Below the pieces are notes generated by a model. It was given only the letters and a program-made list of their open reading frames with translations. It was not told the origin of the DNA and did not search any database. DNA of 49,185 nucleotides from an uncultured Mycoplasmatota bacterium (GTDB lineage: Bacteria; Bacillota_I; Bacilli_A; RF39; UBA660), in contig CAMLWC010000005.1 of NCBI GenBank assembly GCA_946488855.1, positions 1 to 49,185 on the forward strand, given 5' to 3'. This document shows, one piece after another, positions 1 through 49,185 of the stretch. Each line of letters opens with the position of its first letter. Position 1 is the stretch's first letter. Made by a program: the position numbers and the translations under genes.

Positions 1-140
1 TTAATATTATTCTTATCAAGTAATTTAGATAAATATTCTCTTCCATTGATATAAATTTGGACATTATAAGGAAACCAAGTTTGGATTTTTAGAAACATTA
101 AACCAAACTCTTCATCATTAAAGTAAAAATAATAATGCTT
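1..140 (-). pseudogene. Fragment of a larger uncharacterised protein (…KCKHYYFYFNDEEFGLMFLKIQTWFPYNVQIYINGREYLSKLLDKNNI…), open through the left window edge
   Basis: Minus-strand frame is open from about 140 to 1 and gives a protein-like peptide in a different frame from the adjacent HTH ORF. Could be the body of a truncated gene. Confidence 0.4.
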
Positions 141-144
141 ACAT

Positions 145-423
145 TTAGTAGGTCTTGGGGTAACCTCTAACTTTTTCTATTTCTAAATAATGATACTCTT
201 GCAATTCCTTTAGTATGGATCTAATTCCATCTCTACCCTCTTTACTTATAGAACAAAGACCTGCCAAAGAATAATCCCAATCTTCTGGCAAACTTAACAT
301 AAACGATAATAACCCTTTAGCTTTATACGATAAATTTTTATCTCTTAAGTGATAATTAGACATAACAGTATAGTTATTATTTTTTTCTATTTTAAAAACT
401 GACATATTTACACCTCCTAACAT
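145..423 (-). pseudogene. Truncated replication-initiator/HTH-domain protein of the plasmid/ICE type (N-terminal part only)
   Basis: MSVFKIEKNNNYTVMSNYHLRDKNLSYKAKGLLSFMLSLPEDWDYSLAGL resembles the N-terminal HTH of mobile-element replication proteins. It stops after 92 aa, where such proteins usually continue. Likely start is MSVFKIEK. Confidence 0.6.
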
Positions 424-481
424 TTACAAAATAAAACTGATTTAGTTTATAGTATCTAAATCAGTTGAATTAACACAAAAA

Positions 482-558
482 TGGCGTCCCTGAGGTGACT
501 CGAACACCCAATCTTTCGCTTAGGAGGCGAAGGCATTTTCCTATTATGCTACAGGGAC
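482..558 (-). tRNA. tRNA-Arg (anticodon CCT), CCA encoded
   Basis: Minus strand GTCCCTGTAGCATAATAGGAAAATGCCTTCGCCTCCTAAGCGAAAGATTGGGTGTTCGAGTCACCTCAGGGACGCCA; all arms fold, loop CTCCTAA. Confidence 0.93.
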
Positions 559-727
559 ATATACCTTAATCTTAACAAATAAATATCAAAATTAAGGTAA
601 TTTTTTCAAAACTTTATTGTTTTTTTTAAAGATAAAGACAAATTTTCGCGACTATCTTATTTCTTTAAATTCTGTCCTTCCTCATAAAATAAAGGTTTCT
701 AATACATTTTCCCTTATTTTAAACAAC

Positions 728-769
728 CCCTCAGGTGGCTATCGCTCTATCCTACTGAGCTACGAGGAC
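728..769 (-). pseudogene. tRNA 5'-half fragment (acceptor 5' strand plus D-arm), no matching 3' half
   Basis: Minus strand GTCCTCGTAGCTCAGTAGGATAGAGCGATAGCC then ACCTGAGGGGTTGTTT; no T-arm or CGAGGAC 3' strand follows. Confidence 0.7.
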
Positions 770-827
770 ACAACAATATTATAATATATTTTTAATATTT
801 TAACAATCAAAAAAGATAGAAAACTAT

Positions 828-1319
828 CTATTTTATAAAATTAAATAATAACAAAACTGATAAATTTGAAACATATCTTAGTTTATATCCAAATTTAATG
901 CCAAACTCAGATAAAGCTACCTTCTTATCATATAAACTAACTAACCAACTTTCCTTATATTTAGGAACAACTAAATTTAATGGAAACATATGGCTTCTAA
1001 TGATATCTGATTCTTTGGTATTAACATTAAATTTTTCTAAAGCATTTATTTCTGCTTTTAAAGGATGCGTAAATGTAGAAATAAATTTTTCTTTTAAACT
1101 AACATTTTCACTATCAAAAAAATCATGTAATAATCCGCCAATTGCTACTGACTTATAATCCATTTTGTGTTTTTTAGCAAACTTATACGCTTGATAAGAA
1201 ACTTTTAAAGAATGATCAAATCTTGTTATTCCGTGATGCTCACATTTTTTTAAATTCATAAATTCTTCACTTTTTAGTATATGTTCAACTAACTTTTTGT
1301 ACTCATTATCTAGTTCCAT
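828..1319 (-). CDS. HD-domain protein (putative phosphohydrolase)
   Basis: HGITRFDHSLKVSYQAYKFAKKH…AIGGLLHDFF: HD-superfamily signature. Confidence 0.75.
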   Translation of the reverse strand: MELDNEYKKLVEHILKSEEFMNLKKCEHHGITRFDHSLKVSYQAYKFAKKHKMDYKSVAIGGLLHDFFDSENVSLKEKFISTFTHPLKAEINALEKFNVNTKESDIIRSHMFPLNLVVPKYKESWLVSLYDKKVALSEFGIKFGYKLRYVSNLSVLLLFNFIK

Positions 1320-1386
1320 TATTTCACCCCGAACTATAACATTATATCATAGTTCGTAAAAAAAAAGAATAACTTTTGTCTAAAAA

Positions 1387-2436
1387 CTATTCAATTTCTA
1401 AAGTTTTATTTTTAGGTTGTATTTGTATATACGTAATTCCATCATTGACAGTTAATTCTTCCCCATTTAACAATTTATATACAGTTTGACCTGCAGGACT
1501 CTTTTTCTCCCATGTAATAGGAACCGCATAACCATTAGATATAAAATATCCTTTGCCACTACCTATATTATCAATTTCTTGTCGTCCATAACTATCCATA
1601 CTATAATTATTTACTTGATAAGTTATAATATTTTTAGCAGCAAATGGTTCTCCAGTAACATAGTCTTTACGCAATGTATCACCGCTATATTTATTATAAA
1701 CTTTATTAACAGCATCATATTTAAAAGTATTTTCTTGATAATCAGAATATTTAATATAAACACTGTCTGCTTTAATAGCGCCTTCCATAGTTGATAAATC
1801 AATTTCATCAATACTATAATTTAGTAAAGGTTTTGATGTTGTTGTAGTTTCATAACCTCTTTTTTTTGCTACTTTTAAAATATTTTCAATATTAATATAA
1901 GCAGTATGTTCTGTTGGAACACCGTTTGCTTTTAATTCTTCATCACGCCAAAATCCACTATCTACCATACCATTAACATTATCAATATTTAAATTATTAA
2001 TATCTGATTCTGCTTGTGGACTCCAACCAAAATGTGTATATATTGCATCATTTTCTTGAGCATAATCTAAAAAATAATGTCTTGAACTTCTTACAGTTCC
2101 AATAGTTGCAGTATCTTTATCCTTAAATACAGCCATCATACGCGTAATACCACCTTCGACAACAATTTCATAAACTAAATAGGCATCATTCAATCCTGTT
2201 TGATAAGGTTGAGCTGTTTTGTGATTATTAATCATAACTGCTATTGGCCTAGTATCAGATTCTAAATCTAAAATTTGTAATTTTTTTTCAACTATCGGTG
2301 CTGGTTCTTCAGTTTTTTCTTCTTGTTCTAATTTTTCCTCTTTATTGAAAAATATAAAATATACTCCGACACTAATTAATAAAACAAATACTAAAAATAC
2401 AGATATAATTCTACCCCATCTTAATTTCATAAACAT
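1387..2436 (-). CDS. DUF3048 / YerB-like lipoprotein or membrane-anchored protein
   Basis: N-terminal TM segment, then RPIAVMINNHKTAQPYQTGLNDAYLVYEIVVEGGITRMMAVF…IGTVRSSRHYFLDYAQENDAIYTHFGWSPQA. Confidence 0.85.
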   Translation of the reverse strand: MFMKLRWGRIISVFLVFVLLISVGVYFIFFNKEEKLEQEEKTEEPAPIVEKKLQILDLESDTRPIAVMINNHKTAQPYQTGLNDAYLVYEIVVEGGITRMMAVFKDKDTATIGTVRSSRHYFLDYAQENDAIYTHFGWSPQAESDINNLNIDNVNGMVDSGFWRDEELKANGVPTEHTAYINIENILKVAKKRGYETTTTSKPLLNYSIDEIDLSTMEGAIKADSVYIKYSDYQENTFKYDAVNKVYNKYSGDTLRKDYVTGEPFAAKNIITYQVNNYSMDSYGRQEIDNIGSGKGYFISNGYAVPITWEKKSPAGQTVYKLLNGEELTVNDGITYIQIQPKNKTLEIE

Positions 2437-2450
2437 ACTCCTTTATAAAA

Positions 2451-2526
2451 TGGTGCTGGAAATAGGACTCGAACCTACGACCTACGCGTTACGAATGCGT
2501 TGCTCTACCAACTAAGCTATTCCAGC
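2451..2526 (-). tRNA. tRNA-Thr (anticodon CGT), CCA encoded
   Basis: Minus strand GCTGGAATAGCTTAGTTGGTAGAGCAACGCATTCGTAACGCGTAGGTCGTAGGTTCGAGTCCTATTTCCAGCACCA. One A·C mismatch at the base of the anticodon loop. Confidence 0.93.
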
Positions 2527-2558
2527 AACTATATTAATTATATCACATTAATATTTAA

Positions 2559-2587
2559 AAAAAGACATAAATTTTTAATGTCTTTTT
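2559..2587. terminator. Hairpin AAAAAGACAT…ATGTCTTTTT (possible bidirectional terminator)
   Basis: 10-bp perfect stem with A/T tracts on both sides, at the 3' end of the DUF1700 gene. Confidence 0.6.
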
Positions 2588-3881
2588 ATTTAATATCAAT
2601 ATCGTCAATAGTATGTCTATTGCCATATACTTTAAATTGTAAATCAAATACTTCATCATAATTGGCTATTTTGTTTTCTTTTAAATTTTCAACACAGTCA
2701 TTATACCAATCAATAAAACCTTTATTTTGAGAACTTAAAATTATTTTATTATTAGATTTGTTTTCATTTACATTAACAAAATTTTCATTATAAAATACTT
2801 CAATTATGATTTCATTATCATCTAAATCATTATCAATAATAGTTTCATAATCGCCATCTAAATATAAATCTGTATTATTTTCTATAGTATAATTGTATTT
2901 TAATACATCATCATTATTATACTTAATATATTGAATATTTTTGTAAGTATTAAATGATAAAATTGTACCTATAGCAAATAAAATAATAGATATTAAAAAT
3001 GGATAAAATTTAAAAGATATTTTTTTACTAAATAAATTAGATAATTGATTAGAAATATAACCAAAGAAAACTAATAAACTAAGTAAAATAAATAAAACGC
3101 CAAATAAATCAATACCAATTATTAAATAATAAATTATAAAACAAATAGCTACAACAATACCTAAATTAACAAAAATTAAAGGTAAAATTATAAAAATAAA
3201 TATAAAAATTTTAGCTATCTCTTTTAAGATACTTATTACTTCATCCTTTTTTATTTTTTCTTCTTTTTTTTCACTAATTTCTACCTTTTTGTTTTTTTTT
3301 ACTGTTTTTTTTACTTCTTTTTTAACATTATTTATATTATCTTTAAACATCCTAATACTTATTAAGACACAAACCACAAAATATAATACCCATATCAACA
3401 TCCCCCATAAAATAATTAATATAATATCTAAAGGGAAAAATACAATATCTAATATATTATGTCCTAAACCATAAATAACTAAAAATGGTATACTAATAAT
3501 AGCAAAAATAATTAATAAAATAATAGCTTTAATAATTACTTCAAAAACAAAATCTAAAGTAATATTATCATGTTTTTTTATATCATCAACTAAACTTTTT
3601 GTAAAATTAGATAATTTAGTAGAAGCTTTATTAATAAAATTGTCAAAATCAGTTTTAATATCATCATCAGTATATTTAGGATTAATTTTATATGCTTTTA
3701 ATATTTCTTTACTTAATTCGTTAACATCGCCAAAATCTTTAATCGCTTCTTCTTCCGTTTTACCATTTTTTATTTTTTCATCAATTATTTCACTATATTC
3801 ATCAATAATATCTTTTACTTCATTTTCATCTAATATTTTTAAATTCTTCTTTAATTTATTAATAAAACTACTTTTGTTCAT
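2586..3881 (-). CDS. DUF1700-family membrane protein (HAAS-type N-terminus)
   Basis: MNKSSFINKLKKNLKILDENEVKDIIDEYSEIIDEKIKNGKTEEEAIKDFGDVNELSKEIL, then multiple TM helices. Overlaps the upstream PadR gene. Confidence 0.8.
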   Translation of the reverse strand: MNKSSFINKLKKNLKILDENEVKDIIDEYSEIIDEKIKNGKTEEEAIKDFGDVNELSKEILKAYKINPKYTDDDIKTDFDNFINKASTKLSNFTKSLVDDIKKHDNITLDFVFEVIIKAIILLIIFAIISIPFLVIYGLGHNILDIVFFPLDIILIILWGMLIWVLYFVVCVLISIRMFKDNINNVKKEVKKTVKKNKKVEISEKKEEKIKKDEVISILKEIAKIFIFIFIILPLIFVNLGIVVAICFIIYYLIIGIDLFGVLFILLSLLVFFGYISNQLSNLFSKKISFKFYPFLISIILFAIGTILSFNTYKNIQYIKYNNDDVLKYNYTIENNTDLYLDGDYETIIDNDLDDNEIIIEVFYNENFVNVNENKSNNKIILSSQNKGFIDWYNDCVENLKENKIANYDEVFDLQFKVYGNRHTIDDIDIK

Positions 3882-4197
3882 TTTTCATACTCTCCTTTAT
3901 AAATTTATTAACACTATTAGCAAATATTTTCCAATTTTCTCTTAAATCTTCCAATCTTTGTTTACCTAAAACAGTTATTTTATAATATTTTCTTGCAGGG
4001 CCTTTAGTAGAATCAACTAAATAAGTTTCAAAATATCTCTCATTTGTCAATCTTTTTAATAATGGATAAATTGTTCCATCATTAACATCAACAACTCTAG
4101 ATACTTCCATAACTAATTCATATCCATAACGATCTTTTTTATTAACAGCCAGTAAAACAATTAGTTCTAAAACGCCTTTTTTAAATTGTGTATTCAT
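3868..4197 (-). CDS. PadR-family transcriptional regulator
   Basis: KKGVLELIVLLAVNKKDRYGYELVMEVS…DVNDGTIYPLLKRLTNERYFETYLVDSTKGPARKYYKITVLGKQRL. Confidence 0.92.
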   Translation of the reverse strand: MNTQFKKGVLELIVLLAVNKKDRYGYELVMEVSRVVDVNDGTIYPLLKRLTNERYFETYLVDSTKGPARKYYKITVLGKQRLEDLRENWKIFANSVNKFIKESMKNEQK

Positions 4198-4214
4198 ACA
4201 TCACCTCTACTATA

Positions 4215-4280
4215 ATTATACATTAACTATCTTGTATTGTCAAGTACTATATATTTAAAAATAGTATATTCACATACTAT
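4215..4280 (-). promoter_or_regulatory. Consensus sigma-A promoter of padR-DUF1700 with candidate PadR operator repeats
   Basis: Minus strand -35 TTGACA (4243-4238), 17-nt spacer, -10 TATAAT (4220-4215). Inverted repeats TACTAT-N10-ATAGTA (4245-4266) and ATAGTAT-N6-ATACTAT (4261-4280) abut the -35. Confidence 0.7.
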
Positions 4281-4762
4281 TTAGATAAACATAATACTTT
4301 TTGCTTTTTAGAAATAATGTTATTAAACATTATAGCAAATGAATTAGCAATTTTTTGATTTTTGCTACCACTTAAACAAAAACATATAGGACATATCTTA
4401 GCATTAGCAAATATCTTATTTGGATTATTATAAAAATGTATAATATAACAATCATCTTGTTCTGTAATAGTTAATCTGTTAGCATTTTCATATTCTCCAT
4501 AATCTTCACCTATCCAAACAAATTGATTATTATTTAATAATCTATCATATGGTTTATCATTAATTCTTATTTCTGTAAATATTTTTTTGAAATAAACATA
4601 TAATTCATTTTCTTCATCTATAACAAATTCATTGTCATCATGATAATTATACATTGTAAAATAAAAATCTGCTCCTTCAAAACTCATTTGCATTTCATCG
4701 CCATTGTCTTTTTTTAAAACTATTATATGTTTATCATCTACATAACGGTGTAACAATTCCAT
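4277..4762 (-). CDS. Hypothetical protein with C-terminal CPICFC motif
   Basis: 161-aa ORF in the colinear array; no family recognised. Confidence 0.6.
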   Translation of the reverse strand: MELLHRYVDDKHIIVLKKDNGDEMQMSFEGADFYFTMYNYHDDNEFVIDEENELYVYFKKIFTEIRINDKPYDRLLNNNQFVWIGEDYGEYENANRLTITEQDDCYIIHFYNNPNKIFANAKICPICFCLSGSKNQKIANSFAIMFNNIISKKQKVLCLSK

Positions 4763-4789
4763 ATAATTACCTTCTTTATATAATTATTT

Positions 4790-4874
4790 TGGTGCACAGA
4801 AAGGGACTCGAACCCTCACGAATTACTTCACAAGCACCTCAAGCCTGCGTGTCTACCTATTCCACCATCTGTGC
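4790..4874 (-). tRNA. tRNA-Leu (anticodon GAG), CCA encoded
   Basis: Minus strand GCACAGATGGTGGAATAGGTAGACACGCAGGCTTGAGGTGCTTGTGAAGTAATTCGTGAGGGTTCGAGTCCCTTTCTGTGCACCA; long variable arm. Confidence 0.93.
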
Positions 4875-4893
4875 AAATAAAACTAGAAATTAT

Positions 4894-6219
4894 CTAGTTT
4901 TTAAGTGCTTTAAACATTTTACGCCATAATTTATCAGAAGAATAATTTAAAATACCTACTTTATATATTTTTAAACCATACTTAATTAATAAATATATAA
5001 CTACTATCATTAATCCCATAGATATCAATACATCAATAACAGTAAACTCTCCCATTACTAATAATGATGGACTTAATATAGCTGATATAAAAGGTACATA
5101 TCCTAAAATATTAATTATAATAGATCCTTTAAAACCACCAGCTATAATAGCTAAGTAATAACCTATTAAACTTATTAACATAATAGGAGTTTGTAATTGT
5201 TGAAAATCTTCTGTATTAGTAGTCATACTTGCTAAAATACCAGCTAATAAAGAATAACCGATAAAAGTTAAAATCATAAGGATTAAAACTAAAGGTATAA
5301 TATATCTTAACGATGACACAAATGATGGTGTAAATAATTCATTCATCATACCTGTAACTTGATTAAATACATCACCAACACCTGATGCATCGCCAAAGAA
5401 AGTTCTTGATATAAATCCTAAAGCTCCATATAATAATAATAATCCACCTTGAATTAATATAAATAAATTACCTGCAATACATTTACTAAAGAAATGAACT
5501 TGTGGTGATACATTACCAATTATAATTTCCATACCACGTGTTGTTTTTTCATCATTTACTTCTGCTCCAATCATTTGAACTAAAAATATTACTAACATAA
5601 AAAATGGTAAAATAATTATTTGAAAAACTGTACTCATAATCATATCCATATTTTCTTCAGCTGAATCTTTATTTTCATCTAAAACTGTTCTTTCAATAGT
5701 AACTGGGGTATTAAGTGCTAACAATTCTTCTTCACTTATTTCAAATTTTTCAACTGCTAAATAAGTTTTAACTGAATTTATTGCACTATTAATCAAAGTC
5801 ATATTTAAAGTGTCGACAAAACCATGTGTTATCATTGAAACTTTAATAATATTTTCTTCATCATAATCAAATACTAAAGCAATCGAATCTTTTTCTTCTT
5901 CATTATTTTTTATTTCTTCAGTTATTTCTTCTTTTGTTTTATCATATTTGATTACTTCATATTTACTATCTTCGGTTAACTTAAATCCAGCATCAATGCT
6001 AGCTTTAAATATATCATAAGTATTAGTATTATCAATTACATAAATTTTGGTAGTTTTATCAAAATCACCACCAAAGAAAGTAATAATGTGATCAATATTA
6101 GCAACACCTATTATTAAAATTGCTAGAAAAATATTTGCTAAAACAAACCATTTTGTTTTTATTTTTCTTTTTAAACTCATGCCAATTAAAAACTTTAATT
6201 TATTTTTCATATGATTCAC
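4894..6219 (-). CDS. ABC transporter permease (NatB/ABC-2 type)
   Basis: Multiple TM helices, ABC-2-like sequence (EVNDEKTTRGMEIIIGNVSPQVHFFSKCIAGNLF), adjacent to an ABC ATPase. Confidence 0.85.
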   Translation of the reverse strand: MNHMKNKLKFLIGMSLKRKIKTKWFVLANIFLAILIIGVANIDHIITFFGGDFDKTTKIYVIDNTNTYDIFKASIDAGFKLTEDSKYEVIKYDKTKEEITEEIKNNEEEKDSIALVFDYDEENIIKVSMITHGFVDTLNMTLINSAINSVKTYLAVEKFEISEEELLALNTPVTIERTVLDENKDSAEENMDMIMSTVFQIIILPFFMLVIFLVQMIGAEVNDEKTTRGMEIIIGNVSPQVHFFSKCIAGNLFILIQGGLLLLYGALGFISRTFFGDASGVGDVFNQVTGMMNELFTPSFVSSLRYIIPLVLILMILTFIGYSLLAGILASMTTNTEDFQQLQTPIMLISLIGYYLAIIAGGFKGSIIINILGYVPFISAILSPSLLVMGEFTVIDVLISMGLMIVVIYLLIKYGLKIYKVGILNYSSDKLWRKMFKALKN

Positions 6220-7108
6220 CTACTTTTGCTACAAATATTTCATTTAAAGATGGTTCTTCAACAGAAAATTTAGTTACATTATCACATTTACTAACATATT
6301 TAAATACATCTTTAACTATATCTTGATTTTCAATTTTAACTTCATATTCATCAGCTTTTTTAGTAACAGTTACAACACCAGCAATTTTTTCTATTTCTTT
6401 AATATCAATATCACCTTTAATTAAAATATTTTTTTTGCGATATTGTTCTTTTATTTTTTTTAGTTCACCTGATAAAACTGATTTACCATTTAATAAAACT
6501 ACTAATTTTTTACAAAACAATTCAACATGTTCCATTCGATGTGATGAAAAGATAATCATACTACCTTTTTTAGACATTTCAACAATTTCTTTTTTAAACA
6601 ACTCAACATTAAATGGATCTAATCCACTAAATGGTTCATCTAATATTAATAGTTCTGGTTCATTTAAAATTGCTGTTATAAATTGAACTTTTTGTTGATT
6701 ACCTTTTGATAATTCTTTTATTTTTTTATCTAAATATTCAGGTATTTCAAATTTTTCTAATAATTCTTTTGTTCTTTTTAATATGTCTTCTTCTTTCATA
6801 CCTTTTAAAACGCCATAGAAGATACATTGTTCTTTAACCGTTAATTTAGTTAATAAACTTCTTTCTTCAGTTAAAAAACCAATTTTATCAGTAACATCAT
6901 AATCTATTTTTTTACCATTTAAAGTAATATTACCTTTAGTAATATCAAGTAATCCCATAATCATTCTAAATGTTGTTGTTTTACCAGCACCATTAACACC
7001 TAATAATCCAAATATTTCTCCTGGTTTTACTTCAAACGATAAATTATCTACTGCTTTAAAATCACCATAATATTTTGTAACTCCATCTACCTTTAACACT
7101 ATAACCAC
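6200..7108 (-). CDS. ABC transporter ATP-binding protein (NatA-like)
   Basis: Walker A GVNGAGKTTT, signature ELSKGNQQKVQ, Walker B LLILDEPFSGLDP. Confidence 0.93.
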   Translation of the reverse strand: MVIVLKVDGVTKYYGDFKAVDNLSFEVKPGEIFGLLGVNGAGKTTTFRMIMGLLDITKGNITLNGKKIDYDVTDKIGFLTEERSLLTKLTVKEQCIFYGVLKGMKEEDILKRTKELLEKFEIPEYLDKKIKELSKGNQQKVQFITAILNEPELLILDEPFSGLDPFNVELFKKEIVEMSKKGSMIIFSSHRMEHVELFCKKLVVLLNGKSVLSGELKKIKEQYRKKNILIKGDIDIKEIEKIAGVVTVTKKADEYEVKIENQDIVKDVFKYVSKCDNVTKFSVEEPSLNEIFVAKVGESYEK

Positions 7109-7416
7109 CTCGAATTTTTAACCTTTTTTAATTTATCATTTTCGTATTCATTATATATTTTAATTAATTTCCTAATAACCCTTTCATAATTATCATATAT
7201 ATCATCTTTTAATTTTAATTGAACATATTTATAAAAATCTTCTTTATCAGTATACAAATTCATGATTTCATCAACTTTAATTTTACTTTTTTCACTTTTA
7301 ATATTAAAAACATATTCTTGATAATAATCAATCAATAACTTAGACATAATATCATTTTCTAAATATAAGAAATTAACAATTTTATCATAATGTTTACAAC
7401 AATTAATTGTTATCAT
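7099..7416 (-). CDS. Hypothetical protein (105 aa)
   Basis: Overlaps both neighbours in a tight array; no recognised family. Confidence 0.5.
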   Translation of the reverse strand: MITINCCKHYDKIVNFLYLENDIMSKLLIDYYQEYVFNIKSEKSKIKVDEIMNLYTDKEDFYKYVQLKLKDDIYDNYERVIRKLIKIYNEYENDKLKKVKNSRWL

Positions 7417-8441
7417 TTAATTATAAACCTAACAATGTCATTATAAGTTATTGCTACCATTAATATCATAAGTAAAGCTAATCCAACTGCATGAATAGTG
7501 TTTTCAACCTTAACATTAATTGGTTTTCTTCTAATTTTTTCAATTATTAAAAATAAAATTCTTCCACCATCAAATGCAGGTATTGGTAATAAATTAATAA
7601 AACCAACATTGATACTTAAATAACCTGTTAAATAAATTAAATTAATTATTCCTAATTTTGCTGTTTCTCCTACTAAATTATATATACCAACAGGTCCTGA
7701 TAAATTAGATAAACTAAGTTTTCCTGTAATCAAATAAGCAATAACTAAAAACATTTGTTCAATTAAACTAAAAAATTTACTAATACCATATTTAATACCT
7801 TCAAAAAATCCATATTCAACTGTTGAATCTAAAGAAAAACCATAAGAATATGCACCATCTTTTTCAGTTGGAACTATATTAATTTTTTCTAATTTATTAT
7901 CTCTTAAAACTTCTAATTCTAAAGTTTTACCATAATTTAATTGATATTCTAATAATAATTTATCAATACTGTTTATTTTTACTCCATTCATAGTTTTAAT
8001 TACATCACCAGCCATTAAACCAGCTTCATAACTAGGACTTTCAACTGGGACTTGTGAAACAATTGGTTTATTATTAGGATTACCATTTATAAAACCAAAT
8101 ATAATTAAAAGTAATATGGCAAAGATAAAATTAAACATAACACCTGCTACAATAGTTAAAAACTTTTGCATCCAAGTTTTAGATTGTAATTTTTTATTCT
8201 TAGGGACATCTTCATCATCTTCTACCCCTTCACCAGCCATTGCACAAAAACCACCGATTGGAAATAATCTAATACCATATTCAGTTTCATCATTTTTTCT
8301 TTTAAACATAAATATTCTAGGTCCCATACCAATGCAAAATTCATAAACATAAATACCTGCTCTTTTAGCAAAGATAAAATGACCTAATTCATGAACAAAT
8401 ATTGTAATACTTAATACTAATATAAAATATATTAAAGTCAT
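7413..8441 (-). CDS. rseP: RIP metalloprotease RseP (site-2 protease)
   Basis: HELGHF near the N-terminus, PDZ domain, NLLPIPAFDGGRI motif; adjacent to cdsA-uppS. Confidence 0.95.
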   Translation of the reverse strand: MTLIYFILVLSITIFVHELGHFIFAKRAGIYVYEFCIGMGPRIFMFKRKNDETEYGIRLFPIGGFCAMAGEGVEDDEDVPKNKKLQSKTWMQKFLTIVAGVMFNFIFAILLLIIFGFINGNPNNKPIVSQVPVESPSYEAGLMAGDVIKTMNGVKINSIDKLLLEYQLNYGKTLELEVLRDNKLEKINIVPTEKDGAYSYGFSLDSTVEYGFFEGIKYGISKFFSLIEQMFLVIAYLITGKLSLSNLSGPVGIYNLVGETAKLGIINLIYLTGYLSINVGFINLLPIPAFDGGRILFLIIEKIRRKPINVKVENTIHAVGLALLMILMVAITYNDIVRFIIK

Positions 8442-8451
8442 AACTCATCTC

Positions 8452-9264
8452 CTATAAAAAATTTATAAAATATATAATAGCCAAAGCTACAAATATAATA
8501 CTATCAAATCTATCTAAGATACCACCATGACCTGGCATGATGTTAGAAAAATCTTTAATTTTATAATTTCTTTTAATTTGTGAAAAAAATAAATCTCCTA
8601 ATTGACCAAATATAGATAAAATCAAAGTTATTAAAATTAATAGAAATATATTTATATCTTGATTTATAAAAAATAAATAAAATAACGAACTTATTAATAC
8701 ACCAAAGAAAGCACCACCTAAACATCCTTCCCATGTTTTATTAGGTGAAATTTCATTTATTTTGTGTTTACCAAACAATATACCGATTGATTGAGCAAAT
8801 GTATCTGTCATAATTGTTATTAAAAATAGATAAATAAAATATAACAAACTCATATTTCTAATAATAATTAAAGTAGCAAATGCCATAGTTAACAAAATAG
8901 TTGTACCAATCAAATAAAAACATTTTTCTATATTAAATTCTTTATTTTTATGATTAATCAATAATAAACATCCGTATATTAATAAAATAATACTTAATAC
9001 TTTAAAATCTAAAATATTATCTAAACTATTTTCATTAATACTAGTTCCTAATAAAAATAAGTAAGATATATAGCAAATTAAACGATTCCAATAATTTTTA
9101 ACTAATAAATCTAATATTTCTTTAAAAGCTAATAAAGCAATAATTATAGCTAAAAAATAAAATGGAGTCCCTCCTAGATAAACTAATGGAAGAGATATTA
9201 TTAAAGCTATTATTGCACTAATTATTCTTGTTTTCATAATTAATTCCTCCAAACCTTCTATCAC
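8452..9264 (-). CDS. cdsA: Phosphatidate cytidylyltransferase (likely start MKTRIISA at ~9237)
   Basis: SPNKTWEGCLGGAFFGV and GQLGDLFFSQIKRNYKIKDFSNIMPGHGGILDRFDS. Confidence 0.95.
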   Translation of the reverse strand: MIEGLEELIMKTRIISAIIALIISLPLVYLGGTPFYFLAIIIALLAFKEILDLLVKNYWNRLICYISYLFLLGTSINENSLDNILDFKVLSIILLIYGCLLLINHKNKEFNIEKCFYLIGTTILLTMAFATLIIIRNMSLLYFIYLFLITIMTDTFAQSIGILFGKHKINEISPNKTWEGCLGGAFFGVLISSLFYLFFINQDINIFLLILITLILSIFGQLGDLFFSQIKRNYKIKDFSNIMPGHGGILDRFDSIIFVALAIIYFINFL

Positions 9265-9943
9265 GATTATTATAACTTAATAATGCTTTATCAAATTCTT
9301 CTTCATTAAAGTCTGGAAATAAAACATCAGTAAAATAAAATTCTGCATAAGCTAATTGCCACAACATAAAATTACTTAACCTGATTTCACCACCAGTTCT
9401 AATTAACAAATCTAAATCAGGTAAATCATTATATAAATATTTTTGAAATGTTTCCTCATCTAAATTATTTATATCTAAATTATTATTAATAACATCACTA
9501 TTTATTTTCTTACAAGCATCAATTATTTCAAAATGAGAACCATAATTTAAACAGAAATTTAGTATCCCACTTTTATTATCTTTTGTTTTATAAGTAATAT
9601 CATCAATAATATCTAATATTTCTTTTTTTAAAGGATTTCTCCTTCCAGAAAAAACAATTTTAATATCTTTTTTATTAAAAATTTTAAAGTCATTTTTAAA
9701 TTTTTTAACAAACAAATCCATTAAATAGTTAACTTCTTCATCACTTCTTTTAAAATTTTCTGTTGAAAAAACATATAAACTTAAAACTTTAATTCCTTTA
9801 TCAAATATATATTGACATAAGCTATCCAAATTTTTAGAACCTGCTAAATGGCCTTCACTTCTTTTTTTACCTCTTTTAGTTGCCCATCTACCATTTCCAT
9901 CAACAATTATTCCAACGTGATTAGGTATTTTCATTTTTATCAC
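9218..9943 (-). CDS. uppS: Undecaprenyl diphosphate synthase
   Basis: PNHVGIIVDGNGRWATKRGKKRSEGH…LDLLIRTGGEIRLSNFMLWQLAYAEFYF. Confidence 0.96.
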   Translation of the reverse strand: MIKMKIPNHVGIIVDGNGRWATKRGKKRSEGHLAGSKNLDSLCQYIFDKGIKVLSLYVFSTENFKRSDEEVNYLMDLFVKKFKNDFKIFNKKDIKIVFSGRRNPLKKEILDIIDDITYKTKDNKSGILNFCLNYGSHFEIIDACKKINSDVINNNLDINNLDEETFQKYLYNDLPDLDLLIRTGGEIRLSNFMLWQLAYAEFYFTDVLFPDFNEEEFDKALLSYNNRDRRFGGINYENKNN

Positions 9944-10003
9944 CTATTTAATATTATATTATAAATTTATATTTAATACAAGAAAAAAAGAAGATAAATC
10001 TTC

Positions 10004-10249
10004 TTAAAATGAATCAATATTAATTTTTACTTTTTTTAAACCATTAGCATATGATGAAGCTTGGACAATAGTTCTAATAGCATTAGCAATAACACCTTGT
10101 TTTCCAATTACAGAACCAATTACACTATTATCTACTAATACTTGAATTGTAATATAATCTTCATCATCCTCAAATTGTTTAACTGAAATCATATCAGGAT
10201 CAGTTACAACACTTTTTACTAAAAATTCTGTCAATTCTACTAAATTCAT
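10004..10249 (-). CDS. khpA: KH-domain RNA-binding protein (KhpA/YlqC family)
   Basis: GSVIGKQGVIANAIRTIVQA KH motif; immediately downstream of rpsP. Confidence 0.92.
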   Translation of the reverse strand: MNLVELTEFLVKSVVTDPDMISVKQFEDDEDYITIQVLVDNSVIGSVIGKQGVIANAIRTIVQASSYANGLKKVKINIDSF

Positions 10250-10251
10250 AA

Positions 10252-10533
10252 TTATTCTCCTTTTGTCATTTTAGACTCATGGAAATTTTTTAAAATACCT
10301 TGTTTTTTGAATAAAGCTCTTACAGTATCAGTTGGAATTGCTCCATTACTTAACCATTTTTGTGCTAATTGTTCATCAATTTTAATTTCTGCAGGTTCAG
10401 TAATTGGATTATAATAACCGATTTCTTCAATAACTTTACCATCTCTTTTACTTCTAGAGTCTGCAGCTACTACACGATAAAATGGTCTTTTTTTAGCTCC
10501 CATTCTTTTTAATCTTAATTTAACAGCCATCAT
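10252..10533 (-). CDS. rpsP: 30S ribosomal protein S16
   Basis: [42 protein letters not shown]. Confidence 0.97.
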
Positions 10534-10570
10534 TAATCACTCCTTTTCTTGAACAATTGTAACATAAAAA

Positions 10571-10602
10571 TCAAAAAGTGTCAACTATTTTTGGTTGACA
10601 CT
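10571..10602 (-). terminator. Rho-independent terminator after cotE
   Basis: Minus strand GTGTCAACCAAAAATAGTTGACACTTTTT; perfect stem followed by a T run. Confidence 0.8.
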
Positions 10603-11137
10603 ATATATAATTTTCATTTATTTCATCTAATTCTTTGTCAATGTCATCGTCCACTATATCTTCCCATGGTTCTTCATCTTCTTCAATAGCTATTTTTACT
10701 TTTGTTTCACCTACTATTTCAACACCTAATTCTTTTTCAATATCAAAAGAAATTTGATTATTTTCTAATATATTAACGCCCAAACATGTAGGTTGACTTA
10801 AAGTCCTTACAATTATATCTGTTTCACTACTTAAATCAGCATTTTCTTTTAATTTTACATTAAATAAATCATTGTATTCAATCTTTTGATTAACAACAGT
10901 TGTTTTAGAATCATTTTCATAAGAATACCAAATATTTACATCAAAAGACCCATCGACACCTATTTTATCTCCTGTTTTATATCCTTTAAACTTATGATTA
11001 ATTACCCAACATCCTAAAATAGTAGTTGGTTGATCACTAGTAGTTATTTTATAATTATTTTTAAAATATTTTTTACCTTTACCAATAACTGCCTTAGTGA
11101 CTATTTCTTTATATAAAGACACAATATCACCTCTCAT
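10601..11137 (-). CDS. cotE: Outer spore coat morphogenetic protein CotE
   Basis: YKEIVTKAVIGKGKKYFKNN…TTILGCWVINHKFKGYKTGDKIGVDGSFDVNIWYSYENDSKTTVV…LSQPTCLGVNI…VVGETKVKIAIEEDEEPWEDIVDDDIDKELDEIN matches remembered B. subtilis CotE along its length. Confidence 0.9.
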   Translation of the reverse strand: MRGDIVSLYKEIVTKAVIGKGKKYFKNNYKITTSDQPTTILGCWVINHKFKGYKTGDKIGVDGSFDVNIWYSYENDSKTTVVNQKIEYNDLFNVKLKENADLSSETDIIVRTLSQPTCLGVNILENNQISFDIEKELGVEIVGETKVKIAIEEDEEPWEDIVDDDIDKELDEINENYI

Positions 11138-11185
11138 TTTAATATATGCAACAAATAGTCATTTGTACATAAAAAAACAAATAAA

Positions 11186-12316
11186 TTACTTTATTTGTTC
11201 CCATGGTAAATTATTATAACCAAAATGACCATAACTTGCAATATCATAATAAATTGGTCTTAATAAATTTAATTCTTTTATAATGTTATCAACTGAAAAA
11301 TCAAAATTATTTTTAACATAATCATTTATTTCTTCCATACTTACTTTATTAGTATTAAATGTTTCAATATTAACACTAATAGGTTGTTCTAATCCAATAG
11401 CATAAGATAATTCAACTTCACATCTATCACATAAATTATGATATACAATATTCTTAGCTACATACCTCGCATAATAAGCAGCACTTCTATCTACTTTAGA
11501 TGGATCTTTACTACTAAAACAACCACCACCTACTTTTCCAACACCACCATATGTATCAACAACTATTTTTCTTCCAGTTGTGCCACTATCTCCAAATGGT
11601 CCACCAACAACAAAAGAACCGCTTGTATTAATCAATATCTTAGTATCTATCATTAATTCTTTAGGTATAACTTCTTCAATTACATTTTCTTTTATATATT
11701 TTTTCAATTCTTCTTGCGTAACATCTTTTCTATGTTGAGATGAAACGATTATTGTATCAATTCTTTTAGGAATATTATCTACATATTCTACTGTAACTTG
11801 AGCTTTACCATCTGGCATTAAAATAGAATTTTTATCTTTCTTTCTAACTAAAGTTAGTTGCTTTGTTAATTTATTAGCAAGTAAAATAGGTAAAGGCATA
11901 AATTCTTTTGTTTCATTAGTTGCATAACCAAACATTATCCCTTGATCACCTGCACAAACTTTATTTTTAGAAATTGCATTATTAATTTCTTGTGATTGAC
12001 CACTTACTTTAACTAACACTTCAAAATCATCATTATATCCAATATCTTTAAGTACATCTTTAGCTATTTTTTCATAATTTAATTTTGCTTTAGTATTAGC
12101 TTCACCATAGATTAAAATAAAATTATCTTTAATTGTTGCTTCTACAGCCATATGACTATTAATATCTTCCGTTAAAGCCATATCCAATATTTTATCACTT
12201 ATTTTGTCACATATCTTGTCTGGGTGACCTTCTGTCACTGATTCACTAGTTATAAATTTTTTCATAAAATTACCTCCAATTATATTATATGAAAAAAGAC
12301 TCCATGAAAGAGTCAT
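11186..12316 (-). CDS. metK: S-adenosylmethionine synthetase (true start MKKFITSESVTEGHPDK, ~12265)
   Basis: FITSESVTEGHPDKICDKISD; GAGDQGIMFGYA-like and GGGCFSSKDPSKVDRSAAYYAR motifs. Confidence 0.96.
   Translation of the reverse strand: MTLSWSLFSYNIIGGNFMKKFITSESVTEGHPDKICDKISDKILDMALTEDINSHMAVEATIKDNFILIYGEANTKAKLNYEKIAKDVLKDIGYNDDFEVLVKVSGQSQEINNAISKNKVCAGDQGIMFGYATNETKEFMPLPILLANKLTKQLTLVRKKDKNSILMPDGKAQVTVEYVDNIPKRIDTIIVSSQHRKDVTQEELKKYIKENVIEEVIPKELMIDTKILINTSGSFVVGGPFGDSGTTGRKIVVDTYGGVGKVGGGCFSSKDPSKVDRSAAYYARYVAKNIVYHNLCDRCEVELSYAIGLEQPISVNIETFNTNKVSMEEINDYVKNNFDFSVDNIIKELNLLRPIYYDIASYGHFGYNNLPWEQIK
12292..12314 (-). terminator. Riboswitch expression-platform terminator upstream of metK
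   Basis: Minus strand GACTCTTTCATGGAGTCTTTTTT. Confidence 0.8.
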
Positions 12317-12322
12317 TTTTTT

Positions 12323-12409
12323 CTTTCATCGTTATTAGCTTTACCACCTAACTTAATAGGTTGGTATGAGTTCATTGAGCTAATCCTCTCCCTCATTCTT
12401 GATAAAAAT
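12323..12409 (-). ncRNA. SAM-I-class riboswitch (compact) controlling metK
   Basis: Minus strand TTTTTATCAAGAATGAGGGAGAGGATTAGCTCAATGAACTCATACCAACCTATTAAGTTAGGTGGTAAAGCTAATAACGATGAAAG. P1, P2 with GGA/AUGA kink-turn, P3, and pseudoknot ATTAG/CTAAT. Confidence 0.82.
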
Positions 12410-12411
12410 TA

Positions 12412-13827
12412 TTAAATTATTTCGCCATCCATACTCCATGTTTTAACTGAAGTTATCTTAACATTTACTATTTTTCCTAAATAGCTACTATCTGCTTTAA
12501 CATTTACTAATTTCATTGTATCGGTATATCCTTTTAAATAACTACCATTTTTACTACTATAATCTTCTAATAATACAGGTACTACTTTATTTAAATATTT
12601 ATCATTATTTTCTTTTGAATATTTATTTATTAAATCATTTAAAATTTGTAATCTTTCTTCTTTTTCTTCTAATGTTATTTCATCTTTCATACGACAAGCA
12701 GGTGTCCCTATTCTAGGTGAAAAGATAAAAGTAAATGCTCCATCGTATTTGCACTTGTTAACTACATCTAAAGTATCTAAAAAATCTTCTTTAGTTTCAT
12801 TTGGAAAACCAACTATAATATCAGTTGTAATAGAACAATTAGGTATTTTAGATTTTAATTTATTATATAATGTTAAATATTCTTCTTTAGTATATCTTCT
12901 ACCCATTAATTTTAATATTTTGTTAGATCCAGATTGTAAAGGTAAATGAATATAAGGCATAATATTTTTATATTTACTTATTACTTCAATCATGTCATCA
13001 TTAAAGTCCCAAGGATGACTAGTTACAAATCTAACTCTTTCAATATTAGTTTTAGCAACATCTTCTAATAAATTAGCCATATTATAATCAATATCTAAAT
13101 CTTTTCCATAAGCATTAACATTTTGACCTAATAATGTAACTTCTTTATATCCTTCTTTAATTAATTGATTTACTTCATCAATGATATATTTTGGTAATCT
13201 ACTTCTTTGTTTTCCTCTAGTATAAGGAACTATACAATAAGTACAAAATTTATCACAACCATACATGATATTAACCCAAGCCTTATATTTACTATCTCTT
13301 TTAACTGGTATGTTTTCAATTACATCTCCCTCAATAGAGAATACATCAATTTCTTGTTTATTTTTTGATTTTTCAATTATATTAGGTAAATCATAAATAT
13401 TATGAGTACCAAAAACAAAATCAATCCATTTATATTTATTTAATATTTCTTCAACTATTACTTCTTCTTGAGCCATACAACCACCGAAACCAACCATAAC
13501 TTCTTTAGTTTGTTTCATATGCTTAATTCTACCTAATAATCCAAATACTTTATTATGAGCATTTTCTCTTATAGCACATGTATTTAAAATAATTAAATTA
13601 GCATCTTCCATATTATCAGTTGCAGTATATCCCATATCTTCTAATATTGCTTTAATGTTTTCAGAATCATGTTCATTCATTTGGCAACCATATGTTTTTA
13701 CAAAATATTTTTTATCTTTACCTAATAATTTTTGTTCTTCAGTTATTTTATAATTTTCTAAAATTTGAACTTTTTCTTTTGTTCTTTTCCTTGCATCATT
13801 TAAATTTGGTAGATTCATTAAAATCAC
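12412..13827 (-). CDS. miaB: tRNA-2-methylthio-N6-dimethylallyladenosine synthase MiaB
   Basis: YFVKTYGCQMNEHDSE, radical-SAM YGCDKFCTYCIVPYTRG, C-terminal TRAM-like region. Confidence 0.95.
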   Translation of the reverse strand: MILMNLPNLNDARKRTKEKVQILENYKITEEQKLLGKDKKYFVKTYGCQMNEHDSENIKAILEDMGYTATDNMEDANLIILNTCAIRENAHNKVFGLLGRIKHMKQTKEVMVGFGGCMAQEEVIVEEILNKYKWIDFVFGTHNIYDLPNIIEKSKNKQEIDVFSIEGDVIENIPVKRDSKYKAWVNIMYGCDKFCTYCIVPYTRGKQRSRLPKYIIDEVNQLIKEGYKEVTLLGQNVNAYGKDLDIDYNMANLLEDVAKTNIERVRFVTSHPWDFNDDMIEVISKYKNIMPYIHLPLQSGSNKILKLMGRRYTKEEYLTLYNKLKSKIPNCSITTDIIVGFPNETKEDFLDTLDVVNKCKYDGAFTFIFSPRIGTPACRMKDEITLEEKEERLQILNDLINKYSKENNDKYLNKVVPVLLEDYSSKNGSYLKGYTDTMKLVNVKADSSYLGKIVNVKITSVKTWSMDGEII

Positions 13828-13895
13828 TTCCTAGGTATAAATAATATCATATTTATAAAATTATTTCAAGAAAAAACTGTACAATTAAGTACAAT

Positions 13896-15548
13896 TTAAA
13901 CCTCTTGAATCATAATTAAAATAATTGGTTTTGATTCTGTTTGTTGATAAAAATAATTACCTACTTTATCTCTTATTTCATTCTTAGTTTTGCCATAATC
14001 AATATACGATACTTTAGTATTATTTTTAATTATTTCTAAAGACATATTTTCTGCTTCTTTAATCAAGTCTATATTTTCTTTAACATAAACAAAACCTTTA
14101 GTTACAATTTGTGGACCTGATAAAATTTGTTTTGTAGATTTATCAACGATAGCTAATATTAAGACAATACCATTTTCACCTAACATTTCACGATCTTTAA
14201 TAACTAAGTCACCAATATCGCCTACTGTTTTACCATCAATTAATATATCATCAACTTTCACAAATTCTTTTTCTTCTGTTAAATTACCATTAACAAAAGT
14301 AGCAACTTCACCATTTAACTTAAGAATTATATTTTCATCTTTCATACCCATTTGTTTAGCAACTTCACTATTAGCTACTTGATGTCTATATTCACCATTT
14401 ACAGGAAAATAATATTTAGGTTGTAATAAATTAAGCATTAACATCAAATCTTCACTTGACGCGTGTAATGAATTAAATTGTTTACTAGACATAGTTATTA
14501 AATTGCAGCCTTTTTTTGCTATGTCATCAAATAACATAGTAGCACTTTTTTCCATTCCATCATATACAGGTGAAGCAAATATAATTGTATCATCTTCTGA
14601 TAAAGTTATAAATTTATCATATCCTTTAACAATTCTTTTAATATTAGAAAATGGTTTTTCTCTTTCATCAGATACTATAATAATTGAATCTTTTTCTAAA
14701 TGATGAATATTTCCAATTCTTGATTTATCAAAATTAATGTAACCATTATTAATTGCTTTTATTAAATTAGTTTCTAATCTTTTTCCTAAAATAATAACTT
14801 TCTTATTTGCTTCAGTAACAGTATTCAATAACTCTTGAATTCTAAATATTTGTCCTTGTAATATATTAATTAAAATTCTATTATTACATGTATTGATAAT
14901 TTCTCTTAAAAAATTATAGCTTCTATGTTTAGGTGAAGTATATCCTATCTTATCAGCATATAATGATTCGCTCAATAAACATAATACTCCCTGTTTACCG
15001 ACATAAGCAAGTTTTCCAATATCTGTCTTATAATTTCCTTGCATAGCTGAATCAAAAACAAAATTACCAGTATAAAAAATTGCACCATCTTTAGTATACA
15101 AAACATAACCAACACTATCAGGAACAGAATGTGATAAACTAATTGGAAAAATATAATTTTTACCTACTTTTATCTTTTTATGTGGTTTAATTTCAATTAA
15201 ATCTGCTTTTATTTTTTCTTGCTCTAATTCTTCTTTTAATAAATCTAAAGTAAATTTTGTTCCATATATTTTAATATTAGGTAAATCATAAAGTATATCA
15301 GGAATCGCACCCATTTGTTCATCATGACCATGTGATAAAAATATACCTTGAATTTTATTTTTATTTTTAATTAAATAATCATAATTAGGTATTATATAAT
15401 CAACGCCTAACATTTTATCATCAGCATATTTTAAACCGGCATCAAATATATATATTTCATCATCTACATTAACTATATACATATTTTTACCTATTTCATT
15501 TAAACCACCTAAAGCGAATATTTTAATCATTTTCTTACCTCCTTTCAT
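13896..15548 (-). CDS. RNase J-family protein, predicted catalytically impaired (J2-like); likely start MIKIFALGG
   Basis: Full-length RNase J similarity (FALGGLNEIGKNMY…GPQIVTKGFVYVKE), but HGHDEQ replaces HGHEDH, TGNF replaces TGDF and NGEYR replaces HGEYR. Confidence 0.9.
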   Translation of the reverse strand: MKGGKKMIKIFALGGLNEIGKNMYIVNVDDEIYIFDAGLKYADDKMLGVDYIIPNYDYLIKNKNKIQGIFLSHGHDEQMGAIPDILYDLPNIKIYGTKFTLDLLKEELEQEKIKADLIEIKPHKKIKVGKNYIFPISLSHSVPDSVGYVLYTKDGAIFYTGNFVFDSAMQGNYKTDIGKLAYVGKQGVLCLLSESLYADKIGYTSPKHRSYNFLREIINTCNNRILINILQGQIFRIQELLNTVTEANKKVIILGKRLETNLIKAINNGYINFDKSRIGNIHHLEKDSIIIVSDEREKPFSNIKRIVKGYDKFITLSEDDTIIFASPVYDGMEKSATMLFDDIAKKGCNLITMSSKQFNSLHASSEDLMLMLNLLQPKYYFPVNGEYRHQVANSEVAKQMGMKDENIILKLNGEVATFVNGNLTEEKEFVKVDDILIDGKTVGDIGDLVIKDREMLGENGIVLILAIVDKSTKQILSGPQIVTKGFVYVKENIDLIKEAENMSLEIIKNNTKVSYIDYGKTKNEIRDKVGNYFYQQTESKPIILIMIQEV

Positions 15549-15590
15549 TTAAAAAGACTAATTAATTATATCAAAAAATAACAAATTAGT

Positions 15591-16019
15591 CTAGTTCTTA
15601 AAAATTAATGATTTTATTTTTTCTTTTTCTCTTTGTTTATTTATGTCATTAATTGCTTTTTTTGCTAATCTAACAGACATAAATGGTTTAATAAATTTTG
15701 AACTATAATTCGATAAAGGTTCAAAATTAATATATCCATCATTTGTTTTATCCGATTCAATATTTAAATTGTCACATATTACTTCATAATCATTTAATGA
15801 AGTAACAATCGGCTTATAAATTTTATTATCAAATAAATTCATATAACCAACAAAATTTTCTTTTTCATCTATAACTAAAACAAATATGCTTTTTTCTTTT
15901 TTTATTTCAAAATGATGAATTACAGTGGTTGAGTTATATATACCACCATACACATATTCTAATGTTTCATCAACATAATCAGCTATGTATAATTTATTTA
16001 ATGGTATCTTTTCAAACAT
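15591..16019 (-). CDS. Hypothetical protein (142 aa)
   Basis: ORF between ylmC and the RNase J gene; no recognised family. Confidence 0.6.
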   Translation of the reverse strand: MFEKIPLNKLYIADYVDETLEYVYGGIYNSTTVIHHFEIKKEKSIFVLVIDEKENFVGYMNLFDNKIYKPIVTSLNDYEVICDNLNIESDKTNDGYINFEPLSNYSSKFIKPFMSVRLAKKAINDINKQREKEKIKSLIFKN

Positions 16020-16106
16020 AAAATTTTCCTTTCTTTTTTTGAGGGGGAATTTAAGTATATCATAAAAAAAAAATAAGTGTCAATAAAATTGGTATAATTT
16101 ACCATA

Positions 16107-16328
16107 TTATTGACAACTTACAATAATAGCATCATCACCGATTGTTTTTATTTGACTCCATTTAATTTCTACTTCATCTTTTGAAGTAAACATTGAAATT
16201 AAAAATTTTGTTTTTTCAACAATTAAATATTTTATTGTCCCATTTTCTATTACTACATCTATAATATTACCTATTAATTTGCCATCAGTAGTTATTATAT
16301 TTTTTGATTGTAAATCGCTTAACCGCAT
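16107..16328 (-). CDS. YlmC/YmxH-family PRC-barrel protein
   Basis: MRLSDLQSKNIITTDGKLIGNIIDVVIENGTIKYLIVEK; downstream of sigG as in Bacillus. Confidence 0.85.
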   Translation of the reverse strand: MRLSDLQSKNIITTDGKLIGNIIDVVIENGTIKYLIVEKTKFLISMFTSKDEVEIKWSQIKTIGDDAIIVSCQ

Positions 16329-16353
16329 TTATACCACCTATTAAAATTTATGA

Positions 16354-17127
16354 TTATTTTAATGTTTTTTTCATATTATCCAAACAATTTTTTTCTATTC
16401 TAGATATTTGAGCTTGTGATATACCAATTTCTTCTGATAATTCCATTTGCGTAATACCTTCAAAATATCTTTTATAAATTATATATTTTTCCTTTTCTTT
16501 TAAGTTATTTATAGCTTCTCTTAACATAATACTCATATCTTGACCAATTTTATCCTTTTTATCAGCTATTTGTTCTTCTAAATATATAGTATCACCACCA
16601 TCACTATAGATTGGTTCAGACATACTAACTGCATCTTTAACTGCTTCAAAAGCTTGAATAACATCTAACTCTTCTAATTCTAAAACATCAGCTATTTCTT
16701 TTATAGATGGTTCCCTATTTAATTTATTAGTTAATTCTTCTTTAGCTTTTAATCCTTTATATGCAATATCTTTCAAATTTCTTGTTACTCTTAAAGAACT
16801 GTTATCTCTTAAATATCTTTTAATTTCTCCTAATATCATTGGTACTGCATAAGTCGAAAACTTAACCTCATGAGATAAATCAAAATTATCGATTGCTTTA
16901 ATTAAACCAACACAACCAACTTGAAATAAATCATCTAAATTATCTGTTCTGTTATTGTACTTTCTTAAAATAGATAAAACTAATTTTAAATTACCATTAA
17001 TCAAATCTTCTTTTGCTAGCTTATTACCATTTTGATACTTTTTAAACAAATCAATCATTTCTTCATTACTTAAAACTTTAATATTCGCAGTATTCACGCC
17101 ACATATTTCAACTCTATGACGTGCCAT
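16354..17127 (-). CDS. sigG: RNA polymerase forespore sigma factor SigG
   Basis: RHRVEICGVNTANIKVLSNEEM…DDLFQVGCVGLIKAIDNFDLSHEVKFSTYAVPMILGEIKRYLRDN…EEIGISQAQISRIEK; N-terminal VEICGV is characteristic of SigG. Confidence 0.93.
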   Translation of the reverse strand: MARHRVEICGVNTANIKVLSNEEMIDLFKKYQNGNKLAKEDLINGNLKLVLSILRKYNNRTDNLDDLFQVGCVGLIKAIDNFDLSHEVKFSTYAVPMILGEIKRYLRDNSSLRVTRNLKDIAYKGLKAKEELTNKLNREPSIKEIADVLELEELDVIQAFEAVKDAVSMSEPIYSDGGDTIYLEEQIADKKDKIGQDMSIMLREAINNLKEKEKYIIYKRYFEGITQMELSEEIGISQAQISRIEKNCLDNMKKTLK

Positions 17128-17180
17128 ATAAAAAATCTCCTTTCATATCAATTATGATATAAAAAGAGATTTTTAATTCA

Positions 17181-18338
17181 TTATTTTATAAAATTACCAT
17201 CAAATATTAATTCTTCATCACCATATATTTTTAAATCAGAAGTACCAATCATAAAATCAACATGAGTACTACTTTTATTAACTATATCAAAATTAGGTTC
17301 TTTAATACATTCTAAATAACTTGAACCTAAAGCTAAGTGGCAAGCAGCATTTTCATCATATAAAGTTTCATAAAAAACTAAATTAGATTTTGATATTGGC
17401 GAATCATAATCAACTAAAGCTACTTCTCCTAAATACTTAGAATTTTCATCAGTTTCAATAATTTGCCTTAAAATATCATTACCTTTTTTAGCATCAAAAT
17501 TAACAACTTCACCATCTTTAAACTCTAAATAAAAATCTTCAATTAAACTACCATTATATACTAATGGTTTAGAACTATAAACTATTCCATTAACTCCATA
17601 TTTGTAAGGTGATGTAAATATTTCTTCAGTTGGCATATTCGCAATCGTAGGAGTACCATTTATAATAGTATTACCTCCAGCCCAAATATGATCTTTAGGG
17701 AGTTCTATTGTTAAATTAGTTCCTAAACTATTTTTAAAAGTTAATTTTTTATATTGCTTATTATTCATAAATTCTGATTTTTTACTATTTAATTTAATCT
17801 TATTATCCCATTCTTTAATTGGATCATTTTTATCGACTAAACACATTTTATAAATAATATTCCATAATTTATTTACATTATCATCTTCATTTGGAAATAA
17901 CTTATCAGCCCATGTTTTAGTTACAACAGATGCAATACACCATACTATCTCATTTTTTAATTGTCTATCCTTATATATTGGTTTAGTTTCTCTTACCAAT
18001 TTAGCACTTAAATCTAATTTATCACTACTTATACCACTAAAATCTTCATAAGCGTATAACATTAAAAAACAAGCATCTTTTTTAGCATATTCATCAAATA
18101 TTGATTTATTAAAAAAAGGACTATTTTTTAAATCTTCTTCACTTAAATTTTTTAATTGTAATTTTTTTAATTCTTCATCTTCAAAATCAATATATATATC
18201 TTTAACACCAATTCCATAAGATTTTTTGATTAATATTCTAACAAAATCATAAGCTTCAATCGGACAAGATATTAATAATGGTTGATTTGTTATATTTAAA
18301 CATCTTTTTAATAATAATTCTGCATACTTCTCTTGCAT
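17181..18338 (-). CDS. M29-family aminopeptidase
   Basis: LVRETKPIYKDRQLKNEIVWCIASVVTKTWADKLFP…NLTIELPKDHIWAGGN…NMPTEEIFTSP…HVDFMIGTSDLKIYG. Confidence 0.9.
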   Translation of the reverse strand: MQEKYAELLLKRCLNITNQPLLISCPIEAYDFVRILIKKSYGIGVKDIYIDFEDEELKKLQLKNLSEEDLKNSPFFNKSIFDEYAKKDACFLMLYAYEDFSGISSDKLDLSAKLVRETKPIYKDRQLKNEIVWCIASVVTKTWADKLFPNEDDNVNKLWNIIYKMCLVDKNDPIKEWDNKIKLNSKKSEFMNNKQYKKLTFKNSLGTNLTIELPKDHIWAGGNTIINGTPTIANMPTEEIFTSPYKYGVNGIVYSSKPLVYNGSLIEDFYLEFKDGEVVNFDAKKGNDILRQIIETDENSKYLGEVALVDYDSPISKSNLVFYETLYDENAACHLALGSSYLECIKEPNFDIVNKSSTHVDFMIGTSDLKIYGDEELIFDGNFIK

Positions 18339-18420
18339 TTTATCACTCTCCTATATCTATTATATCCCAAAATGATACATTTTAATTATTTTTTTAATAT
18401 ACTTAATTAGGTGATGAATT

Positions 18421-18900
18421 ATGTACAAATCAAATTTACCGTATCCAGATATTAAAGTTGAAAAAGAAAATATCGAATATGCCGAATTATTATCATATCC
18501 ATATGTAGGATTAGTTAGTGAAGATACTGCTACTCATCTATATATGTATCAATCATTTATTTTAGATGGTGAAATAAGTAATATATTAGAAAAAATTGCT
18601 ATAGTTGAAATGCATCATTTAGAATTATTAGCAAAAACAATTAAACTATTAGGTTTGAATCCAGAATATAAAGTAAATGATATTTATTGGAATGCTAATT
18701 ATGTTAATTATAATAATAATTTAAAAGATATATTAAAAATAAACATTGAAGCAGAAACATTAGCAATTAAAAACTATAAAAACTTAATTAAAGTAATAGA
18801 TGATAAATATGTTAAAGAATTACTAAGAAGAATTATTATTGACGAAGAAATACATTTACAAATATTTAAAAATTTATATGAAAAAAATAGTCAGCAATGA
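18421..18900 (+). CDS. Ferritin-like domain protein
   Basis: Helical protein with metal-ligand-like motifs EMHH…E…DEEIHLQIF; starts MYKSNLPYPDIKVEKENIEYAELL. Confidence 0.7.
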   Translation: MYKSNLPYPDIKVEKENIEYAELLSYPYVGLVSEDTATHLYMYQSFILDGEISNILEKIAIVEMHHLELLAKTIKLLGLNPEYKVNDIYWNANYVNYNNNLKDILKINIEAETLAIKNYKNLIKVIDDKYVKELLRRIIIDEEIHLQIFKNLYEKNSQQ

Positions 18901-18914
18901 CTATTTATTTTTAT
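18887..18914 (+). terminator. Terminator overlapping the ferritin-like gene stop codon
   Basis: AATAGTCAGCAATGACTATTTATTTTT. Confidence 0.65.
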
Positions 18915-18915
18915 A

Positions 18916-18992
18916 TGGTAGCGAGAGGGGGATTCGAACCCTCGACCTACTGGGTATGAACCAGGTGCTCTAGCCAACTGAGCTATCTCGCC
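18916..18992 (-). tRNA. tRNA-Met (anticodon CAT; elongator-like, or lysidine-modified tRNA-Ile), CCA encoded
   Basis: Minus strand GGCGAGATAGCTCAGTTGGCTAGAGCACCTGGTTCATACCCAGTAGGTCGAGGGTTCGAATCCCCCTCTCGCTACCA. Confidence 0.93.
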
Positions 18993-19043
18993 AAAAATTG
19001 AACAATATAATAATATCATATTAATTCAATTTTGACAATAGTT

Positions 19044-19871
19044 TTATAAATTTTTTTCATAATTTTTTAAAACATTAGAAAGCAACATTGCTACAGTCAT
19101 TGGCCCTACTCCACCAGGAACAGGTGTTATGTAAGATGCTATATCTTTAATATTATTGAAATCAACATCCCCATATAATTTACCATCTACTCTATTCATT
19201 CCTACATCTATTACAATAGAATTTTCTTTAACCATATCTTTAGTTATCAAATCTTTTTTACCAACTGCACTTATTAATATATCAGCTTGTTTAGTAAAAT
19301 TACTTAAATTTTTTGTTTTAGAATGACAAATTGTAACAGTTGCACCATTTTGTAATAGCAACATTGCAAGTGGTTTACCTACTAAATTTGATTTTCCAAC
19401 TACAACAGCATGTTTTCCTTCAATATCAATATTATATTCTTTTAATAAATTCATAATTCCTAAAGGTGTACAAGGAACTAAATTATTATAATTTTTAAAT
19501 AACATTCCCATATTAATATCTGTTAATCCATCAACATCTTTATTTTTATTTATTAAATTTAATAATCTATATGTATCAAATGTTTTAGGAATTGGTAATT
19601 GAATCAATATACCATTTACATAGTTGTCATTATTTAATTCTATTATCTTATTAATTATTTCTTGCTCTAAAGCATCTTCTTCAAATTTAATATGAATAAA
19701 ATTTATTCCTACATTTTCACAAGCTTTAGCTTTAGTTTTGATATATATATTACTAGCTTCATCATTACCAATTTGAATAACAGCTAAAGTAGGTTTAATT
19801 AGATAATTTTTTGTTTTTAATTTAATTTCTTCTTTGATTTTATCACTTAATGCTTTTCCATCTAATAACAT
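19044..19871 (-). CDS. folD: Bifunctional methylenetetrahydrofolate dehydrogenase/cyclohydrolase
   Basis: VDGLTDINMG…PCTPLGIMNLL…VVGKSNLVGKPLAMLLLQNGATVTICHSKT…ITPVPGGVGPMTVAMLL. Confidence 0.96.
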   Translation of the reverse strand: MLLDGKALSDKIKEEIKLKTKNYLIKPTLAVIQIGNDEASNIYIKTKAKACENVGINFIHIKFEEDALEQEIINKIIELNNDNYVNGILIQLPIPKTFDTYRLLNLINKNKDVDGLTDINMGMLFKNYNNLVPCTPLGIMNLLKEYNIDIEGKHAVVVGKSNLVGKPLAMLLLQNGATVTICHSKTKNLSNFTKQADILISAVGKKDLITKDMVKENSIVIDVGMNRVDGKLYGDVDFNNIKDIASYITPVPGGVGPMTVAMLLSNVLKNYEKNL

Positions 19872-19872
19872 A

Positions 19873-21081
19873 TTATCCCTCCAATGGATATTTATCAGTT
19901 ATTTTTTTAACTCTTAATTTTAATTGTTCTTTATCTTTACCATTTAAGGCATCAACTATAATATTTCCTATTTCAGCAAATTCTTCCTCTTTTAATCCTC
20001 TAGTAGTCATAGCAGGACTTCCTAATCTTATACCACTAGTCTTAAAAGGTGATTCTTTATCAAATGGAATAGTATTCTTATTAACTGTAATATTAACTTC
20101 ATCTAATAATGTTTCAGCTTCTTTACCTGTCATATTTAAGCTAGTAACATCAACTAAAATTAAATGATTATCAGTACCACCAGATACTATTCTTAATCCA
20201 TTATCACTTAATACTTTAGATAATGCTTTAATATTTTTTAAAATTTGTTCTTGATATGTTTTAAATGAAGGTTGTAATGCTTCATAAAAACATTGTGCTT
20301 TTGCAGCAATAACATGCATAAGTGGTCCGCCTTGAATACCTGGAAAAATAATCTTATTTATTTTTTTAATAATTTCTTCATTATTAGTTAAAATAATACC
20401 TCCTCTTGGACCTCTTAATGTTTTATGAGTAGTTGAAGTTACAACGTCAGCATAAGGAATTGGTGATGGATGTAACCCTGTTGCTACTAAACCAGCAATA
20501 TGAGCCATATCAACCATCAAATAAGCTCCAACTTTATCAGCAATTTCTCTAAATCTTTTAAAATCTATTATTCTTGAATAAGCCGAAGCACCTGCTATAA
20601 TCATTTTTGGTTTTGTTTCAATAGCTAATTTTTCTAATTTATCATAATCAATCATTTCAGTTTCAGGATCAACATCATAACTAATTATTTCATATTCTAA
20701 GCCACTAAAATTGATTGGATGACCATGAGTTAAATGACCTCCATGTGACAAATTCATTCCCATTACTTTGTCACCAATATTTAATAATGCTTTATATACT
20801 GCCATATTTGCACTGCTTCCAGAATGTGGTTGAACATTAGCATATTTGCAATTAAATAATTTTGTTACATAATTAATGGCTAAATCTTCAACTGTATCAA
20901 CATTAACACAACCACCATAATATCTTTTACCAGAATATCCTTCAGCATATTTATTAGTAAATATGCTTCCTTGTAAATTTAATACATCTTTTGAAACATA
21001 ATTTTCTGATGCAATTAATTCAATATTATTTTGTTGTCTTTCTTTTTCTTTTTCTAAAGCTTCTTTTATTTTTATGTCCAT
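19873..21081 (-). CDS. glyA: Serine hydroxymethyltransferase
   Basis: [12 protein letters not shown]…[17 protein letters not shown]…[18 protein letters not shown]. Confidence 0.97.
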
Positions 21082-21121
21082 TCAAATCATCTCCTCTTAT
21101 AGTATATCATAATATAGAAAA

Positions 21122-21147
21122 AAACTCTATTCAAATGAATAAAGTTT
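21122..21147 (-). terminator. Terminator after rpoC
   Basis: Minus strand AAACTTTATTCATTTGAATAGAGTTTTTTT; 11-bp stem with T run. Confidence 0.8.
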
Positions 21148-21149
21148 TT

Positions 21150-24100
21150 TTAATCCATTAATTCTTGTTCTAAAGCTTCTAATGGTTCATCATCAACATA
21201 AGGTATTTCTAAATCATAATTAGATTTACGATATTTTTTAGCACCAGTACCAGCTGGGATTAATTTACCAATTATAACATTTTCTTTTAGACCATTTAAT
21301 TCATCTACTCTACCATGAATTGCAGCATCAGTTAAAATTCTTGTTGTTTCTTGGAATGATGCAGCAGATAAGAATGAATCAGTTTCCAAACTTGCTTTAG
21401 TAATACCTAATAATACTGGTCTACCTAAAGCAGGAGTTTTTCCTTCAAGAATTAATTTTTTGTTAGTATCAGCAAAATGATTTATATTAACCATAGTACC
21501 TGGTAAATAATATGAATCACCTGATGAAATAATTTTAATTTTAGAAATCATACGTTTAGCAATAATTTCAACGTGCTTATCAGAAATACTAACACCTTGT
21601 GATTGATAAACTTTTTGAATTTCTAATAAGATATATTGTTGTACAGTAATAGGGTCGGTAACAACTAACAATTCTTTTGGACTAATAGCTCCAAATGTTA
21701 ATTTATTTCCAGCTTCTACTTCTTGATTTAATTCAACTAATAATTTAGCTCCATAGTTTGTAGTATGAACTTTAGTTTCAGCATCATTAGTAACAGTAAT
21801 TTCATATTTACCATTAGACTCTTCAATCTTAGTAATTTTACCATTAATTTCAGAAATAGTAGCTTTTCCTTTTGGATTACGAGCTTCAAACAATTCTTGA
21901 ACACGAGGTAAACCTTGAGTGATATCGTCTCCAGCAACACCACCAGAGTTGATAGTACGCATTGTTAATTGGGTACCTGGTTCACCAATTGATTGAGCAG
22001 CCATGATACCTACAGCTTCCCCTACTTCAACTATTGATCCAGTTGCTAAGTTACGACCATAACATTTACAGCATACACCATGTTCAGTCTTACAAGTTAA
22101 AACTGTTCTAATAGGTACTTTAGTAATACCAGCTTTAATAATTTTATCAGCTAATTGTTCAGTAATATAAGTATTTCTTTCAGCTATTACATCCTTAGTT
22201 TCAGGGTTAATAACTCTTTTACTTGTATATCTACCAACAATGCGATCTCTTAAACTTTCAATTACTGTATTATTTTTATCATCAATAAATGCTTCAACAA
22301 TAACACCTTCAGTAGTGCCACAGTCATCTTCTTTAACAATCATATCTTGTGATACATCAACTAAACGTCTTGTTAAGTAACCAGCATCAGCTGTTTTTAA
22401 AGCAGTATCAACAGCACCTTTACGAGCACCATGCGTAGCTAAGAAGAATTCTGATACATTTGCACCTTCAGTAAATGATGAGGTGATTGGAATTTCAACT
22501 GCTTCACCGGTTGGTTTCATCATTAATCCACGCATACCAGCCATTTGGTTGTAGTTAGACATATTACCACGAGCACCTGAATCAATCATCATAGAAATAG
22601 AGTTATCTTTATGAGTTTTAATAAATCCCTCTAACTCATTAGCTATTTTATTTTTAGCTTCGTTCCATGTATCAACAACATTTTCATAACGTTCTCTATC
22701 AGTAATTAAACCACGTTTGAATTGTTTATTAATAGTTTCTACTTTTTCTCTTGCTTCTGCTAATACTTCAGGTTTAGTTTTAGATTCGATAATATCCCCA
22801 ATACCAATAGATATACCAGATAATGTTGAATATTTAAATCCTAAATCTTTCATTTTATCAAGCATAACTGAAGTTTCAGTTGTTTGATATCTTTTATATA
22901 TTTGAGCAATTAATTTAGTTAATACTTTTTTGCCAAATGGTTTAATTAATTCCATTTTAGCTATTTCTTCTTTAATATTTTTTCCTCTATCGATGAAAAA
23001 TTTACTTGGTGTAATTTTTTCAATATTTTCATCAGTTCCTTCATTAATGTATTGGAAACTATCAGGGAATATTTCATTAAATAATAATTTACCTGGTGTA
23101 GTAACTAAATATTTATCTAAATATTTATCAGGGAATATTTTATGTTTAAATGATCTAGCTGGAATAGCAATACGAGTATGTAATGTAATTTCTCTTCTTT
23201 CATATGCCATTAAAGCTTCATTATCATTTTTAAATACTCTTCCTTCACCTTTCAAATTAGGTTTTTCAATTGTAATATAATAGTTACCTAAAATCATATC
23301 TTGGCCAGGTGTAACAATTGGTTGTCCATCTTTAGGTGATAAGATGTTATTAGCACCTAACATTAATATTCTTGCTTCTGCTTGAGCCTCATCAGAAATA
23401 GGAACGTGTACTGCCATTTGATCCCCATCAAAATCGGCATTGAATGCAGCACAAACTAATGGATGCAATCTTATACTTCTACCTTCAATTAACTTAGGTT
23501 GGAATGCTTGAATACCTAATCTATGTAATGTTGGAGCACGGTTTAACATAACAGGGTGTTCTTGAATAACTTCTTCAACAATATCCCATACTCTTTCATC
23601 TTGGTTTTCAATCATTTTTTTAGCAGCTTTAATATTTGATGCAATTTCTTTAGTAACTAAGCCATGAATTACATGTGGTTTGAATAATTCTAAAGCCATT
23701 TCTTTAGGGATACCACATTCATACATTTTTAATGATGGTCCTACAACGATAACTGAACGACCAGAATAATCAACACGTTTACCCAATAAGTTTTGTCTAA
23801 ATCTTCCTTGTTTACCTTTTAACATACTAGATAAAGATTTAAGTGGTCTATTACCTGCACCAGTTATATTTCTACCACGTCTGCCATTATCAAATAAAGC
23901 ATCTACAGCTTCTTGAAGCATACGTTTTTCATTTTGAATGATAATTGAAGGAGCACCTAATTCCATCAATTTTTTAAGACGATTATTACGATTTATAACT
24001 CTTCTATATAAATCATTTAAGTCAGATGTAGCAAATCTACCACCATCTAATTGAATCATTGGTCTTAATTCCGGAGGAATAACAGGCAATGCTTCTAATA

Positions 24101-24785
24101 TCATCCATTCAGGTCTATTACCTGATTCTAAGAAAGCATTTAAAACATCTAATCTTTTAATTAATCTTATTCTTTTTTGACTAGTTGAGTCTTTAATACT
24201 TTCAATTTCTTCTTTAATCTTATTTACTTCTTCTTCTAGATTTACTTGTTCTAGTAATTCTTTAATTGCTTCAGCACCCATACCAACTCTAAATGCACTA
24301 CCATATTTTTCATAATATGCACGATATTCTTTATCAGAAATAGTTTGTTTTTTCTCTAAAGGAGCTGGTCCTGGATCTAAAACAACATATGATACGAAAT
24401 ATAAAACTTCTTCTAAGTCTCTAGGTGACATATCTAAAACTAAGCCAATTCTAGATGGTACACCTTTAAAGAACCAAATGTGAGAACAAGGAGTTGCAAG
24501 TTCAATGTGTCCCATTCTTTCTCTTCTTACTTTACTACGAGTAACTTCAACTCCACATCTATCACAAACTATATTTTTATATCTTAATCTTTTATATTTT
24601 CCACATGAACATTCAAAGTCTTTAGTTGGACCGAATATTTTTTCACAAAATAATCCATCTCTTTCTGGTTTTAAAGTACGATAGTTAATTGTTTCAGCTT
24701 TTTTAACTTCACCATAAGACCATGAACGAATTTTTTCAGGAGAAGCTATAGAAATTTTTAATCCTTCAAATTCATTAATATTCAT
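21150..24785 (-). CDS. rpoC: DNA-directed RNA polymerase subunit beta'
   Basis: [38 protein letters not shown], full length (1211 aa). Confidence 0.98.
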
Positions 24786-27700
24786 TACATAGCCTCCTTA
24801 TCTTCTGTATCTTCTGATTCATCATATTCTTCATCATCTAAATCGTCATCAAATTCATCATCAAAATCTTCTTCAGATTCATCAAATTCATCTGTTTCTT
24901 CATCTAAGTTTTCTGTATCATTTTCTTCAATATTTTCTTTGATTGGTTGAATACTATTTTCAAAATCTTCAACACTTACAAATCCTTCTTGATCCATTGC
25001 TTCTACATCTTTCATATCAATTAATTTACCATTTTCAGATAAAACACTGATATCTAAGCCTAAAGCTTGGAATTCTTTAATTAATACTCTAAAGCTTTCT
25101 GGTACACTGCTTGGTGGAAGTGGTGTTCCTTTAACTAATGCTTCATATACTTTAACACGACCTACAACATCATCTGATTTAATAGTCATCATTTCTTGTA
25201 ATACATGAGCAGCACCATAAGCATATAATGCCCAAACTTCCATTTCTCCAAATCTTTGACCACCAAATTGAGCTTTACCACCTAATGGTTGTTGAGTAAC
25301 TAATGAGTATGGACCAGTAGATCTAGCATGTAATTTATCATCTACCATGTGGTGTAATTTAATCATATACATAACACCAACAGATATTCTATTATCAAAT
25401 GGTTCACCAGTTCTACCATCATATAAAACCATTTTACCATCTTCTGATAATTTAGCTTCTTTTAAAGCATCAATAATTTCTTCTCTAGTAGCACCATCGA
25501 ATGCTGGAGTCATAACATGAATATTTAATTCTTTAGCAGCTGCACCTAAATGCATTTCTAAGATTTGTCCAATATTCATACGAGAAGGAACTCCTAATGG
25601 GTTAAGTAAGATATCAATAGGTGTTCCATCAGCCATATAAGGCATATCTTCTTGTGGTAATATTAATGAAATAACACCTTTATTACCATGACGTCCAGCC
25701 ATTTTATCACCAATTGAAATTTTACGTTTTTGAGCTATATAAACACGAACTATTTTAGATACACCAGCAGGTAATTCATCAGAATCTTCTTTAGTAAATA
25801 TTTTAACATCATGAACGATTCCTTCACCACCATGAGGTACTCTTAAAGATGTATCTCTTACTTCTCTTGTTTTTTCTCCAAATATAGCATGTAATAATTT
25901 TTCTTCACTAGTTAATTCAGCCATACCTTTTGGTGTTACTTTACCAACTAAAATATCATCATCGTGTACTTCAGTACCGATTCTAATAATACCATTTTCA
26001 TCTAAGTTTTTACGAGCATCTTCACCAATATTTGGAATATCTCTTGTAAATTCTTCTGGACCTAATTTAGTATCACGACATTCAATTTGATAATCTTCAA
26101 TATGAATAGATGTATAAACATCATCAGATACTAATCTTTCATTTAAAATAACAGCATCTTCGTAGTTATATCCATTAAAGTTCATAAATGCTACAGTTAC
26201 ATTTTTACCTAAAGCCATTTCACCTTTATCAGTAGAAGGTCCATCAGCAATTATTTGATCTTTTTTAATAACATCATTTACTCTTACAATAGGAACTTGA
26301 TGATAACAAGTACCATTATTACTTCTTTCATAACCATTTAAATAATAAGTATCTTGTCCACCTTTAGTTTTTACAATAATTTTTTTACCATCTACGTATT
26401 CTACTATACCATCAGCATTAGCTATTACTACAGAACCCCCATCACGAGCAGAAATTGCTTCAATACCTGTTCCAACTAATGGTGCTTCTGATTTTAATAA
26501 TGGAATAGCTTGACGTTGCATGTTAGAACCCATAAGTGCTCTTTTACCATCATCGTGTTCCAAGAATGGAATACCTTGAGTAGTAATTGAGATTACTTGT
26601 TGTGGTGAAACATCAATATAATCTACTTTTTTAGATTCAATCATAATGTTGTCGCCACGATATCTAACTGGTATTTTTTCTTCAATAAAACAATTATTTT
26701 CATCAATTTTAGCAGTTGCTTGAGATATATAATGATCTAATTCTTCATCAGCAGTCATATAAACAACTTCATCAGTTAATTTACCATTTTCTACTTTACG
26801 ATATGGAGTCATAATAAATCCATAATCATTTACTCTAGCATAACTAGCTAAAGCAGTAATCAAACCGATATTTGGCCCTTCTGGAGATTCAATTGGACAT
26901 AATCTACCATAGTGTGATGGATTAACGTCACGAACATCCATACCTGCTCTATCTCTTGATAAACCACCTGGACCTAAACTAGATAAACGTCTTTTATTAG
27001 CAAGTTCAGCAATTGGATTTGTTTGATCCATGAATTGTGATAATTGAGATGAACCAAAGAATTCTTTGATAGCTGCAGTTAGTGGTCTAATATTAATCAA
27101 AGTTTTAGGTGTAACTTCAGCTAATTCTTGAGTACTCATTCTATCTCTAATTACTCTTTCAATTCTTGACACACCAATTCTAAATTGATTTTGTAATAAT
27201 TCTCCTACTTGTCTTACACGTCTATTAGATAAGTGGTCGATTTCATCAAATGAACCAATACCTTCAAATAAATTTAAATAGTATGATACTGATGCATAAA
27301 TATCAGAAATAGTTAATCTTTTTTCAGTAATTGTTTGATCATTACCAATAATTTTAGTTACTTTACCTTCTTTATTGTATACTTTAACAATTTGAACTCT
27401 ATTATAACTATCTAATTCTTCATTAATTAATACTTCTTTAACACCATAACCATTTTCAAAAACTGGTTTTAATTTTTCTAATAACTCTTTAGTTACTAAA
27501 TCACCATCATTAGCGATTACTTCATTATCAACTTTAATTGTTTCAGCTAATTTATTACCTAATAATCTATCTAAAACATTTAATTTTTTATTAAATTTGT
27601 AACGTCCTACTTTAGCTAAATCATATCTAAATGCATCAAAAAATCTAGTAATTAATTGATTTTTCGCACTATCTAAAGTAGATGGTTCACCTGGTCTTAA

Positions 27701-28456
27701 TTTTGAATGAATATCAATTAATGATTCATCTGTATTTTTATTAGTATCTTTTTCAATTGTCTTAGTAAGTAATTCATTTTCACCAAATAAATCAATTATA
27801 TCTTCATCACTATTTAAACCAATTGCTCTAAGTAATGTTGTAATAGGAACCTTTCTTGTTCTATCGATTCTTACATAGATAACATCTCTTGAATCGATTT
27901 CATATTCCAACCAAGTTCCTCTAGTTGGTATAATTTGTGAAGTAATAGTAACTCGTCCATTTTTCTTATCTACTTCTTTACCATAATAACAACTTGGAGA
28001 ACGAACTAATTGTGAAACGATAACACGTTCTGCTCCATTAATTATAAATGTCCCAGTTTCAGTCATTATAGGCATATCACCTAAGAAAATTTCTTGTTCT
28101 TTTACTTCCCCTGTTTCACCATTAAAAAGTCTTGCTTCTACCTTTAAAGGTGCTGCATAAGTTGCATATCTTTCTTTGCAACCTTTAATTGAATATTTTG
28201 GTTGTTCAAAAGAGAAATCTCCAAATTCCAACGATAAATTTCCTGTAAAACTTTCTACAGGGAAAATGTCATCAAATACTTCTTTGATTCCTTCTGTCAT
28301 AAACCAATCATAAGATTTTTTTTGAATTTCTAACAAATTGTTTAATTCAATTGCATTTTTTGTTTTTGCATAATTTCTTCTTTCACGATAATCTCCACAT
28401 TTTTTTGTTGTATATGCCACTCTTTCACCCCTATACACTATATTATCATGCAACAA
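24785..28456 (-). CDS. rpoB: DNA-directed RNA polymerase subunit beta (likely GTG start ~28420)
   Basis: [52 protein letters not shown]; long acidic C-terminal tail. Confidence 0.98.
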
Positions 28457-28503
28457 AAGTACATGCCACCAATTTATAATTTTACCAAATGTTTATCAAC
28501 ATG

Positions 28504-29085
28504 TCAATTGTTTATTGCTCTAATTATGAAAAAACCTTTATTTTTACAAATAATTGTAGTTTCATATTCTTTGCTTAAGTCTTTAACTAAACTTTTAGCG
28601 CCTTGATCTTTATTTATCACTAACCATAATTCACCATTTTTATTTAAATAATTTTTAGCATCAAATAATAATTTATATAATATTTTTTTACCTACTCTAA
28701 TAGGGGGATTGGTTACAATAAAATCGTATTTTTTATTAACATTATCATATAAATCACTTTCAAATACATTTGTTTTAACATTATTTAGTTTTGAATTTTT
28801 AATAGCCAAATCTAAACTTCTTCTATTAACATCAATCATATCAACTAATAAATTATTTTTTTTAGAAATATAAATACCGATTGGACCATAACCACAACCG
28901 ATATCTAAAATATTTCCTTTTAAATCAGGTAAATTTTCTAGTAGTGTTCTTGTACCGAAATCTAATCCATTTTTAGAAAAGACTCCATTATCAGTATAAA
29001 AAGAAAAAGGAAGATTATTGATAATTACATTTATTTTTTTTACTTCGCTTTTTAATGTTTCATCGTTAGTAAAATAGTAACTCAT
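28504..29085 (-). CDS. YbxB/RsmC-like class I SAM-dependent methyltransferase
   Basis: GNILDIGCGYGPIGIYISKK…FIVTNPPIRVGK; sits between rplL and rpoB as in Bacillus. Confidence 0.92.
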   Translation of the reverse strand: MSYYFTNDETLKSEVKKINVIINNLPFSFYTDNGVFSKNGLDFGTRTLLENLPDLKGNILDIGCGYGPIGIYISKKNNLLVDMIDVNRRSLDLAIKNSKLNNVKTNVFESDLYDNVNKKYDFIVTNPPIRVGKKILYKLLFDAKNYLNKNGELWLVINKDQGAKSLVKDLSKEYETTIICKNKGFFIIRAINN

Positions 29086-29113
29086 TTATCTTCCTCTTTT
29101 CTAAAAACACAAT

Positions 29114-29140
29114 AAGCCCATACTAAAATCGTACAGGCTT
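29114..29140 (-). terminator. Intra-operon hairpin/attenuator between rplL and ybxB-rpoB
   Basis: Minus strand AAGCCTGTACGATTTTAGTATGGGCTT followed by ATTGTGTTTTT. Confidence 0.65.
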
Positions 29141-29148
29141 TTTATTAA

Positions 29149-29523
29149 TTATTTTAATTCAACAGTAGCGCCAGCTTCTTCGAATTTAGCTTTTAATTCA
29201 TTAGCTTCATCAGTTGAAATATTTTCTTTAACAGCTCCACCATTATCAGCTACATCTTTAGCTTCTTTTAATCCTAATCCAGTGATTTCACGAACTAATT
29301 TGATAACAGCGATTTTGTTAGCACCTGCAGCAGTTAATACTAAACTAACTGTTGATGGTCCTTCTTCAACTGCAGCAGCTGGAGCAGCAGCAACAGCAAC
29401 AGCTGATGGATCAACACCAAATTCCTCCTTCATTGCGTCTACTAATTCTTTAACTTCAAGAATTGTCATTTCTTTTAAACCATTAATAAATTCTTCTTTT
29501 GTAAATTTTGCCATTCTAATCAT
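29149..29523 (-). CDS. rplL: 50S ribosomal protein L7/L12
   Basis: [28 protein letters not shown]…[15 protein letters not shown]. Confidence 0.97.
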
Positions 29524-29530
29524 TCCTTTC

Positions 29531-30022
29531 TTATTTTTCTAAATCTTTACTATATAAATCTAAGCAAATTGATAAATCTTTAACAACACCCATTAATCCA
29601 GATGCTAACATAGTAAGTAATCCTTCTCTTGATGGGATGCTTGCTAATTGTTTTAACATATTTGTATCAGCTATTTGACCATCTACATATCCAATTTTCA
29701 TAACTAATGCTGGATGATCTTTAGCGAAATCACTTAATACTTTGATAGGAGCAACTGCATCAGTACCGAAAGCGATTGCTTTAGGTCCATTTAATTCAGA
29801 GTCCATATCGATATTTAAGCTATCCAAAGCTCTTTTTACTAAAGTATTTTTATATACTTTATATTCAGAACCAGCTTCTTTTAATTTTCTTCTTAATTCC
29901 ACAGTTTCATTAACTGTTAAACCATGATATTCAAATAAAACTGTTGAAGATGATTCTTTAACTTTATTAGTTATTTCGTTAACTGTTTCTTGCTTTCTAG
30001 CAATTATTTTTTGATTTGCCAT
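29531..30022 (-). CDS. rplJ: 50S ribosomal protein L10
   Basis: [45 protein letters not shown]. Confidence 0.97.
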
Positions 30023-30054
30023 ATTACACCTCCTTGTTATCTATATAATACCGC

Positions 30055-30175
30055 ATTTCAAAACTTAAAATGCCCTTACCTTACCGTAAGAGCATTAGAA
30101 AACTTATTCTAAGTCCTCGGTAGGAAATATTAAGTCTATTTTGACTCCTACTGTCTACGGTACTTCACACAACAA
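30055..30175 (-). ncRNA. Ribosomal protein L10 leader
   Basis: Minus strand GAAGTACCGTAGACAGTAGGAGTC…TATTTCCTACCGAGGACTTAGAATAAG… then a hairpin ATGCTCTTACGGTAAGGTAAGGGCAT: the conserved L10-leader pattern. Confidence 0.9.
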
Positions 30176-30197
30176 ATTAATTATAACATATTATTTA

Positions 30198-30893
30198 TTA
30201 CTTGTCAAAAGAATTTACATCAATTTTAATACCAGGACCCATTGTTGTAGAAACACTTATATTTTTAACATAAGTTCCTTTAACAACTGATGGTTTAGTT
30301 TTTAAAATTAATGAAACAAAGGCTTCTAAATTTTCAAGTAATTGTTTTTCTGTAAAACTAACTTTACCAATGATAATATGAACATTACCATATGAATCTG
30401 TTCTATATTCGATTCTTCCTTGTTTTACTTCTTCAACTGCTTTTTTAATATCCATAGTTACTGTTCCAGTTTTAGGGTTTGGCATTAAACCTTTTGGACC
30501 TAAAATTTTACCTAATTTACCTAATTGAGGCATCATATCTGGAGTAGCGATTAACGTATCAAAATCGAACCAATTTTCTTTTTCAATTTTTTCTAAATAA
30601 TCCATATCTCCTACATAATCAGCACCAGCATTTCTTGCTTCTTCAGCTTTTGGTCCTTTTGCAATAACTAAGATTTTTTTTGTTTTACCTGTACCATTTG
30701 GTAAACAAATAGTACCTCTTAATTGTTGATCAGCTTTTTTAGTATCTAAGTTTAAAGACATAGCAACTTCAACAGATGAATCAAATTTAGTTGTTGATGT
30801 TTTCTTAACTAAATCCATAGCTTCTTCTTTAGTATATAATTTGTTTTTTTCAACTAATTTAGCTGCTTCAACATATTTTTTACCTTTCTTCAT
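30198..30893 (-). CDS. rplA: 50S ribosomal protein L1
   Basis: [62 protein letters not shown]…[21 protein letters not shown]. Confidence 0.97.
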
Positions 30894-30906
30894 TTTATAC
30901 CTCCTT

Positions 30907-30936
30907 ATGTGGTCTAGCGGATTTTTCCTTCCACAT
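30907..30936 (-). promoter_or_regulatory. Hairpin immediately upstream of the rplA SD; candidate second L1-binding site
   Basis: Minus strand ATGTGGAAGGAAAAATCCGCTAGACCACAT then AAGGAGG: 6-bp outer stem, asymmetric internal loop, GGA/TCC inner stem. Confidence 0.45.
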
Positions 30937-30940
30937 AGAA

Positions 30941-31225
30941 TTAATCTATGAGACTATTAACTATACATAATGATAATATTATTAATGAAATAACGCCTAT
31001 TACAATTATAATAACTCTTAACAAACTAAATCTTTGATTAGTTATAGTTTTATAATAAAATCCATAACAAAATAATACAAAATATATTAATATAACATCA
31101 AAAATATTTTTATTTTCTTTAGATGATATAAATCTAAAAACAATCAAAGTTAGAATAATTATAATCAACTGTATTCTTTTATTATCACGAATTTTAAAAC
31201 AAACTTCTTTTAAATTACGTTTCAT
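30941..31225 (-). CDS. Small membrane protein (94 aa) between rplK and rplA
   Basis: Hydrophobic segments ([39 protein letters not shown]); its start overlaps the rplK stop region. Confidence 0.65.
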
Positions 31226-31647
31226 TATTTTACTTCAATTCCCATATTTAAAGCTGTACCTTCAACAATTTTCATTGCATCTTCGACAGTATAAGCATTT
31301 AAATCTGGTAATTTTGTTTCAGCAATTTCTCTTAATTGGTCTTTTGTAATTGAACCAACAATACCATTTTTACCTTTAGCTGAACCTGCTTTTACTTTAG
31401 CTGCTTTTTTAATTAAGAATGCTGCAGGTGGAGTCTTAATTACAAAATCGAAACTTCTATCATCATAAATAGTAATTTCAACTGGTAATACATCTCCCAT
31501 CTTATCTCTAGTTGCATCATTATATTTTGTACAAAATTCTTGTAGGTTTATTCCTTTTGGACCTAAAACAGTACCAACTGGTGGCGCTGGAGTAGCTTTA
31601 CCTGCTTGAATTTGTAATTTAACTTTACTTGCTATTTGTTTTGCCAC
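31225..31647 (-). CDS. rplK: 50S ribosomal protein L11
   Basis: [34 protein letters not shown]. Confidence 0.97.
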
Positions 31648-31678
31648 GAAAACACCTCCTAAATTTAATTTTTCGCGT

Positions 31679-31719
31679 TGTGGTTATAATGATCATCCGC
31701 TTAAAATCAATCTCCCACA
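31679..31719 (-). promoter_or_regulatory. Candidate L1 leader element upstream of rplK
   Basis: Minus strand TGTGGGAGATTGATTTTAAGCGGATGATCATTATAACCACA, 5' of rplK as expected for L1 autoregulation. Confidence 0.5.
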
Positions 31720-31779
31720 TCTATATAAAAAATTATATAGCGAATTAATAATAACACTTTTTTTTATATTTGTAAATAC

Positions 31780-32313
31780 TTATGCCTTAGAAATTTGCGT
31801 TAATTCTAATTCAACATTAGTTTCTTGGCCAAATAAATCTAAAGCAACTTCAACTTGTTGTTTTTCAAAGTTAATACTTGTTACTTTACCATACATATTA
31901 GCAAATGGTCCATCAACTACTTTAACTTGATCACCAATTTGTAATTCATTAGCGATATCTAATCTACTCATTCCCATTGAACCTAATATTTTATCAACTT
32001 CTGCTGGTGTTAAAGGGAATGGTTTAGCTCCTTTACCACTACTACCAATGAATCCCGTTACACCTGGTGTATTTCTTACAACAAACCATGCTTCATCAGT
32101 CATAATCATTTCAACTAATATATAACCAGGAAACATTTTTTTTACTTTTTCTTTTTTTACCCCATCTTTATATTCTACTTCTGTTTGTTCTGGGACTACT
32201 ACTCTAAAGATATAATCTTCAAGTCCCATACTAGAAGCACGCATCTCTAATTTTTCTTTTACTTTACTTTCATGACCTGAATAGGTGTTAACTACATACC
32301 ATTCTTTTTCCAT
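31780..32313 (-). CDS. nusG: Transcription termination/antitermination protein NusG
   Basis: WYVVNTYSGHESKVKEKLE…PGYILVEM…VVRNTPGVTGFIG…VDGPFANMYGKV. Confidence 0.97.
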   Translation of the reverse strand: MEKEWYVVNTYSGHESKVKEKLEMRASSMGLEDYIFRVVVPEQTEVEYKDGVKKEKVKKMFPGYILVEMIMTDEAWFVVRNTPGVTGFIGSSGKGAKPFPLTPAEVDKILGSMGMSRLDIANELQIGDQVKVVDGPFANMYGKVTSINFEKQQVEVALDLFGQETNVELELTQISKA

Positions 32314-32567
32314 TATCCCACCAACATTTTAAATCCTGCGATAATTAAATCACCTAAAGTAAAGAATAAACCAAAGAAAATTATAAATGATAAGGTTGCA
32401 ATAGAATATTTAATCATTTCTTTTTTTAATGGCCAACGAACTTTGCCCATTTCTTTTTCTACACCTTTAAAAAACGATTCTTTTTTAATTTTTTTTGTAT
32501 TCTTGTCTTTTTTTGAAACTTTTTCTTTTGTTACTTTTTTAGTGTTCTTTTCATCTTTTTTACTCAT
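32313..32567 (-). CDS. secE: Preprotein translocase subunit SecE
   Basis: FFKGVEKEMGKVRWPLKKEMIKYSIATLSFIIFFGLFFTLGDLII after a Lys-rich N-terminus. Confidence 0.93.
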   Translation of the reverse strand: MSKKDEKNTKKVTKEKVSKKDKNTKKIKKESFFKGVEKEMGKVRWPLKKEMIKYSIATLSFIIFFGLFFTLGDLIIAGFKMLVG

Positions 32568-32698
32568 AATTCACCTCTTACATTATATGAAAATTTTTTC
32601 AAAATAAAAACACTTTTTCGTGTCTACATAAATACTATCATATATTGATTTATTTGTCAATTATTTTAAAAAAATTGATGCAAAGTATTCACCAATTT

Positions 32699-33742
32699 TT
32701 AATTATATTTTTTTAATATTTTATTTTTATTAAAACTCCAATTAATTGTTTCTCCTTCACTTATTTTATTATTATTGTTAATTAATAATGTTATATCCAT
32801 ATTATCTAAATTATTACATTCATTATAATTTAAAGAAACTATATAACCTACAGGCTTGTCTTTATTGAAATTAGATGTCGAAGGAACACCAATATATAAT
32901 TGATTAATATCATCATGAGAATTATTACATAAAAATCCATTATGTAAATGGCCCGAAATTAAAACATCAAAACTATAATCTTTAAAATAACTTTTTTTTA
33001 TTTCATCAATACTTAATATTTTTTTATCTGGTAAAATCAAACTATAATAAAATTTATGGCTAAAATGAAATGAAGTATTAGAAAATTTTGCTTGCCAATA
33101 TTTTCTTGGGATAACATAAAAATTACTAACATATCTTGTAGTTTGTCTTAATGCGTAATCATAAGATAAAGCACTATCATAAAATAAAGTATTATTTTTT
33201 TTATCGTGATTTCCAATTAGAGCAAATGTCTTTATTTCATTAGGATAATTTTTTTCAAAAGATTCAAATGGACATAATATTTTTTTTGAACTGTCTATAC
33301 ATTTTCCTGAAAAAACATCCCCTAAATGAAAGCATACCTCTACACCTTGTCGTTTAGCAAAAGTATATATATTTTGTAATAATTCAAAATTTTCTAAGTT
33401 TGGATTTCCGATATGAGTATCTGATATTAATAAAAATTTTTTATTTTTATTATCATCAACTTCAAAAGAATAATAATGTCTGCTAAAAGACGAATCGTGG
33501 TAATATTGATCTTCAATATACTTATAAATAGATTCTTTATTCCAATAATCATCACGAACAATTTTACCATAACCAAAATCCGCTAGCAAAATGTTGACAG
33601 CTAAATTTATTTCTTTCAAATCATAACAATAGCCATTTAAATCTAAAATTTCTTTTATTTGACTAATAGTTAATTGGCAATATTTCTGAAATAATTCTTC
33701 TATTTCAGGAACAAGATTATATATTTTATTGTCATAATTCAT
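32699..33742 (-). CDS. Calcineurin-like metallophosphoesterase with an extra N-terminal region
   Basis: LLISDTHIGN…VCFHLGDVFSG…ALIGNHDKK…DVLISGHLHNGF. Confidence 0.85.
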   Translation of the reverse strand: MNYDNKIYNLVPEIEELFQKYCQLTISQIKEILDLNGYCYDLKEINLAVNILLADFGYGKIVRDDYWNKESIYKYIEDQYYHDSSFSRHYYSFEVDDNKNKKFLLISDTHIGNPNLENFELLQNIYTFAKRQGVEVCFHLGDVFSGKCIDSSKKILCPFESFEKNYPNEIKTFALIGNHDKKNNTLFYDSALSYDYALRQTTRYVSNFYVIPRKYWQAKFSNTSFHFSHKFYYSLILPDKKILSIDEIKKSYFKDYSFDVLISGHLHNGFLCNNSHDDINQLYIGVPSTSNFNKDKPVGYIVSLNYNECNNLDNMDITLLINNNNKISEGETINWSFNKNKILKKYN

Positions 33743-33910
33743 AAATCAAGCCCCCTTTTGAGGGACTATTATATCATAATTTTAAAAAAATTAAAATTTG
33801 ATTATGCAATAATAAATTTATTTAATATTTTACAAGTCTTCTTAACTAACAATATCATAGAATATGTATTATTTGAAATATGTATTTACGCATCTTCATT
33901 ATTTTTAAAA

Positions 33911-33938
33911 TATTATATAATTTATATTATATAATTTA
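33911..33938. repeat. Perfect tandem repeat, 2 x 14 bp (TATTATATAATTTA)
   Basis: Two adjacent identical 14-mers in the AT-rich intergenic region. Confidence 0.8.
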
Positions 33939-34036
33939 CCATTTTAATTTTAAGTTTTTATTGTAATTAAGAATTTCATATTTTTTGATATATTTATTTT
34001 TTAGAATATTTATCTATTATATTCATACTTATAAAT

Positions 34037-34807
34037 TTATTTTAATTTTAAAATTTTTTCTATAATTTCATCCTTAACGTCACAAGTATCCAAATTTTCG
34101 TCTATTAAAGTACGTTTTAACTCTTCATAATCATAAATAGAAGAAAGTTCTTCATGAATCCCTGGTATTGATTTTTTCATACAACAATCAAAACCAGAAG
34201 GAAGATAATAAGCTTGAAATCTATTTTCTAGTATTTCCTTAGGTGTATAATGATAATTATTTTCAAAATTTTTATTCAAAATTAATACATCAAAAAGTCC
34301 ATTAACATCTCTATACCAGGAAATTGCAGCAAGATAGTGAGACATTAGTTGACCACAATCATCTAAATAATTTTCATCCATTCCGTTTTTAATACCCAAT
34401 TCATATAATTTCAATAATTCTTCAGTTTTATAATCTATTCCTACCAATTTTGATGTTAATAAACAATATTGAAAATAATTATAATTCAAATTTCCGTACC
34501 GGCCCATATTAGGATGTATTATTTTAAAAATTTCTTCTAGTAATTTATACCTTTTTTCAAAAGGAACTGAAGTAACCCCACAAGCTAAATGTTGAATATA
34601 ATGTCCTTGATCATCAGGTTTATAAAGAGAATCTTCACGAAACCATCTGCGTAAAGTTTGAATATTTATTTCATCTACTGTATGAACATTTATATAATTT
34701 CTAAGATTAAATTTATTCATTTCAAATTGATAACATTCTAATTTTTTTTCTTTATATGTAGAACTATCTTCTATTCCCAAACTTTTCTTCCATATGTCTT
34801 CTGACAT
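34037..34807 (-). CDS. Uncharacterised protein, third gene of the AAA+ operon
   Basis: 256-aa ORF overlapping the upstream gene by ~37 nt; no family recognised. Confidence 0.7.
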   Translation of the reverse strand: MSEDIWKKSLGIEDSSTYKEKKLECYQFEMNKFNLRNYINVHTVDEINIQTLRRWFREDSLYKPDDQGHYIQHLACGVTSVPFEKRYKLLEEIFKIIHPNMGRYGNLNYNYFQYCLLTSKLVGIDYKTEELLKLYELGIKNGMDENYLDDCGQLMSHYLAAISWYRDVNGLFDVLILNKNFENNYHYTPKEILENRFQAYYLPSGFDCCMKKSIPGIHEELSSIYDYEELKRTLIDENLDTCDVKDEIIEKILKLK

Positions 34808-35736
34808 TTTTTATCATCCTCACCTTCTAAATAATTTAAATTATATTTTATATTAATATAATTCATAAAATTATCAAAATCTTGATTTAAATTTTCCCCA
34901 TAAATTCCCATTTCACTAGGTGTAGATATATAAATAGTATTTTTCATTTGTTTTATCTCCTCGTCATTCTTTTTATAAGGATAACCATACCCAACACTCC
35001 AATTATTATTACAATTTGGGATGATTTCTATTGCCCTAAAAATTAGTCGCCTTAAAAATGATGGATGAACTAGTGGAAAGTAACTCAACTTAATATTTAA
35101 TTTTTCTTTATCTCTTTTTATTGGAACAATTATTTCAATCATTTCATCTTCACAAACTGCTGTACTACTAAATTCTAAAATGCAATCAATTCCTAATCTT
35201 TCTAAATAAGTTATCAAACTTAAAATACATACTCCTCTATTTATAACAGCGTCTATTTCCGTAAAAGCTGAATAAGATATTTCAACATTAATTTTAATCG
35301 CTTTTTTAACCGTTTCGTTTATTTTCGTTTTAATATTTTTTGGATTACCACATAAAAACTTTGCCACATTAGGAACATACCCAACACAACTATATTGATT
35401 TTGTAATCTTTCGATTTGACTAAATTTCAAATTCAAAATATTTAATTTTGAAATAAACTTATCATATCCATTATCCCAACCAAAGCGACATAAATTCCAT
35501 GCTTCTTCAAAAGATTCTGTGCCACTAAATGAACAATCATTCATTTTACTGCTAGGACAAGAAAAAACTTCGTAATTAATTGGCATAGTAACAATAGCTT
35601 TTAAAAATGTATCTAAATTATAATAATTATATCTAAATATTTTATATTCACTTTTGTCATGATGATATCCCAAATCTATTTTTATTCCATTATTTGATAT
35701 TTCTTCACCTAATGTTACATTGTTTTCTAATACCAT
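34771..35736 (-). CDS. Uncharacterised protein resembling phage DUF7192-type proteins
   Basis: SFSGTESFEEAWNLCRFGWDNGYDKF and CVGYVPNVAKFLCGNPKNI, then INRGVCILSLITYLERLGIDCILEF; overlaps the AAA+ gene by 10 nt. Confidence 0.6.
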   Translation of the reverse strand: MVLENNVTLGEEISNNGIKIDLGYHHDKSEYKIFRYNYYNLDTFLKAIVTMPINYEVFSCPSSKMNDCSFSGTESFEEAWNLCRFGWDNGYDKFISKLNILNLKFSQIERLQNQYSCVGYVPNVAKFLCGNPKNIKTKINETVKKAIKINVEISYSAFTEIDAVINRGVCILSLITYLERLGIDCILEFSSTAVCEDEMIEIIVPIKRDKEKLNIKLSYFPLVHPSFLRRLIFRAIEIIPNCNNNWSVGYGYPYKKNDEEIKQMKNTIYISTPSEMGIYGENLNQDFDNFMNYINIKYNLNYLEGEDDKKCQKTYGRKVWE

Positions 35737-37445
35737 CTATACCCACCTTCATTATAATTCATTTTTTTATCTAAACCATATTTTTTAGAAGCATAATTTA
35801 CAAATTGCATTGAATAATCATCTTCGGTTTTTATTCTCGAACAAATTATATTTAAATCATTTTTATCAAGTCCTTGAATAATAGTCCAATCGAAAATATC
35901 TTCTAAATCAAAACAATCCATATCCAATAAATCACTAGCATTTTTTATATTTCTTGTCGATATTACGTGTCTTATTGTATTGCTTTGAATTATATCACGA
36001 ATTTGCCAATACAAATTCAAAATTTCTTCATGATTGATAATATTTCTTTCTAAATCTTTATCATAATCAATAACAATTGGTAAAAATCTATTTAAAGTAG
36101 CTCCATCTAGAGCTTGTCTTCCAGAATAAATCATATCTGCACCCGTTCCAAATGTATTTGCAGCAGCTATTAAATGAAAATCATTATGTGCTTGATAAAA
36201 ATTACCATCAGGAAAAGCCATATAGTGATTATATCCTGTACCAATTGAAGCATTGATTGCTAATAAAGCTGAAGGATTAGAATTATCAATTTCGTCAATA
36301 AAAATAATTCCACCATTTGTAAAAGCTTTAAAAAATTGTGTTTGTACATATCTTCCATTAGCATCGACAAAACCCATTATTTTATATTCATCTGTAACAT
36401 CATTGCAATAATAAAATTGTAATCCTAATGCTTTTGCAACCTGTTCAATTATAACATTTTTCCCACTACCGGCTGGTCCTTTTAAAAGAACTGGTTTTTT
36501 AGTAGAAACTAATTTTAAAATTTTTTCGAAATCTTTATGAAATATATCTTTTGTAGAAAATTGTTTTTTTATTGCTTCAATATTAATATTTACAATTCTA
36601 CATGGATTTTTATTAATTAATATTTTTGTAGATTCCTCTATTACTTGTTTTAAAATGTCAGTTTTTTCTTGCATATAAATTTTATTTAAATCATTAATAT
36701 AAGCTATAAATTCTTTTTTAATTTCTTGACTTTTAATAGCTAAATCATCGTTTAAATTCTTTTTTAAATTTTCTAGCATAGATTTTGTATCACTACAGTC
36801 TTTAATAATTTTATTTAATTCAATTAATTCTTCTTTTATTTTTGAATATATAGAGTTTAATTCTACTTTTTTACCACTTATACTTTTTTCTAGTATATCA
36901 TCAATTGATTTTTGAATTTCATTAATTATATCATTAGAAATTTCTTCAGCCTTATTTTGATAATTTTCCATTTTTTTAAACAATTCTTCTAATTGTTTTT
37001 GTTGTTCAAATATTTTTTCTTCTTTTTCATCATTATCAATTAAATATTGCTGAATTAATTGATTCATTTTTTTATTTTTTTCATCTATTATTGTTGGATT
37101 ATATTCTAACTGTTTTTTTATTTCTGTTACTTCTTGCAACATTTGAAATAACGAAAATTCATTTCCAACAATCGGCATTACTTTTACATGATTTGGAATG
37201 TCAATAATTGTTGTTTTATCTAAATTTACAAAAATAATTTTAATATTTTCCCAATTAAAAGCATTTTTTTGAACAACCAGAATGTTGCTCGGAATATAAA
37301 CATACTGTAACTTTTCCCAATCTAAAAATGTGTTGCTTGAAATTTCTGTAATTGGATTATCCCTAGTTCCAGATGGAATAATGCAGCAAATTTCATTTTT
37401 TACATCATCTATTACTGGTAAAAACATTTGTCTTTCAAGTATCAA
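35727..37445 (-). CDS. MoxR/CobS-like AAA+ ATPase with BspA-like N-terminus and long coiled coil
   Basis: Walker A GPAGSGKN, Walker B IIFIDEID, sensor-1 region HLIAAANTFGTGAD, DGATLNRF. N-terminus ISSNTFLDWEKLQYVYIPSNILVVQKNAF resembles LRR_5; residues ~105-290 are helical/charged. Confidence 0.85.
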   Translation of the reverse strand: MILERQMFLPVIDDVKNEICCIIPSGTRDNPITEISSNTFLDWEKLQYVYIPSNILVVQKNAFNWENIKIIFVNLDKTTIIDIPNHVKVMPIVGNEFSLFQMLQEVTEIKKQLEYNPTIIDEKNKKMNQLIQQYLIDNDEKEEKIFEQQKQLEELFKKMENYQNKAEEISNDIINEIQKSIDDILEKSISGKKVELNSIYSKIKEELIELNKIIKDCSDTKSMLENLKKNLNDDLAIKSQEIKKEFIAYINDLNKIYMQEKTDILKQVIEESTKILINKNPCRIVNINIEAIKKQFSTKDIFHKDFEKILKLVSTKKPVLLKGPAGSGKNVIIEQVAKALGLQFYYCNDVTDEYKIMGFVDANGRYVQTQFFKAFTNGGIIFIDEIDNSNPSALLAINASIGTGYNHYMAFPDGNFYQAHNDFHLIAAANTFGTGADMIYSGRQALDGATLNRFLPIVIDYDKDLERNIINHEEILNLYWQIRDIIQSNTIRHVISTRNIKNASDLLDMDCFDLEDIFDWTIIQGLDKNDLNIICSRIKTEDDYSMQFVNYASKKYGLDKKMNYNEGGYRWY

Positions 37446-37586
37446 ATAATCACCCCCTAAACATCAAAATCAAACAATAAATAAACATAATTTTATAAAA
37501 TCTTTCATTAACATTTTCTATATATTTTTAACTGTTTTATATTATAATTTTTATTCATTGAAAATAACTTATTTTTTCCTTTCGTG

Positions 37587-37619
37587 TTGTATTATAAATT
37601 AATTTATGCTATAATACAA
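37587..37619. promoter_or_regulatory. Palindromic (bidirectional) promoter between lysR and the AAA+ operon
   Basis: TTGTATTATA-N13-TATAATACAA, perfect 10-bp arms. Each strand reads TTGTAT-17 nt-TATAAT; the plus strand also has TGC before TATAAT (extended -10). Confidence 0.65.
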
Positions 37620-37640
37620 ATACTTTTTTGTTATTTCATT

Positions 37641-37657
37641 CATAACTATCAGTTATG
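37641..37657. promoter_or_regulatory. Candidate LysR operator (T-N11-A palindrome)
   Basis: CATAACT-ATC-AGTTATG, perfect 7-bp arms containing TAACTATCAGTTA; between the -10 and the lysR SD. Confidence 0.65.
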
Positions 37658-37677
37658 TTTAAAAAGGAAGGTTATAT

Positions 37678-38562
37678 ATGAATGTTAATTTAGAATTGTA
37701 CAAAATATTTTTAAGTGTTGCCAAAAATGGTAACATAACAAAAGCAGCTAATGAATTATTAATTAGCCAACCAGGTGTAAGTAAATCAATTAAAAATTTA
37801 GAAAATCAATTAAATTGTACTTTATTTATTAGAACAAAAACTGGTGTCCATTTAACTAAAGAAGGAAAATTATTTTATGAAAAATTAACTAATGCAATGG
37901 AGATAATTGATAGTGCTGAGAAATCATTAATGGAAATGATTAATTTAGATAGCGGATATATAAGTATTGGTATAAGTAACACATTAACAAAAAATTTTTT
38001 GTTAGAATATTTAGAATATTTTCATAAATTATATCCTAAAATTAAAATTAAAATTTATACTAATCCAACTCCTGAATTAATAGTTAAAGCGCGAAATGAC
38101 ATAATAGATTTTATTATTCTAAACCTTCCTTACAACACCCCTAAAGATTTTAATAAAAAAAATTTAAAATCTATTCAGGATTGTTTTGTTGCTAATTCCA
38201 ACTATGAACAGTTAAAAAATAAAACTATTCCCTTAAAACAATTAAATGAATATCCATTAATTTTATTATCGAAAGGTTCAAATACTAGAAAATTTTTAGA
38301 TGATTTTTGTTCTAATTTAAATATTACCTTAACTCCCAATATGGAAGTTGCTAGTTATTCGTTAGTTCATCATTTTGCAAAAATAGGGTTAGGAATAGGT
38401 TTTGTTATTAAAGATTTTGTCAAAGAAGAATTAAAAAATAATCAAATATTTGAAATAAATACTATTCCTAAAATTAAAAAACGATATATTGGATTAATTT
38501 ATTTAAAAGATAAAACATTAAGTAGTAGTGCAAAAAAATTTTTACAATTATTAGAAAATTAA
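37678..38562 (+). CDS. LysR-family transcriptional regulator
   Basis: ELYKIFLSVAKNGNITKAANELLISQPGVSKSIKNLENQLNCTLFIRTKTGVHLTKEG. Confidence 0.95.
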   Translation: MNVNLELYKIFLSVAKNGNITKAANELLISQPGVSKSIKNLENQLNCTLFIRTKTGVHLTKEGKLFYEKLTNAMEIIDSAEKSLMEMINLDSGYISIGISNTLTKNFLLEYLEYFHKLYPKIKIKIYTNPTPELIVKARNDIIDFIILNLPYNTPKDFNKKNLKSIQDCFVANSNYEQLKNKTIPLKQLNEYPLILLSKGSNTRKFLDDFCSNLNITLTPNMEVASYSLVHHFAKIGLGIGFVIKDFVKEELKNNQIFEINTIPKIKKRYIGLIYLKDKTLSSSAKKFLQLLEN

Positions 38563-38564
38563 AA

Positions 38565-38590
38565 AACAAGTTTAAATAGTTTAACTTGTT
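38565..38590. terminator. Bidirectional terminator between convergent lysR and DUF4956 genes
   Basis: AACAAGTTTAAATAGTTTAACTTGTT with flanking A/T tracts. Confidence 0.75.
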
Positions 38591-39238
38591 TTATTCTATA
38601 TTAATCATATGAATATCTTCTATGTAATCATTATCTAGTTCTAATATTTGATCAGCAAACTCTTTTCCAATAACTTCATAAGTTAGTTCTACTTTATCTT
38701 TTTTAATTGATTCAGTTTTTAAAACACAATTTTTATTAGCAAATATCTTAGCAACTTCTAACGAATCTTTTTTACTAGTATTTACGACTAATAAATATTT
38801 TTCAATTGGTTTAAATACTTTAAAATAACTTATTAAATAAAATAATCCTAACAAAGCACAAGCGATTATTGTAATTAAATAAAGTCCTGCTCCTGACATA
38901 ATACCTACAGCAATTGCCCAAAACATAAATATTGTATCAACCGGATCTTTTACTGCTGTTCTGAAACGAACGATAGATAAAGCACCAACCATACCTAATG
39001 ATAACGCTAAATTAGAATTAATTGTTCTAATTACTAAAGATGTTACCATAGCTAACAATATAATTGATAGTACAAATGATTTAGTATAAGAAACTCCGGT
39101 ATAAGTTTTTTTATAAATATAAGTTATAAATATTGCACATACAAAAGCAATAATAAGTGATAAAAACAAATCACCAGTTGAAATTGTTCCTGTAAATTCT
39201 TCAACTACTCCTTTTTTAATTAAATCTAAAAATCCCAT
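38591..39238 (-). CDS. DUF4956-family membrane protein
   Basis: SLGMVGALSIVRFRTAVKDPVDTIFMFWAIAVGIMSGAGLY; next to VTC and CotH genes. Confidence 0.9.
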   Translation of the reverse strand: MGFLDLIKKGVVEEFTGTISTGDLFLSLIIAFVCAIFITYIYKKTYTGVSYTKSFVLSIILLAMVTSLVIRTINSNLALSLGMVGALSIVRFRTAVKDPVDTIFMFWAIAVGIMSGAGLYLITIIACALLGLFYLISYFKVFKPIEKYLLVVNTSKKDSLEVAKIFANKNCVLKTESIKKDKVELTYEVIGKEFADQILELDNDYIEDIHMINIE

Positions 39239-39240
39239 AA

Positions 39241-39948
39241 TTAAATCTCCTTCTTTTCAAAACATAACGCATATTTAGATATTGCTTGTCTTACGCTTGG
39301 TACATTCATAATAACCGAAGCAATATGTTTAGGTAACATTTCATTAAATTTAACTTCTAATACTATATCATCACCTAATGTATCATAAGTTAGACAATCA
39401 CCAAATAAATCATAATTAAATCTACTTGATTTGATATTTTCATCAAAAGTAATTCGTGTATCAAATAATGGATAGGTATAAGCAACTCTATTATAATCTA
39501 CTATAACAGCCGGCTTTAATCCTTTAGTTTTAATGAAAGTTACAAATTCTTTTAATAAGTTATTAGATAAATCAATATCATCTAATTTATTATTAATTAT
39601 TTTATTATATATTTCTTTAGTAATTATCGTTTGTTCTTTATGCGTCAAGTCCCTATCTTTATCTTTTCTTTCTAATCTAATAAATGAATCATCTAAATTA
39701 TATATTCTAATTCGATATTTTTTTCTTTTTTCTACCCCATCTACTTTTTCATAATAAGCACTATTATTGATATCATCAAAATATAAGCTTCTAATAAAAT
39801 AAGTATTATCAATCGAATTTTCATCGATATCCATTATCAAAGCAAGTTGATTTTTTAACATTTCAGCATAAGCCTTATTGATTATGAATTTTAATTCATG
39901 TCTATACATCTTCAAAGTATTTTTCCATCTCCTTACTTGATAATCCAA
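39241..39948 (-). CDS. VTC-domain protein (polyphosphate polymerase-like); likely start MYRHELKF at ~39909
   Basis: RHELKFIINKAYAEML…YFIRSLYFDDINNSAYYEKVDGVEKRKKYRIRIYN…IRLERKDKD…AVIVDYNRVAYTYP…DTRITFDENI…VLEVKFNEMLP. Confidence 0.92.
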   Translation of the reverse strand: MDYQVRRWKNTLKMYRHELKFIINKAYAEMLKNQLALIMDIDENSIDNTYFIRSLYFDDINNSAYYEKVDGVEKRKKYRIRIYNLDDSFIRLERKDKDRDLTHKEQTIITKEIYNKIINNKLDDIDLSNNLLKEFVTFIKTKGLKPAVIVDYNRVAYTYPLFDTRITFDENIKSSRFNYDLFGDCLTYDTLGDDIVLEVKFNEMLPKHIASVIMNVPSVRQAISKYALCFEKKEI

Positions 39949-42760
39949 AATACCACTTAACGCTATTTAACATAAAACTTCTTCTTTTTTTGATATAATT
40001 TTCTAATTTATCTAATTCGCTATACCAGGTAGACATCGTATAACCCCATCTTTCTTGGTTACGAGGCATTTCCGGTTCGATTAATTTTTTTAGTTCATTA
40101 AATCTATTTAAAACATTACTATCTGTCCAAACATTATTCATATTATAAGATAATCTTTCTAAAAATAGTTGTTTAAATTCTTTATTTTGTAATAATCTAA
40201 TTAATAATGTATTATCATAACCATATTCGCCCATACCATCAGGATTAAGCATCCAAGATAAGTAATTAAAGCCATAGTTATAAAAGGCAAAGTCAAAATC
40301 ATAAAAAATCATTTTAATTTTACCATTATCTAATAATGAATTATTAAAATATCTTAAGTTAACGATGTCATTATTAGTAGTATATAACTCTCCTATCCAA
40401 AAATCAATATAGTTTTCGATATCTAGCATTTCCTTTACTTTGTTGTAATTATTACTATTTGTCATATCGTTATTTTTAACAAAGTTTAATAATTTAGTAT
40501 AAAAATCACGAGTACCATATTTTACTTCGCCATCGATTCTTAATATATTAGAATAACTACCATCGACATTATAATTGTTTTCGATATAGTCTTCATCAAC
40601 TTTTTCTCTTAAGTAATATATTCCCCAATATTTACCGTTAACATATAAAATAACTGGTTTATAGGCTTGAACATCGACTGTACCGTAATCATCCATAATC
40701 GATGTTGCAAGTTCATCTCTTATCATCGAATATTGCCCATCTTGTGATCCACTTCTTATAACTAATGATTTATAATTAGTGGCTTCTCTATTATCAAAGA
40801 CCTTGTATTCTAATGATGAATCACCATATTTTGAAGAAAATTTTAAAGCAAAACTTTTTTTAGGTATATATCTTGTGCTTCCACCAAATAGTTTTAATCC
40901 ACAATCAATTGTAAATGAACCATCACTTTCAAATAATTCGGCGTGAGTTGGTAGAGTTAAAGATGAACCGCCAGCATTTAATACCCTATTAAAATCACTA
41001 GGATCCATTCCAAGTGATAAAACAGGTAAAGTATGATTTTCATTAATGATATAAGAAGCAGTTACGATTTCACTAGTTTTTTTATCTTTTTCATAATTTA
41101 TGATTCTAACAACTGTTGTTTTAGATAAAACAATAGGACTATCATATACTTTAGAACTAGTCGTTGGTTCACTTCCATCCAAAGTATAATATATAGTCCC
41201 TGAACCAGTTATTTCTACCGTTAATTTATCAACATCATTATATATTCCTGGTTTAGTATCAAAAGTTGGTGTATATGCAATAGCACTAATACCTGAGCCA
41301 TTACTTTTACCAGGAGTTGGTGTTTTGAAATAATAAAATCCATCTTTATTTCTGCCATAACTATATTCTTTTGGTACACTTGAAACAAATACTGAATCAA
41401 TTAATTCACCATTTTTATATAAATATAAACTTTCGGTAGATGATATTTTAAAATTAGCGTGTTTATATTTACTATTACTATTATTTATATCACCAGATGC
41501 CATTAAAATATAATATTCACCTGGATTTAATTCTTTATCTTCTAATTTATATAGATTAATATTATCAACATCAGTAGTTATTGTATAATCACTTAATTTA
41601 ATAGTTTTATCACTATTGTTATATAACTCAATCCAATCATAATAATTACCACCATTTTGTGGTAAATAAGTGTTATTGCTTGTCATAACTTCATTTATCA
41701 TTAAATCTTTAGGATTACTACGATATTCTTTATTAAATTTTTCTATGTCACTATTATCATAACCAGGGCTAATATTTATACCTTCATAAAATGTTCCATT
41801 ATTTTTGATATAAGCATAACCACCTGTTACATTAGTATAATCAACTTGTTCAACTATTTTATTATTTTTAGATAATATTATTGTTCCTGAATTTTTATTT
41901 AATTTAAAATCGGTATTATTAATATTATCTAATTCAGTTGTATAAAATAAATATACTTCATTACTCTTTAATGTAATGTCAGGTAGTTTCCAAGAAAATG
42001 GTTCACTATAATCATTAGATAAAAAATAGTCTCTTAAATTTATTGTTTCACTACCGGTATTTTTAACTTCAATATAAGATAAAAAATTACCATTTATACT
42101 AAAATTACCTTTATTATTTGGTAAAAATTCATTTATTATTAAATAATCTTCTGTTGTTTTCAATGATTCTAAATATTTGTTTCTTCCTTCATTATTATTG
42201 TCAAAACCTGGTGTTATTTCAGTTGTTTTAAACCAATTACCATCGCCATTTCTTGCCATTGTTATGTTCTTATCTAAACTTTCTGTTCTAATTGAATCAA
42301 CTACTTTACCATTTTGTTTTTTTAAAGTAAGTAATTCGCCACCTTCTTTTCTTAAAGCAAAATTAGCATACAATCCTTCATTGTTAGTTCCTGATAAATA
42401 AATAATTAAATATTCTTTACTTTTGATTGTCACATTTGGAAATATCCATTTTGATTTTCCTGATTCTTCATCACTTAAAGTATAATTCGCTAAATCAATA
42501 TCTTCACTAGAACCATTATATAGTTCAATCCAATCGTAGATATTACCATTTATATCAGCATATGCTCCTTTATTAGAAGTCATTATTTCATTTATTACTA
42601 ATTGATTTATATTAATTTGATCATCACTTAACGAACCAAATATATCTTCTTTATTATTTATTAACAAATCAATTAATGCTAATAAAATAGTTACAACAAT
42701 TAATATTATAATCAATAAGGCATTATCTTTTAATTTATCTTTCTCGAACATTGGAACCAC
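39902..42760 (-). CDS. CotH-family kinase-like protein with three lamin-tail-like domains and a CHB_HEX_C-like domain
   Basis: Three repeats of …INE…TSN…YDWIELYN-type sequence, GTIYYTLDGSEPTTSSKVY, then the CotH region KLFGGSTRYIPKKSFALKF…RDELATSIM…GIYYLREKVDEDYI. Confidence 0.92.
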   Translation of the reverse strand: MVPMFEKDKLKDNALLIIILIVVTILLALIDLLINNKEDIFGSLSDDQININQLVINEIMTSNKGAYADINGNIYDWIELYNGSSEDIDLANYTLSDEESGKSKWIFPNVTIKSKEYLIIYLSGTNNEGLYANFALRKEGGELLTLKKQNGKVVDSIRTESLDKNITMARNGDGNWFKTTEITPGFDNNNEGRNKYLESLKTTEDYLIINEFLPNNKGNFSINGNFLSYIEVKNTGSETINLRDYFLSNDYSEPFSWKLPDITLKSNEVYLFYTTELDNINNTDFKLNKNSGTIILSKNNKIVEQVDYTNVTGGYAYIKNNGTFYEGINISPGYDNSDIEKFNKEYRSNPKDLMINEVMTSNNTYLPQNGGNYYDWIELYNNSDKTIKLSDYTITTDVDNINLYKLEDKELNPGEYYILMASGDINNSNSKYKHANFKISSTESLYLYKNGELIDSVFVSSVPKEYSYGRNKDGFYYFKTPTPGKSNGSGISAIAYTPTFDTKPGIYNDVDKLTVEITGSGTIYYTLDGSEPTTSSKVYDSPIVLSKTTVVRIINYEKDKKTSEIVTASYIINENHTLPVLSLGMDPSDFNRVLNAGGSSLTLPTHAELFESDGSFTIDCGLKLFGGSTRYIPKKSFALKFSSKYGDSSLEYKVFDNREATNYKSLVIRSGSQDGQYSMIRDELATSIMDDYGTVDVQAYKPVILYVNGKYWGIYYLREKVDEDYIENNYNVDGSYSNILRIDGEVKYGTRDFYTKLLNFVKNNDMTNSNNYNKVKEMLDIENYIDFWIGELYTTNNDIVNLRYFNNSLLDNGKIKMIFYDFDFAFYNYGFNYLSWMLNPDGMGEYGYDNTLLIRLLQNKEFKQLFLERLSYNMNNVWTDSNVLNRFNELKKLIEPEMPRNQERWGYTMSTWYSELDKLENYIKKRRSFMLNSVKWYFGLSSKEMEKYFEDV

Positions 42761-42806
42761 CTTACATTAATAATAACACATAAATAAATTTTCTACAATA
42801 TAATAA

Positions 42807-42835
42807 TTGTCTATTTGTTATAAATTTGATATAAT
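42807..42835 (+). promoter_or_regulatory. Promoter for the DUF6273-like/phosphodiester glycosidase operon
   Basis: TTGTCT-17 nt-TATAAT; SD GAGGAG precedes the probable ATG at 42862. Confidence 0.6.
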
Positions 42836-42846
42836 TATGACATTGT

Positions 42847-44181
42847 ATGAGGAGTAAAAATATGATTAGTGATAAAAAGCAAAAAATCTTTAATTTAATT
42901 AGTTTAAGTATTATTATTTTTTTTGGTTTATTTTATTTAAGTAGATTAATTTACTTTAAAATATTGAATGATAAAAAAATAGTCTACTCTGATTTATTAG
43001 CAGAACAAATTAAACAAAGAACTTATAAATACGAAGCAATTCCAACTTTAATTGAAGAAGATGGCGTTTACAGATTCGCTAATGATGCAAAAAATAATTA
43101 TGTAAAGTTTATGGGATATATTTGGCGTATTGTAAAAGTTAACGACGATAATACCATTACTATAATAACTGAAGATAATATAATTTCACTTGCTTATAAT
43201 AGTGATAATTTTGATAATTCACAAATAAAAAATTGGTTAAATGAAGAAACATTCTCTAATTCATTGGATACAAGTTATATGACTACTACTAAAACTTGTC
43301 TTGATAGTTTTGATTCTATCAATAATATAAGTTGTAAAAAAACAAATAATTTTGATATTTCTTTATTAAGCGTTGAAGATTATACTAAAGCAGGTGCTAC
43401 TAATAGTTATTTAAATAATGGAGAATATTTTTGGACAACTAACAATTATCAAAATAAATATTGGTACATATCTAATAAAGGAAAATTAGGTTTGGCTGAT
43501 AATAGTATGACATATGGTATTAGACCGGTTATAACTTTAAATAGTGATACTAAAGTTATAAATGGTAATGGAACTGTTGATAATCCTTATGAAATTATTG
43601 AACATAATCCTAAAACTTTGAAAGATATTTATATTGGTGAATATTTAACTTTAAATGATACTTTATGGCGAGTAGTTTCAAAAAATAATAATAATATTAA
43701 ATTAGTAAGTGAAAATTATATTAAAGATGAAAATGGTATTTTAGAAACTTATTATAGTGATTACAATAATGAAGCTGATATAGATTATGAAAATAGTTTA
43801 TTATATTATTTAAATAATACTTATTACAACAATTTTAAAGAAAAAGAATTAATTGATAAAGATATTTTTTATACAGGTGGCATTGATAGTGATTATCAAA
43901 CTATATATAAATCTACTATTGAAGCTTATGTAGGATTATTATCAATTGTTGAACCATTTATTTACGATTTTGGTAATGTCTTTACACTTTCTAAAAATAT
44001 TAATAATGATTTAGGTATTTTTGTAATTGATGAAAATAAAATGTTATTCGAAGATACAGTTGATTCATTACATTATGTTCGCCCTGCTATTCATATTAAG
44101 AATGATGTAAATATTAAAAGTGGCGAAGGAACTTATTTATCACCATATATTTTAGGAGATGATAATAATGAAGAATCTTAA
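42847..44181 (+). CDS. Membrane-anchored protein with two DUF6273-like repeats (probable start 42862)
   Basis: N-terminal TM; YVKFMGYIWRIVKVNDDNTITIITED…WLNEETFSN…GIRPVITLNSDTKVINGNGTVDNPYEI, and a second …LNDTLWRVVSKNNNNIKLVSEN…VRPAIHIKND. Confidence 0.7.
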   Translation: MRSKNMISDKKQKIFNLISLSIIIFFGLFYLSRLIYFKILNDKKIVYSDLLAEQIKQRTYKYEAIPTLIEEDGVYRFANDAKNNYVKFMGYIWRIVKVNDDNTITIITEDNIISLAYNSDNFDNSQIKNWLNEETFSNSLDTSYMTTTKTCLDSFDSINNISCKKTNNFDISLLSVEDYTKAGATNSYLNNGEYFWTTNNYQNKYWYISNKGKLGLADNSMTYGIRPVITLNSDTKVINGNGTVDNPYEIIEHNPKTLKDIYIGEYLTLNDTLWRVVSKNNNNIKLVSENYIKDENGILETYYSDYNNEADIDYENSLLYYLNNTYYNNFKEKELIDKDIFYTGGIDSDYQTIYKSTIEAYVGLLSIVEPFIYDFGNVFTLSKNINNDLGIFVIDENKMLFEDTVDSLHYVRPAIHIKNDVNIKSGEGTYLSPYILGDDNNEES

Positions 44182-45166
44182 TAAATTAACTATTGTAACG
44201 ATTTGCTTAGATATTTGTCTTGTTGTATTTTTATTTATTGTATATGGTCCATTTTCTAGTTTTAGAAATTGGTTTATAACAACTGCTTTAGCTACAGGTA
44301 ATCACAAATATTTTGCTAATGTATTATATTCTGATAATAGTATTATTAAAGCTTTGCAAGATAATTTATTAGTCGAAGTAAATGAAGGAACTGATGCTTC
44401 AGAAATAATATTTGATAATTCGCCAAAAGAAAATTACGATTCTATATATGAACAACAAATATTAGAAAGAGATGAAGGCGCATTATACAAATTAATTGAA
44501 ATTGATGAAAAAGATTATAATGGTTACTTAGTTGCGATTTATGATGCTTCACGAGTTGATTTAGTGAGTTCATCTAGAATTAATTATGGTGGTCAATTGC
44601 TTTCAACACTAAGTAAAGAACAAGAAGCCATCGTCGCTATTAATGCTAGTGGATTTTCAATAAAAAATAAAGTTTTAATTCCAACTGGAACTGTTATTCA
44701 AAATGGTAAAGTTGTATCAGTTGGATCACCTAATCGTCATGGTGGTGGATTAATTGGATTTAATAATGATAATGTTTTAGTTTTAACTACTGATAGTGCA
44801 GAAAATGCTATTAAAAATGGTATGAGAGATGCAGTTACTTTTGGACCTTTCTTAATTGTCAATGGTAAATCTGCTCAAGTAAGTGGCAATGGTGGTTGGG
44901 GGTATGCTAACAGAACTGGTATTGCTCAAAGAAAAGATGGTATCGTATTATTTTTAGTTATCGATGGCAGAGGAGCAAATAGCAGTAATGGTATTTCAAT
45001 TGCGGATATGATTTCTTTATTTGAAAAATATGGTGCTTACAATGCTGCTAATTTAGATGGTGGTGGTTCATCAGCATTAACGATAAATGGTGAATTAATA
45101 AATGACCCAAGAGGCTTTGGATATACAGGTGAAAGGTATTTACCAAATGCTTGGATAGTAAAATAA
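44159..45166 (+). CDS. Phosphodiester glycosidase (NAGPA) family protein
   Basis: AINASGFSI…GLIGFNNDNVLVLTT…DAVTFGPFLIVNGK…RTGIAQRKDGIVLFLVIDGRG…GAYNAANLDGGGSSAL. Confidence 0.9.
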   Translation: MIIMKNLNKLTIVTICLDICLVVFLFIVYGPFSSFRNWFITTALATGNHKYFANVLYSDNSIIKALQDNLLVEVNEGTDASEIIFDNSPKENYDSIYEQQILERDEGALYKLIEIDEKDYNGYLVAIYDASRVDLVSSSRINYGGQLLSTLSKEQEAIVAINASGFSIKNKVLIPTGTVIQNGKVVSVGSPNRHGGGLIGFNNDNVLVLTTDSAENAIKNGMRDAVTFGPFLIVNGKSAQVSGNGGWGYANRTGIAQRKDGIVLFLVIDGRGANSSNGISIADMISLFEKYGAYNAANLDGGGSSALTINGELINDPRGFGYTGERYLPNAWIVK

Positions 45167-45184
45167 CAAGTCAATTGACTTGTT
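45165..45184. terminator. Bidirectional terminator (AACAAGTCAATTGACTTGTT)
   Basis: 20-bp perfect palindrome between convergent genes. Confidence 0.8.
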
Positions 45185-46196
45185 TTAATTTTTTAAAAAT
45201 TTGATTAGCTATATATTTTCTTCTATTTAACAATAATTTATTTTCTCTAGTTGGATGAATGCGATTTGATAAAAAAATAAAACCAATTTTATTATCACGA
45301 TCAATAATCAAAGTATTTCCGGTAAACCCTGTATGATATATCGTATTATCACTACATAACCAACCAGTTGATTTACTCTTACCAACACCCCAACCAATTG
45401 ATCTTATATTCTTTTGTTTTCCTTTTACTAATGGCTTGAACCATAAATCAATATATTCTTTTTTTATAAATTGATTATTCCCTACTTTTCCATTATTCAA
45501 AATCATTAAAATAAATTTTATCATATCATTTATATTAGAAAAAAGACCAGCTGCTCCACACACACCATCTAACATACATGCTTTTTCATCATGAACGATA
45601 CCTCTTACTACACCTCTTTTTTCTGTCACTTCAGTTGATGCACATATTTCTTTATTTTCAGGATTAAAACAAGTATTAGTCATTTTTAATGGCTTTAAAA
45701 TTTCATTATAAACAACTTTGTCAAATGGTAAATTGTATATTTTTTCAATTATAAATCCTAAAAATATAAAGTTTAAATCTGAATATATAACATCTGATTC
45801 AGTTTCATAAAATAATTCTTTATTATAAAAGAAATTAATTAATTCTTCTTTATTATGAACATTATCCCATTTTACATCAGCAATTAACCCTGATGTATGG
45901 GTTAATAAATGATAAATTGTTATATTATTATATTTGAATCGTGGTAAATAATCTTTAACATAATCAGTTAATTTAATTTTATTTTCTTGTAATAATTTTG
46001 TAATAATAGTATTAGTTGCTATGACTTTAGTTAAAGAAGCTAAATCATATAAAGTATCAATAGAATTTTTTTCAATTTTAGGTATTAATGATTTATTACC
46101 AACACTATTCATTTCAATACCTTTTTCTGTTACAATTGCATAATTACATCCAGGAAATACATTTTGTTTTACTAACTTTTCTAAATACTCTTTCAT
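45171..46196 (-). CDS. Beta-lactamase-family serine hydrolase
   Basis: YDLASLTKVIATN (SxxK), YSDLNFIFLGFIIEKI, HLLTHTSGL, YHTGFTGN. Confidence 0.92.
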   Translation of the reverse strand: MKEYLEKLVKQNVFPGCNYAIVTEKGIEMNSVGNKSLIPKIEKNSIDTLYDLASLTKVIATNTIITKLLQENKIKLTDYVKDYLPRFKYNNITIYHLLTHTSGLIADVKWDNVHNKEELINFFYNKELFYETESDVIYSDLNFIFLGFIIEKIYNLPFDKVVYNEILKPLKMTNTCFNPENKEICASTEVTEKRGVVRGIVHDEKACMLDGVCGAAGLFSNINDMIKFILMILNNGKVGNNQFIKKEYIDLWFKPLVKGKQKNIRSIGWGVGKSKSTGWLCSDNTIYHTGFTGNTLIIDRDNKIGFIFLSNRIHPTRENKLLLNRRKYIANQIFKKLKQVN

Positions 46197-46796
46197 TTAC
46201 ATCTCTTTCATTATTTTTTTTAATTTTGTTTTTATTCTTTGTATTGTATTATCAATTACTTTAGGTTCTTTTTCTAATATTTCAGCAATTTCCTTGTAAT
46301 TAAAATAATTTTTTTTAAGTTCAAATACTTGCTTTTCTAAATCAGTTAATTGATTATTTAATTCACTTAATATTTTTTCTTGATAATCATTTTCTTCTAC
46401 CATATTAGATGGATTATTAGAATTATCAATTAAAAATCTATCAATATTATTTTCTTCTTCATCCTCTAATGAAATTGATTCATTTAGTATTTTATTTTTA
46501 TATGTTCTTGTACTTTTAACTAAACTATACATCCTTCTTTCAATACATAGCTTAGCATATGTTCCAAAATTTGTTTCTTTATCTTCCCTAAATGAATTAA
46601 TTGCTTCATTTAATCCTACTAATCCTTCTTGAATCAAATCATTTAAATCTATGCCACCATTACAATATTTTATAAGTTTTTTAGCTAAATTAATAGTTAA
46701 AGGACGGTATTTATATATAATTATTTCATTAGCATTTTCATTACAACTATAAATATGATCTAATAATTCATAATCATTAAAATCTTTATAATTCAT
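46197..46796 (-). CDS. sigH: Sigma-70 family RNA polymerase factor, SigH (Spo0H)-like
   Basis: LIQEGLVGLNEAINSFREDKETNFGTYAKLCIERRMYSLVKSTRTYKNKILNESISLE; gene order mrnC-rlmB-sigH. Confidence 0.88.
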   Translation of the reverse strand: MNYKDFNDYELLDHIYSCNENANEIIIYKYRPLTINLAKKLIKYCNGGIDLNDLIQEGLVGLNEAINSFREDKETNFGTYAKLCIERRMYSLVKSTRTYKNKILNESISLEDEEENNIDRFLIDNSNNPSNMVEENDYQEKILSELNNQLTDLEKQVFELKKNYFNYKEIAEILEKEPKVIDNTIQRIKTKLKKIMKEM

Positions 46797-46798
46797 AC

Positions 46799-47458
46799 CT
46801 ACCTCCTAGTTTCAAATATGATGATACCTGCTGCCACTGAAGCATTTAAACTATTAACTTCTCCTTGCATAGGAATTGTTGCTATAAAATCACAAGATTC
46901 TTTTACTAATCTACTTATACCATTTCCTTCATTACCAATTATTATAACTATTTTACCTTTATAATCAATTTTTTTATAATCAGTTCCTTCCATATCTGTT
47001 CCAATAACCCAATAATTATTTTTTTTAAGATAATTAATTGTTTGAACTAAATTAGTAACTTCATAAATATTAACTCTATCTAAACATCCGGCACTTGTTT
47101 TCATAACTGTACTATTTACTTTAACGCTTCTATCTCTAGGAATTATTATATCTTTAATTCCTGCTGCTTCACATGTTCTAATTATTGCTCCAAAATTATG
47201 AGGATCTTCTAAATGATCTAGCATGACCACAATATCGCTATTTAATTCACTTATATCTTTATACTCATAATCAGCTATTTTTAAAACTATTCCTTGATGA
47301 ACCCCATCAACCATTTTATCTAATTTATTTTTATCAACATAAACTATAGGGGCTTTAATATTTTTAAGTATTTCTTTATCTTTAAAATTATTAGAAACAT
47401 AAACTTTTTCAATTTTACTATTAATATCTTTAGCTACATTTTTACCATATACGTACAT
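46799..47458 (-). CDS. rlmB: 23S rRNA (guanosine-2'-O-)-methyltransferase RlmB (TrmH family)
   Basis: VVMLDHLEDPHNFGAIIRTCEAAG…SAGCLDRVNI…IIIGNEGNGISRLV…IPMQGEVNSLNASVAAGIIIFE. Confidence 0.94.
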   Translation of the reverse strand: MYVYGKNVAKDINSKIEKVYVSNNFKDKEILKNIKAPIVYVDKNKLDKMVDGVHQGIVLKIADYEYKDISELNSDIVVMLDHLEDPHNFGAIIRTCEAAGIKDIIIPRDRSVKVNSTVMKTSAGCLDRVNIYEVTNLVQTINYLKKNNYWVIGTDMEGTDYKKIDYKGKIVIIIGNEGNGISRLVKESCDFIATIPMQGEVNSLNASVAAGIIIFETRR

Positions 47459-47829
47459 AATAACTCTCCTATTTCTTCTATTCTTTTATAATCATTTTTC
47501 AAATATAAATAACCTATTATTGCTTCAAAACCTGTTGCATATTTATAAGTTATAATATCAGTGTTTTTAGGATGAGAATTAGATTTATGATTTCTTCCTC
47601 TATAAAATATTTCTAATTCTTCAGAAGACAATTTATTTTCTTCGATTAATTTAGTAACAAAACTACATTGTCCTTTAGCACTTACATATTTAATAGCTTC
47701 TTTTTGTAATGTATTTACTTTATTAATACCTTGATCTATCAAATATTTTCTTACTATTATTTCAAAAACACTATCACCTAAATAAGCTAAAACTAAAACA
47801 TTTTTATCCAATTTCATCAACCCTATCAA
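47434..47829 (-). CDS. mrnC: Mini-ribonuclease III
   Basis: LVLAYLGDSVFEIIVRKYL…YRGRNHKSNSHPKNTDIITYKYATGFEAIIGYLYL. Confidence 0.93.
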   Translation of the reverse strand: MIGLMKLDKNVLVLAYLGDSVFEIIVRKYLIDQGINKVNTLQKEAIKYVSAKGQCSFVTKLIEENKLSSEELEIFYRGRNHKSNSHPKNTDIITYKYATGFEAIIGYLYLKNDYKRIEEIGELLCTYMVKM

Positions 47830-48676
47830 AAGTTATATTTTTGATATAACCATTTTTAATATCATTTATTATAACATTAATTACTTTATCATAATCAACT
47901 TGTCCACCTTTAATTAAACAACCTCTTTTTTTACCAATTATATCAAAAGTATCGATTATATCTTCAGTTATTTCTTCAATTCCATATCTTTCTTTTAATT
48001 TATTTTTATAGTATTTATTTAAAGTATTTAAAATATATTCACACACATCAAATAAAGGTAATATCTCTTCTTTAATTGCTGTTAAACTAGCAAGATTTAA
48101 AGCTACTTTTTGATTATCTAATTTAGGCCATAAAATACCTGGTGTATCTAATAATTCTAATTCATTATTTATTCTAATCCAATTTAATTGTTTTGTAACA
48201 CCTGGTTTATTTCCTACATCTACTGCTTTTTTACCAACCAATCTATTTAATAAAGTTGATTTACCAACATTAGGAATACCTATTATTAATACTCTAGTTC
48301 TTCTTTTTAATAATCCCTTTTGTTCTCTTTTTTCATTTTTTTCTTTCATTATTTCACTAGTTAAATTAAATAAAGGTTTTAAATTTGGTTTATTTTCTAA
48401 ATCAATTGGTAAAACATTATAACCTTTTTCTTCATAATATTTTATCCATTTATCTGTTTCTTTTTTATCACATAAATCATACTTAGTCATTATTAATATT
48501 CTTGGTTTATTTTTTATTACTTCATCAATATCTTTTATTTTTGATGAATAAGGCATTCTTGCATCGATTACTTCATAAACTATATCTATTAAATCTAGTT
48601 GTTCTTTTACAAGTCTTTTGGTTTTTGCCATATGCCCTGGGTACCATTGAATTGGATTATTATTCATTTTCATCAC
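47804..48676 (-). CDS. rbgA: Ribosome biogenesis GTPase YlqF/RbgA
   Basis: IQWYPGHMAKTKRLVKEQLDLIDIVYEVIDARMPYSS…GIPNVGKSTLLNRLVGKKAVDVGNKPGVTK (circularly permuted GTPase). Confidence 0.95.
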   Translation of the reverse strand: MMKMNNNPIQWYPGHMAKTKRLVKEQLDLIDIVYEVIDARMPYSSKIKDIDEVIKNKPRILIMTKYDLCDKKETDKWIKYYEEKGYNVLPIDLENKPNLKPLFNLTSEIMKEKNEKREQKGLLKRRTRVLIIGIPNVGKSTLLNRLVGKKAVDVGNKPGVTKQLNWIRINNELELLDTPGILWPKLDNQKVALNLASLTAIKEEILPLFDVCEYILNTLNKYYKNKLKERYGIEEITEDIIDTFDIIGKKRGCLIKGGQVDYDKVINVIINDIKNGYIKNITFDRVDEIG

Positions 48677-48762
48677 TTCCTCATAAATCTATTATATTAT
48701 ATCATGTTTTTACCCAAAGAAAAAAGTAGATACAAATATACTCTATAAATTGTAATTTGCAA

Positions 48763-49134
48763 CTATTTTAGCATTTCATTTAATTCTTCTAGTGATAGTC
48801 CTCTAATTAGCATACGATTATCTTTTTCATCAATAACAAACTTCATAAGTTTGTTTATTGCCTCATAATAATCTATATCACCTAAAACTCCATTATTTGT
48901 TGTACTTACAAGCACTAGTTTCCACTCATCAACTTCTGTATTATCTACTTTATACAATAATCTTGGATTTCTAGGAAAAGAAGTTAAAGTGTCCTCTGTT
49001 AATGCAAATGCACCAAACGGCTTACCATCTTTACCATTATAAAAATTTGGATTTCCTACATAGGCATTTTCCCAATCATTATTTTCTTTTTTCTTAAATT
49101 TATCAAATAATCCCATAATCAATCTCCTCCACAA
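48763..49134 (-). CDS. Hypothetical protein (likely start MGLFDKFKKKE)
   Basis: ORF of 116-123 aa; no recognised family. Confidence 0.55.
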   Translation of the reverse strand: MWRRLIMGLFDKFKKKENNDWENAYVGNPNFYNGKDGKPFGAFALTEDTLTSFPRNPRLLYKVDNTEVDEWKLVLVSTTNNGVLGDIDYYEAINKLMKFVIDEKDNRMLIRGLSLEELNEMLK

Positions 49135-49185
49135 ATTACTATTTATCTAACTATTATTTCCTATTTTCTTATTTTCAAATAATAA

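Follow-up and report, generated by a model that had tools for sequence, protein, structure and literature searches.

Do the three overlapping genes at positions 34,037 to 37,445 of the window, the 49,185-nt stretch of DNA from an uncultured Mycoplasmatota bacterium that was analyzed, form a single system, and what would such a system do? An earlier note, made from the sequence alone, had read them as a coiled-coil MoxR-type ATPase (gene A), a phage-like DUF7192 protein (gene B), and an orphan protein (gene C), and had proposed a chromosomal, regulated remodelling machine or a defence or domesticated-phage module with another protein in place of the usual VWA partner. The host genome comprises 1.23 Mb, of which the window covers 49 kb, and is 71% complete, so that absences from it are provisional.

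Operon layout and insertion site

The features of the locus are as follows.

37678-38562, plus strand: LysR regulator gene, divergent from A
37451-37457, minus strand: SD-like sequence GGGGGTG, 5' of A
35727-37445, minus strand: gene A, 572 amino acids, TTG start; BspA-LRR, probable coiled coil, and CobS-NorQ-type AAA+ ATPase
35742-35749, minus strand: SD-like sequence AAGGTGGG, 5' of B and within A
34771-35736, minus strand: gene B, 321 amino acids; DUF7192, most likely a cryptic VWA-type partner
34818-34828, minus strand: SD-like sequence AGAAGGTGAGG, 5' of C and within B
34037-34807, minus strand: gene C, 256 amino acids; predicted ankyrin-repeat-like protein
33749-33767, minus strand: terminator-like hairpin, 3' of C, closing the A-B-C operon
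32699-33742, minus strand: gene D, metallophosphoesterase, a separate unit sharing the accessory insert

The three minus-strand open reading frames were found exactly as previously described, with overlaps of 10 nt between A and B and 37 nt between B and C, and a purine-rich SD-like sequence precedes every start. Terminator-like sites numbered four in the scanned region compared to 0.4 in shuffles, and one of these hairpins separates C from D.

Genes D, C, B, and A and the divergent LysR gene make up a five-gene insert, flanked on one side by secE/nusG and on the other by a putative DUF4956-like and VTC-like gene pair. In the congeners G003, G012, and G014, secE adjoins the DUF4956 gene directly and the site is empty, while other congeners carry different genes at this position, with a LysR remnant in G005. 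The insert is thus accessory, and the genes held there by congeners suggest that the site may be an insertion hotspot. The occupants in three congener loci (L246, L247, and L248) include prepilin-like proteins. Gene D, present in 5 of the 7 type-1 genomes defined below, was rejected as a core component because 7 genomes that lack type 1 have it too and because it lies beyond the terminator-like hairpin. The description of the system as regulated drew its sole support from the LysR gene, whose position varies among loci, and this gene was therefore rejected as a conserved regulator.

Gene A encodes a CobS/NorQ-type AAA+ ATPase with a leucine-rich head

The product of gene A consists of three parts.

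37161-37445, minus strand: residues 1-95, BspA-type (LRR_5) leucine-rich N-terminal module, which marks type 1
36576-37148, minus strand: residues about 100-290, probable coiled coil
35814-36551, minus strand: residues 299-544, AAA+ core with Walker A GPAGSGKN, Walker B DE, sensor-1 Asn, Arg finger, and sensor-2 Arg

All three parts had been anticipated; the LRR and AAA+ readings were confirmed and the coiled coil was supported. Pfam LRR_5 matched 10/10 relatives (the window copy at E 5.8e-5, slightly short of the gathering score), and a profile of the N-terminus matched crystal structures of BspA-type LRR proteins with a best E of 6e-19. The following region is probably a coiled coil, judging from its charge, its depletion in proline and glycine, and its hydrophobic periodicity: 54-56% of the residues are charged or polar (DEKRNQ), only 2-3 are P/G, and the period is 3.56-3.6 (about 3.56 over residues 100-200 and weaker over 200-290). 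The CobS/MoxR-like module matched AAA_5 in Pfam (E 6e-14) and the phage family phrog_249 (E 4e-53), and its solved relatives in profile matches were midasin, CobS, CbbQ, and NorQ, with midasin the best.

The residues expected of MoxR-clade ATPases (Walker A and B, sensor 1, Arg finger, and sensor 2) are present in A, Asn-330 being atypical. Walker B, sensor 1, the Arg finger, and sensor 2 were near-invariant by column conservation across 92 A-B pairs, and the region in which a helix-2 insert and pre-sensor-2 insert would lie aligned with CobS, NorQ, and CbbQ in the sequence profile. In the window, the Walker A motif (36456-36479) has Asn where the Mg-binding Thr or Ser is expected, a substitution shared by 31 of 59 copies on chromosomal contigs and 4 of 33 phage copies. 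In this lineage the ATPase could be less active as a result.

The most likely identity of gene B: a divergent VWA protein

Both motifs previously read in gene B, F-x-G-T-x-S-F-x-E-A and GYVPNVxxFLxGNP, are present, and its identity as DUF7192 was confirmed (PF23822, E 9e-28; phrog_1909, E 2e-35). The papers searched for DUF7192 contained no mention of it. An AlphaFold2 model built from 68 window/contig homologues reached a mean pLDDT of 85.7, and the following core was delimited.

34843-35301, minus strand: residues 146-298 of B, predicted VWA-like core (AlphaFold model, Foldseek, degenerate MIDAS columns)

The predicted core comprises a strand (146-152), a helix (161-180), strands (184-207), a helix region containing HPSFLRR (215-237), a strand (267-270), and a helix (283-298). 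Among the 50 PDB matches listed by Foldseek, four had a probability >0.9 (0.98-1.00), and all four were NorQ-NorD complexes whose matched chain G we read as NorD from titles and lengths; their E-values were 5e-4 to 7e-3 and their TM-scores low (0.26-0.34). Against viral models, 12 DUF7192-type matches came first, followed by named ones that were mostly CobT or VWFA. Alignment of the B profile with the NorD/CobT VWA by hhalign scored 27.7, compared to 7-16 for 20 column-shuffled decoys, at a probability of only 9% (P 0.0036), and spanned strand 1 through the helix that follows strand 3, with the motifs in the expected register. A sequence search of B against the PDB returned nothing useful. Together, the predicted model, the Foldseek matches, and the hhalign register are consistent with an alpha/beta Rossmannoid fold in VWA order. 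The MIDAS signature DxSxS-T-D is degenerate: the first position is Asn in 44/68 homologues and Asp in 4/68, the Thr position is mostly Leu or Phe, and the second Asp is unconserved, while one phage copy retains DxSxS.

A search of the 71% complete host genome for VWA_CoxE and VWA_2 genes found none, which leaves B as the only VWA candidate seen. Given the low TM-scores and the 9% hhalign probability, the assignment draws on several converging moderate signals, according to which B most likely represents a VWA partner that has diverged rather than a replacement for one. The idea that the usual VWA partner had been replaced is thus probably wrong, and replacement by an unrelated protein was rejected in view of the NorD and CobT/VWFA fold matches and the hhalign register.

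Gene C encodes a predicted ankyrin-like protein

A VWA or MIDAS fold had also been suggested as worth seeking in the 256-amino-acid protein C, whose model instead matched ankyrin structures. Residues about 30-195 of the model are ankyrin-like and the last quarter is of low confidence; essentially throughout the 50 PDB matches listed, the titles named ankyrin or DARPin-type folds. A 14-member profile of C matched ankyrin chains in the PDB weakly (E 0.01-0.1) and stayed below the Pfam cut-off for ankyrin, the best match being Ank_4 (E 0.027) in 2/14 members. The ankyrin fold predicted for C is provisional because the model pLDDT is 68. The earlier statement that C matches nothing held for families, none being matched in Pfam, PHROG, and PADLOC scans, but not for the predicted fold. 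Pfam gave no match of C to VMAP, iSTAND, FtsH, or beta-propeller, and a search of the phage collection with C yielded nothing useful.

A and B are a near-obligate pair with lineage-specific companions

Gene B lies directly downstream of A, in the same order, in 122/126 A-type genes among the gathered loci, mostly with gaps of -10 to +13 nt; as most of these loci were collected via B, the figure describes linkage from B's side. From A's side, a search of 291 family genomes found one clear A homologue away from a contig end without B (in G237). A and B are a near-obligate pair in gut Bacilli, Clostridia, and many phages. DUF7192 was detected in 25/291 family genomes and, within a 392-genome phylum sample, in one genome besides the window's own, and the homologous loci belong to uncultured Bacilli and Clostridia of gut type, Ca. 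Caccenecus and Ca. Coprovivens among them. A scan of genome contigs with a single window protein as the query gave nothing useful. The locus in G237 (L200), where several long LRR-like proteins come in succession after the A-like ATPase, is possibly another variant of the A-B system.

The chromosomal loci differ in the head of A, and the head types and neighbour genes co-vary. Type 1, to which the window belongs, has an LRR-headed A followed by B and C, with C after B in the same gene order in 10/10 loci. Type 2 (13 loci) has a different A head and B, without C. Type 3 has a long A head and a further protein encoded upstream, often with a TelA-family gene that matched PF05816 in 7/8 members. 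An operon of TelA, this 380-450-amino-acid protein, A, and B was seen in L015, L077, L079, L083, L086, L087, L090, L093, and relatives; searches of Pfam and the PDB with the 380-450-amino-acid protein found nothing convincing. In L148, a type-3 unit directly follows a type-2 pair in tandem, and two tandem DUF7192 genes occur in L023/L104, L147, and L164.

Strong C matches were confined to exactly the 7/291 family genomes with an LRR-type A (co-occurrence 7/7, hypergeometric p 3e-14 with shared ancestry ignored), and B and C overlap or are closely spaced in 11 loci with C. Co-occurrence of all three genes, which the earlier note proposed as a check, holds almost throughout for A and B, with C limited, among the 291 family genomes, to those with an LRR-headed A. 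Most A-B loci lack C, as would be the case if three unrelated genes merely overlapped here by coincidence, but the A-B adjacency, the joint occurrence of C and A, and the spacing of B and C contradict this reading, whose chances we regard as minute. In L074, L083 (G258), and L133, A or B is split or interrupted by stops and fragmented C genes occur, which suggests that the system is dispensable and decays.

Phage copies and the origin of the chromosomal pair

Both A and B are found in Staphylococcus, Listeria, Enterococcus, Acinetobacter, and Mycobacterium phages and in many IMG/VR phages; Mycobacterium phage LeBron (L010) has two DUF7192 genes, gp120 and gp127. A search of the plasmid collection with B gave nothing useful. 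The phage family matched by A, phrog_249, is labelled 'porphyrin biosynthesis', and with CobS among the nearest solved relatives of A this could point to a cobalt chelatase. However, neither CobN nor BchH was detected in the 71% complete host genome, B lacks the MIDAS of CobT, and the partner of cyanophage CobS is a true CobT, not DUF7192. We therefore rejected the chelatase reading as extremely improbable and regard the label as unsafe for ATPases paired with DUF7192. Phage CobST clusters have been described in cyanophages and haloarchaeal viruses (PMC8651126); they resemble the A-B pair in placing a CobS-like ATPase near a partner gene, but the phages of the five genera examined here carry DUF7192 instead of CobT.

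The earlier description of the locus as chromosomal is right. In a midpoint-rooted tree, the chromosomal pairs grouped on branches of their own apart from the phage pairs. Four loci in small-gene-rich contexts fell with the phages and look like prophages. The wide occurrence of the pair in phages, together with the proposed involvement of MoxR-vWA pairs in virion assembly (PMC7824862), would fit a host that has retained a phage remodeller of morphogenesis or takeover with no role in defence. We consider such domestication rather unlikely in view of the separate branches and of chromosomal heads and accessory genes that differ from the phage versions; moreover, no phage genes were recognized beside the window copy, for which a recent prophage origin is not supported. 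At some point, the A-B pair has probably passed between phages and hosts.

A proposed MoxR-type remodelling machine

Based on these results, the three genes probably make up an accessory operon that encodes a protein-remodelling machine of the MoxR type, in which A would supply the ring, B the VWA co-chaperone, and C with the LRR head the targeting. In the NorQD system, a VWA partner on the AAA+ ring is twisted by ATP-driven steps according to a finger-in-pore model (PMC13036017), and by analogy A and B are expected to work together as a remodelling motor. By homology with NorQD, CbbQO, and midasin, we infer complex formation and ATP-driven remodelling: A would assemble into an AAA+ ring typical of its family, B would dock on it as NorD does on NorQ, and ATP hydrolysis would move B so that a target protein is prised open or refolded. 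Because the metal site of B is degenerate, the target is probably gripped not by a classical Mg-MIDAS contact but through a different surface of B, perhaps near the invariant HPSFLRR region. The BspA-LRR head and the ankyrin-like C may act as targeting or adaptor modules; their joint variation suggests that they choose the target, lineages with a different head lacking C and one having TelA and the accompanying protein instead.

The A-B-C operon appears to be a previously undescribed variant of the MoxR-VWA remodelling systems. Like NorQ-NorD, CbbQ-CbbO, and CobS-CobT, A-B places an AAA+ gene of the same group beside a gene for a partner with a VWA-type fold, predicted in the case of B, and the motifs of B and NorD share one register in hhalign. 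In contrast to NorD (629 amino acids in the protein compared), B is much shorter at 321 amino acids, is missing most of the MIDAS ligands, and carries an N-terminal half specific to DUF7192, while A bears an N-terminal LRR and coil and the pair has no metalloenzyme neighbour. Midasin (Rea1), which among solved proteins is closest in sequence to the AAA core of A, has an AAA ring that works with a MIDAS domain, but it is a eukaryotic protein that combines several AAA modules in a single chain and serves in ribosome assembly. Ter/TelA stress systems are touched by the A-B lineage downstream of a TelA-family gene, whereas the lineage of the window copy has no adjacent TelA.

A parallel to a conflict function lies in the MoxR-vWA ternary systems, which combine an ATPase, a VWA protein, and a variable third protein, and some of whose VWA domains also lack the MIDAS aspartates (PMC7159879). 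If A-B likewise sensed a phage protein through its LRR and ankyrin modules and triggered arrest, the patchy, accessory distribution with empty sites, the modular A heads, and the presence in one lineage of TelA, a Ter-system component (PMC7824862), would be accounted for. However, the third proteins of the ternary systems are VMAP, iSTAND, FtsH, or beta-propeller proteins rather than ankyrin-like ones, and the bacterium that carries the window copy lives in the gut and has a small genome. Scans of A, B, and C revealed no effector domain (nuclease, TIR, protease, or pore); PADLOC gave only weak coil and P-loop matches for the three; the flanks examined by PADLOC and Pfam scans hold housekeeping or unannotated genes; and phages themselves commonly carry the pair. 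The defence role raised in the earlier note thus found no positive support, and we consider it unlikely.

The proposed remodelling machine gives DUF7192 a testable identity. It also suggests that a MoxR-VWA machine can function even where the metal site is degraded. Hundreds of phage pairs annotated as 'porphyrin biosynthesis' or 'ATPase' plus 'hypothetical protein' may be read as MoxR/VWA-type remodellers. More tentatively, and with the odds somewhat against it, DUF7192 could represent an unrecognized class of metal-independent VWA co-chaperones in phages and gut Bacilli/Clostridia that, with swappable LRR, ankyrin, or TelA modules, would constitute a new family of host stress or conflict machines. 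The short phage form, the LRR and ankyrin form, and the TelA form provide a natural series for learning how such machines change their targets.
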